Source of the DNA: an uncultured Mycoplasmatota bacterium
GTDB lineage: Bacteria > Bacillota_I > Bacilli_A > RF39 > UBA660
Direction: 5' to 3'
Assembly (NCBI GenBank): GCA_946413985.1
Contig: CAMKMS010000008.1
Coordinates: 1-42,757, forward strand
Length of the DNA: 42,757 bases
The position numbers and the translations under genes are program-made. Positions 1-42,757 of the stretch are shown piece after piece. The notes beneath the pieces were generated by a model. The model was not told the DNA's origin, ran no database searches, and saw only the letters and a program-made list of their open reading frames with translations. Within the stretch, counting starts at the first letter, position 1. Each line of letters opens with the position of its first letter.

Positions 1-2133
1 ATCTTTTATACTTGAAACAAATGCACTATCATAATTTGTTTTATCATCACTACATGTATCTTTTATATTTGTTCTTAAATTATAATCATCACATGTTCCA
101 TGACATTTTACATTTATTATTTCAAATTCTTCTTCTACTGGTGTATTTAAACGATTATTATCTGATGAGCCTTCACTTATACTAAACATTACTTGACTTT
201 CATCTGGATTTGCACAAGAAATATATTTTTTTACAACATTTGAAGTATCTGACTTAGTATATTTTAATTTTACTTTTACCCTCTTATTATGTCTTTTTTC
301 ATAATCACAAATTGCAAAACTATCTTTGATTTTAACTCTACAAAAATTCTTATAACAATATGCTGGTGTACGTTTTGATTCGCTATACTCGGTTAATTCT
401 CGTCCATCCTCATCAACTAATACAGCAGTTACTTTACAAAAAGGCTCTATTTGTTTCTTTTGTTCACTTGTGATGATTCTATTATTAACCATATCATCTA
501 ATTTAGTACAATCTATTTTTTGTTTTACTTCTTTTGTTATTTCTTCTAATTCATCAAATTGAATTTCTATATATTGAGATTCTTTATCATTAGATACTTC
601 AGTAACTAAATTAACATTATCAACATCTTCAGAAACTCCAGTTCTAAATAAATTATTAAAATCTTCTTGCATTTTGCTATTACCAAGTATTGTATTAGCA
701 AGAAGAGCAAATCCTAATTTATATTCACTTGTTTGTCCACAAGCAACACCTAATAAATCTGAATTACATGCTATAGAAAAACCATTTAATTCTTCGTCAG
801 TTAATTCAGATGGGTCAATTTTACTTGATAATCTTACTGCTGAAAATAAATATCTAGCAAAATACCTATATGTTTGTTTATAAATATTTATTATTTTTGT
901 ATAACGTAAGCTTGAATTACAATTTGGACCTGATTTATGAGAAATTCCAAGCTTAGTAAATCCCGCTTGATTTGTATGTACTCCCCATAACCTAAGTGCA
1001 AATTCTATTACTTTATCAATTCTTTTTTTATTTGCATCACTAACTGTAGCATTTTTTAATTTTTGACCTTCGATTAATATATTTGCATATCCACAATCTA
1101 CCGTACTATAACTACTTGAACAATCTTTAACATTAAACGATGTATCTACTTGATACTCAGCTACACTAGAAAAATCTTTTGAAAAATATAGTCCTGGGTT
1201 TACACAATAAACTCTATCACCACTTGCTTGTTCCTGAAAACTAGGTGTACATAAATCATAATTTACATTACCTACTCTTGTACAATTATAAACTGGACAC
1301 CAAAAAATATATTGAATATTATAAGGAATACAAGTAGGACCATAATTAGAAATACATAATGTCAAGTTTTCAATTGTATCTAATGCAGTAAATCCAGTAT
1401 TAAGGTCAAAATCTTTCTTATATTCAACATAATTTGGCTTTTTACATTTATGGTTATCTAATAATTCATCATCATTATTACAAGAATAGGTTACATTTTC
1501 GGAAGGACAATAAGTTGTTGTAGTCGTGGTTGTACATTGTTCAGTACAATTTAATTGTGCTTTCATTTTCTCAACATTGGGATTTGTAATTAAACCGCCT
1601 TGAGTAGTTGCATTTCCATCTTTATTATTACTTTCGCATCTTTCTACACAACTACTATCAACACTTGTTACTGTTTTTTCCTTCGTTTCTGAACAACCTT
1701 CTGTTGCATCATAATTAGTATAATATACAAACTTCATTATTCCTTGTAAATAAGCATTTGAATCTGAACATACTTTTCTTAATTGACTTATTTTTGCTTT
1801 TTCATCTAGAGTCATAGTAGTAATTTCTTCTAGTTTATCACCAGCTTGAGAAGCACGTTCTATAGAATGTGTAGAACCAACAAGAGTCTGATAAACAGTA
1901 ATAATACTATTTTCATAAAATTTTTCAAATCCTTTTAAACCTTGATCAATTTGTTCATAATGATCCAATTCAAAATCTGTACATACAGGTAAATTAGCAC
2001 TTATGTATGCAGGGGATGCCTTACTTGTTTCTATTATTGACGTTGGATTAGAACATTTTAAAGAAGCATATACTTTATCTATAAAAAATAATGAACTAAT
2101 TATTAATAATATACTAAATACTATTTTTTTCAT
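1..2133 (-). CDS. Large secreted Cys-rich surface protein, thioester-domain-like (3' end outside window)
   Basis: The frame is open from an ATG at 2133 to the window edge: 711 codons with no stop, so the C-terminus is missing. A GAGG ribosome binding site lies 7 bases before the ATG. The N-terminus is a clear signal peptide: Lys-Lys, a hydrophobic core, then V-Y-A with likely cleavage after residue 23. The mature part is rich in Cys and Asn/Thr, with a run of six threonines flanked by cysteines near residue 205. Around residue 310 is VYCVNPG, and near residue 389 is RLWGVHTNQAG. In Gram-positive thioester-domain adhesins a Cys in a Y-C-x-x-x-G context crosslinks to a Gln in a T-Q-x-A motif. 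The resemblance suggests such a domain, but this is inference from short motifs. Its attachment signal, if any, would lie off the window. It sits downstream of nrdG but is separated from it by a terminator. Confidence 0.8.
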   Translation of the reverse strand, partial: MKKIVFSILLIISSLFFIDKVYASLKCSNPTSIIETSKASPAYISANLPVCTDFELDHYEQIDQGLKGFEKFYENSIITVYQTLVGSTHSIERASQAGDKLEEITTMTLDEKAKISQLRKVCSDSNAYLQGIMKFVYYTNYDATEGCSETKEKTVTSVDSSCVERCESNNKDGNATTQGGLITNPNVEKMKAQLNCTEQCTTTTTTTYCPSENVTYSCNNDDELLDNHKCKKPNYVEYKKDFDLNTGFTALDTIENLTLCISNYGPTCIPYNIQYIFWCPVYNCTRVGNVNYDLCTPSFQEQASGDRVYCVNPGLYFSKDFSSVAEYQVDTSFNVKDCSSSYSTVDCGYANILIEGQKLKNATVSDANKKRIDKVIEFALRLWGVHTNQAGFTKLGISHKSGPNCNSSLRYTKIINIYKQTYRYFARYLFSAVRLSSKIDPSELTDEELNGFSIACNSDLLGVACGQTSEYKLGFALLANTILGNSKMQEDFNNLFRTGVSEDVDNVNLVTEVSNDKESQYIEIQFDELEEITKEVKQKIDCTKLDDMVNNRIITSEQKKQIEPFCKVTAVLVDEDGRELTEYSESKRTPAYCYKNFCRVKIKDSFAICDYEKRHNKRVKVKLKYTKSDTSNVVKKYISCANPDESQVMFSISEGSSDNNRLNTPVEEEFEIINVKCHGTCDDYNLRTNIKDTCSDDKTNYDSAFVSSIKD

Positions 2134-2204
2134 ATTAATCCTCACATTGTATTCATAATTATTTTACCAAATATTTAATATAAAATCTATAATTTCCAAT
2201 AAAT

Positions 2205-2239
2205 TTAAAAAAATAAAAAGACGTAATTTATTACGTCTT
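2205..2239 (-). terminator. Rho-independent terminator after nrdG
   Basis: Perfect 9-bp stem (AAGACGTAA / TTACGTCTT, 2218-2226 and 2231-2239) with a 4-base loop, followed on the minus strand by a U-rich tract. It overlaps the nrdG stop codon and separates the nrd genes from the secreted-protein gene. Confidence 0.9.
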
Positions 2240-2807
2240 AAATATACATTGGTTCTCTTTTAAACATATGTTCTTCCATATATTCTTTTTCATCCAATAA
2301 AACAATCTTTTTTTCTTTTAAAGTTTTTTGGACATCTATTAGTCTTTGATTCTTACTTCCTCTAAATAAAAGATTTAAATCTCTTTTATCTATTTCAAAT
2401 CTTCCATCAACTAAAATATCTATATTCTTTAAAAAATCCAAATATGCTTTATTCTTTTTTGCCATCTTCATTACTTCTTCATAAGTAAATCCTGTATATA
2501 CCCAAATATTATAACCTTTCTTTTTACAATACTTAGCAATAATATTACATGCTTCAACTTGATACATAGGATCTCCACCGCTAAATGTAATTCCATCTTG
2601 AAATTCTAACTCATCAATAGCATCAAGTACATCACTTATAAGAACTAGTCCTCCACCTTCCATATCCCATGTTTGTGGGTTTTGACATTCTTTGCAATGA
2701 TGAAGACATCCTTGAGTCCATATTACAGTTCTAAGTCCAGGACCATCAACAATACTATCACTTTGAAGATCAGCAGCCAAACGAATATATTTACTATTTT
2801 GTTGCAT
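2238..2807 (-). CDS. nrdG: Anaerobic ribonucleotide reductase activating enzyme (radical SAM)
   Basis: A 189-residue protein of typical NrdG length. NrdG uses S-adenosylmethionine and a [4Fe-4S] cluster to abstract hydrogen from a glycine of NrdD, generating the stable glycyl radical needed for anaerobic dNTP synthesis. The motif CLHHCKEC near residue 34 gives the C-x3-C-x2-C cluster ligands, and FSGGDP near residue 75 is the SAM-binding GGE-like segment. The start overlaps the preceding 51-codon gene by 14 bases and has only a weak ribosome binding site, which suggests translational coupling to it. Here its substrate glycine appears to lie in that separate small protein rather than in the large NrdD chain. 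Confidence 0.96.
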   Translation of the reverse strand: MQQNSKYIRLAADLQSDSIVDGPGLRTVIWTQGCLHHCKECQNPQTWDMEGGGLVLISDVLDAIDELEFQDGITFSGGDPMYQVEACNIIAKYCKKKGYNIWVYTGFTYEEVMKMAKKNKAYLDFLKNIDILVDGRFEIDKRDLNLLFRGSKNQRLIDVQKTLKEKKIVLLDEKEYMEEHMFKREPMYI

Positions 2808-2949
2808 GAGTTACTCTATCATTAACTTCAGCTTTTTTAGCATTATTAAATCTGTCTAGAGTACCAACAAGATAGCCAGTGATTCTTCTAATTCTTTCAA
2901 ATTTTACTCCTTCACCAACCATTTTTTTGTTTTTAATATCTTTTTCCAT
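2794..2949 (-). CDS. Separate glycyl-radical segment of class III ribonucleotide reductase (split NrdD C-terminus)
   Basis: A 51-residue protein of which residues 12-48 match the extreme C-terminus of ordinary NrdD proteins. It carries FERIRRITGYLVG (residues 17-29), equivalent to the RRVCGYLG radical loop of E. coli NrdD, so Gly25 is the predicted radical site. After that come RFNNAKKAE and NDRVTH, the usual NrdD ending. The first dozen residues are Lys-rich and not recognisable. It has its own strong ribosome binding site, AAGGAGAGG, six bases before the ATG. The large nrdD frame stops 22 bases upstream. The frame of this gene has a stop at 2965-2967, above its ATG, so the two frames do not overlap and simple frameshifting cannot join them. 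It ends inside nrdG. The likely role is to supply the glycyl radical to the truncated NrdD in trans; that is inference. The existence of the frame and its homology are directly visible. Confidence 0.85.
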   Translation of the reverse strand: MEKDIKNKKMVGEGVKFERIRRITGYLVGTLDRFNNAKKAEVNDRVTHATK

Positions 2950-2971
2950 AATTACCTCTCCTTTTTATTTA

Positions 2972-5245
2972 TTAACGACAATAACAGTCGTAACAGTTTA
3001 CTTTTTCCATTTCAACGCCTTCACTTTCATGACGACCGCATCTTGGACAAACATCTTTTATAACTCCAACATAGCCACAAACTGGATCTCTATCAACTGG
3101 ATGGTTAATAGCTCCATAACCTATATCTGAGTCATGCATAATTCTAACAACTTTCTCAAATGCATCTACATTATTTACTGTATCACCATCAAGTTCAACA
3201 TATGAAATATGTCCTGCATTTGTAAATTTATGATATACTCCTTCAATTTCCATTTTATGTTTAACACTAGTTTTATAATATACTGGTACATGGAATGAAT
3301 TAGTATAATAATCTCTATCAGTAATACCTTTTAATTTTCCATAAATACTTCTATCAATTGCAACAAATCTTCCACTTAAACCTTCTGCTGGTGTTGCAAG
3401 ACAAGTAAAATTAAGATTATATTCTTTTGTATATTCGTCGCATTTTTCTCTCATGTGTTTAACGATTTCAATACCTAATTTTTGTGCTTTATCGCTTTCA
3501 CCATGATGTTCACCAATCAAAGCTTTTAATGTTTCAGCAAGTCCTATAAATCCAATTGATAAAGTACCATGTTTTAAAACAGTTCTAAGTCTCGTTGTAT
3601 TATCCATATTCTCACTATTAATCCATACATGACTTCCAAGTAAGAATTTAAAATTTGCTCTAGTTTTTGAACATTGGCAATCAAATCTTTGAAGTAATTG
3701 TCCTTTAACTAAATCCATAGTTTCATCTAGTTCTTTATAGAAAGCATCCATATCAGCTTTCTTTCTTTCACCTAATGCAATTCCATATTTAATACCTATT
3801 CTTGGTAAATTTATTGATGTAAAACTTAAATTACCACGTCCAGGAGTAATTTGAGGTCCACATACATTAGCAAGAACTCTTGTTCTACATCCCATATATC
3901 CAACTTCAGTCTGATAATCACCATCTACTAAGAAAGGTTTATTAAAACTTGAATCTAAAAATGAGAAATTTGGGAATAATCTTTTAGCTGAAACACGACA
4001 TGCAAGTCTAAATAAATCATAACTTGGATCTTTCTTATTATAATTAACTCCCTCTTTTACTTTAAAGATTGAAATTGGGAAAATTGGTGTTTCACCATGA
4101 CCAAGTCCTGCTTCAGTAGCAAGTAAATAATTTCTAATAACCATTCTTCCTTCAGGTGAAGTATCTGTTCCAAAGTTAACAGAACTAAATGGAACTTGTG
4201 CTCCAGCACGAGAATGCATTGTATTTAAATTGTGAATAAATGCTTCCATTGCTTGATAAGTCTGTCTATCAGTTTTCTTAAGTGCTATATCATATGCATT
4301 TTCAAATATTTCTTTTAATCTTTTACTTTTAGAAGTAAAATCATTAAATATTTCTAAATCAAATTCAATATGTTCTAACTTATCAATTATTTCAACTACT
4401 TTATTAAAATCAATAAATTCTTTAAATCCTTCAAAATCAATTAAATCACATAATTCTTGTTTGAATTGTTTTTTAAATGTTTTTAAAACACCAGGAGCCA
4501 TATAATAATCAAATGCTGGAATGCTTTGTCCTCCATGTTGTTCATTTTGATTTGCTTGTATTGCAATAGCAGCAAGTGCTGTATATGATGAAATTGAATT
4601 TGGAGTTCTTAAAAATCCATGTCCTGTTGAAAATCCATTTTTAAATAGTTTATTTAAATCAATTTGTGTACAAGTTGTAGTACCCATTGCCCAGAAGTCT
4701 AAATCATGAATATGAATAGCACCTTCATCATGAGCACGAGCATATTTACTATCCATTAAATAAGCTTTAGCAAATTCTCTTGATACAGTAGATCCAAAGT
4801 GAAGCATTGTTCCCATTGGTCCATCTCCATCAACATTAGCATTTTCTCTTTTTGCATCTTCTTCATTAGCAGTCTTAAGTCCAAGTGACTCTATTGCTTT
4901 TACAAATTTATGTTGTTGTTTTACAACAAATGCATCTCTTGAAGCTGCTCTTCTTTCTCTATATCCTTTAAAAGATTCATAAACATCATTATATTTTAAC
5001 TTCTTTAGTGTACTTTCAATTATATCTTGAATATCTTCTACACCAATAGTCTTTCTATCTTTATAGTCTTTTACAATTTGATCAAGTACTTTTTCTTTTA
5101 CTGTATTAACATTCTTTTCATCGTACTCATCATAAACGCTATCAAAGCCTTTTTTAATAGCTATAGCAACTTTAGCATCATTAAATGACACTCTTTGCCC
5201 ACTACGTTTGACGACAACAATATCGTTAAACAAATCCCTTTCCAT
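2972..5245 (-). CDS. nrdD: Anaerobic ribonucleoside-triphosphate reductase, large chain lacking the glycyl-radical loop
   Basis: A 757-residue class III ribonucleotide reductase, which reduces NTPs to dNTPs without oxygen. Residues about 8-100 form an ATP-cone regulatory domain (VVKRSGQRVSF onward). The catalytic ten-stranded barrel follows, with HIHDLDFW, NEQHGGQSIPAFD and the Cys-containing MGCRTRV and ANVCGPQ segments. The C-terminus reaches the zinc-ribbon region (Cys723, Cys733 and Cys736 in VCGYVG and VCPRCGR). It then diverges into EMEKVNCYDCYCR and stops, without the R-[VI]-x-GYL radical loop that ends normal NrdDs. That loop is encoded by the next gene downstream. The tail adds Cys751, Cys754 and Cys756. 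Length is otherwise near that of full NrdD. It is the first gene of an nrdD / radical-segment / nrdG operon divergent from sigK. Confidence 0.95.
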   Translation of the reverse strand: MERDLFNDIVVVKRSGQRVSFNDAKVAIAIKKGFDSVYDEYDEKNVNTVKEKVLDQIVKDYKDRKTIGVEDIQDIIESTLKKLKYNDVYESFKGYRERRAASRDAFVVKQQHKFVKAIESLGLKTANEEDAKRENANVDGDGPMGTMLHFGSTVSREFAKAYLMDSKYARAHDEGAIHIHDLDFWAMGTTTCTQIDLNKLFKNGFSTGHGFLRTPNSISSYTALAAIAIQANQNEQHGGQSIPAFDYYMAPGVLKTFKKQFKQELCDLIDFEGFKEFIDFNKVVEIIDKLEHIEFDLEIFNDFTSKSKRLKEIFENAYDIALKKTDRQTYQAMEAFIHNLNTMHSRAGAQVPFSSVNFGTDTSPEGRMVIRNYLLATEAGLGHGETPIFPISIFKVKEGVNYNKKDPSYDLFRLACRVSAKRLFPNFSFLDSSFNKPFLVDGDYQTEVGYMGCRTRVLANVCGPQITPGRGNLSFTSINLPRIGIKYGIALGERKKADMDAFYKELDETMDLVKGQLLQRFDCQCSKTRANFKFLLGSHVWINSENMDNTTRLRTVLKHGTLSIGFIGLAETLKALIGEHHGESDKAQKLGIEIVKHMREKCDEYTKEYNLNFTCLATPAEGLSGRFVAIDRSIYGKLKGITDRDYYTNSFHVPVYYKTSVKHKMEIEGVYHKFTNAGHISYVELDGDTVNNVDAFEKVVRIMHDSDIGYGAINHPVDRDPVCGYVGVIKDVCPRCGRHESEGVEMEKVNCYDCYCR

Positions 5246-5263
5246 ATATTATCCTCACCTTCT

Positions 5264-5280
5264 GTTAAGTTATCCTTAAC
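5264..5280. promoter_or_regulatory. Inverted repeat upstream of nrdD (possible operator)
   Basis: GTTAAG-TTATC-CTTAAC, a perfect 6-bp inverted repeat, lies about 20 bases upstream of the nrdD start. It could be a regulator site or a leader hairpin. I could not find a convincing pair of NrdR boxes; CACTATAATA just upstream is at most a half-match. Confidence 0.35.
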
Positions 5281-5496
5281 ACTATAATAATCTTAGATTA
5301 TTTATTTAAAAAAGTAAATGTTTTTTTAGATTATTTTTTTAAATTTTACAAAAATTTACATTATCATTTTTTGAAAAAGTTGTTTAAAAAAACATATATG
5401 TCCCTATTTAAGGCAAAAAATAACAATCAAAATTTTTTTGTTCGCTTTACATATTAAAAATAGAATAAAAATAATTACAATAAAATATAATTTATT

Positions 5497-6198
5497 ATGA
5501 AAAAAATATTACAAAAAATTAGAGATTATCTAAAAAGATTAATGATATTTACAACAAGTTATTCTTTAAATGTTTTTGATGAACCATTATCAAAAGAAGA
5601 AGAGGAATACTATATAGAAAAACACTTAGATGGTGATAAAGACGCAAGAAATAAACTTATTGAACATAATCTAAGATTAGTAGCTCATATAGTTAAAAAA
5701 TATGAAACAAAAAACATTTCAAGTGATGATTTAATATCTATCGGAACAATTGGTTTAATTAAAGGAATAGATTCATATAATAAAAATAAAGATGTAAAAC
5801 TAACAACATATGCCGCTAAATGTGCTGAAAATGAAATACTTATGTACTTTAGAAGCAATAAAAAACATAATAATAATGTGAGTTTAAGTGAAGTAATAGC
5901 ATATGATAAAGATGGTGAAGAAGTAACACTTAGTGATGTTATAGAAGAAAAAGATAATAATTTTGAAGAAAATATACATTTAAAAGACAATATAAAAAGA
6001 ATAAAAGAATATTTAAATATATTAACTCCAAGAGAATTAAATATAATTAAAAAAAGATATGGTCTTGACAATCAAAAAGAAGAAACACAAAAAGAGATTG
6101 CAAAAAAATTAAATATCTCAAGAAGTTATGTTTCAAGAATAGAAAAACGAGCACTTATAAAAATGTTAAGAGAATTTATAAAAAATAAAAACATATAA
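5497..6198 (+). CDS. sigK: Sporulation RNA polymerase sigma factor, SigK type
   Basis: A 233-residue sigma-70 family factor. From about residue 30 it follows B. subtilis SigK closely: LIEHNLRLVAHIVKK and DLISIGTIGLIKGI (region 2.1-2.2), TTYAAKCAENEILM (region 2.3-2.4), and at the C-terminus ISRSYVSRIEKRAL (region 4.2 helix-turn-helix). SigK drives late mother-cell transcription (coat, cortex, mother-cell lysis) during endospore formation. The gene is uninterrupted, so no skin-type element is needed. The first about 25 residues correspond to the pro-sequence removed in Bacillus, but here they are Lys/Arg-rich and only moderately hydrophobic. No ribosome binding site precedes the ATG, and a stop lies three codons upstream in frame. 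A TATAAT box at 5486-5491 is so close that the mRNA might begin at the start codon. SigE is the main alternative name. Confidence 0.88.
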   Translation: MKKILQKIRDYLKRLMIFTTSYSLNVFDEPLSKEEEEYYIEKHLDGDKDARNKLIEHNLRLVAHIVKKYETKNISSDDLISIGTIGLIKGIDSYNKNKDVKLTTYAAKCAENEILMYFRSNKKHNNNVSLSEVIAYDKDGEEVTLSDVIEEKDNNFEENIHLKDNIKRIKEYLNILTPRELNIIKKRYGLDNQKEETQKEIAKKLNISRSYVSRIEKRALIKMLREFIKNKNI

Positions 6199-6199
6199 A

Positions 6200-6225
6200 A
6201 AAGAAATAGAAAAATCTATTTCTTT
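6200..6225. terminator. Bidirectional terminator between sigK and ileS
   Basis: Stem AAAGAAATAG / CTATTTCTTT with a 6-base loop between convergent genes; A- and T-rich flanks serve both directions. It includes the ileS stop codon. Confidence 0.75.
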
Positions 6226-9200
6226 ATTTGTTTTATTGTAACATACATTGTGTAGTCATTTATTTTAAGTTCAGTATCAGCTTTAGTATTTTCTTCTAAA
6301 GTAACAGCAAGTACTTCATTCATGATATAGTCTTTAAATTCACTTATAGCATCTTTTATTTCATCTGGTCCATTAAATTCAAATGTTATTCTATCTGTTA
6401 TATCAAAATCACTTGTTTTTCTTAGATTTTGTACTTTAGATACTATTTCACGAGCAAGTCCTTCATTTATTAAATCACGAGTAAGTTCTGTATTAATAGC
6501 GACTTTCTTGTAATTTAACATAACTGCTTTATAACCATCTTTTGATTTAATATCTTTTAAAACACATGTACTATCTATTGTATTTCCTTTAAAATCAAAT
6601 GTACCTGCTTCTATTTTCTTAGCATCTTCATCACTTAGATTATTTAGAAGAGATGTAAATTCATTTAAAGAACTACCTAATGTTTTTCCAACAACTTTAA
6701 AGTTTGGTTTATATGTGACAGTTAAGTATTCACTCATCTCGTCTGCCCATACTACATTTTTTGAATTTAATTCTTCTTTGATTAAATCTTCAAATTCACC
6801 AATCTTTTCTTTATATTTACTTTCTAGTATTACTTCACTAATAGGTTGACGTACTTTAATTTTAGCTTCTTCTCTTATATTTCTTAAGTAACTAATTAAT
6901 TCAATTACAAGATCCATCTTTTCTTCTAATTCTAAATTTATATGTTTAGAATTAACTTTTGGATAATCACTTAAATGTACACTTTCTTCACCTGTTAGTT
7001 TTGTATATATTTCATCTGCCATAAATGGACTTAGTGGTGCGATTAATTTGCATACTCCACATAATACTTCATAAGTTGTTTGATAAACTGCTTTTTTTGA
7101 AGTTGTAAGTTCACTTTCCCAGAATCTTCTTCTATTACGTCTAATATACCAGTTAGATAAATCATCACAAACAAAGTCAGTTATAAAGTGAACTACTTTA
7201 TTTAAATCATATTTATCCATATATTCCGTTACATTTTTAACTAAACTATTATATTTAGATAGTAGCCATTTATCTATTTCATCTAAATCTTTATATTTTA
7301 CTTCAAATTCTCTTGGGTCTAAGTTATCTGCATTAGCATATATTTCAAAGAATGAATAAGTATTTTTAAGTGTACTAAAGAATTTAAATAATACTTCTTT
7401 TACTCCTTCAGTGTCAAATTTAAGTGGTGTCCATACGGGAGAAGTATAAAGCATAAACCATCTAACAGCATCAGCTCCATATTCATCTAATATACTAAAT
7501 GGTTCAACTGCATTTCCTTTAGATTTATGCATTTTTTGACCATATTTATCAAGTAATAACTCATTTACTAAAACATTTTTATATGGACTTTCTCCCTCTA
7601 AGAATGTACTAATTACTAAAAGTGAATAGAACCAACCTCTTGTTTGATCAATTCCTTCACTTATGAAATCAGCTGGGAATTGACTCTTCCATAATTCTTT
7701 ATTTTCAAATGGGTAATGATATTGACTAAATGGCATAGCTCCACTATCAAACCAGCAATCTATTACTTCTTCACATCTATTCATTACTTTACCACATTTA
7801 GGACATTTAATATGAATATCATCAACATATGGTCTATGTAAATCAATTGTTTTTTCATCTACTATTTCTATAGCTTTTTCTTTTAGTTCTTTTCTTGAAC
7901 CAATCATTTCCATATGACCACACTCGCATTTCCATAAAGGAAGTGGTGTACCCCAATATCTATTTCTAGAAATAGCCCAATCATTTAAATTAGTAAGCCA
8001 ATTTCCAAATCTCTTTTCTCCAACAAATGATGGATACCAATTAATTTTATTATTAGCATCTATTATTTTATCTTTTATTTTAGTTACTTCTAAGTAATAA
8101 CTTGGTCTACTATAGTATACAAGTGGACTATGACATCTCCAACAATGAGGATATTCATGTTCTACTTTTTGTTTTGAAAATAATTTATCATTTTCTTTCA
8201 ACCATTTAATTACTTCAAGGTCTGCATCAAATATATTCATACCCTTCCATGGTCCATCATTGTATGTTGCATCCTCAGCTACAGGATTTAAATATGGAAG
8301 ATTATATTTCTTTCCAACATTAGCATCATCTTGACCAAAAGCAGGAGCAATATGAACTATACCTGTTCCGTCTTCAGTTGTAACATAATCATCACATGTT
8401 ATGATAAATCCATTATTATTATTTGGTTTTAAAAATGGAAGTAATTGTTCATATTTAATATATTCAAGATCTTTTCCTTTGTATTCTTCAAGTATTTTAA
8501 CATCTTCTCCTAAAACACTTTGAACTAAACTTTTACAAAGAATAAATTTATATCCTTTACTTTCAACTTTTACATAATCCGCTTCAGGATTAACACAAAG
8601 TGCTACATTAGATATAAGTGTCCATGGAGTTGTTGTCCATACAAGAAAATATTCATCTTCATCAACTCTTTTAAATGGAACAATTACAGTATTAGCAGTT
8701 ATTGTTTCATAACCTTGAGCTACTTCATGAGATGCTAGTCCTGTACCACATCTAGGACACCATGGAAGTATTTTAACTCCTTCATAAAATAATCCTTCAT
8801 CAAAGAATCTTTTTAAGATGTACCACTCTGTTTCAATATAATCATTATCATATGTTATATAAGGATGCTCTATATCAATGAATTGTCCCATTTCATCTGT
8901 TAATCTGTTAAAAGAATCTACATTTTTCCATACTGATTCACGACATTTTTGATTAAATTCTTTTATTCCATATTTTTCTATATCACCTTTACCAGAAAAT
9001 CCAAGTTCTTTTTCAACTTGTACTTCAACTGGTAAACCATGAGTATCCCATCCTACTTTACGAACTACTCTATATCCTTTCATAGTCTTATATTTACAAA
9101 TTGCATCTTTAAGTAATTTAGCAACCATATGATGAAGACCTGGATTTCCATTAGCAGTTGCTGGTCCATCATAAAAAACAAAGTTTTTTGAATTACTTCT

Positions 9201-9305
9201 ATTTTCTATAGATTTATTAAAAATATTCTGTTTTTTCCAACCTTCTATTTGTCTTTTATTAACTTCACTAACTTTTCCTGTTTCAAGACTTTCAAATTTT
9301 TTCAT
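6216..9305 (-). CDS. ileS: Isoleucyl-tRNA synthetase, eukaryote-like (IleS2) subtype
   Basis: A 1029-residue class I synthetase that charges tRNA-Ile. The HIGH region is GPATANGNPGLHH near residues 47-59, where the signature is GLHH. The KMSKS loop is KMHKSKGN near residue 595. WDTHGLPVE (about 100) and the editing-domain segments are present. The CP core carries CxxC pairs, for example CPRCG, CECG and CPKCG. The P-G-x-HH signature and the long C-terminal region place it with the eukaryote-like IleS2 group rather than the HIGH/KMSKS IleS1 group; IleS2 enzymes are generally insensitive to mupirocin (family knowledge, not tested here). It has an AGGAGG ribosome binding site, and expression should be controlled by the T-box leader directly upstream. 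Confidence 0.96.
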   Translation of the reverse strand: MKKFESLETGKVSEVNKRQIEGWKKQNIFNKSIENRSNSKNFVFYDGPATANGNPGLHHMVAKLLKDAICKYKTMKGYRVVRKVGWDTHGLPVEVQVEKELGFSGKGDIEKYGIKEFNQKCRESVWKNVDSFNRLTDEMGQFIDIEHPYITYDNDYIETEWYILKRFFDEGLFYEGVKILPWCPRCGTGLASHEVAQGYETITANTVIVPFKRVDEDEYFLVWTTTPWTLISNVALCVNPEADYVKVESKGYKFILCKSLVQSVLGEDVKILEEYKGKDLEYIKYEQLLPFLKPNNNNGFIITCDDYVTTEDGTGIVHIAPAFGQDDANVGKKYNLPYLNPVAEDATYNDGPWKGMNIFDADLEVIKWLKENDKLFSKQKVEHEYPHCWRCHSPLVYYSRPSYYLEVTKIKDKIIDANNKINWYPSFVGEKRFGNWLTNLNDWAISRNRYWGTPLPLWKCECGHMEMIGSRKELKEKAIEIVDEKTIDLHRPYVDDIHIKCPKCGKVMNRCEEVIDCWFDSGAMPFSQYHYPFENKELWKSQFPADFISEGIDQTRGWFYSLLVISTFLEGESPYKNVLVNELLLDKYGQKMHKSKGNAVEPFSILDEYGADAVRWFMLYTSPVWTPLKFDTEGVKEVLFKFFSTLKNTYSFFEIYANADNLDPREFEVKYKDLDEIDKWLLSKYNSLVKNVTEYMDKYDLNKVVHFITDFVCDDLSNWYIRRNRRRFWESELTTSKKAVYQTTYEVLCGVCKLIAPLSPFMADEIYTKLTGEESVHLSDYPKVNSKHINLELEEKMDLVIELISYLRNIREEAKIKVRQPISEVILESKYKEKIGEFEDLIKEELNSKNVVWADEMSEYLTVTYKPNFKVVGKTLGSSLNEFTSLLNNLSDEDAKKIEAGTFDFKGNTIDSTCVLKDIKSKDGYKAVMLNYKKVAINTELTRDLINEGLAREIVSKVQNLRKTSDFDITDRITFEFNGPDEIKDAISEFKDYIMNEVLAVTLEENTKADTELKINDYTMYVTIKQIKK

Positions 9306-9322
9306 AAATTCCTCCTATAAAA

Positions 9323-9530
9323 TAAAAAAGAATGGTACAAGGAGTCAAAATTGACGATACCATCCTTTTATTTTCTTAATTTTTATAACGCATTATATGC
9401 GTGCTTAACTTATCCTTAAGCAACATCAGAAGTGATTCATATATAACTTTCTTTATTAGCTTCCACCAAACGCTAACTCTCTTTAAAATAATCATTATAT
9501 AACGTCTTCCTCATTTGTTTTTAACAATGC
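9323..9530 (-). promoter_or_regulatory. T-box riboswitch leader of ileS (isoleucine specifier AUC)
   Basis: The minus-strand leader contains, in order, AGAG and GTTTGGTGGAAGC (stem I distal motifs, about 9459-9484) and a specifier loop reading GA-AUC-A before CUUC (AUC at 9434-9436). A hairpin GCTTAAGGATAAGTTAAGC and a second hairpin (GCGTGC/GCATATAATGCG) follow. Next is the T-box segment AAGGATGGTATCG (9355-9367), which also forms the 5' arm of a terminator whose 3' arm is TACCATTC, followed by T6. Uncharged tRNA-Ile would pair with the specifier and T-box and allow read-through. The T-box core differs from the usual AGGGTGGNACC at two or three positions. Confidence 0.92.
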
Positions 9531-9534
9531 TTAA

Positions 9535-9563
9535 ATTATAGCACTATTACCTATTCTTGTAAA
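9535..9563 (-). promoter_or_regulatory. Promoter of the ileS T-box transcript
   Basis: TTTACA (9558-9563), a 17-base spacer and a perfect TATAAT (9535-9540). It overlaps the 3' end of the upstream kinase-like gene. Confidence 0.75.
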
Positions 9564-10230
9564 GTAATTTTAATTCATCTTTTAATTCTGCAACACTAGA
9601 ATTACTTATATCGCTTATCTGTATATAATTTAATAGCGTAGAAATAAATTGAGATGGTCTTATTGTACCATTTATTAAAGACTCTCTTAAATATTCTAGA
9701 TTATTATTCTTAAATCTATCTTTATATAAATTCAAAAGTAGAGACAATGAAGCATGTGAAAAATTACGTAAATTACTATTATATATATTAGAAGAAGTTT
9801 TTAATTTTCTATAATAGTCTGTATCAATTATTTTAAATCTTTTATCTTTAGAAAAAAGAATATTATCATCACTAACATCAATTGAAAATATATGCATAGA
9901 AGATATAGCAGCAATATCATATTCAGCTATTCTAAGTGCATTTAAATAATCTTGAATACTTATCTCATTTCCTAAGTAATCAAGACGTACTCCCTCAACA
10001 TAATCCATAATATAACCAATAATAATAGAATTTAGAGAAACTAGTTGTTTTGGAAAAACATAAGTTGGATTTCTTTTACCTACTAGACTTCTTAAATTTT
10101 GTTCAAATATTTCTGGATAATCTATTCTTTTAAATACTTGATTATCACTAGTTAAATAACAAACACCATTACATCCAGAACCAATTTTTTTCTTTTCAAA
10201 ACTTTTATCGTATTCAACTATATTTGCCAT
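9547..10230 (-). CDS. Small protein-kinase-like protein
   Basis: A 227-residue protein with the elements of a protein-kinase or aminoglycoside-phosphotransferase fold. They are, in order: a glycine-rich loop IGSGCNGVCYL, a likely ATP-binding Lys in VFKRI, a Glu in the following helix (EIFEQN), the hinge-like MDYVEGV, a catalytic-loop equivalent SIDVSDDNIL (Asp and Asn five residues apart, as in HRDxxxxN) and IIDTD in place of DFG. It is shorter than most Ser/Thr kinases and has no membrane segment. Its substrate is unknown. The start chosen is the ATG at 10230, which has GGGG seven bases upstream; a frame-compatible ATG at 10257 lies on top of the -10 box and has no ribosome binding site. It stands alone between a terminator and the ileS promoter. 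Confidence 0.75.
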   Translation of the reverse strand: MANIVEYDKSFEKKKIGSGCNGVCYLTSDNQVFKRIDYPEIFEQNLRSLVGKRNPTYVFPKQLVSLNSIIIGYIMDYVEGVRLDYLGNEISIQDYLNALRIAEYDIAAISSMHIFSIDVSDDNILFSKDKRFKIIDTDYYRKLKTSSNIYNSNLRNFSHASLSLLLNLYKDRFKNNNLEYLRESLINGTIRPSQFISTLLNYIQISDISNSSVAELKDELKLLYKNR

Positions 10231-10257
10231 AAAGTTCCCCTTCTTTTTCGAGGGCAT

Positions 10258-10286
10258 ATTATATCATAAAACAAAAGAAAAGTAAA
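10258..10286 (-). promoter_or_regulatory. Promoter of the kinase-like gene
   Basis: TTTACT (10281-10286), 17-base spacer, TATAAT (10258-10263). The -35 box lies in the tail of the preceding terminator. Confidence 0.65.
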
Positions 10287-10311
10287 TAAAAATGCCTTTT
10301 TAAGGCATTTT
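10280..10311 (-). terminator. Terminator after the prepilin peptidase gene
   Basis: Stem AAAATGCCT / AGGCATTTT (10289-10297, 10303-10311), followed on the minus strand by a T-rich tail. Confidence 0.85.
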
Positions 10312-11077
10312 AAATAGAAAATAATTCTTCTAAATATGGTGTTATATAACTTGAAAAATATATAACTAACATAGCACCAATTATTAAGAATGGACCAAAT
10401 GGAATTAATCCTTCTTTATTTTTCTTTAATGTGAATAATGAATAAATAAGTCCAGTTAAAGATCCAAAGAAAAGAGCTACAAATGAATTTAATAATCCTA
10501 CAGAAATACCAATTACAGCCATTAGTTTAATATCTCCATCTCCAAGTGATTCTTTATTAAACATCCTATTTCCCATTATTTTAATTCCAAACATAACTGC
10601 AAACATTATAATACCAGTTGTTACTCTCATAATTGCATCAGTAGTATCCATAAATATAAACATAACTATTATTAAAAGAACAGCACCCATTATTAATACT
10701 CTATCAGATATATAATAGTATTTAAAATCACTAACTAACGTAACAATAAATACACAAGCTAAAATTGTAGATATAAAGAAATTAATATCAAACTTAAATA
10801 GTATGTAATTAAGAGCAAATAAAACTGCGCCTAATATTTCACATAAGAAATATATAAAACCAATCTTTTCTTTGCAATAAGCACATTTACCTCCTAAGAA
10901 GATATATGAAATAATTGGAATATTCATATACCATTTTAGTGGTTTTTTACAATTAGAGCAAAAACTACTTGGATAAGTAGTTTTTATTTTATTAGGTATT
11001 CTGTATCCCATACAACCCAGGAAACTTCCAAAGATTGCACCAAATATAAATAGCCATATTGTTATAAATAAATCCAT
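10310..11077 (-). CDS. Type IV prepilin peptidase / N-methyltransferase
   Basis: A 255-residue polytopic membrane protein of the A24 aspartic peptidase family (PilD/ComC). It cleaves the short leader of type IV-like prepilins at the G-F bond and usually methylates the new N-terminus. The N-terminal signature GAIFGSFLGCMGYRIP is followed by two CxxC pairs (CSNC and CAYC, about residues 40-75) typical of the bifunctional enzymes. The catalytic aspartates fall in SDFKYYYISD (about 120) and GDGDIKLM (about 180). Several hydrophobic helices follow. An AGGGGG ribosome binding site precedes the ATG, and the upstream pilus platform gene ends 15 bases earlier, so the two form an operon. Substrates are probably the KGFTL prepilins at 20722 and 40490. 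Confidence 0.93.
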   Translation of the reverse strand: MDLFITIWLFIFGAIFGSFLGCMGYRIPNKIKTTYPSSFCSNCKKPLKWYMNIPIISYIFLGGKCAYCKEKIGFIYFLCEILGAVLFALNYILFKFDINFFISTILACVFIVTLVSDFKYYYISDRVLIMGAVLLIIVMFIFMDTTDAIMRVTTGIIMFAVMFGIKIMGNRMFNKESLGDGDIKLMAVIGISVGLLNSFVALFFGSLTGLIYSLFTLKKNKEGLIPFGPFLIIGAMLVIYFSSYITPYLEELFSI

Positions 11078-11092
11078 AAATCCCCCTAAAAA

Positions 11093-12667
11093 CTATTGAA
11101 CTGTAGAATATACATCAAACATTGGAACAAGTATTGCTACTAAAATAAATCCAACTACAACAGCAAGAGATATAATCATAACTGGCTCTATAAATGTTTT
11201 TATAGATCCAACTGTATTTCTTTGTTCTTTTTGATAATAATCAGCAACTTTATCTAACATTTCTGCAAGTTCACCAGTAGATTCACCTGTTTGAATCATG
11301 AAACTTGCTATTTCTGGAATTGCCCAGTGATTTGAGAACGTATCACTCATTTTATTACCTTTAATTAAGTTATTGATGGTTCTAAGCATCAAATCCCTAT
11401 ATATTTCATTATTAGTTATTTTTGCCAAAATATCAATACTATCTGTAAGTAATACATTATTTTTTTGAAGTGATGCAAATGTTCTTGAAAATAAGTTCAA
11501 TTCTTTTGCAACAATTAGTTTTCCAACAATAGGAATATGCATTAGTAACCTTTGAATCATAATCCTAAATGCTTTAACTCTTTTATATAAATAAATAAAT
11601 AATACATTAAATCCAACTACAACTCCAATTATAATTAAATAGTTATTTTGTAAAAATGCAGATAAATTTAAACATATTTGAGTTATAGAATTTATTGGAG
11701 CATTCATTGATTTATAAACCTCAACAAATTTTGGAACTATATAAGTAAGCATAAAAATGACAATTCCTATTGCAAATACCATAACGACAGTTGGATAAGC
11801 CATTGCTCCAATAATAGCCTTTTTAGTATCTTCTTGTTCTTGATAATAATCTGCCATATCATCAAGTGTTTTTTCAACTTCACCAATCATTTCAGAAGAT
11901 TTAATCATATTAATAAGTAATGCGGGAAAAGCATTACCTTGACGTCTCAATGCTTCTGAGAAAGTTTGTCCTGTAGTAAGTTCAAAAATTATTGATTTAT
12001 ATAAAGATTTATATTTTCTTCTTTTATCTTGTTCTGCAAGTACTCTAACTCCATCGGTAAGAGGGATACCTGTTTTAATATACGTAGATAACTGAGTTAA
12101 CCAGAATATTAAATCTTTTGGAGCCATTTTTGTTTTAAATAAAGAAATATCATTATGTAATAAACCAGTATTTTTATTGGATTCAATTGAATAAACAGTC
12201 ATTTTTTCATCAGTTAAATAAGAATAAACATCTAACTTAGAAAATGCTGGGAAATATGCATCAACTAATTTTCCGTTTTTATCACGAGCAACATAGTGAT
12301 ACAATACTTTTTCTGGAGATTTAACACTATCAGCGCCATTCTCATCTATTACAATTGGTCTTAATGAAGACTCATATTCTTCTTTCTTTTTCTTTACATA
12401 TGGAATACTTTCATATTTTTCAGTTAACCATTCAGAAAAAGTCTGGATTAAATCTTTATTCTGCTCTTTACCAAGAATCTTATCTGATGCATATTCACCT
12501 CTAGTTACTGCCTCAGCAATATTCTCTTGAGGAGTTCCAGAATCAGATGGCTTAATAACCAAAATGTTTTTTATTTGAACTGGTAAAGTTAAAAATACAT
12601 ATATAAATCCATTTTTAATGGCATTAAATAGCATAACAAATTCGTTTAATATATTTCTAAGTACCAT
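11093..12667 (-). CDS. Type II secretion / type IV pilus inner-membrane platform protein (GspF/PilC/ComGB family)
   Basis: A 524-residue protein with the two repeated T2SSF domains (about 180-305 and 385-510). Each has the characteristic pattern seen here as LSTYIKTGIPLTDGV and then SSEMIGEVEKTLDDMADYYQ, and in the second copy QTGESTGELAEMLDKVADYYQ. Three strongly hydrophobic helices are visible. The first about 175 residues are an N-terminal extension that includes the small YHYVARDKNGKL module often found before PilC T2SSF domains, plus a hydrophobic stretch at 12-40. It would form the membrane base on which the assembly ATPase acts. No PilB/GspE ATPase is in this window, so that gene must be elsewhere. 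The ribosome binding site is GAGGG, with the start ATG at 12667. Confidence 0.92.
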   Translation of the reverse strand: MVLRNILNEFVMLFNAIKNGFIYVFLTLPVQIKNILVIKPSDSGTPQENIAEAVTRGEYASDKILGKEQNKDLIQTFSEWLTEKYESIPYVKKKKEEYESSLRPIVIDENGADSVKSPEKVLYHYVARDKNGKLVDAYFPAFSKLDVYSYLTDEKMTVYSIESNKNTGLLHNDISLFKTKMAPKDLIFWLTQLSTYIKTGIPLTDGVRVLAEQDKRRKYKSLYKSIIFELTTGQTFSEALRRQGNAFPALLINMIKSSEMIGEVEKTLDDMADYYQEQEDTKKAIIGAMAYPTVVMVFAIGIVIFMLTYIVPKFVEVYKSMNAPINSITQICLNLSAFLQNNYLIIIGVVVGFNVLFIYLYKRVKAFRIMIQRLLMHIPIVGKLIVAKELNLFSRTFASLQKNNVLLTDSIDILAKITNNEIYRDLMLRTINNLIKGNKMSDTFSNHWAIPEIASFMIQTGESTGELAEMLDKVADYYQKEQRNTVGSIKTFIEPVMIISLAVVVGFILVAILVPMFDVYSTVQ

Positions 12668-12776
12668 AAATTCCCTCTTATTCTACTATAAAAGTATTAT
12701 AACATATAATAAAAAAAATAAAAACATATTTTTAAAACTTTTTTATAATACTGCATATAATATATTAGGTGAAAAT

Positions 12777-12995
12777 ATGAATTTTAATATACTAAATAAT
12801 TTAAATTTTAATTCTATACTTGGTGGATTTAGTAAAACACTTAATGTTTTAAAAAAATCTATACCAGTATATAAGGAAGTAAGACCATATTTTAACAAAG
12901 AAAAAAGTTTATTTAAAACTGAAAATAAAAATATTGTTTTAAATAAACCTCATAATCAAAATAAATATAATGAAAATCTAACATTTTTTAATTAA
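12777..12995 (+). CDS. YqfQ/VrrA-like small protein
   Basis: A 72-residue protein. The ATG at 12777 is preceded by AGGTGA at a good distance; the frame is open further upstream but that part lacks a ribosome binding site and overlaps the divergent pilus gene. The core GGFSKTLNVLKKSIPVYKEVRPYF (positions about 19-42) recalls the pattern of the YqfQ/VrrA family of spore-forming Bacillota, where a G-rich segment is followed by 'IPVYQQV.P' and 'LFK'. That family is poorly characterised and function is unknown. It converges on lepA with no visible terminator between them. Confidence 0.6.
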   Translation: MNFNILNNLNFNSILGGFSKTLNVLKKSIPVYKEVRPYFNKEKSLFKTENKNIVLNKPHNQNKYNENLTFFN

Positions 12996-14780
12996 TTATT
13001 CTTTTTGATCAGTACTTAATATTGTCAAGAATGCCTCTTGTGGAATAGAAACACTACCAACTTGTTTCATTCTTTTTTTGCCTTCTTTTTGTTTTTCAAG
13101 TAGTTTTCTTTTACGAGAAACATCTCCTCCATAACATTTAGCAAGTACATTTTTTTTCATAGCAGATATATCTTCACGAGCTATTACTTTAGATCCAATA
13201 CATGCTTGAATTGGTACTTGAAACATTTGTCTAGGTATAATTTTCTTTAAATTTTTACAAATAATGCTACCTCTATTATATGCAAAATCTTTATGAACAA
13301 TAATACTCAAAGCATCAATTATTTCACCATTTAACATTATATCCATTTTTACAAGTTTACTTTCAAAATAACCAATTAAATCATAATCAAATGAAGCATA
13401 TCCTTTAGTATAACTTTTTAATTTATCAAAAAAATCATAAACTATTTCACTTAAAGGAAGTTCATATGTAATACATACACGAGAAGAATCTATATAATCT
13501 ATTGTTTTATATATTCCTCTTTTATTTTGACACAATTCCATTATAGAACCAACAAATTCACTTGGAACATATATATTAGCTTTAACATATGGCTCTTTTA
13601 TTTTAGATATTTTTGTAGCTTCAGGCATCTTAGATGGAGAATCAATAAACTCACTACTTCCATCACTTAATATGACTTCATAAATAACAGAAGGAGATGT
13701 TGCGATTATATCAAGATTAAATTCACGTTCTAATCTTTCTTCTATAATTTCCATATGTAATAAACCTAAAAATCCACATCTAAAGCCAAATCCAAGTGCA
13801 ACTGATGTTTCGGGTTCAAATGTTAAAGATGCATCACTTAATTTTAATTTTTGAAGTGATTCCTTTAATAAATTATACTTGGTTGAATCAATAGGATAAA
13901 TTCCTGAAAAAACCATTGGTTGAACTTTTTTATATCCTGGAAGTACTTCTACATCCTCACCATCTTTACATATAGTATCTCCAACCTCTACTTCAGTAAT
14001 ACTCTTAATTGAACCACTTAAAAAACCAACTTCTCCACTTGAAAGTTCAGTCTTTTTAACTTCATGTGGAGTATGTTTTCCAAGTTCTAATACTTCATAT
14101 ACTTGATTAGAATTTATAAATCTTATCTTATCCCCTACTTTTATCTTTCCATCTATTATTCTAATTAATATTACTACACCTTTATATGGATCAAAATAAC
14201 TATCAAATATTAATGCCCTAAATTTATTACTATCACTTTTTGGAGATGGTACTCTTTCAATAACCGCATCAAGTAATTCACTTACACCCTGCCCAGTTTT
14301 ACCAGAAACACATAATATTTCTTCTCTTTCAAAACCAATAGTATTAACTAACTCATCTTTTACCTTTTCTATATTTGCATTAGGTAAATCAATTTTATTA
14401 ATAACAGGTATTATTTTTAAGTTAGCATCTAATGCTAAATATAAGTTAGCTAGTGTTTGCGCTTCTATGCCTTGAGTTGCATCTACTACTAAAATTGCTC
14501 CTTCACAAGCAGCAAGACTACGAGATACTTCATAATTAAAATCTACATGTCCTGGGGTATCTATTAAATGAAGTGTATAGCCTTTATAATGAAGTTCTAC
14601 TGCATTTAATTTAATAGTAATACCACGTTCACGTTCAAGATCCATAGAATCTAATATTTGATCTTTTCTTTCTCTTTCACTAACAGCATGAGTTATATCT
14701 AAGATTCTATCAGCAAGTGTGCTTTTACCATGGTCGATATGAGCAATAATACAAAAATTTTTAATTTTATCTCTTTCCAT
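12996..14780 (-). CDS. lepA: Elongation factor 4 (LepA), ribosome back-translocase GTPase
   Basis: A 594-residue translational GTPase. G1 is AHIDHGKST near residue 13, G3 DTPGHVDF and G4 NKIDLP. Domain II, the EF-G-like domains III and V (for example [14 protein letters not shown]) and the LepA-specific C-terminal domain (KDFAYNRGS, then a basic end with [17 protein letters not shown]) follow in order. It is normally about 600 residues, so this is full length. It binds the ribosome and affects stalled or mis-translocated complexes. There is no strong ribosome binding site before the ATG. A terminator separates it from the upstream secreted-protein gene. Confidence 0.97.
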
Positions 14781-14796
14781 GACTTTAATTCTAACA

Positions 14797-14820
14797 TAAA
14801 AAAAGAGTTTTTTAAACTCT
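14797..14820 (-). terminator. Terminator after the SipW-type secreted protein gene
   Basis: Stem AGAGTTT / AAACTCT (14804-14810, 14814-14820) and a run of seven T on the minus strand, overlapping the stop codon. Confidence 0.85.
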
Positions 14821-15472
14821 AATTTGTACTCTCAGGTAAATATTGCGCTTTAAAGCTTAAATTAGCTACAAAGTACGTATTTTGTACATCATTTGGTGTT
14901 TTACTATCTAAATAAGTCCATAAACAATATGTTTTACTTTCTTTACTTTTAATAGTATCGAAATCAATAATTACATTATTATTAAGTGAACCATATCTAT
15001 TAATTGTAACATTAGTTCTATCAATACCATTATCACAATTACTAACTGCTACTTTAATATAATTTGCATATAAATTAGTTAATTTTTCATATTGTTCTTT
15101 ATCACTTGAAGGAGTATAATCCTTATCTTCTATTAATCTAACAGTAATAGTTGTATCTAAAGAACCATTATTTTTTATATTAAATATATATGGATCTTTT
15201 AATAATGCTTCTCCATCAGTTGCATAAGGATATATATTTTCAAGTACACTTTGTCCATTAACAATTTTAGTACCAATTACTTTTCCAAAATTAGAATAAT
15301 TGCTCTTACAAGACTCATCTTCACAAAAACTCACATCAAGATCCCCTACACTAATAATGTTATCTTTTCCATTACTTGTAACAACAAAATAGGAATAAGA
15401 TAAACTAATACTAACAACAATAACTATTATTAAACTAATTAATACAAATATAACACTTTTGCTATCTTTCAT
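14819..15472 (-). CDS. Secreted or membrane-anchored protein with SipW-type signal segment
   Basis: A 217-residue protein. Residues about 7-30 are a long hydrophobic helix ending in LSYSYFVV, as in the SipW-dependent signal peptides of TasA/camelysin-type proteins. After it come [10 protein letters not shown] and, mid-protein, [20 protein letters not shown], the sort of beta-sandwich strand pattern found in TasA-like fibre or matrix proteins. Four cysteines lie in the mature part. No wall-sorting motif is seen at the C-terminus (ends PESTN). The start overlaps the upstream unknown gene by 11 bases and has its own AAGGA ribosome binding site. The assignment to a TasA-like group is from motif resemblance only; it could be another SipW-type exported protein. 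Confidence 0.65.
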
Positions 15473-16682
15473 ATGATTTTTCCTTACTATCTAAACTACC
15501 GCTTTGTTTTAAACTATATATTTCTTTTAATTTATCATTTCTCTTTTTAATAAAATCATCAAAAACCATTTCTTTATCAACAATATTAATTTTTCTATTA
15601 TTTAATTTATCTTTAACCAAATCACATAAAGAATTAATACATATATTCAAAAAAACTAATGTTTCTATATATTTCTTCTTATTTGCTTCTTCATTTCCAA
15701 TAAAAGAACCAGAGAATTTACCCTTGTAAACACTATAATCTCCATCTAAATTGCATGTTTCCAAATAAGCTAATAAATCATCAGTAGTAATATCATTTCC
15801 ATTTACTTTAAATACTATTTGTCTATTATTAAAAAGTGAACTAATTAATACACGGAATTTTCTTAAATAATTATTATATTTTTTAAAGAACTTATTTAGA
15901 TTATTTCCATCACTTAAATCATTATTATGTTTATAATATTTTTTAATTCTAAGAACATCAATAAAATAATACTCATTAATAGCATTAATAGTATTTCTTA
16001 ACTCAGAAATAAATTCATTAGAATCTAATTCTTTTTCTTTAAATCTTTCTTTAAAAGATACAGAAGCAATATTTTCAATACTTTCAAGTTCACTAATAAA
16101 AACTCTATAATCTCTTCCATATAATTCTTTAAATTTATTTTCTCTTTGAACTCTTAAATTATATACTTCTTCTATTATTCTTTTTGCTTCAGTAGTATTT
16201 TTATCTAAATCATTATATTTTTCTAGTAAATCAATAATTCTATCACTTATAATAGTATCTTCATTCTCAAATTTTGATTTTTGAGTTTTAACTACACTAT
16301 TATTTACTTTAGTAGTTGAACTTTTAATATTTCTTACAAAACATTTTTTTATAATATTATATACTTCATTATATAAACTTATTCTAGCAGCATACTCATT
16401 TAATTGTTTTGCTATACTATTCTTTATACTTATATTCGTTTCTTTAGAATATTTTGGTAATAACTCATCATATAATTTTCGATATGAAAGAGAATTATTT
16501 TTTATTTCAATTAAATAACTATTTATAGACATTTCATCATTCATAGATGATATTGTTTTATATATTTTTGATATAATTACATATTTGATTCTATACTTTT
16601 CTTCATTTTTATTAGATAAGTATTGATTCTGAATTCTTATGTAATAATCAAATAACTCTTGTTTCATATCAGAAATTGTCAT
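15462..16682 (-). CDS. Uncharacterised cytosolic protein, helical
   Basis: A 406-residue Lys/Glu/Asn/Ile-rich protein that I do not recognise. It has no signal peptide and no membrane segment. Several stretches are predicted by eye as long amphipathic helices (for example residues about 140-260, with spaced Leu/Ile and many charged residues). A possible folded segment with strands occurs near 285-320 (VFKVNGNDITTDDLL). The ribosome binding site AAAGGA precedes the ATG. It overlaps the secreted SipW-type gene by 11 bases, so the two are co-transcribed and translation may be coupled; a joint role is possible but not shown. Confidence 0.7.
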   Translation of the reverse strand: MTISDMKQELFDYYIRIQNQYLSNKNEEKYRIKYVIISKIYKTISSMNDEMSINSYLIEIKNNSLSYRKLYDELLPKYSKETNISIKNSIAKQLNEYAARISLYNEVYNIIKKCFVRNIKSSTTKVNNSVVKTQKSKFENEDTIISDRIIDLLEKYNDLDKNTTEAKRIIEEVYNLRVQRENKFKELYGRDYRVFISELESIENIASVSFKERFKEKELDSNEFISELRNTINAINEYYFIDVLRIKKYYKHNNDLSDGNNLNKFFKKYNNYLRKFRVLISSLFNNRQIVFKVNGNDITTDDLLAYLETCNLDGDYSVYKGKFSGSFIGNEEANKKKYIETLVFLNICINSLCDLVKDKLNNRKINIVDKEMVFDDFIKKRNDKLKEIYSLKQSGSLDSKEKSYER

Positions 16683-16765
16683 AATATTATTCCTTTCTAT
16701 AGAATTATGTATATCCTATTAAATACAATTATATTATATCATTTTAATTATTTTGTTTTCAATAT

Positions 16766-16793
16766 AAAAAACACTTATTATTATAAGTGTTTT
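16766..16793 (-). terminator. Terminator after mscS
   Basis: Stem AACACTTA / TAAGTGTT with a 6-base loop and a T-run on the minus strand; overlaps the stop codon of the mechanosensitive channel gene. Confidence 0.85.
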
Positions 16794-17595
16794 ATTTAAT
16801 CATATGTACATCTAATTGATTATAAGGTATTTCAATATTATTTCTATCAAATTCTTTCTTTATTTGTTCCATTAAGTCAAAATATACATTCCAATAATCT
16901 TTTGTTTTTACCCATACTCTTACAGTAAATACTAAAGCACTTTCAGCATGTAATCTTAATCTTACAAATTTTTCTTCATCTTCTAAAATTAATTCTTGTT
17001 TACTAATAACATCATTAATTACTTTTTTTACTTTATCAATATCACTATTATATGAAACAGATAAATCAATATCAATTCTTCTTTTTGGATTAGCAGAATA
17101 ATTTATAATATTTGAATTTGACAAACTACCATTTGGTAATTGAACTATTCTATTATCAATAGTAGTTAGTGTTGTATAAAACATAGTAATAGCTTTAACT
17201 GTACCATCTATTCCATTAGTAGATATATAATCTCCAACTTTAAATGGCTTAAAAATCATTATCATTAAACTACCAGCTATATTAGAAAGTCCACCCTGAA
17301 GAGCTAAACCAATTGCTACAGCACAAGAACCAATTACAGTAACTAAAGAAGCCATTGGTACACCAACTATAGATAAAACTACAATAACTATTAATGTTTT
17401 TAATGAAATTGTAGCAAAACTTATAACAAATGATTTAACAGTTACATCTAATTTGGAAAACTTATGAGGTTTTTTTAGTTTACTTTCGATTACATTTACT
17501 ATTTTAAAACCAACTAATAATATGATTATTGCAGCAAGGGCTTTTAATACAAAATCTACTGATTTATTACTTAAATTATTAATAATACTATCCAT
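16792..17595 (-). CDS. mscS: Small-conductance mechanosensitive channel (MscS family)
   Basis: A 267-residue membrane protein of typical short MscS length. Three N-terminal hydrophobic helices are visible (about 17-36, 55-77 and 84-115). The third, pore-lining helix is Gly/Ala-rich with the signature AIGLALQGGLSNIAGS. The beta domain follows (FKVGDYISTNG, VQLPNGSLSNSNIINYS), then the alpha/beta vestibule domain ending in IPYNQLDVHM. It opens under membrane tension during hypo-osmotic shock. It begins 2 bases after the stop of the 72-residue gene and is the last gene of the unit starting with uvrA. Confidence 0.95.
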   Translation of the reverse strand: MDSIINNLSNKSVDFVLKALAAIIILLVGFKIVNVIESKLKKPHKFSKLDVTVKSFVISFATISLKTLIVIVVLSIVGVPMASLVTVIGSCAVAIGLALQGGLSNIAGSLMIMIFKPFKVGDYISTNGIDGTVKAITMFYTTLTTIDNRIVQLPNGSLSNSNIINYSANPKRRIDIDLSVSYNSDIDKVKKVINDVISKQELILEDEEKFVRLRLHAESALVFTVRVWVKTKDYWNVYFDLMEQIKKEFDRNNIEIPYNQLDVHMIK

Positions 17596-17597
17596 AC

Positions 17598-17816
17598 TTA
17601 AAACCTTTTCTTTCTACTTAATATAGCTTTTCTTTTTTCATATTCAAATAAATCTGCTTCTCTAAAATCTACACCTATATTACAATGTTCTAATTTATTA
17701 ATTAAATTCCTTCTTTTTTCTTCTTTAGCTCTCATTCTCATTATTTTTAATTTATCTATTATATTTAATCTTGTATTCTTTCTCAAATCATATAATTCTA
17801 AATAATCTATATTCAT
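17598..17816 (-). CDS. Uncharacterised 72-residue basic protein
   Basis: The ATG at 17816 has AAGAGGTG at a good distance; an in-frame GTG three codons earlier lies inside that ribosome binding site and is unlikely to be the start. The protein is rich in Arg/Lys (ends LSRKKRF) and Leu/Asn, helical by composition, with one Cys. I recognise no family. It sits in a tight unit: 16 bases after the uvrA stop and 2 bases before mscS. Confidence 0.65.
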   Translation of the reverse strand: MNIDYLELYDLRKNTRLNIIDKLKIMRMRAKEEKRRNLINKLEHCNIGVDFREADLFEYEKRKAILSRKKRF

Positions 17817-17832
17817 CTTTTTCACCTCTTTA

Positions 17833-20646
17833 TTATTTTAACATTTGTTTTAAAAATTCTCCAGTATAAGAGCATTTATTTTTACTTACTTCTTCTGGCG
17901 TACCAAGAGCAACTACTCTTCCACCATCGCTTCCACCTTCAGGTCCTAAATCTATTATATAATCAGCTTGAAGAATGATATCAAGATTATGTTCTATTAC
18001 TATTACTGTATCCCCATTATCCACTATTCTATTTAATATTATAAGCAATCTTTTAATATCATCTTGATGAAGACCAGTCGATGGTTCATCTAAAATAAAT
18101 ACACTCTTACCAGTAGGTTTCTTTTGAAGTTCACGAGCAAGTTTTACACGAGATGCTTCTCCGCCTGATAAAGTAACAGCACTTTGTCCTAGTTTAACAT
18201 ATCCAAGTCCAACTTCATCCATAATTTTTAATATTTTATATACTTTTGGAACATTTTCAAATACTTTTAATGCTTCAGATACTCTTAAATCTAATACTTC
18301 ACTAATATTTAATCCTTTAAATTTTACTTTTAATGTTTCTTTATTATATCTTGTAGCATTACAAACATCACATGGAACATAAACATCTGGTAAAAAATGC
18401 ATTTCAATCTTCTTAACTCCATCACCTTGACATGCTTCACATCTTCCACCTTTAACATTAAAACTAAATCTACTTTTATCATATCCACGTATTTTAGCTT
18501 CACGAGTTTCTGCGAAAACATCTCTTATTGCATCAAAAACTCCAGTATATGTAGCTGGATTACTTCTTGGAGTTCTTCCAATTGGATCTTGAGTAATATT
18601 AACTATTTTATCAACATTTTCTATTCCAGTTATTTTTTTATACTTTCCAGGTTTTTCTTTTGAATGATTAATTTCATTAGATAGAGTTTTTCCTAATATT
18701 TCATTTACTAAAGTAGATTTACCACTACCACTAACACCAGTTACACATATAAATTTACCAAGAGGAAAAGATACATCAATATTTTTTAAATTATTTTCCA
18801 CGCATCCAGTTATTTTTATAAACTTATTATTTCCTTTTCTTCTAGTTTTTGGAACATCTATTTTTTCTTTTCCACTTAAATAACGTCCAGTAATAGATTC
18901 AGGACAATTTTTAATATCATCCACACTTCCAGCACATACTAAGTATCCACCATCTTCGCCAGCTTTAGGGCCAATATCAACAATATAATCTGCTTGTAAC
19001 ATAGTATCGGTATCATGCTCAACAACTATTAATGTATTACCTAAATCTCTCATTTCTTTAAGTGAATTTATTAATTTTTGATTATCTCTTTGATGTAGAC
19101 CAATACTAGGTTCATCTAAAACATAAAGTATTCCAGATAATCTACTACCTATTTGAGTAGCTAGTCTTATTCTTTGTGCTTCTCCACCAGATAAAGTAGC
19201 TGCTTCACGAGATAATGTTAAATATTCAAGACCAACATTTTTTAAAAATAATAATCTTTCTTTAATTTCTTTAATTATTAAAAATGATATTTCTTTTTGT
19301 TCATTATTTAATTTTAATTTATCAAAAAAAGTTATTAAATCTTTAATACTTAACTCAGTTAATTCATATATATTCAAGTTAGCTATTCTAACACTTAATG
19401 CTTGATCATTTAATCTCATAGAATTACAAGTTTGACATGGTAAATCAGTCATATATTTTTCTATCCATTCACGAATAGCACTACTTGTTGTTTCCATATA
19501 ACGTCTTTCAAGATTTGTAATAATACCTTCAAAATAATCATAACTTTTTAGGGTACTACCACTTCTAGTTGTAAGAGTTAAATCAAGTTTATCAGGTGAA
19601 CCATATAAAATAATATCTAACTCTTCTTTTGTTAATTTATTAACCGGCTTATATAAATCAATATTATAATGTTTAGCAACTAGATTTAATTTTTTATAAT
19701 ATATATTTAATGTTTCACCACTTTGAAAAGAAACAACTGCTCCATCCATAATAGATTTTGTCTTATCGGGAATTAGAATATCTTCATCAATGTGTTTTTT
19801 AACTCCTAAACCCTTACAATCAGGACAAGCACCAAATGGGCTATTAAAAGAGAATAGTCTTGGTTCAAGTTCAGGAATACTAAAATCACATAATGGACAA
19901 GCATAGTTTTCAGAGAATACTAATTCTTTATCACCAATTACATTAATTACTACTTTTCCATTTGCTATTTTTGTGCTTGTTTCAATTGATTCGAATATTC
20001 TACTTCTTGAATCTTCCTTTATAACTAATCTATCAATAATAACATTTATATTATGTTTTTTATTTTTCTCAAGAGTTATATCATCATTTAAATCATATAA
20101 TTCATTATCTATTTTTGCTTTAATAAAACCATCTTTTCTTAAATCCTCAATTAATTCTTTTTGAGTTCCCTTTTCTCCATGAACAACAGGTGCCATTATT
20201 TCTATTTTAGTACCTACTTCATAATCCATTATTTTATTTGTCATTTCTTCAATACTTTGACTTTGAACAGGAATATTATGATTTTTACAATAAGGAACTC
20301 CAATACGAGAATACAAAAGTCTTAAATAATCATATATTTCAGTGATTGTACCAACAGTACTTCTTGGATTTTTATTAGTTGATTTTTGATCGATAGATAT
20401 ACTTGGGCTTAATCCTTCAATAGAATCTACTTCTGGTTTATTTAAATTACCTAAAAACTGTCTTGCATATGCATTTAAACTTTCAACATATCTTCTTTGA
20501 CCTTCAGCATAAATAGTATCAAAAGCTAAAGATGATTTACCACTTCCACTTACTCCAGTCATAACAATTAATTTATTCTTAGGAAGTTCTAAATCTATAC
20601 CTTTTAAATTATTTTCTCTTGCATTTTTTATTATAATTTTATCCAT
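17833..20646 (-). CDS. uvrA: Excinuclease ABC subunit A
   Basis: A 937-residue double ABC ATPase that finds bulky DNA lesions in nucleotide excision repair and loads UvrB. Two Walker A motifs are visible (GVSGSGKSS near 30 and GVSGSGKST near 635), with two ABC signatures (LSGGEAQRIRLA, LSGGEASRVKLA). Zinc-binding CxxC pairs include CPLC/CPDC in the first half and CEAC/CDVC in the second. The start is the ATG at 20646 behind TAGGTG; an in-frame GTG three codons upstream is part of that ribosome binding site. Neither uvrB nor uvrC is next to it, unlike the common uvrB-uvrA arrangement. It heads a unit with the 72-residue gene and mscS. Confidence 0.97.
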   Translation of the reverse strand: MDKIIIKNARENNLKGIDLELPKNKLIVMTGVSGSGKSSLAFDTIYAEGQRRYVESLNAYARQFLGNLNKPEVDSIEGLSPSISIDQKSTNKNPRSTVGTITEIYDYLRLLYSRIGVPYCKNHNIPVQSQSIEEMTNKIMDYEVGTKIEIMAPVVHGEKGTQKELIEDLRKDGFIKAKIDNELYDLNDDITLEKNKKHNINVIIDRLVIKEDSRSRIFESIETSTKIANGKVVINVIGDKELVFSENYACPLCDFSIPELEPRLFSFNSPFGACPDCKGLGVKKHIDEDILIPDKTKSIMDGAVVSFQSGETLNIYYKKLNLVAKHYNIDLYKPVNKLTKEELDIILYGSPDKLDLTLTTRSGSTLKSYDYFEGIITNLERRYMETTSSAIREWIEKYMTDLPCQTCNSMRLNDQALSVRIANLNIYELTELSIKDLITFFDKLKLNNEQKEISFLIIKEIKERLLFLKNVGLEYLTLSREAATLSGGEAQRIRLATQIGSRLSGILYVLDEPSIGLHQRDNQKLINSLKEMRDLGNTLIVVEHDTDTMLQADYIVDIGPKAGEDGGYLVCAGSVDDIKNCPESITGRYLSGKEKIDVPKTRRKGNNKFIKITGCVENNLKNIDVSFPLGKFICVTGVSGSGKSTLVNEILGKTLSNEINHSKEKPGKYKKITGIENVDKIVNITQDPIGRTPRSNPATYTGVFDAIRDVFAETREAKIRGYDKSRFSFNVKGGRCEACQGDGVKKIEMHFLPDVYVPCDVCNATRYNKETLKVKFKGLNISEVLDLRVSEALKVFENVPKVYKILKIMDEVGLGYVKLGQSAVTLSGGEASRVKLARELQKKPTGKSVFILDEPSTGLHQDDIKRLLIILNRIVDNGDTVIVIEHNLDIILQADYIIDLGPEGGSDGGRVVALGTPEEVSKNKCSYTGEFLKQMLK

Positions 20647-20702
20647 AATTATCACCTATATTATCCACAAAATCGTTAATATTATACTATATTTTATTAC
20701 AT

Positions 20703-20727
20703 AAAAAAAGAGTAAAATTTTTTACTC
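20703..20727 (-). terminator. Terminator after the 146-residue prepilin gene
   Basis: Stem GAGTAAA / TTTACTC (20710-20716, 20721-20727) followed by seven T on the minus strand; includes the stop codon. Confidence 0.85.
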
Positions 20728-21162
20728 ACAACAATGAACTCCTTCTTTTCCATAACCATCTGCTATATACTCAATTCCACTTGTTTTTCTATTAATTATG
20801 CATGACTCTACTACATCATCACCTAAATCATCTTTTTTTATACATAATCTTACATAATAATCTTCACTTATTTTTCCACCTGTAACAGGATTAGATAAAT
20901 CAGAAGTTATATAATTTTCACTTTTTAAATCACTTAATTTAATATCTATTTTTTTATTTTCTATAAACCAATTCTGATCAGTTGTATGCAAATCTAAATA
21001 TAAACTTGCTCCTCTTTGTATTTCTATATACTTATTTTTTAATTCTTCATCTGCTGTATCATCTTTAATACTACCAAATGATATTATAGAAGCAACACCA
21101 ACGACAGCAATTATAGAAATAACTACTAATAATTCCATTAAAGTAAAACCTTTTTTATTCAT
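20722..21162 (-). CDS. Type IV-like prepilin (pseudopilin)
   Basis: A 146-residue protein with a class III prepilin leader: a short basic N-terminus, then KGFTLMELL with the processing site between Gly5 and Phe6 and the conserved Glu at mature position 5. It is followed by a hydrophobic helix to about residue 28. The globular part has four cysteines, with a double Cys near the end (HCCE). It would be processed by the prepilin peptidase at 10310. It stands 24 bases after a 62-residue gene and 75 bases before uvrA, away from any pilus cluster. Whether it is a major or minor pilin, or a competence-type pseudopilin, cannot be told. Confidence 0.9.
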   Translation of the reverse strand: MNKKGFTLMELLVVISIIAVVGVASIISFGSIKDDTADEELKNKYIEIQRGASLYLDLHTTDQNWFIENKKIDIKLSDLKSENYITSDLSNPVTGGKISEDYYVRLCIKKDDLGDDVVESCIINRKTSGIEYIADGYGKEGVHCCE

Positions 21163-21186
21163 GACTCCTCCATATTATATATAACA

Positions 21187-21375
21187 TTATACAATATTTT
21201 TATTATTTTTAAAAGTTATTTTTTTATATCCTTTAATATAACCAATATCATAAAGTTTTGATAGTATTTCTTTATCATCTATTTTCTTAAATTTTCTTTC
21301 TTTATAATTATTCTTAACTGCATCTTCTATACCTTCTAAATATCCCATTTGAAATGCTTTAATATATTTATACAT
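21187..21375 (-). CDS. Uncharacterised 62-residue protein
   Basis: Preceded by a perfect AGGAGG five bases before the ATG, which argues strongly that this short frame is translated. It contains two similar short blocks, MGYLEGIEDA (about residue 10) and IGYIKGYKK (about residue 46), both G-Y-x-x-G. It is basic and has no membrane segment. No family is recognised. It lies between spoIVA (with a terminator between) and the prepilin gene. Confidence 0.7.
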   Translation of the reverse strand: MYKYIKAFQMGYLEGIEDAVKNNYKERKFKKIDDKEILSKLYDIGYIKGYKKITFKNNKNIV

Positions 21376-21423
21376 TAGTTCCTCCTAATATTATTATTAG
21401 CTAAAATAAATAAAAAACACTAC

Positions 21424-21448
21424 AAAAAATAGTCTTTATAAGACTATT
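21424..21448 (-). terminator. Terminator after spoIVA
   Basis: Stem ATAGTCT / AGACTAT (21429-21435, 21441-21447) followed by T6 on the minus strand; includes the stop codon. Confidence 0.85.
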
Positions 21449-22911
21449 GCTATTAAATTATTACTTCCTTTATTAACCATCTTAGTAATTGTTTGTTCAA
21501 GTTTTAATTTAGATGTATCAGGAAGCATTGATAATTTAGATTGAATACTTTCTTGTACAATATTCTCAAGACTTCTACCAAATATTTCACTTTGCCATAT
21601 TGAATTATTATCATTTTTTTCACTAACTAAATGAGATATTAATTCTTTACTTTGAATTTCACTTCCAATAATTGGTTCAAAACTACTTTCAACATCAACT
21701 TTAATCATATGAATACTTGATGCTTTTGCTTTTAATTTTATACCATATCTTCCACCTTGTTTTATAATTTCAGGAGTTTCTAAATGCATATCTTTAGTTT
21801 GAGGAAGAACAATTCCATATCCAGTTTGATATACTTGTTTTAAAGCACCTTTTAAATTATTATATTCTCTATTTCCTTCACTAAAATCTTGGAATATTTT
21901 AATTAATTCTCCTTTAGAATTAATATTTTTACCAACTAAATCTTTTAATAAATTATTATATAATTCTTCTTTTGCTTCTAAAGTAATTGTTACTTCACTA
22001 TTATCAGTATCTAAATCAGATATGTAAGAAGAGGAAATATTACTATCATCTTCAATATTAATTTTAATATTTTCAATATCTCTTAATTTATCAATATTAC
22101 AAACAGAATCTTTCATTTTAGAAATAAACTCTGATTTAATAGGATTAGTACTATTTAAAACTCCAATCCAATCTGGTATTTTAAACTCTATATGATCAAC
22201 TGGGAATTCATATAATGCTTCTTTTAAAATATTTACAATATCATCTTCATTCATATCAAGAACACTAACTGGAATAATTGGTACATTATATTTTTCTTTC
22301 ATCCCATTTAATAATGCTAATGTTTCATTTGAAGATGGATATTTAGTATTTAAAACAACAATAAATGGTTTATTAATACTTTTAAGTTCATTAATTACTT
22401 TTTCTTCTGCATTAACATAATTACTTCTACTCATATCAAGAATACTTCCATCAGTTGTAACAACTATTCCAATAGTAGCATGATCTTTTATAACTTTACT
22501 TGTACCTATTTCTGCTGCTTCCATAAATGGTAATTCTTCAGTGAACCAAGGAGTTTTAACCATTCTAGGATTACCTATTTCATCCATATATCCTTGACTT
22601 TCAGGAGTTATATAACCAACACAATCTACTAATTTAATATTTGTTTTTAGACCATTTATATTTACTGTTGTACTAGTACTTGGAACAAATTTTGGTTCTA
22701 TTGTCATAATTTGTTTTCCACTTGCGGTTTGTGGTATTTCATCCATACATCTTTTTTTATCTAATTCATTATCTAAATATGGCAAAATTAATGTTTCAAT
22801 ACACTTTTTAATGAATGTACTTTTTCCTGTACGTACTGCTCCTACTACACCTAAATATATCTCACCATTTGATTTCTTATCCAAACTTTTTAATATTTTG
22901 TTTTTGTCCAT
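21436..22911 (-). CDS. spoIVA: Stage IV sporulation protein A (spore coat ATPase)
   Basis: A 491-residue protein, the same length as B. subtilis SpoIVA (492) and similar throughout. The Walker A motif GAVRTGKST is near residue 23. EPKFVPS, VDCVGY, EAAEIGT and TTDGS follow in the ATPase domain. The C-terminal block has QTGYGIVLP, SSIHMIKVDVES, IWQSEIFGRSL and the hydrophobic end NLIAIVL, which in Bacillus anchors the basement layer of the coat to the forespore surface. It hydrolyses ATP to polymerise irreversibly around the forespore. The start is the ATG at 22911 with AGAAGG upstream; the earlier in-frame ATG at 22929 has no ribosome binding site. It lies 81 bases after the SecA-like gene with no clear terminator between, so the two may be co-transcribed. 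Confidence 0.96.
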   Translation of the reverse strand: MDKNKILKSLDKKSNGEIYLGVVGAVRTGKSTFIKKCIETLILPYLDNELDKKRCMDEIPQTASGKQIMTIEPKFVPSTSTTVNINGLKTNIKLVDCVGYITPESQGYMDEIGNPRMVKTPWFTEELPFMEAAEIGTSKVIKDHATIGIVVTTDGSILDMSRSNYVNAEEKVINELKSINKPFIVVLNTKYPSSNETLALLNGMKEKYNVPIIPVSVLDMNEDDIVNILKEALYEFPVDHIEFKIPDWIGVLNSTNPIKSEFISKMKDSVCNIDKLRDIENIKINIEDDSNISSSYISDLDTDNSEVTITLEAKEELYNNLLKDLVGKNINSKGELIKIFQDFSEGNREYNNLKGALKQVYQTGYGIVLPQTKDMHLETPEIIKQGGRYGIKLKAKASSIHMIKVDVESSFEPIIGSEIQSKELISHLVSEKNDNNSIWQSEIFGRSLENIVQESIQSKLSMLPDTSKLKLEQTITKMVNKGSNNLIAIVL

Positions 22912-22992
22912 TTTAACCTTCTTTCGCATCGCTTTAATAATATTTATGAAAAAGAAAATATTTTATGACAAAAAAAAGAAGAAAAATTAATT

Positions 22993-25671
22993 TTACAAAA
23001 CATATTTTTCTTCTTCAACATTATCATTATTTTTTATTATATATGTTCCATATTTCATACTAGGATTTATAGCATATGTAATCATTTCATTATACATTGA
23101 TGGAATTAACCCTTCTGCAAAGGATTTAGTACTTGCAATTTCAAATTCCATAAATGGATCTCTACTTGGATTTAAAGTTATACTATATTTTAAATCTTCT
23201 AAATATTCAATATGACTTAACCAATATGTATCTATAATACTTAAAAATTTTCTTTTCATATTAACAACATATGCATATACTTCTTCATTTGTTATATGTG
23301 CAGAACTAAAATTATTTCTAAATTTTGCATATAATGCATTAATAAGATTTTCTTTTGTTTCTTCTACATTTTTAGTAAATAGAGATTTAACTGGTACAAG
23401 ATGACCTATTAAATTAATGATTTCCTCTTCTGTATTATTTTTAAGTAAAAAATCAACATATTTAACAAGAATACTCTTAATCATATTTATAAATTCTAAC
23501 AAATTACATTCTAATACTTTATTTCTATTTTCATATATTTCTCTTCTATGTTTCATAAAAGATACATTGAATTTTTCACTATCTATTCTAACTGCTTTAT
23601 CTTTACTTTCTTTATGAAGTTGTGCTCTAGAAGCAGCTTCAATTATTCTTTTATTTTTAATTGGCTTATTAGAACCTGCATATATTTTTATTATACCGTC
23701 AAGTGAACCTCTATAATATTCTTTTGCAAGATCATCTTCAAGTGAGCTAAAATATTTTGTTTTACCTGGATCTCCTTGTCTTCCACTTCTACCCATTAAT
23801 TGTCTATCAATTCTTTGACTTTTATTTCTAGAAGTACCAATTACATAAAGTCCCCCACGCTCTTTAACTTGAGGCCCTAATTTAATATCAGTTCCACGTC
23901 CTGCCATATTTGTGGCAACAGTTACAGTACCCATCATACCGGCACCCGCAACAATTTGATTTTCTTCTTCTTCATTGTTTGCATTTAAAAGTTGATGACG
24001 AATATGGTTTTTATTCAAAAGAGAAGATATTATTTCACTTTCTTTTAAACTAGTTGTACCTATTAAAACAGGTTGTCCTGTATATGTACATTTTTTTACT
24101 TCTTCAATTATTGCATTATATTTTTCATTAGTTGTTGCATATAATTCGCTTTCTTCATCTATTCTTATATTTCTCTTTCTTGTTCTTACTCTGTATGTTT
24201 CAAATCCATATAAAGAATTAAACTCATCTTCATCGCTAGTACCCGTCATACCACAAACATTATGTTTATAAATAGACATAAAATCAGGATATGTACAAGT
24301 TGCTCTTGTTATTAAATTAGAAGAAAATTCAATATGATACCTCTTCTTTGCATTTTCACTTTCCCACTCTAAATATTCTTCTTTTGCTTCAATAGCTTCT
24401 TGCATTCCACCAACATATTTGCTTGAATACTTTTTTCTTCCTAAATTAGCATCTATTAAAACAACTTTACCTTTTCCATCACTAACATCTACTCTATATT
24501 CAACATCTGATTTAAATGCTTCTTTTGCTTTAATACAATCAATTAAAGCAAAATATCTAGCATTATATATCATATTACCTTTTACGTCATCAGATAAATC
24601 TAATCCTATTTCCTTTTGAATTCTTTTTGATAAGAATACTTCTTTAGTATCCCTTGTAAAAGCATAATCATCAAAGTTATAATCATTAATTTCATCTTTA
24701 CTTGGTATATATTGATTAAAAATAGTTCCCTTCATTGGTTTTTTTCTATTTAATCCATAAAGGAAATCTGTTGCCCATTTGTATAATTGTCTTCTTTCAG
24801 ATTCTCTTTCTAATAAAAGTTTATCATACTCATTTCCATTTGGATTTGGTCTTGCAGATAATTTTAATGGATTTATTGCTTGATCAATTAATATATCATC
24901 TGCTTCATCAACAATAGCAAATCCAAGACTTCTATTTATATTTCTATCTTTTAAATCATATATAGTATTATCTTCTAAATAATCAAAAGCAATAGTAGTC
25001 GCTGTTGCATATACTACATCACATCTATAAGCATTTTGCTTATTTTTTTTATTAATCATTCTTTTAGCTGGATCAGTTGTTCTTGTTGCACTTCTTCCTG
25101 GAACAAAACCACTTGATATTCCAAGTAGACTAAATACAGCATTATTAGCATGCTGATCTCTTTTAGCAAGAGCATCATTAGAAGTAATAACATGAACACT
25201 ACTCCATTTTGATCTATCTTCGTCTTTTGTTGCTTCTAAAACATTTAAATATGCAACTAATATTTGTACAAGAGTTTTTCCTTCTCCAGTTTTCATTTCA
25301 GCAATTACTCTTTCACGATGAAGAGCATCAATTCTATCGCCAATCATACTAACAGCGGCTTCAATTTGAGTATCATATGGTCTCATATGAAGTCTTCTAT
25401 CAATTGCTTCTCTTACAAGAGCTAAAGCTTCAACCATAATCTCATCTATAGTTTGGCCTTCTCTTAATCTTCTTCTAAATTCATTTGTCTTTTTAATAAA
25501 GTATTCTTCTTCTTTAGTACATTGAATTAATACACCATCAATTTCAAAACTAACTCTAGACTTATCAGTTGTGATATTTTTGTACTTTAAAGACATATCG
25601 TTAACTCTTTTAACGATACTTTCAATAATTGGTTTTCGAGTTTCAGTATAATCTTTAAAAATACTATTCAT
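22993..25671 (-). CDS. Divergent SecA-family preprotein translocase ATPase
   Basis: An 892-residue protein with the full SecA core. The Walker A motif AEMKTGEGKT is near residue 121, then ITSNDALAKRD. DEAD (VDEADDILID near 252) replaces the usual DEVDS. GMTGTSDEDEF, VATNMAGRGTDIKLG and the arginine-finger segment QLMGRSGRQGDPG follow. A helical wing/scaffold region ends the protein. The N-terminal 90 residues and several core segments are unusually divergent, with a short insertion before Walker A. There is no Cys-rich zinc-binding tail at the C-terminus. It could be the only SecA of the organism or a SecA2-type accessory translocase for particular exported proteins. It has its own promoter and lies just upstream of spoIVA. 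Confidence 0.9.
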   Translation of the reverse strand: MNSIFKDYTETRKPIIESIVKRVNDMSLKYKNITTDKSRVSFEIDGVLIQCTKEEEYFIKKTNEFRRRLREGQTIDEIMVEALALVREAIDRRLHMRPYDTQIEAAVSMIGDRIDALHRERVIAEMKTGEGKTLVQILVAYLNVLEATKDEDRSKWSSVHVITSNDALAKRDQHANNAVFSLLGISSGFVPGRSATRTTDPAKRMINKKNKQNAYRCDVVYATATTIAFDYLEDNTIYDLKDRNINRSLGFAIVDEADDILIDQAINPLKLSARPNPNGNEYDKLLLERESERRQLYKWATDFLYGLNRKKPMKGTIFNQYIPSKDEINDYNFDDYAFTRDTKEVFLSKRIQKEIGLDLSDDVKGNMIYNARYFALIDCIKAKEAFKSDVEYRVDVSDGKGKVVLIDANLGRKKYSSKYVGGMQEAIEAKEEYLEWESENAKKRYHIEFSSNLITRATCTYPDFMSIYKHNVCGMTGTSDEDEFNSLYGFETYRVRTRKRNIRIDEESELYATTNEKYNAIIEEVKKCTYTGQPVLIGTTSLKESEIISSLLNKNHIRHQLLNANNEEEENQIVAGAGMMGTVTVATNMAGRGTDIKLGPQVKERGGLYVIGTSRNKSQRIDRQLMGRSGRQGDPGKTKYFSSLEDDLAKEYYRGSLDGIIKIYAGSNKPIKNKRIIEAASRAQLHKESKDKAVRIDSEKFNVSFMKHRREIYENRNKVLECNLLEFINMIKSILVKYVDFLLKNNTEEEIINLIGHLVPVKSLFTKNVEETKENLINALYAKFRNNFSSAHITNEEVYAYVVNMKRKFLSIIDTYWLSHIEYLEDLKYSITLNPSRDPFMEFEIASTKSFAEGLIPSMYNEMITYAINPSMKYGTYIIKNNDNVEEEKYVL

Positions 25672-25693
25672 ATCTAAACTCCCATACTATACT

Positions 25694-25722
25694 AATATAC
25701 CATTTTTATACAATTTATTCAA
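25694..25722 (-). promoter_or_regulatory. Promoter of the SecA-like gene
   Basis: TTGAAT (25717-25722), 17-base spacer, TATATT (25694-25699), then GGGAG and the ATG. It directly follows the walJ terminator. Confidence 0.65.
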
Positions 25723-25749
25723 GAAAAAAACTTGATAAAATCAAGTTTA
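25722..25749 (-). terminator. Terminator after walJ
   Basis: Stem AAACTTGA / TCAAGTTT (25728-25735, 25741-25748) with a 5-base loop and a T-rich tail on the minus strand. Confidence 0.85.
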
Positions 25750-26496
25750 AATCTCTATAATTTCACTTACATTATCTGGCTTTGATATATATAATTTAAT
25801 ATCATTTTTTATAATTTTATTATTTGCTTCAAAAGCTAAAGCTCTAGTATTATCATGTTCACTTAAATGCATTAACATAACATATTTTGTATTATTTCCT
25901 ATAAAGTGACTTAAATACATTGCACATTGCTCATTAGATAAGTGCCCTTCATCACCAACATTTCTAATTTTAGTCATTTCATCTTTAGTACCATTCATTT
26001 CCATCGTAACATCATGATTACTTTCTATTAGATAAACATTTTTATTATCAAAGTATTCATGATATTTTGAATGAATCATACCGGTATCAGTTATATATGC
26101 AAGCGTTTTATTATTATATTCAAATATATATCCAAATCCTTTCTTATCATGAGAAATTGGAATAGATTTAACACTTATACCCATAATATAATCTATTTCA
26201 TCAATAAACTCATAATTTTTCAAAAATTCTTTTTTAGGATACTCATTATATGTATCTTTACCAATATAAACTTTTGTATTATATACTCTTGCAAAAGTAT
26301 GAAGGCTTCTTACATGATCATTATGTGCATGAGTAATTATAATAAAATCAATTTGATCAGGTGTAACATCCAAGTAAAAAAGTTTTTCTCTTATATAACT
26401 AAAAGACATTCCAACATCTATTAGAAATTTAATATTACCAATTTCTACATAAGTAGAATTACCTGTGCTACTACTAGCTAATACTTCTATTTTCAT
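25747..26496 (-). CDS. walJ: Metallo-beta-lactamase fold hydrolase, WalJ/YycJ type
   Basis: A 249-residue metallo-hydrolase. It begins with VLASSSTGNSTYVE as in YycJ, followed by the metal motif THAHNDHV (HxHxDH) near residue 55, ISHDKKGFGY, ITDTG and a C-terminal MHLSEHDN. In Bacillus and streptococci WalJ is usually encoded with the WalRK two-component system and has been linked to DNA-replication-coupled nuclease activity and wall homeostasis. Here it follows polC directly: the polC stop TAG is immediately followed by the walJ ATG, so the two are translated from one transcript. The polC partnership, rather than walRK, supports a replication or repair role. Confidence 0.88.
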   Translation of the reverse strand: MKIEVLASSSTGNSTYVEIGNIKFLIDVGMSFSYIREKLFYLDVTPDQIDFIIITHAHNDHVRSLHTFARVYNTKVYIGKDTYNEYPKKEFLKNYEFIDEIDYIMGISVKSIPISHDKKGFGYIFEYNNKTLAYITDTGMIHSKYHEYFDNKNVYLIESNHDVTMEMNGTKDEMTKIRNVGDEGHLSNEQCAMYLSHFIGNNTKYVMLMHLSEHDNTRALAFEANNKIIKNDIKLYISKPDNVSEIIEI

Positions 26497-29400
26497 CTAT
26501 TCTATCCCCAAATCAAATAAACTTAATTGTGAACTTTCTGGCATATCATCAAAAATATGCATTGATTTCATTTTATCAACTAAAGTCTGTGATACCTTAC
26601 ATCTATTTTGAAAATCTTCAATACTTACAAACTTTTTCTTACGAGCCTCTGTTTCTATATTAGTAGCAACAGTTTCACCAAGTCCATCTATTGTAATAAA
26701 CGGAGGTATCATAGTATGATCATCTAGCACGTCAAAAGTACGTGCTTTACTTTTATAAAGATCAAAATTAGTAAATTTCATTCCTCTTGCTGCTGCTTCA
26801 AGTGCAACATTTAAAGATTCTTTCATTCCACTTTCTTTATTAGTAGCATCAAATCCTTTTTCTTTTATTTCGGTAAGTCTTGTCTTTATAGCATCATATC
26901 CCTTTATCATACTTTCAATATCAAAATCTGTTGCTTTAGTTGAAAACCATGATGCATAAAAGTATACTGGCATATGGACTTTATACCATGCAATTCTAAA
27001 TGCACTAGTAACATATGCTGCTGCATGAGCCTTTGGGAACATGTATTTTATTTTTTCACAAGAATTAATAAACCAATCTTCAATACCAGCATCTATCATA
27101 GTTTGTTTGTGTTCAGCCCAAGTTTCAGGATCTTTACTAGCTTTTCCTTTTCTTACAAATTCCATTATTTTAAATGCCTTAATTGGTTTTAAACCTTTAT
27201 ACATAAGATAAACCATAATATCATCACGGCACCCAATTACTTCTTTAAATGGAACAATATTATTCTTAATTAATTCTTGAGCATTTCCAAGCCATACATC
27301 AGTTCCATGAGAAAGACCTGATATCTTAACAAGTTCAGCAAAAGTTGTTGGTTTAGTTTCTTCTACCATACCAATTGTAAATGGGGTTCCAAATTCTGGA
27401 ATACCAAGTGTACCAGTTGGACACATAATTTCTTCACTGTTAACACCAAGTTTATCTAAACTACTAAATATAGACATTGTATCTTTATCATCAAGTGGAA
27501 CATCTAAAACATTAGTTTTACTCAAATCTTGAATCAAACGAAGTTGAGTTGGATCTGAGTGACCAAGTATATCTAATTTTAGTAAATCTTCTTCTATTGA
27601 GTGGTAATCAAAATGAGTTGTTCTCCAAGCACTAGTTGGATCTTCTGCTGGATATTGAAATGGTGTAAAATCTGATACATCCATATAATCTGGAACAACT
27701 ACTATACCACCTGGGTGTTGTCCAGTTGTTCTTTTAACACCAGTACATCCTTTAGCAAGACGCTCTATTTCACAACTTCTCTTATCAAATATTCCTCTAT
27801 CTTCATAGTATCCTTTTACAAAACCATATGCAGTTTTATCAGCAACAGTTCCAATTGTACCAGCTCTATATACATTATCTACTCCAAATAATACCTTTGT
27901 ATATTCATGCGCACTTGCTTGATTTAAATCAGAGAAATTTAAATCAATATCTGGTACTTTATCTGCATTAAATCCAAGGAAAGTGGCAAATGGCATATCT
28001 TGCCCATCTTTTCTCATAAACTCTTTACAATTTGGACATTTTTTATCAGGTAAATCAAATCCACTTGAATAAGTTGCTCCTAAATCAAGGCCATCTTCAT
28101 CCTTAAAAATACTAGTTTTACATTTTAAGCATCTATAATGAGGAGGAAGAGGATTAACTTCAGAAATACCCATTAGTGTTGCAACAAAACTACTTCCTAC
28201 ACTACCTCTTGAACCAACAAGATACCCATCATCATTAGAGTGTTTAACAAGTCTTTGAGCTATTAAGTATATTGGATCAAATCCTCCTCCAATAATACCA
28301 CCAAGCTCTTTTTTAATCTTTTTATTTATGGCATCTTCTGTTTGTTCTCCATCTTCATCTGTCCATTTAGAAAGTACTACTTCTTTCATTAATTCTTTTA
28401 CTTTGTCAAAACCACTAATTAGTGTTTCATGAACTTTTTCGAATGTTTTAGTAATTAATTCTTCTTCATTTATATTTGGATTTTCTTCTTTTATTTTATT
28501 ATTCCAATAATTATATACTGCATCTCCATATAACTCTTTACTGATTCTTTCTTCTATATTATGTGGTAAAGGATTTCCATACCATTCTTCTGCTTTTGAA
28601 AATACTAAATCAGTAACAACTCTTGGACAATCTAAATAGCTTTTTCCATCATCACTTCTAACTCTTGGACTAAAAGGAACCCCTTTAGTATCAATTATTA
28701 CTTCTATTTCACTAACCATATCACATATTTTGTTTGTGTTAGTAACAACTATTTCATAAGCTAAATCATTACCCAAGAAACTAAAATCATCAAGCATTTC
28801 ACGAGTAGTTCTAAAATGTTGTGATGGTATTTCTTTTATTTCACTTTTTGCAAGTGGATGTCTTCCTCCACCTGGTACTTTTTGATTAACAATAATTTCT
28901 CTATATATTTTATCTTCACGAGTAAAATGATGAACATCTCCAGTTGCTACTATTAATTTACCAGCATTTTTAGTAGCTTCTATTATTTTTTTAATATGAT
29001 TTTCAAGTTCAATTTCATTAGCAAAATCACCAGTTTGAATTAGATGATTATAAACTTCTTTAGGTTGTACTTCTACATAATCATAAAAATTAATAATATT
29101 AGTTAATTCTTCTCCTTCTTTACTCTTTGATTCTTCAAAAACTTCAGATAAATAGCACCCACTACCAATAATTAATCCATCTCTTAATTCATTTAATTTA
29201 CTTCTTAAAATCCTTGGAGTTTTATAAAGATAAGTCGTATTTGCAAGAGAAATAATTTTAAATAGATTCTTTAGTCCACCCCTATTTAATGCTATAGCAT
29301 TAAAATGATAAGTTCTTCCAAACTTATGTATTTCATTTTTTGATATCAATTTATCTAAATCACTAATACGTTCTAAATTTTGATTTATTAATTTTTGAAC

Positions 29401-31095
29401 CATTTTATGAAATACACGAGCTGTTCCTTCTGCATCATAATCAGCTCTATGATGGCTTTCTTCATCAAAATCAACATTATATCTTTTAACTAAAGCAGAC
29501 AAACTATGTCTTGCAAACCCTTGGTCTAACACTCTTGATAATTCTAAAGTATCAATTATTGTATTTTCAAATTTACCTAGATTATACTTTTTGAATGCCA
29601 TTTCTATAAAAGAAACATCAAACTTTGCATTATGAGCAACAAGTGGGCATGTTCCTATCCACTTTATAAATTTTTTTGTTGCTTCTTCCTCATTTAATTT
29701 ACCCTCTACCATTTCATCACTAATACCAGTTAATTCAGTAATTCTATCTGGTATATGTCTTAGTGGATTAATAAGTTCATCAAACCTATCTGTTATTTCA
29801 CCATTTTTGATTTTAACAGCGCCTATTTCAATCATTGAGTCACCATTACCAGCATTAAAACCAGTTGTTTCAGTATCGAAAACAACAAACTCTGTATCTT
29901 CTAAAGGTAAATCTGTTGGCCGAGTAACTATACTAATCATATCATCTACTAAAGTAAGTTCTGTTCCATATAAACCTTTAAATTTATCTTTTTCTTCTTT
30001 TCCTTTATTATGTTTAGAAATAATTTGATAAGCTATTGGGAATGCTTGACAACCATTATGATCAGTAATAGCTACACCTCTATAACCCATTTTAATACAC
30101 TTTTCTACAAGTTCACATGTGTGTGCTCCTAAATCAATTTTAGTAAGTCCATCCATTTGACTCATCATTGTATGAGCATGAAGTTCTACTCTTTTAACTT
30201 CTTCTTCATCTATAATTTCTTTCTTTTCACGTGCAAATTCTTCTATATCATTTATTCCAAATTCATAATCATTACTTCTTGTATTAAACTTAACATTTCC
30301 TCTAAATTTATACCATTTTCCTTCTTTAACACGTTTTAATAAATTATTATATTCACTTTCATCTTTAGTAAATATATTTGAGATAATACTATCAGAATAA
30401 TCAGTTATTTTTAAAGTAACTATATTCCAACCACTTGGTGTAGTTCGACCCTCCACTCCAAATACTTCTCCGATTATAATCACATTATTTTCATTAGTAA
30501 TTAAATTTTTAATTAATGAAGCTTCACCCTTAATACTTTTACCTTTTATTAATATATCAACAATAGTATTTTGAGAAGTAGAATTATTCTCCTTTTCTAC
30601 TTCACTTTTAAATTCTTGTCTTAATTCTTCACTTATATTAACACTAATATTAACATCATCAAAACCCATATCAGTTAAAAATATTTCTATTTTTTCACTT
30701 AAAGATTCAATTTTTTCTTTTTCAACATTATTAAGTACATTAAAACTAATAGAATTATTTTTTATATATATTTTACTTCTATCTATACTTCTAAGCATTG
30801 GACAATTACTTACTAAAATATCAAAATAATAATTAAAGTAATCATCAAAGTAATTATTATTATTTTTAACAATAAATTTAAATCTAATAGATTGTGCCCC
30901 TTTTAAAGTATGAGCTTTATCATATAATTCTTTAAATACATCACTAGGAAATAAACTATCTAGATTTAAAACTAAAGTCATTCTATTTGTTTTTTTAGTC
31001 AAAAGAACTTCCTTAACAGAAGCATTTTCAAAATAACCATAATTATCTATATTAAAATCAATTGTTTTTAAAAATCTTTCAAGTTTATTATCCAT
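26497..31095 (-). CDS. polC: DNA polymerase III alpha subunit, Gram-positive type (PolC)
   Basis: A 1532-residue replicative polymerase with built-in proofreading, the hallmark replicase of low-GC Gram-positives. An N-terminal domain and OB fold (about 190-290) come first. The PHP domain starts at VELHAHTMMS (about 302) and is interrupted by a DEDDh exonuclease (VVFDTETTG near 405, then AHNAKFD and HRADYDAE), and continues with ATGDVHHF. A four-Cys zinc element (CLKC...CPNC, about 985-1030) precedes the catalytic PDIDLNFSD (about 1050). Helix-hairpin-helix segments and the C-terminal SQLSLFDLG beta-clamp motif end it. The ribosome binding site GGTGGAG and a good promoter lie upstream. It forms a unit with walJ. 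Confidence 0.97.
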   Translation of the reverse strand: MDNKLERFLKTIDFNIDNYGYFENASVKEVLLTKKTNRMTLVLNLDSLFPSDVFKELYDKAHTLKGAQSIRFKFIVKNNNNYFDDYFNYYFDILVSNCPMLRSIDRSKIYIKNNSISFNVLNNVEKEKIESLSEKIEIFLTDMGFDDVNISVNISEELRQEFKSEVEKENNSTSQNTIVDILIKGKSIKGEASLIKNLITNENNVIIIGEVFGVEGRTTPSGWNIVTLKITDYSDSIISNIFTKDESEYNNLLKRVKEGKWYKFRGNVKFNTRSNDYEFGINDIEEFAREKKEIIDEEEVKRVELHAHTMMSQMDGLTKIDLGAHTCELVEKCIKMGYRGVAITDHNGCQAFPIAYQIISKHNKGKEEKDKFKGLYGTELTLVDDMISIVTRPTDLPLEDTEFVVFDTETTGFNAGNGDSMIEIGAVKIKNGEITDRFDELINPLRHIPDRITELTGISDEMVEGKLNEEEATKKFIKWIGTCPLVAHNAKFDVSFIEMAFKKYNLGKFENTIIDTLELSRVLDQGFARHSLSALVKRYNVDFDEESHHRADYDAEGTARVFHKMVQKLINQNLERISDLDKLISKNEIHKFGRTYHFNAIALNRGGLKNLFKIISLANTTYLYKTPRILRSKLNELRDGLIIGSGCYLSEVFEESKSKEGEELTNIINFYDYVEVQPKEVYNHLIQTGDFANEIELENHIKKIIEATKNAGKLIVATGDVHHFTREDKIYREIIVNQKVPGGGRHPLAKSEIKEIPSQHFRTTREMLDDFSFLGNDLAYEIVVTNTNKICDMVSEIEVIIDTKGVPFSPRVRSDDGKSYLDCPRVVTDLVFSKAEEWYGNPLPHNIEERISKELYGDAVYNYWNNKIKEENPNINEEELITKTFEKVHETLISGFDKVKELMKEVVLSKWTDEDGEQTEDAINKKIKKELGGIIGGGFDPIYLIAQRLVKHSNDDGYLVGSRGSVGSSFVATLMGISEVNPLPPHYRCLKCKTSIFKDEDGLDLGATYSSGFDLPDKKCPNCKEFMRKDGQDMPFATFLGFNADKVPDIDLNFSDLNQASAHEYTKVLFGVDNVYRAGTIGTVADKTAYGFVKGYYEDRGIFDKRSCEIERLAKGCTGVKRTTGQHPGGIVVVPDYMDVSDFTPFQYPAEDPTSAWRTTHFDYHSIEEDLLKLDILGHSDPTQLRLIQDLSKTNVLDVPLDDKDTMSIFSSLDKLGVNSEEIMCPTGTLGIPEFGTPFTIGMVEETKPTTFAELVKISGLSHGTDVWLGNAQELIKNNIVPFKEVIGCRDDIMVYLMYKGLKPIKAFKIMEFVRKGKASKDPETWAEHKQTMIDAGIEDWFINSCEKIKYMFPKAHAAAYVTSAFRIAWYKVHMPVYFYASWFSTKATDFDIESMIKGYDAIKTRLTEIKEKGFDATNKESGMKESLNVALEAAARGMKFTNFDLYKSKARTFDVLDDHTMIPPFITIDGLGETVATNIETEARKKKFVSIEDFQNRCKVSQTLVDKMKSMHIFDDMPESSQLSLFDLGIE

Positions 31096-31113
31096 ACTAC
31101 TCCACCATAATTT

Positions 31114-31142
31114 ATTATACTAATTTAAAAAATTTATATCAA
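31114..31142 (-). promoter_or_regulatory. Promoter of polC-walJ
   Basis: TTGATA (31137-31142), 17-base spacer, TATAAT (31114-31119), about 18 bases before the polC ATG. The -35 box abuts the stop codon of the preceding 109-residue gene. Confidence 0.7.
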
Positions 31143-31472
31143 TTAATTATTAATTTTTTTTATCATTTTATCATATACTTTGTATAAATACTGTACACCA
31201 TTTTCAAGATAATAGTAATGAACTACATAAAATAAAAGCATAACATATAATATTAAAGTAATACAATATAAAAAATAATTACTATAATTAAAACATACTA
31301 TTGTAAAACCAAGTGTAATTAGTGCAAAAAACAAAGTTACAATTAAATGAATTAATCTTTCATGAGAAAAGAAATTAATCTTATTAATTAATTCATCAAT
31401 ATCACTTTTTTTAATATCATTTTTTAATTTCTTTTCTAAATCATTAATATAATCATATAAATATTTTTTCAT
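31143..31472 (-). CDS. Uncharacterised small membrane protein
   Basis: A 109-residue protein with a charged N-terminal half (about residues 1-38), then two hydrophobic helices (about 41-62 and 67-88) and a basic C-terminal tail ending KKINN. The ribosome binding site is weak. No family is recognised. It is separated from the wall-hydrolase-like gene upstream by a terminator and from polC by its promoter, so it is probably transcribed alone. Confidence 0.6.
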   Translation of the reverse strand: MKKYLYDYINDLEKKLKNDIKKSDIDELINKINFFSHERLIHLIVTLFFALITLGFTIVCFNYSNYFLYCITLILYVMLLFYVVHYYYLENGVQYLYKVYDKMIKKINN

Positions 31473-31510
31473 TTTCTATCACATTATAATAATATCATTT
31501 TTTTTATAAA

Positions 31511-31550
31511 TTAAAAACTCTAACTTAAGTTTATTTATTAGTTAGAGTTT
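31511..31550 (-). terminator. Terminator after the SleB-like gene
   Basis: Ten-bp stem AAACTCTAAC / GTTAGAGTTT (31515-31524, 31541-31550) around a 16-base loop, with a T/A-rich tail on the minus strand. Confidence 0.75.
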
Positions 31551-32599
31551 TATGGATTATATTTTTTATATGCAGAAGCAGTATATCCAAAAGGATCACT
31601 ACGTTCACTTGGAAAACAATAAAATGTATATACACCTCCATATTTATTATAAATAATAGTTTTACCACTTATATAATTATCACGATTTTTTATATCTGAC
31701 ATAGATTCATAAGTTCTACCATCTATTACTATTTTACAAATATCTCCTCTATTTCCATTACTACAAGTACTTTTATTGCAATCATAACAATCATGTTCAT
31801 TTATATAAAGAGGTAAAGTTCTATTTCCATTTACTATTACATCTCTTACTGCATCAATTGCTTCATTTGGAGCTACTTTTGTTGTTTTTGCACATGCAAA
31901 CCATCCTGATTTTCTAACATAATCTACTACAGTTGTATATTTACTTTGAAGTTCAAATAGATTAGCGGCAAGACTCACTTCTGCCTTAATACCATCAATA
32001 CTTCCTTGTTCACAATATCCAACATTAGCTAAAAATCTTAAATCTTCTTCACTTACATTATAAGCATTTCCTTTAGTAATACCGGGTGTAACTTGATGAG
32101 ATTTCTTTTCTTCTTCTTCTTTTTTTTCTTTTTCTTCTATTTCTTTTTTTATAGTTTCTAATTCCTTTAAATAGTTTTTTCTTATACTTTCATCTTTAAT
32201 ATTCTTTAAATAACTATATGCTACTTGGTAAGATGGTCTATTTAGTTTCTCTTTTGCTTCACTAATATAATTATTCATATTTTCATTATACAACTGTTGT
32301 ATTCTCTCCTGTGTTGCTGAAGAAAGACAGCTTAAATATGAATTATTATTTGGATCTACAAAAGAAACAATTATATTAACAAATGTTGGAATTAAAAATA
32401 CGAGTACTGCTGCTAATACTTTATTAATAATAGATTTACTTACATTGTTTAATTCTGAATTACTTACTGCCTTAGTAAGTTCAATCATAGCACTTATAAT
32501 AAGTATTATTGGAACAACTATTTTTATAATTGTAATAACTATATTAATAATTCTTATCACTTTTAATACTTCTGGTATGTTACATATATCAAGTATCAT
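31550..32599 (-). CDS. Membrane protein with C-terminal SleB-like cell-wall hydrolase domain
   Basis: A 349-residue protein in three parts. Residues about 10-90 hold two to three hydrophobic helices (VITIIKIVVPIILIISAMIEL, then VLAAVLVFLIPTFVNIIV), a pattern recalling VirB2/TrbC-type small membrane proteins. Residues about 120-165 form a highly charged Glu/Lys coiled segment. The C-terminal part (about 180-345) resembles the SleB/CwlJ 'hydrolase_2' fold: a Glu in GYCEQGS, a helix IKAEVSLAANLFEL, then TVVDYVRKSGWFACA and AIDAVRDVIVNG. Extra Cys residues (HDCYDC, STC, DIC) suggest disulfides. SleB-type enzymes degrade spore cortex or wall peptidoglycan. The start is the ATG at 32599 behind AGGTGA; an in-frame GTG earlier is inside that site. 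The fold assignment is tentative. Confidence 0.7.
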   Translation of the reverse strand: MILDICNIPEVLKVIRIINIVITIIKIVVPIILIISAMIELTKAVSNSELNNVSKSIINKVLAAVLVFLIPTFVNIIVSFVDPNNNSYLSCLSSATQERIQQLYNENMNNYISEAKEKLNRPSYQVAYSYLKNIKDESIRKNYLKELETIKKEIEEKEKKEEEEKKSHQVTPGITKGNAYNVSEEDLRFLANVGYCEQGSIDGIKAEVSLAANLFELQSKYTTVVDYVRKSGWFACAKTTKVAPNEAIDAVRDVIVNGNRTLPLYINEHDCYDCNKSTCSNGNRGDICKIVIDGRTYESMSDIKNRDNYISGKTIIYNKYGGVYTFYCFPSERSDPFGYTASAYKKYNP

Positions 32600-32636
32600 A
32601 TATATCACCTAAAATTATTATATCATAATAACTATT

Positions 32637-32662
32637 AAAAAAAGTAGATATCATCTACTTTT
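32637..32662 (-). terminator. Terminator after lysS
   Basis: Ten-bp stem AAAAGTAGAT / ATCTACTTTT (32640-32649, 32653-32662) followed by a T-run on the minus strand; includes the stop codon. Confidence 0.9.
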
Positions 32663-34148
32663 AATTTCTTTCTTTCATAGTTGGGAATAATAATACATCA
32701 CGAATTGATTCTTGTTCTGTAAATAACATAATCATTCTATCAATTCCATAACCAATTCCACCAGTTGGTGGCATTCCATATTCTAGTGCTTCTACAAAAT
32801 CCATATCAATATCATTAGCTTCTTCATTACCCATATCTTTTTCTTCTAATTGATGAGTAAATCTTTCTAATTGATCAATTGGATCATTTAATTCTGTATA
32901 TGCATTAGCACATTCATGACCTGAGATAAATAATTCAAATCTTTGAGTGAATCTTTCGTCATTTGGTTCTTTCTTTGTAAGTGGTGATATTTCAATTGGA
33001 TGACCATAAAGGAAAGTTGGTTCAATTAGTGTTTCTTCAACATATTTTTCAAAGAATTTATTTACTATATGACCATACTGTCTTTCATGATCTAATAACT
33101 CTATTTGGTGTTCTTCTGCAAGTTTTAAACATTCATCTAAAGAAGTAATTTTTCTAAAATCAATTCCTGTTTTTTCTTTAATAGCATCAGTCATACTTAA
33201 ACGTTTCCATGAACCTGATAAATCAATATCATGTCCTAAATATCTAAATGTTGTTTTACCACATACTTTTTCTGCTATTTCTTTATACATACGTTCAGTT
33301 AAGTCCATCATACCATCTAAATCTGAATAAGCTTGATATATTTCCATCATAGTAAATTCTGGATTATGTTGTGGATCCATTCCTTCATTTCTAAATGTTC
33401 TTCCTATTTCATATACTCTTTCCATTCCACCAACAAGTAATCTTTTTAGATTTAATTCAAGAGCAATTCTTAAATACATATCTATATCTTGTGCATTATG
33501 ATGAGTAATAAATGGACGAGCAGATGCTCCGGTTAATAAACTAGTTAAAATTGGTGTTTCCACTTCAACAAAACCTTCATTATCTAAGAAATTTTGAATA
33601 CATCTAATAATCTTTGGCCTCATAAAAGCAACACGTCTTGATTCATCATTCATAATTAAATCAACATAACGTCTTCTATATCTTTCTTCAATATCAGTAA
33701 GACCATGATATTTTTCTGGAAGTGGTTTTAATGCCTTAACTAAATGAGTGTATTCTAAACATTTAATAGTTAATTCACCACTATTTGTCTTCATTACTTT
33801 TCCATGAACACCAACAATATCTCCAATATCAGCTGTTTTAAATAAATTATATTTTTCTTCTCCTACATCATTTATTGAAATATATATTTGTATTCTTCCA
33901 GTTTTATCTTGAATATTGAAAAATGATGCTTTACCCATTTTTCTAATAAACATAATTCTACCTACAACTGTTGCAGTATCAGTCATACTTTCAAATTCTT
34001 CATGAGTAGTATCTTTATATTTTTCTTTTAGTTCTTCTGCATATGCATCTCTTTCAAATCTTTGACCAAAAGGATCAAGTCCCATCTCTTTTAACTTGTC
34101 TATTTTAGCCCTTCTATTTAGTTCTTGTTCTGTTAATACTCTTTCCAT
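32661..34148 (-). CDS. lysS: Lysyl-tRNA synthetase, class II
   Basis: A 495-residue class II synthetase. The N-terminal OB-fold anticodon-binding domain runs to about residue 150 (VVGRIMFIRKMGKASF, GDIVGVHGKV). Class II motif 1 lies near 180, motif 2 is RVYEIGRTFRNEG near 255 and motif 3 GIGYGIDRMIM near 470. The start is the ATG at 34148, preceded by AAAAGGAG; an upstream in-frame ATG at 34202 lies within the T-box terminator and is not the start. It charges tRNA-Lys. Expression should be controlled by the lysine T-box directly upstream, as for ileS. Confidence 0.97.
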   Translation of the reverse strand: MERVLTEQELNRRAKIDKLKEMGLDPFGQRFERDAYAEELKEKYKDTTHEEFESMTDTATVVGRIMFIRKMGKASFFNIQDKTGRIQIYISINDVGEEKYNLFKTADIGDIVGVHGKVMKTNSGELTIKCLEYTHLVKALKPLPEKYHGLTDIEERYRRRYVDLIMNDESRRVAFMRPKIIRCIQNFLDNEGFVEVETPILTSLLTGASARPFITHHNAQDIDMYLRIALELNLKRLLVGGMERVYEIGRTFRNEGMDPQHNPEFTMMEIYQAYSDLDGMMDLTERMYKEIAEKVCGKTTFRYLGHDIDLSGSWKRLSMTDAIKEKTGIDFRKITSLDECLKLAEEHQIELLDHERQYGHIVNKFFEKYVEETLIEPTFLYGHPIEISPLTKKEPNDERFTQRFELFISGHECANAYTELNDPIDQLERFTHQLEEKDMGNEEANDIDMDFVEALEYGMPPTGGIGYGIDRMIMLFTEQESIRDVLLFPTMKERN

Positions 34149-34164
34149 AAATACTCCTTTTCTT

Positions 34165-34377
34165 AAAAAAAAGAATCTATAACGTAAGCGTGACTTCATC
34201 ACTGTACCATCTTACTTTATAGATTCATAATCTCTACCTTTATTTCTTTATCGCAGAAAATGCGTTTAAGCTGGAAGATACATCTTTTTTCAGATATTTA
34301 CCTATTATTAGTTTCCACCAAACACTAACTCTCTATTAAGGGAAGTAAATTCTTACTCTTCTTCTTTTGCGCTTACG
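34165..34377 (-). promoter_or_regulatory. T-box riboswitch leader of lysS (lysine specifier AAA)
   Basis: The minus-strand leader has AGAGAGTTAGTGTTTGGTGGAAAC (stem I distal motifs), almost the same as in the ileS leader. The specifier position reads TGA-AAA-A (AAA at 34287-34289). AAGATGGTACAG (34202-34213) is the T-box. A terminator stem GAATCTATAA / TTATAGATTC (34217-34226, 34173-34182) is followed by eight T. AAA is a lysine codon and matches the downstream gene. Confidence 0.9.
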
Positions 34378-34382
34378 TGTAG

Positions 34383-34411
34383 ATTATATTATTTATATTG
34401 TTTTTTGTCAA
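34383..34411 (-). promoter_or_regulatory. Consensus promoter of the lysS T-box transcript
   Basis: Perfect TTGACA (34406-34411), 17-base spacer and perfect TATAAT (34383-34388). Confidence 0.9.
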
Positions 34412-34414
34412 TAA

Positions 34415-35230
34415 TTATTTAAGTCTTAATACATTTTCTGTATCTTTATTTTTTTCTATTTCTTTTCTTCGTTTATCAACAATTTGCTTATATAATGGAT
34501 TTAATGATTCTTCATGTACATTAAATGATTCTAAAATGCAATCATTATAATAATCCACATAATCATATAGTCTTCCATACTCTCTTGTTTTAATTTTTGA
34601 AGTTTCTAAATCTTCATCACTATAAAGTGTAGCATGAACTCCATCAATATTATTTAAATCATAGTGAATTCTTATAAATCCATCATCTAATATTTGTTCA
34701 TTATTAATAGGATGACTAGAAGGACCCCATTCATAGAATATACCAGGATAATCTAAACGAAAACTATCAAGAGCATTAAAACACATTAAGAAATACATAT
34801 AATTCTTTTTTAATAACTCAACTGTATCTCTTTGTGATAAGTTATTTTTTAAAAAATCGAATCTAATAGTCATATCTTTTTCAATTATTGCAAGCCCTAC
34901 ACAAGAATCATCAATTACAAAAGTAATTGTTAGTTCTTCTTTACCATCTTCATAAATAGTTGGTGTTATTGAATAAATATATGGTATTTTTTCATTAAAT
35001 AATCTTTTAGTTGCTATCATTCTATTTAAAACTTTTACATTTTTATCTACTCTATCAACAAGTATTGCATTATAATTTGTAAATGCATCTTTTAACATAT
35101 CTCTTAGTTCTCTTCCATTTAATGTAACTGTTTGATCTACTAGATTTTCTCCTGTTAATCTTTCTTCAATCTTTCTTCTTAACTGTTCAATTCTTTTTTT
35201 GTCTATTTTTTGTTTATATTTTTTATTCAT
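34415..35230 (-). CDS. Uncharacterised protein
   Basis: A 271-residue protein. The start is the ATG at 35230 with GGGGGAG about 10 bases upstream; the frame also opens with a TTG further up but that lies on the -10 side and is less likely. It is soluble, with an N-terminal basic helical stretch, then an alternating strand-like region (about 85-140, ITPTIYEDGKEELTITFVID). A Tyr-rich segment (YDYVDYYND) follows, and the C-terminus is charged. I recognise no family. It has its own promoter at the 3' end of gpmI and ends just before the lysS promoter. Confidence 0.65.
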   Translation of the reverse strand: MNKKYKQKIDKKRIEQLRRKIEERLTGENLVDQTVTLNGRELRDMLKDAFTNYNAILVDRVDKNVKVLNRMIATKRLFNEKIPYIYSITPTIYEDGKEELTITFVIDDSCVGLAIIEKDMTIRFDFLKNNLSQRDTVELLKKNYMYFLMCFNALDSFRLDYPGIFYEWGPSSHPINNEQILDDGFIRIHYDLNNIDGVHATLYSDEDLETSKIKTREYGRLYDYVDYYNDCILESFNVHEESLNPLYKQIVDKRRKEIEKNKDTENVLRLK

Positions 35231-35259
35231 AGAAGTATTCTCCCCCTCACATATCAAAT

Positions 35260-35288
35260 ATTATACTAAATTATTATTTTCTTTTCAA
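35260..35288 (-). promoter_or_regulatory. Promoter of the 271-residue unknown gene
   Basis: TTGAAA (35283-35288), 17-base spacer, TATAAT (35260-35265), just after the gpmI stop codon. Confidence 0.7.
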
Positions 35289-35289
35289 A

Positions 35290-36801
35290 TTATTTAATTA
35301 AAACATTACCATTCATTTCTTTTGGAATATCAATATTCATCAGATAAAGCATAGTTGGTGCTATATCAGATAGATTTCCTTCTTTTAATGTTAAATCTTT
35401 TTTAGTAATAATAAATGGAACTTTTTCTAAAGTATGACTAGTTACTGGAACATGATTTTCATCCCACATAGTATCACAATTTCCATGATCAGCAGTAATA
35501 AACATAAGTCCATTCATACTTACTACTTTATCATATATCTTCTTTAAACATTCATCTAAACATTCAACAGCTTTAACCGCTGCTTCATAAACACCAGTAT
35601 GACCTACCATATCACCATTAGCAAAATTTAAAATTACTACATCATATATACCTTTTTCAAGTTCACTTAACAGTGCATCAGTTACTTCATAAGCACTCAT
35701 TTCTGGTTTTAAATCATAAGTTGCTACTTTAGGAGATGGTATTAATATTTTCTTTTCATTTTTATAATCCATTTCAAGTCCACCATCAAAGAAAAATGTA
35801 ACATGAGCATATTTCTCAGTTTCAGCGATTCTAAGTTGTGATAAATTGTTTTCTTCTAATATATCACCAAGTTTGTTATTTAAACTTATTTCATCAAATG
35901 CATGTGGACATTTAACAGTATCAACAACTTTCATCATAGTTGCACATTTTAAATTATTAAATTCTTTAATATGCATATCTTTTTCTAAAGCAATATCTTT
36001 ATATTCATTTGGATTAGTAATGCAAGTAAACATCTCTCTTAATCTATCTTTTCTAAAATTGAAAGTAATTACTCCATCATTATCATTTAATTCTAAACCT
36101 TCATTTATAATACTAGGAATTACAAATTCATCAGTAATATCTTTAGAATACATATCATCAATTAATTCTTTAGAAGTTTTATATTTTGGTGCTTCTCCAT
36201 AAACAATAGCATCATAAGCAAGTTTTAATCTATCAAAATTATTATCTCTATCCATAGAATAATATCTACCACTAATAGTAGCTATTTTTCCATAATTTAA
36301 GTCTTCTATTTCTTTTATATAAGTATAGGCACTCTTAGGATTTACATCTCTTCCATCTAAAAACATATGATAAACTACTTCAACATTATAATTTTTACAT
36401 AATTCTATTAATGCTTTTAAATGATTTATATGAGAGTGTACTCCTCCATCACTTAAAAGACCCATTATATGAAGACGAGATTTATTATTTTTAACATGAT
36501 TAATAACATCAAGTAGTACTTTATTATTAAAAAATGATTTATCTTTTATAAACATATTAATAAGTTCAAGTGGTTGATAAACTATTCTTCCTGCTCCAAT
36601 ATTAGTATGACCTACTTCACTATTTCCCATTTGCCCATGAGGTAGTCCAACTGCTTCTTCACTAGCATTCAAAAGAGTATGAGGAAAGTTTTCCCATAAA
36701 TAATCAAAAGTTGGTTTTTTAGCATTATAAAAAGCATTACCATCTGTTTCTTTTCTCATTCCACAACCATCAAGTATTGTAAGTATAATTGGTTTTTTCA
36801 T
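35290..36801 (-). CDS. gpmI: 2,3-bisphosphoglycerate-independent phosphoglycerate mutase
   Basis: A 503-residue alkaline-phosphatase-superfamily enzyme that interconverts 3- and 2-phosphoglycerate in glycolysis. It starts ILTILDGCG, with metal-binding Asp near residue 10. The catalytic Ser lies in MGNSEVGH near 61, and the phosphatase-like metal ligands in FANGDMVGHTG, TADHGN and HTLEKVPF. Its Mn-dependence is known for spore formers, where pH control of this enzyme matters during sporulation (family knowledge). The ribosome binding site GGAGG precedes the ATG. It stands alone here rather than beside pgk, tpi and eno. Confidence 0.97.
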   Translation of the reverse strand: MKKPIILTILDGCGMRKETDGNAFYNAKKPTFDYLWENFPHTLLNASEEAVGLPHGQMGNSEVGHTNIGAGRIVYQPLELINMFIKDKSFFNNKVLLDVINHVKNNKSRLHIMGLLSDGGVHSHINHLKALIELCKNYNVEVVYHMFLDGRDVNPKSAYTYIKEIEDLNYGKIATISGRYYSMDRDNNFDRLKLAYDAIVYGEAPKYKTSKELIDDMYSKDITDEFVIPSIINEGLELNDNDGVITFNFRKDRLREMFTCITNPNEYKDIALEKDMHIKEFNNLKCATMMKVVDTVKCPHAFDEISLNNKLGDILEENNLSQLRIAETEKYAHVTFFFDGGLEMDYKNEKKILIPSPKVATYDLKPEMSAYEVTDALLSELEKGIYDVVILNFANGDMVGHTGVYEAAVKAVECLDECLKKIYDKVVSMNGLMFITADHGNCDTMWDENHVPVTSHTLEKVPFIITKKDLTLKEGNLSDIAPTMLYLMNIDIPKEMNGNVLIK

Positions 36802-36841
36802 TTTAATTCCTCCATTATTGCATACATAAAAAGTATATCAC

Positions 36842-36872
36842 AAAAAAAGAATAAATAATAATTATTTATTCT
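36842..36872 (-). terminator. Terminator after the acyl-CoA synthetase gene
   Basis: Long near-perfect stem AGAATAAATAAT / ATTATTTATTCT (36848-36859, 36861-36872) followed by T7 on the minus strand. Confidence 0.85.
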
Positions 36873-38613
36873 GATTTTCTTCTTTTTCAATTGTTCTATA
36901 ATCTATTTTCCCATATAAAGTTTTAGGTAAATCATCTCTAAATTCAAAATCTTTTGGCATAGCATATACTGATAATTCACGTCTGCATAATGCTTTAATT
37001 TCTGCTTTTACTTTAGCAGTATTAGTTGTTCCTTTTTTTAGAACAATGAATGCTTTTGGAACATGCATCTTATATGGATGAGGTATTCCAATAACACATA
37101 CTTTATCTACAGCAGTATGCTTTGAAATTACATTTTCAATTTGAGAAGGATAAACATTAAATCCAGAAACAATAATCATACGTTTTAATCTTTGAGTATA
37201 ATATACAATACCATTTAATGAAATATATCCAATATCTCCAGTATGAAGCCATAATTCACCATCATCATGACGTCTTAAAACATTATCTGTTTCTTCTTTA
37301 TTATTTAAGTATCCCATCATTAAAGTAGGACCATTTACACATATTTCTCCTTCTGTTCCAAGAGGAAGTTCTTTATGTGTTTCAGGATCACATATTTTAT
37401 ATCTATTACCAACCATTGGAATACCAATACTTCCTGGTTCATTAGTTCCAGGGAATGTATAACAAGTTGCTGCTACGCTTTCTGTCATACCATAACCTTT
37501 AGCAATATTAATTTTTGCTCCATGTTCATGTAACCATTTATTAATTTTCATTTCTTGAGGAATTGTTAATAAATCTCCTCCACTAACTATATATTTAAGG
37601 CCACTCATATCAACATCAGCAAATCTCTTGTTATTCATCATTCCTTCCCATAAAGTTGGAACACCAAGTATAACATTAGGTTTATCATATTTCCATATTT
37701 TATAAAATCTTTTTTCATCATATTGAGGAACTAATATAGTTTCAACTCTCAAACAAAGAGGAGTATGAACACATACACCAAGGCCAAATCCATGAAATAT
37801 AGGAAGTATTGTAACAATCTTATCTTTTGGTCTTACATCAATAACATTAACAGCGCTTTGTTGAGCTAATGCATTAAAACTAGCATTTGAAATAACAATT
37901 CCTTTAGGTTTACCAGTAGTACCACCACTATGAAGTATTAAAGCAGCATCTTCTGGTTTAACATCAGCCGTGAATGGTTTTTTATTTTGAATACCAGCAT
38001 CAATGAAATCAGCCCATGTCATATAAGCATGATCACTTCTTTTTGGCTTTTTAACTTTTATTCCTTTAAAAATATTATATCCAATAGATAAAGCAAGTGG
38101 CATACTTTGACTAGGTGAAATCAAAATAGTTTTATAAACTAAACTTTCTTCAATTACCTCTTTATAATTTTCATAATCAAAATCTACTAAAAATAAAAAT
38201 CTAGTCTTGGATTCATTTAAATATATTTTAAGTTCATCCTTACTTGATAATGGATGAATAATATCACATATAGCACCTATTTTATTACAAGCATAAAAAA
38301 CATATATTGCTTCTGGCATATTAGGAGTACATATTGTAACAATATCTCCTTCTTTAACACCAAATTCTCTAAGTCCTCTAGCACATACATTTATACTTTT
38401 GAAAAAGTCATAGTATGTGATTCTATTATCAAAATAATTAAGCGCTATTAAATCTTTATCATCACCCACATTATCTTTCATGAAATGATAAATAGATTTT
38501 TTAGTAAATTTTATACTTCTTTCTTCTCTACTATAATAATCTAGCCAAGGTTCATTTTTTTTCTTTGGTTTAAATATATTTTTAATTTTAAAACCTATTT
38601 TTTCAAATATCAT
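36862..38613 (-). CDS. AMP-forming acyl-CoA synthetase (fatty acid--CoA ligase family)
   Basis: A 583-residue adenylate-forming enzyme (ANL superfamily). The phosphate-binding loop is LHSGGTTGKPKG near residue 233. GYGMTES (A5) follows, then LWLHTGDIGYI (A7), RLKRMIIVSGFNVYPSQIE (A8) and the catalytic Lys in KTLYGKIDY (A10) near the C-terminus. It activates a carboxylic acid as an acyl-adenylate and transfers it to CoA; a medium- or long-chain fatty acid is the likely substrate but cannot be fixed from sequence. A short basic stretch at the N-terminus could associate with the membrane. The ribosome binding site is GAGGAG, 37 bases after the fau stop. It is the last gene of the lysA-fau unit and ends in a strong terminator. 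Confidence 0.92.
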   Translation of the reverse strand: MIFEKIGFKIKNIFKPKKKNEPWLDYYSREERSIKFTKKSIYHFMKDNVGDDKDLIALNYFDNRITYYDFFKSINVCARGLREFGVKEGDIVTICTPNMPEAIYVFYACNKIGAICDIIHPLSSKDELKIYLNESKTRFLFLVDFDYENYKEVIEESLVYKTILISPSQSMPLALSIGYNIFKGIKVKKPKRSDHAYMTWADFIDAGIQNKKPFTADVKPEDAALILHSGGTTGKPKGIVISNASFNALAQQSAVNVIDVRPKDKIVTILPIFHGFGLGVCVHTPLCLRVETILVPQYDEKRFYKIWKYDKPNVILGVPTLWEGMMNNKRFADVDMSGLKYIVSGGDLLTIPQEMKINKWLHEHGAKINIAKGYGMTESVAATCYTFPGTNEPGSIGIPMVGNRYKICDPETHKELPLGTEGEICVNGPTLMMGYLNNKEETDNVLRRHDDGELWLHTGDIGYISLNGIVYYTQRLKRMIIVSGFNVYPSQIENVISKHTAVDKVCVIGIPHPYKMHVPKAFIVLKKGTTNTAKVKAEIKALCRRELSVYAMPKDFEFRDDLPKTLYGKIDYRTIEKEENQNK

Positions 38614-38650
38614 ATTATTCTCCTCTTTTTTTATGTACTTAATTATTATA

Positions 38651-39193
38651 TCATGAGTAAATATTTTTTTCAGTAATAATATATTTTAATTTTATATCAT
38701 TTTCATTAGTTTGTATTTCTTCTTCACTGATTTGTTCTTCAAAACATAAACCTATAGTTTGTCCAATATATCCTTCTAAATATTTATCATAAAATCCTTT
38801 GCCAAACCCTATTCTATTTAGTTCTTTATCAAAACAAACACCTGGAAGTACTATTAAATCAATACTATTTTTATCAAATATTATTCCACCCTCTGGTTCC
38901 ATTATACCAAAATTACTCTTTTTTAGATTATTAAATGAATTAATTTTATAAAACACCATGTATTCACCAATTACTTTAGGAAGAAGAACAGTTTTATTAT
39001 TTTCAAGACTATATTTAATCATTCTTAAAGTATTAACTTCACTTCTAAGTGGATAATAAAAGGCAATAACATTAGCATTATTAAATTCTTCAAGTTGAAT
39101 TAATCTATTAAATATTTCATTTGATTTAATATCTTTATCAGTAATGTTTTTTCTTATTTCTAAATATTTTTTTCTAAGGACACTTTTATTCAT
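38651..39193 (-). CDS. 5-formyltetrahydrofolate cyclo-ligase
   Basis: A 180-residue protein of the MTHFS/YgfA family, which converts 5-formyl-THF to 5,10-methenyl-THF with ATP. The N-terminal basic segment KSVLRKKYLEIRK, AFYYPLRSEVNT and the C-terminal signature LPGVCFDKELNRIGFGKGFYD are all present. Its start overlaps the lysA stop by one base (TAATG) and has AGGTGA upstream, so translation is probably coupled to lysA. Confidence 0.93.
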   Translation of the reverse strand: MNKSVLRKKYLEIRKNITDKDIKSNEIFNRLIQLEEFNNANVIAFYYPLRSEVNTLRMIKYSLENNKTVLLPKVIGEYMVFYKINSFNNLKKSNFGIMEPEGGIIFDKNSIDLIVLPGVCFDKELNRIGFGKGFYDKYLEGYIGQTIGLCFEEQISEEEIQTNENDIKLKYIITEKNIYS

Positions 39194-40410
39194 TATTCAC
39201 CTATAAAATTAGATAACATACCTTCTAGTGTATCTCTTTTTCTAATTAATATATCTTTATGATCAGATGTTATTAATACTTCAGCAGGTCTACATCTTAA
39301 GTTATAATTTGATGCCATTGAATAACCATAAGCACCTGCATTATAAACAATTATAGCATCATCCACACAAGATTTACTAAGTAATCTATCACTACCCAAA
39401 ATATCACCAGATTCACAAATATTGCCTACTACTGTATACGTTTCTTTTAAATCATTTTCTTCTTTTTGCAATACTTTAATTTCATGATAAGAATCATATA
39501 AAATCGGTCTCATTAAAGTATTAAATCCAATATCACAACCAAGATAGTTTGTATTATAGTTTTCTTTTATTGATGTTACACTTCCAATTATAATTCCTGC
39601 TTCAGCTACTATGTATCTACCTGGTTCAATATAAAAAGTAACATCTTTATTATCATAACTTTCTAAAAAATTAGAAATCATTTTATCTAATTCTATAGAT
39701 AATTTTTTTAAATTTAATCTTTCTTCATTATGATAAGGAACACCAAATCCACCACCAAGATCTATTATTTTTAATCCATTAAATTCATGAGCTATCTCTA
39801 AAATATTTTTAACGCCTTCTAAAAAATCATTATAGTTTAAAAACAATGATCCAATGTGTTGATTAATTCCTACTAAATTTAATTTATACTTTTCAATTAT
39901 TTTCTTAACATCTTCTATAAATTCTCTTTGAACACCAAATTTAGTTTTCTTTCCGCCAGTAATTACTTTTTCATGATGGCCAGAACCTACTCCGGGATTA
40001 AAACGAACAATAATATCTCCTCCTGGATTTAAAGAACCATAAGTTTCAAGTTGACTAATTGAATCAACACTAATCAATACATTTTCTTTTATTATCTCTT
40101 TCATTTCAGAAGAACTTATATTATTACAAACATACATTATTTCATTACTTTTATATCCAACTTTTTTCTCAAAAGCAAGTTCAAACGGTGACATAGCATC
40201 AACATGAACACCTTCACTTTTAATTATTTTTAATAATTCAATATTATTATTTGCTTTAAAAGAATAATCAACTATTAACTTTTTATTTGGAAGTAAATTA
40301 ACTAATTCTTTACATCTTTTTCTAATAGTATCTTCATCATACACATATAATGGACTACCATATTTTTTAAGTAAGTTAAAACACTCTTCTTTTTCTAAAA
40401 AATCATTCAT
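39193..40410 (-). CDS. lysA: Diaminopimelate decarboxylase
   Basis: A 405-residue PLP enzyme of the alanine-racemase/ornithine-decarboxylase III fold. The PLP lysine is in VDYSFKAN near residue 47, with HIGS, GGGFGVPY, EPGRYIV, CESGDIL and the C-terminal NAGAYGYSMAS. It makes L-lysine from meso-diaminopimelate, the last step of the pathway. Start ATG at 40410 behind GGAGG; an in-frame TTG five codons earlier overlaps that ribosome binding site. No other lysine biosynthesis genes are nearby, and the next genes are for folate and acyl-CoA metabolism. A TATAAT box lies at 40441-40446. Confidence 0.95.
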   Translation of the reverse strand: MNDFLEKEECFNLLKKYGSPLYVYDEDTIRKRCKELVNLLPNKKLIVDYSFKANNNIELLKIIKSEGVHVDAMSPFELAFEKKVGYKSNEIMYVCNNISSSEMKEIIKENVLISVDSISQLETYGSLNPGGDIIVRFNPGVGSGHHEKVITGGKKTKFGVQREFIEDVKKIIEKYKLNLVGINQHIGSLFLNYNDFLEGVKNILEIAHEFNGLKIIDLGGGFGVPYHNEERLNLKKLSIELDKMISNFLESYDNKDVTFYIEPGRYIVAEAGIIIGSVTSIKENYNTNYLGCDIGFNTLMRPILYDSYHEIKVLQKEENDLKETYTVVGNICESGDILGSDRLLSKSCVDDAIIVYNAGAYGYSMASNYNLRCRPAEVLITSDHKDILIRKRDTLEGMLSNFIGE

Positions 40411-40467
40411 ATTTTTTACCTCCAACTACGCATTTAATTAATTATAACATAAATTTATCTATTTCAT

Positions 40468-40488
40468 AAAAAAAGAGGATAAATCCTC
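40468..40488 (-). terminator. Terminator after the large prepilin gene
   Basis: Stem GAGGA / TCCTC with a short loop (40475-40488) followed by seven T on the minus strand. Confidence 0.8.
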
Positions 40489-40489
40489 A

Positions 40490-41530
40490 TTATAAATCAG
40501 ATGTGCTAACTATTATAACAGGGCGTAAAAAATTAGCGCTAAAAAAATTTCCACTACTAAAAACACCATGTGGCCAATAGCAATATAGCACTTTATTATC
40601 TCTTGCAGATCCTAGCCAATAATCACTACTCTTTAATGCATTCTTAGCATATAAATTTGTTGAAGTATGCATTGTATTTGCTTCCTCATATGATAACAAT
40701 CTACCTGTTACTCTTACATCAGTTGCATTTGAAATTTTATTTGTATATGCATTAATATATGAATACAATGAACTGTTGCTATCATATACGTATGGATAAG
40801 GATTATTATACCTAGTACCATATGTATTTTTTATTCCACTTGTTCCAGAACAATTCCAAGAATTGCCATCATACGAATAATTACAATTATCCCAATATCC
40901 AGTTTCAGAAAAAACAACTTTATCTGTATTTAATAAAACTGATGATTGACTATTTAAAGTAGTAATTATTGCATACTTTGTTAGCAATATTGTTTCATTT
41001 TCATCACTACTTACTACATAAAAATTTTCATCTGCAATTGTCAATTCATCTCCAGAAGTTATTTTATCTGGGATTTGTCTTGTAACAAACTTAGCAATAC
41101 TTCCAGAAATTGTTAATATATCATCTTGACTAATACTTGATATCTGAACTACATTATCTATGTCTTCTATTTTTAAATCATTACCAACATATTCATATTG
41201 ATAGGTTCCATCTGTTGCTTCAAATTTAACTATATTACCTGCTTTATTTATTTTTATATAATAATCTATTTCTTTTCTACCAGACATTTTAAGTGGATTT
41301 TTGCAGCCATCACCACATTTAGAATAAATTTTATATTCAGTCTCATACATAGAATCATTTATCCATTGTTGTTGAGCAGTTTTTACTATTATTTTAATTT
41401 CCGTTGTAAATGAATTCTTTTTTGCTTCATTAAATAAACTCATTATATTTGGTAATGCTATTATTACTAGTATCGCTAAAATTGCAATTACTGCTAGTAA
41501 TTCCACCAATGTAAAACCTTTTTTATTCAT
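40490..41530 (-). CDS. Prepilin with an extra C-terminal domain (candidate pilus-tip or adhesin subunit)
   Basis: A 346-residue protein. The N-terminus is a prepilin: KGFTLVELL with processing after Gly5 and Glu at mature position 5, then a hydrophobic helix. From about residue 150 comes a larger domain, with SGDELTIADENFYVVSSDENETILL followed by a C-terminal block with YWLGSARDNKVLYCYW and LRPVIIVS. That block resembles the bacterial C-type-lectin-like or DUF6273-type modules, in which Y/F-W-L and R-P-V recur. It could display a binding domain on a pilus. The ribosome binding site AGAGG precedes the ATG at 41530. It is divergent from the gene at 41635. The prepilin assignment is firm; the domain name is tentative. 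Confidence 0.85.
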   Translation of the reverse strand: MNKKGFTLVELLAVIAILAILVIIALPNIMSLFNEAKKNSFTTEIKIIVKTAQQQWINDSMYETEYKIYSKCGDGCKNPLKMSGRKEIDYYIKINKAGNIVKFEATDGTYQYEYVGNDLKIEDIDNVVQISSISQDDILTISGSIAKFVTRQIPDKITSGDELTIADENFYVVSSDENETILLTKYAIITTLNSQSSVLLNTDKVVFSETGYWDNCNYSYDGNSWNCSGTSGIKNTYGTRYNNPYPYVYDSNSSLYSYINAYTNKISNATDVRVTGRLLSYEEANTMHTSTNLYAKNALKSSDYWLGSARDNKVLYCYWPHGVFSSGNFFSANFLRPVIIVSTSDL

Positions 41531-41557
41531 TGTATTACCTCTTCCTATTACGTTTTG

Positions 41558-41586
41558 ATTTTATCATTTTTAATAGAAACAATCAA
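41558..41586 (-). promoter_or_regulatory. Promoter of the large prepilin gene
   Basis: TTGATT (41581-41586), 17-base spacer, TAAAAT (41558-41563). It is four bases from the -35 box of the divergent promoter at 41591. Confidence 0.6.
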
Positions 41587-41590
41587 TATG

Positions 41591-41618
41591 TTTACAAATT
41601 ACATTTATATGTTATAAT
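41591..41618 (+). promoter_or_regulatory. Promoter of the 267-residue unknown gene
   Basis: TTTACA (41591-41596), 16-base spacer, TATAAT (41613-41618), then AGGAGG and the ATG. The transcript leader is very short. Confidence 0.65.
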
Positions 41619-41634
41619 TTTTTTAGGAGGTTTT

Positions 41635-42438
41635 ATGGATAATAATTATAAATATAGTGAAATTATTTTAGCTCTTAGAGAAGAATATCGTAAATACGAA
41701 AAATTACTAAAGAGGTTAGAAAAATTATTAGTTGTACGAAATTATGATGTTAATATTAAAGCAACAATTGGCCCTGATTATACAGAAAAAGAAATTAATA
41801 ATATACGTATAGATATTTATGAAAAACAAAGCAATATTAAAAGAATACTACATGTTATTAAATTAACAATGATGGGAGTTCATACACTTGGTGAACCACA
41901 TAGAATAGTAACAAAAGATGATGATACATATTTACTCATAATCGATAATTCAATATCTTCAAATTTATATAATCTGGATCCAAAATTTCATCCTGAGTTT
42001 ATTGACAAAAAAGCGTTTGATGAAACTGCAGATGAAATAATGAATTCTGATTTTATAAAGTTACCAGGCTACTTTGAAAGTCTTGATCGTGTACAATCTT
42101 TAACAATGAGTACTGGAGGTATTTCATTAAGTGAGAATTATGGTTATAATGCAAATACTTTCTCATATGTTGGTTATAATCCTAAAAATGATTCATTAGA
42201 CTCAATAATAAGTAATGGAGAAAAATCAATTTTAATAAGGTTATTAGATACAAGAATACCTAAAGATTATATACCAAATGAATATAGAGTAATTATTGAA
42301 AAATCACTTAAAGAAAATAAAAAGTTTTCTAATGATGTAGATGTAGATTCTCCAATTAATAGAAGATGCGAATTAGAAATAATAGAAAAGCCATATAATT
42401 ATGGACTTGTAAGAAAAAATAGATTTAAAAATCAATAA
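41635..42438 (+). CDS. Uncharacterised soluble protein
   Basis: A 267-residue protein. The start is the ATG at 41635 with a perfect AGGAGG; the frame is open upstream but that part overlaps the promoter. The N-terminal 60 residues look helical and charged (ALREEYRKYEKLLKRLEKLL), then a mixed region containing TKDDDTYLLIIDNSISS, and a basic C-terminus. No signal peptide or membrane helix. No family is recognised. Its own promoter is back-to-back with that of the large prepilin, so shared regulation is possible. Confidence 0.7.
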   Translation: MDNNYKYSEIILALREEYRKYEKLLKRLEKLLVVRNYDVNIKATIGPDYTEKEINNIRIDIYEKQSNIKRILHVIKLTMMGVHTLGEPHRIVTKDDDTYLLIIDNSISSNLYNLDPKFHPEFIDKKAFDETADEIMNSDFIKLPGYFESLDRVQSLTMSTGGISLSENYGYNANTFSYVGYNPKNDSLDSIISNGEKSILIRLLDTRIPKDYIPNEYRVIIEKSLKENKKFSNDVDVDSPINRRCELEIIEKPYNYGLVRKNRFKNQ

Positions 42439-42442
42439 AAAA

Positions 42443-42469
42443 CACAAGTTATATACTTGTGCTTTTTTT
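42443..42469 (+). terminator. Terminator after the 267-residue unknown gene
   Basis: Stem CACAAGT / ACTTGTG with a 5-base loop, followed by a T-run on the plus strand. Confidence 0.85.
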
Positions 42470-42567
42470 ATATACGTGAAAATGACTTTTTCTTAAGACA
42501 ATAACATTATAATTTATATGGATATAAATACTCTATGTTACAAATATATTATATTTCCATTTCTTTT

Positions 42568-42757
42568 TCATTTCTTTGTAACGCCTGTTTCTTCATTGTA
42601 ACAATTAATAACAGCTTCTAAAGTATATTTGGCATATAACATAATTTGTTGTTTTGAATCATGCATTCCACAGACAATTTGTCTAAAATTAGCACCACTA
42701 AGCATTCCTACAAGTCCTGTTCCAATAGCAATTGTTGCAATAGGTTCATCATTAACA
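42568..42757 (-). CDS. 3' end of an unidentified gene (start outside window)
   Basis: The last 62 codons of a minus-strand gene, ending in TGA at 42568-42570. The visible part begins with an Ala/Gly-rich hydrophobic stretch (ATIAIGTGLVGML) and continues GANFRQIVCGMHDSKQQIM and LEAVINCYNEETG. It is a coherent coding pattern with no internal stop. Too little is visible to assign a family. Confidence 0.55.
   Translation of the reverse strand, partial: VNDEPIATIAIGTGLVGMLSGANFRQIVCGMHDSKQQIMLYAKYTLEAVINCYNEETGVTKK

Follow-up and report, generated by a model that had tools for sequence, protein, structure and literature searches.

A probable giant class II-like thioester domain in cysteine-rich proteins tied to Tad-like filament loci of an uncultured gut genus

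Thioester domains (TEDs) have been described in Gram-positive surface proteins that are mostly sortase-anchored, and according to the accessible parts of PMC4450167 and PMC6194298 the Gln that forms the bond sits on the C-terminal strand of the domain. The same portions of these papers assign the sequence TQxxPhiW to a helix, the Gln of which is neither the bond-forming residue nor essential. In the part of PMC4450167 available to us, the reactive Cys is placed in the motif [YFL]C-Phi-zeta, and the Gln motif is described as weak and, in class II domains, frequently hard to discern.

The closest described relatives of the protein reported here are the class II TEDs of the TIE proteins BaTIE (6fwv), EfmTIE86 (6fwy) and SaTIE (6fx6), which it resembles in the fold ranking given below, in the position of the domain after the signal peptide, in the [YFL]C-Phi-zeta Cys and in an invariant Gln located C-terminal of the helices. 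In contrast to the roughly 250 residues of these domains, the giant domain comprises about 650 residues, and it further differs by its Cys content (31 in the window protein), by a hypervariable insert and by an Ala in place of the helix Gln. Moreover, unlike in TIE proteins, no stalk of isopeptide or ester repeats was matched and no LPXTG end was seen. Conventional TIE-like proteins with short TEDs are likewise present in the same genus or family (L102-L105, L108 and L109); they carry the Cys motif YCIEP and the Gln motif QNM or QNQ with a Cys-Gln spacing of 174-176 residues. These local proteins have Cys and Gln motifs in common with the giants but no profile match, and they differ by their short TED, which has a TQ- or AQ-xx-[IL]W helix and precedes sequence that looks repeat-like by eye.

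Two further systems bear on the gene neighbourhood of the giants. A language model has predicted an operon in which CpaF, PilC/GspF and DUF5411 are joined by a protein that has a cell-invasion domain (PMC9523054, accessible part). A CpaF-like ATPase, a PilC/GspF-type membrane protein and DUF5411 are common to this operon and the loci of the giants, and the likeness of the operon partner to a cell-invasion domain is also counted among the similarities. The operon was reported from three Clostridia genera, and the accessible text names no thioester domain, whereas here a giant TED protein is encoded in a DUF5411 locus. With the Gram-positive Tad/Flp loci, as described in the accessible part of PMC3244431, the giant loci share a secretion ATPase, RcpC/CpaB-like proteins, proteins in the TadB and TadC positions and pilin-like open frames. 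They differ from them by the additional giant, a DUF6568 protein and a class B sortase, and by proteins in the TadB, TadC and Flp positions that are not recognised by Pfam or NCBIfam. Within a library of 5.39 million papers, a full-text literature search for 'Tad pili' together with 'thioester domain' returned no paper joining the two.

The window, i.e., the whole stretch of DNA analysed, corresponds to the entire contig C8 (1-42757) of a genome of 1.19 Mb. Reading of its open frames revealed a 711-codon frame on the minus strand that runs from 2133 to 1 and ends at the contig edge. It opens with an ATG at 2133 preceded on its 5' side by a GAGG-type ribosome site, and a GTG is also in frame at 2145. 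The features of this gene and of the encoded protein (P0001) are as follows.

1..2133, minus strand: truncated gene of the giant Cys-rich protein with the predicted thioester domain, 711 residues visible (sequence and family alignment)
2134..2156, minus strand: 5' leader with ribosome-binding site; the same bases stand upstream of the paralogue on contig C26
2065..2133, minus strand: signal peptide, residues 1-23 (sequence reading)
1348..1953, minus strand: hypervariable Cys-rich insert, residues 61-262, which precedes the Cys strand (alignment; fold position from the model)
1198..1209, minus strand: Y309-C310-V311-N312, matching the published [YFL]C-Phi-zeta thioester-Cys motif (alignment)
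985..1002, minus strand: helix F378-A-L-R-L-W383 at the place of the TQxxPhiW motif (alignment; spacing compared with published and local TEDs)
967..969, minus strand: Gln389, the earlier candidate bond residue (Gln in 14 of 31 members)
193..195, minus strand: Gln647 in SQVMF, the proposed bond-forming Gln (31 of 31 members)

The original prediction had described a secreted protein of more than 711 residues with many Cys and thioester-adhesin-like motifs. Its general features were borne out: a signal peptide is present, 31 Cys were counted in the visible part, and the frame leaves the contig, the full-length proteins of the genus comprising 1126-1601 residues. An unusual stretch given as C6-T-Cys does exist, its actual sequence being Cys-Thr7-Tyr-Cys (residues 200-209) inside the insert. 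The two proposed motifs, VYCVNPG and HTNQAG, correspond to residues 308-314 and 386-391, respectively.

The gene has nrdG and nrdD next to it, with an intergenic join of 104 bases to nrdG; further along, the window encodes an isoleucyl-type tRNA synthetase, uvrA, spoIVA and secA, the gene names being assigned from family matches. With neighbours of this kind, the window seems to be ordinary bacterial chromosome. A protein of 346 aa in which the type IV prepilin N-methylation motif (PF07963) was recognised is also encoded at 40490-41530 of the window, and two proteins encoded on C26 (L043:10076-13189) have an N terminus that resembles it by eye.

The window protein alone gave no credible match in Pfam, NCBIfam and PDB sequence searches and no match in a contig scan for relatives, which were found when the alignment was used as query. 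A PDB sequence search with a profile of 20 members likewise yielded no match. In the same genome, one paralogue on C26 is 58% identical and almost complete, and a second one on C5 shows 41% identity over the matched part; employing the 20-member profile, relatives were detected in every one of the 18 genus genomes. Given these two paralogues and the relatives throughout the genus, the open frame is far beyond chance. The alignment used below comprises 31 members from the 18 genus genomes, of which all but P0001 and L043, both cut, are full length (29 proteins). It contains a main subgroup (n = 21), in which the Cys motif is YCVNP or closely similar, and a divergent subgroup (n = 10). Within the wider bacterial family, 64 of 145 genomes match the profile, mostly with the C-terminal part alone.

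The copy in the window is located outside a filament locus, and it shares with the C26 copy a leader, 23 bases long or more, that has no third site in the genome assembly when up to 3 mismatches are allowed. The two copies are identical at 117 of 156 aligned residues over residues 506-665 vs 42 of 164 in the insert. From these sequence comparisons we read the C8 and C26 genes as dispersed alternative copies, and the one in the window as an extra version of the filament-locus copy. It might be argued that a contig-end copy is a foreign or chimeric fragment produced by assembly or binning: both dispersed copies end at contig ends, the genome is 77% complete and 3% contaminated, and no giant was found beside nrdG in 16 other genomes of the genus, some of the flanks covered being short (all 1.5 kb downstream for 13 genomes, 113 and 232 bases for two, one unmeasured). 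We consider such an artefact very unlikely in view of the intact start, the leader in common with C26, the 104-base join to nrdG and the occurrence of relatives in all 18 genus genomes.

Alignment of the 31 members revealed that Cys310 is invariant (31/31) and that the full [YFL]C-Phi-zeta motif is present in 29, the two exceptions being HCVN in L035 and YCLA in L086. The TQxxPhiW helix motif is not matched: the sequence reads FALRLW here, with Ala at the place of the Gln in all 31 members and Trp in 28. Downstream, Gln647 is found in 31 of 31 proteins and is the sole invariant Gln of the whole alignment, although its surroundings vary (the window protein has SQVMF, the C5 copy NQTLF, and some members of the divergent subgroup YQKMI or YQKMV). 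The published Gln motif Phi-Q-zeta-Phi-Phi is strictly fitted by 8 of 31 members, the window protein not being among them; this poor fit has to be weighed against the published remark that class II domains are often without an obvious motif. The spacing between Cys310 and Gln647 is 337 residues vs 129-204 in the solved TEDs compared, as far as their accessible descriptions go.

HTNQAG had been taken as the Gln motif of the thioester, which would pair Cys310 with Gln389. A Gln is indeed present at this position in the window, C26 and C5 copies. However, the column is Gln in just 14 of 31 members and lies right after the helix, whereas the bond Gln of described TEDs is on the C-terminal strand (PMC4450167 and PMC6194298, accessible parts). 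Because of its presence in fewer than half of the members, Gln389 is unlikely to form the bond, and we consider a Cys310-Gln389 thioester barely credible and rejected it in favour of Gln647 as the candidate partner. Thus, the earlier reading is right in kind, with Cys310 retained as the reactive Cys, and wrong in its glutamine.

Residues 24-711 were modelled with AlphaFold2 (mean pLDDT 71.5, pTM 0.58), with pLDDT values of 84-94 for model residues 271-400 and of 88-89 for 611-630. In the model, Cys310 (model residue 287) lies within a strand, and Gln647 (model 624) stands just before the strand 626-629, with a bridge at 623. When the model was ranked by VIA-align against 991 PDB chains, four TED entries occupied the first four places: 6fwv (Z 10.6, 234 aligned residues, rmsd 8.1), 6fwy (Z 10.5, 240 aligned, rmsd 9.1), 5a0l (Z 8.0, 167 aligned, rmsd 4.5) and 6fx6 (Z 7.2, 195 aligned, rmsd 7.9). 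The best non-TED chain in the same ranking was a mannanase with Z 5.8, so that TED entries with Z 7.2-10.6 stand above the next chain. The rmsd is large for the class II entries (7.9-9.1), and a VIA-align Z below 8 may reflect a common arrangement; hence, 6fx6 would not count by itself. The C-terminal half of the relative L045 was subjected to the same procedure and gave weak Ig-like matches alone (best Z 5.8), from which neither an anchor nor a function of this half could be read. Foldseek without VIA returned nothing under E 1e-3, for the window model and the L045 C-terminal-half model alike. In the alignment with SfbI, which ends at SfbI residue 270 and model residue 633, the SfbI bond Gln (residue 261) and Gln647 are each located 9 residues before this end.

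In the model, the first strand and the Cys strand flank the insert. Over the 31 members the aligned segment varies from 6 to 248 residues with a mean pairwise identity of 0.16. The loop A-B that has been proposed to determine the specificity of TEDs lies at about the same place, according to the accessible part of PMC6194298.

In the members searched, sequence profiles did not reveal a TED above the Pfam cut-off. Solely one of 20 members matched TED_2 (PF20610) over the Cys motif (E 4e-4, 20.7 bits, below the cut-off of 27), and the window protein was without any TED_2 match. Comparison by hhalign of the giant-family profile with six conventional TEDs of the same bacterial family gave a Prob of 0.1 on a scale of 0-100, and no Pfam match to isopeptide or ester repeats was obtained in 20 members at E up to 1. 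Thus, at the level of sequence profiles the TED relationship of the giants is not confirmed.

A further indication came from the number of Cys. If all Cys but one were engaged in disulfides, the mature protein would have an odd Cys count. After removal of signal peptides by a simple rule, and with P0001 and L043 left out, 28 of the 29 full-length proteins of the genus had an odd number, with ten distinct odd values between 35 and 55; the binomial probability of 6e-8 overstates the case since the members are related. The counts are those of Cys gained and lost two at a time while a single Cys stays constant, and certain Cys columns co-vary in the manner of disulfide partners. Within the main subgroup, 20 of 21 proteins have an odd number in the N-terminal half, and the 19 full-length ones an even number in the C-terminal half; in the divergent subgroup (n = 10) the parity of the halves is swapped, as one disulfide across the boundary of the halves would bring about. 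Among the giants of other genera, the number is odd in 4 of 6 with the TED-like Cys motif and in 10 of 22 without it, and parity is therefore not a clean control there; 11 of the 39 Cys-rich proteins had been dropped as truncated, wrong or doubtful, including the cut L089 with its TED-like motif.

Taken together, the structural ranking, the invariance and the odd parity support a predicted TED fold with Cys310 as the reactive Cys. We consider it very likely that the N-terminal 650 or so residues constitute a greatly enlarged TED, nearest to class II, of a secreted disulfide-rich surface protein, and likely that the thioester is formed. It is conceivable, though unlikely, that the fold serves as a structural module alone, with Cys310 as a buried free thiol or a disulfide partner. 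The Ala at the helix Gln in all 31 members, the strict Gln motif in just 8 of them, the lack of a profile match to conventional TEDs and the very Cys-rich context are in line with such a module. On the other hand, neither Cys310 nor Gln647 varies in the alignment, in contrast to their flanks and to many other Cys, parity leaves one unpaired Cys per protein in 28 of 29 cases, and mutagenesis indicated that the helix Gln is not required for the bond (PMC4450167, accessible part). We retain the Cys310-Gln647 thioester as the likely arrangement.

Most relatives of the window protein are encoded in Tad-like loci with CpaF-like, CpaB-like and DUF5411 genes. The C5 locus (L044) is an example; here the giant precedes a DUF6568 protein, a class B sortase, a protein of about 210 aa, a DUF5411 protein with dockerin repeats, two CpaB-like proteins, a T2SSE-type ATPase, two membrane proteins and small as well as pseudopilin-like open frames. 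The sortase matches TIGR03064 above the cut-off, and the ATPase matches T2SSE (4.6e-29) above the cut-off. Below their cut-offs, the latter matches VirB11 (TIGR02788, 8.6e-34) best and TadA (TIGR03819, 1.4e-28) next; the designation Tad-like therefore rests on the gene set. Two CpaB/RcpC-like proteins match TIGR03177 (2e-8 and 5.1e-12) and one matches PF16976 (1e-5), all below cut-off, and the proteins in the TadB and TadC positions fit by size and order; the small open frames (MKEATGELNMT...) are without Pfam or NCBIfam match. In the DUF5411 protein of this locus (L044:6195-7010), dockerin type I repeats follow the DUF5411 part (Dockerin_1, 5e-13); in a class-wide search, the open frame comprises just 132-167 aa in 26 of 31 DUF5411 matches. 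The DUF6568 protein (L044:9412-9939, 1.7e-17) lies beside the sortase, and similar proteins of about 172 aa were seen by eye at this place in other genus loci.

DUF5411 was detected in 27 of 247 genomes of the class, all in this bacterial family, of which four genomes were listed without it. In loci of other genera, picked among the profile matches (33 loci from 31 genomes), a giant stands directly before a DUF5411-like gene in 26, the caller for these genes having been built from 32 genes of the same loci. The seven without an adjacent gene of this type are L089, L152, L094, L143, L150, L159 and L161; in L089 and L152 a contig end lies no more than 300 bases from the end of the giant. Among 18 genus loci, in a scan that left out L036 and L043, the distance between the two genes is at most 200 bases in 8 and 3 to 8 kb in 7, and in three (L034, L139, L140) no DUF5411-like gene accompanied the giant in the stretch scanned. 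In L140:15085-15595, between the giant and CpaB, no DUF5411-like open frame was recognised, which may reflect a diverged or broken gene.

The original prediction had suggested looking downstream of the visible part for a sorting motif or a transmembrane end. By eye, neither was seen at the C terminus of the other 30 members, the protein of L043 being cut, nor was an LPXTG-type sorting signal found in the 30 (P0001 and L043 cut), and we rejected a canonical sortase tail on the giant. Likewise, no sorting motif was recognised by eye in the membrane proteins of about 220 aa. The accessible part of PMC10868615 lists other orders as being without srtA/B sortases; by implication, these enzymes are present in RF39, the presumed order of this genome.

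Outside the genus, a Cys pattern matched in 12 of 39 proteins; after exclusion of cases such as an LCLNP at residue 554 of L146, seven were judged TED-like. The TED-like Cys motif is thus judged present in 7 of the 33 other-genera loci (L087, L089, L090, L091, L093, L099, L158), and in L087, L089 and L099 a profile also supports it (E up to 4e-6). So, as far as the motifs indicate, the thioester domain appears to occur throughout the genus and, beyond it, as a module scattered over a broader class of giants from filament loci. Since no Cys motif judged TED-like is present in the giants of the remaining 26 loci, the role common to the class need not be covalent. The giant could be a non-covalent surface or filament scaffold, the enlarged domain merely binding or bearing load; we regard this as a possible but less favoured reading, against which stands the invariance of the Cys and the Gln in all 31 genus members.

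For the genus proteins, we consider probable the overall reading of a giant class II-like TED with a predicted Cys310-Gln647 thioester, linked to a Tad-like filament. Upon export, Cys310 and Gln647 would form the internal thioester and the remaining Cys would pair as disulfides that brace the enlarged domain. A target amine would then attack the thioester, resulting in covalent binding through Gln647, and the hypervariable insert before the Cys strand may tune the choice of target. The C-terminal half could join the domain to the Tad-like filament or to membrane accessory proteins. Whether the giant is a putative covalent adhesin working with the filament we judge to be evenly balanced. In sum, the fold is well supported and the bond likely, and the covalent function and the filament link are plausible predictions.

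These data point to a very divergent disulfide-rich TED that occurs in each of the 18 genomes of an uncultured gut genus and that gene order connects with a filament-like machine. More tentatively, and in our view rather doubtfully, the system might act as a covalent harpoon, in which a retractable Tad-like filament would bear the giant disulfide-armoured thioester domain as a warhead with an interchangeable hypervariable specificity cassette. If true, a gut bacterium would first form a covalent bond with a surface, be it host, mucin or bacterial, and pull on it afterwards, and dispersed extra copies such as that of the window would represent alternative warheads. The prediction names one Cys and one Gln, and it offers a lead to the function of an orphan protein family and of the DUF5411 operon.
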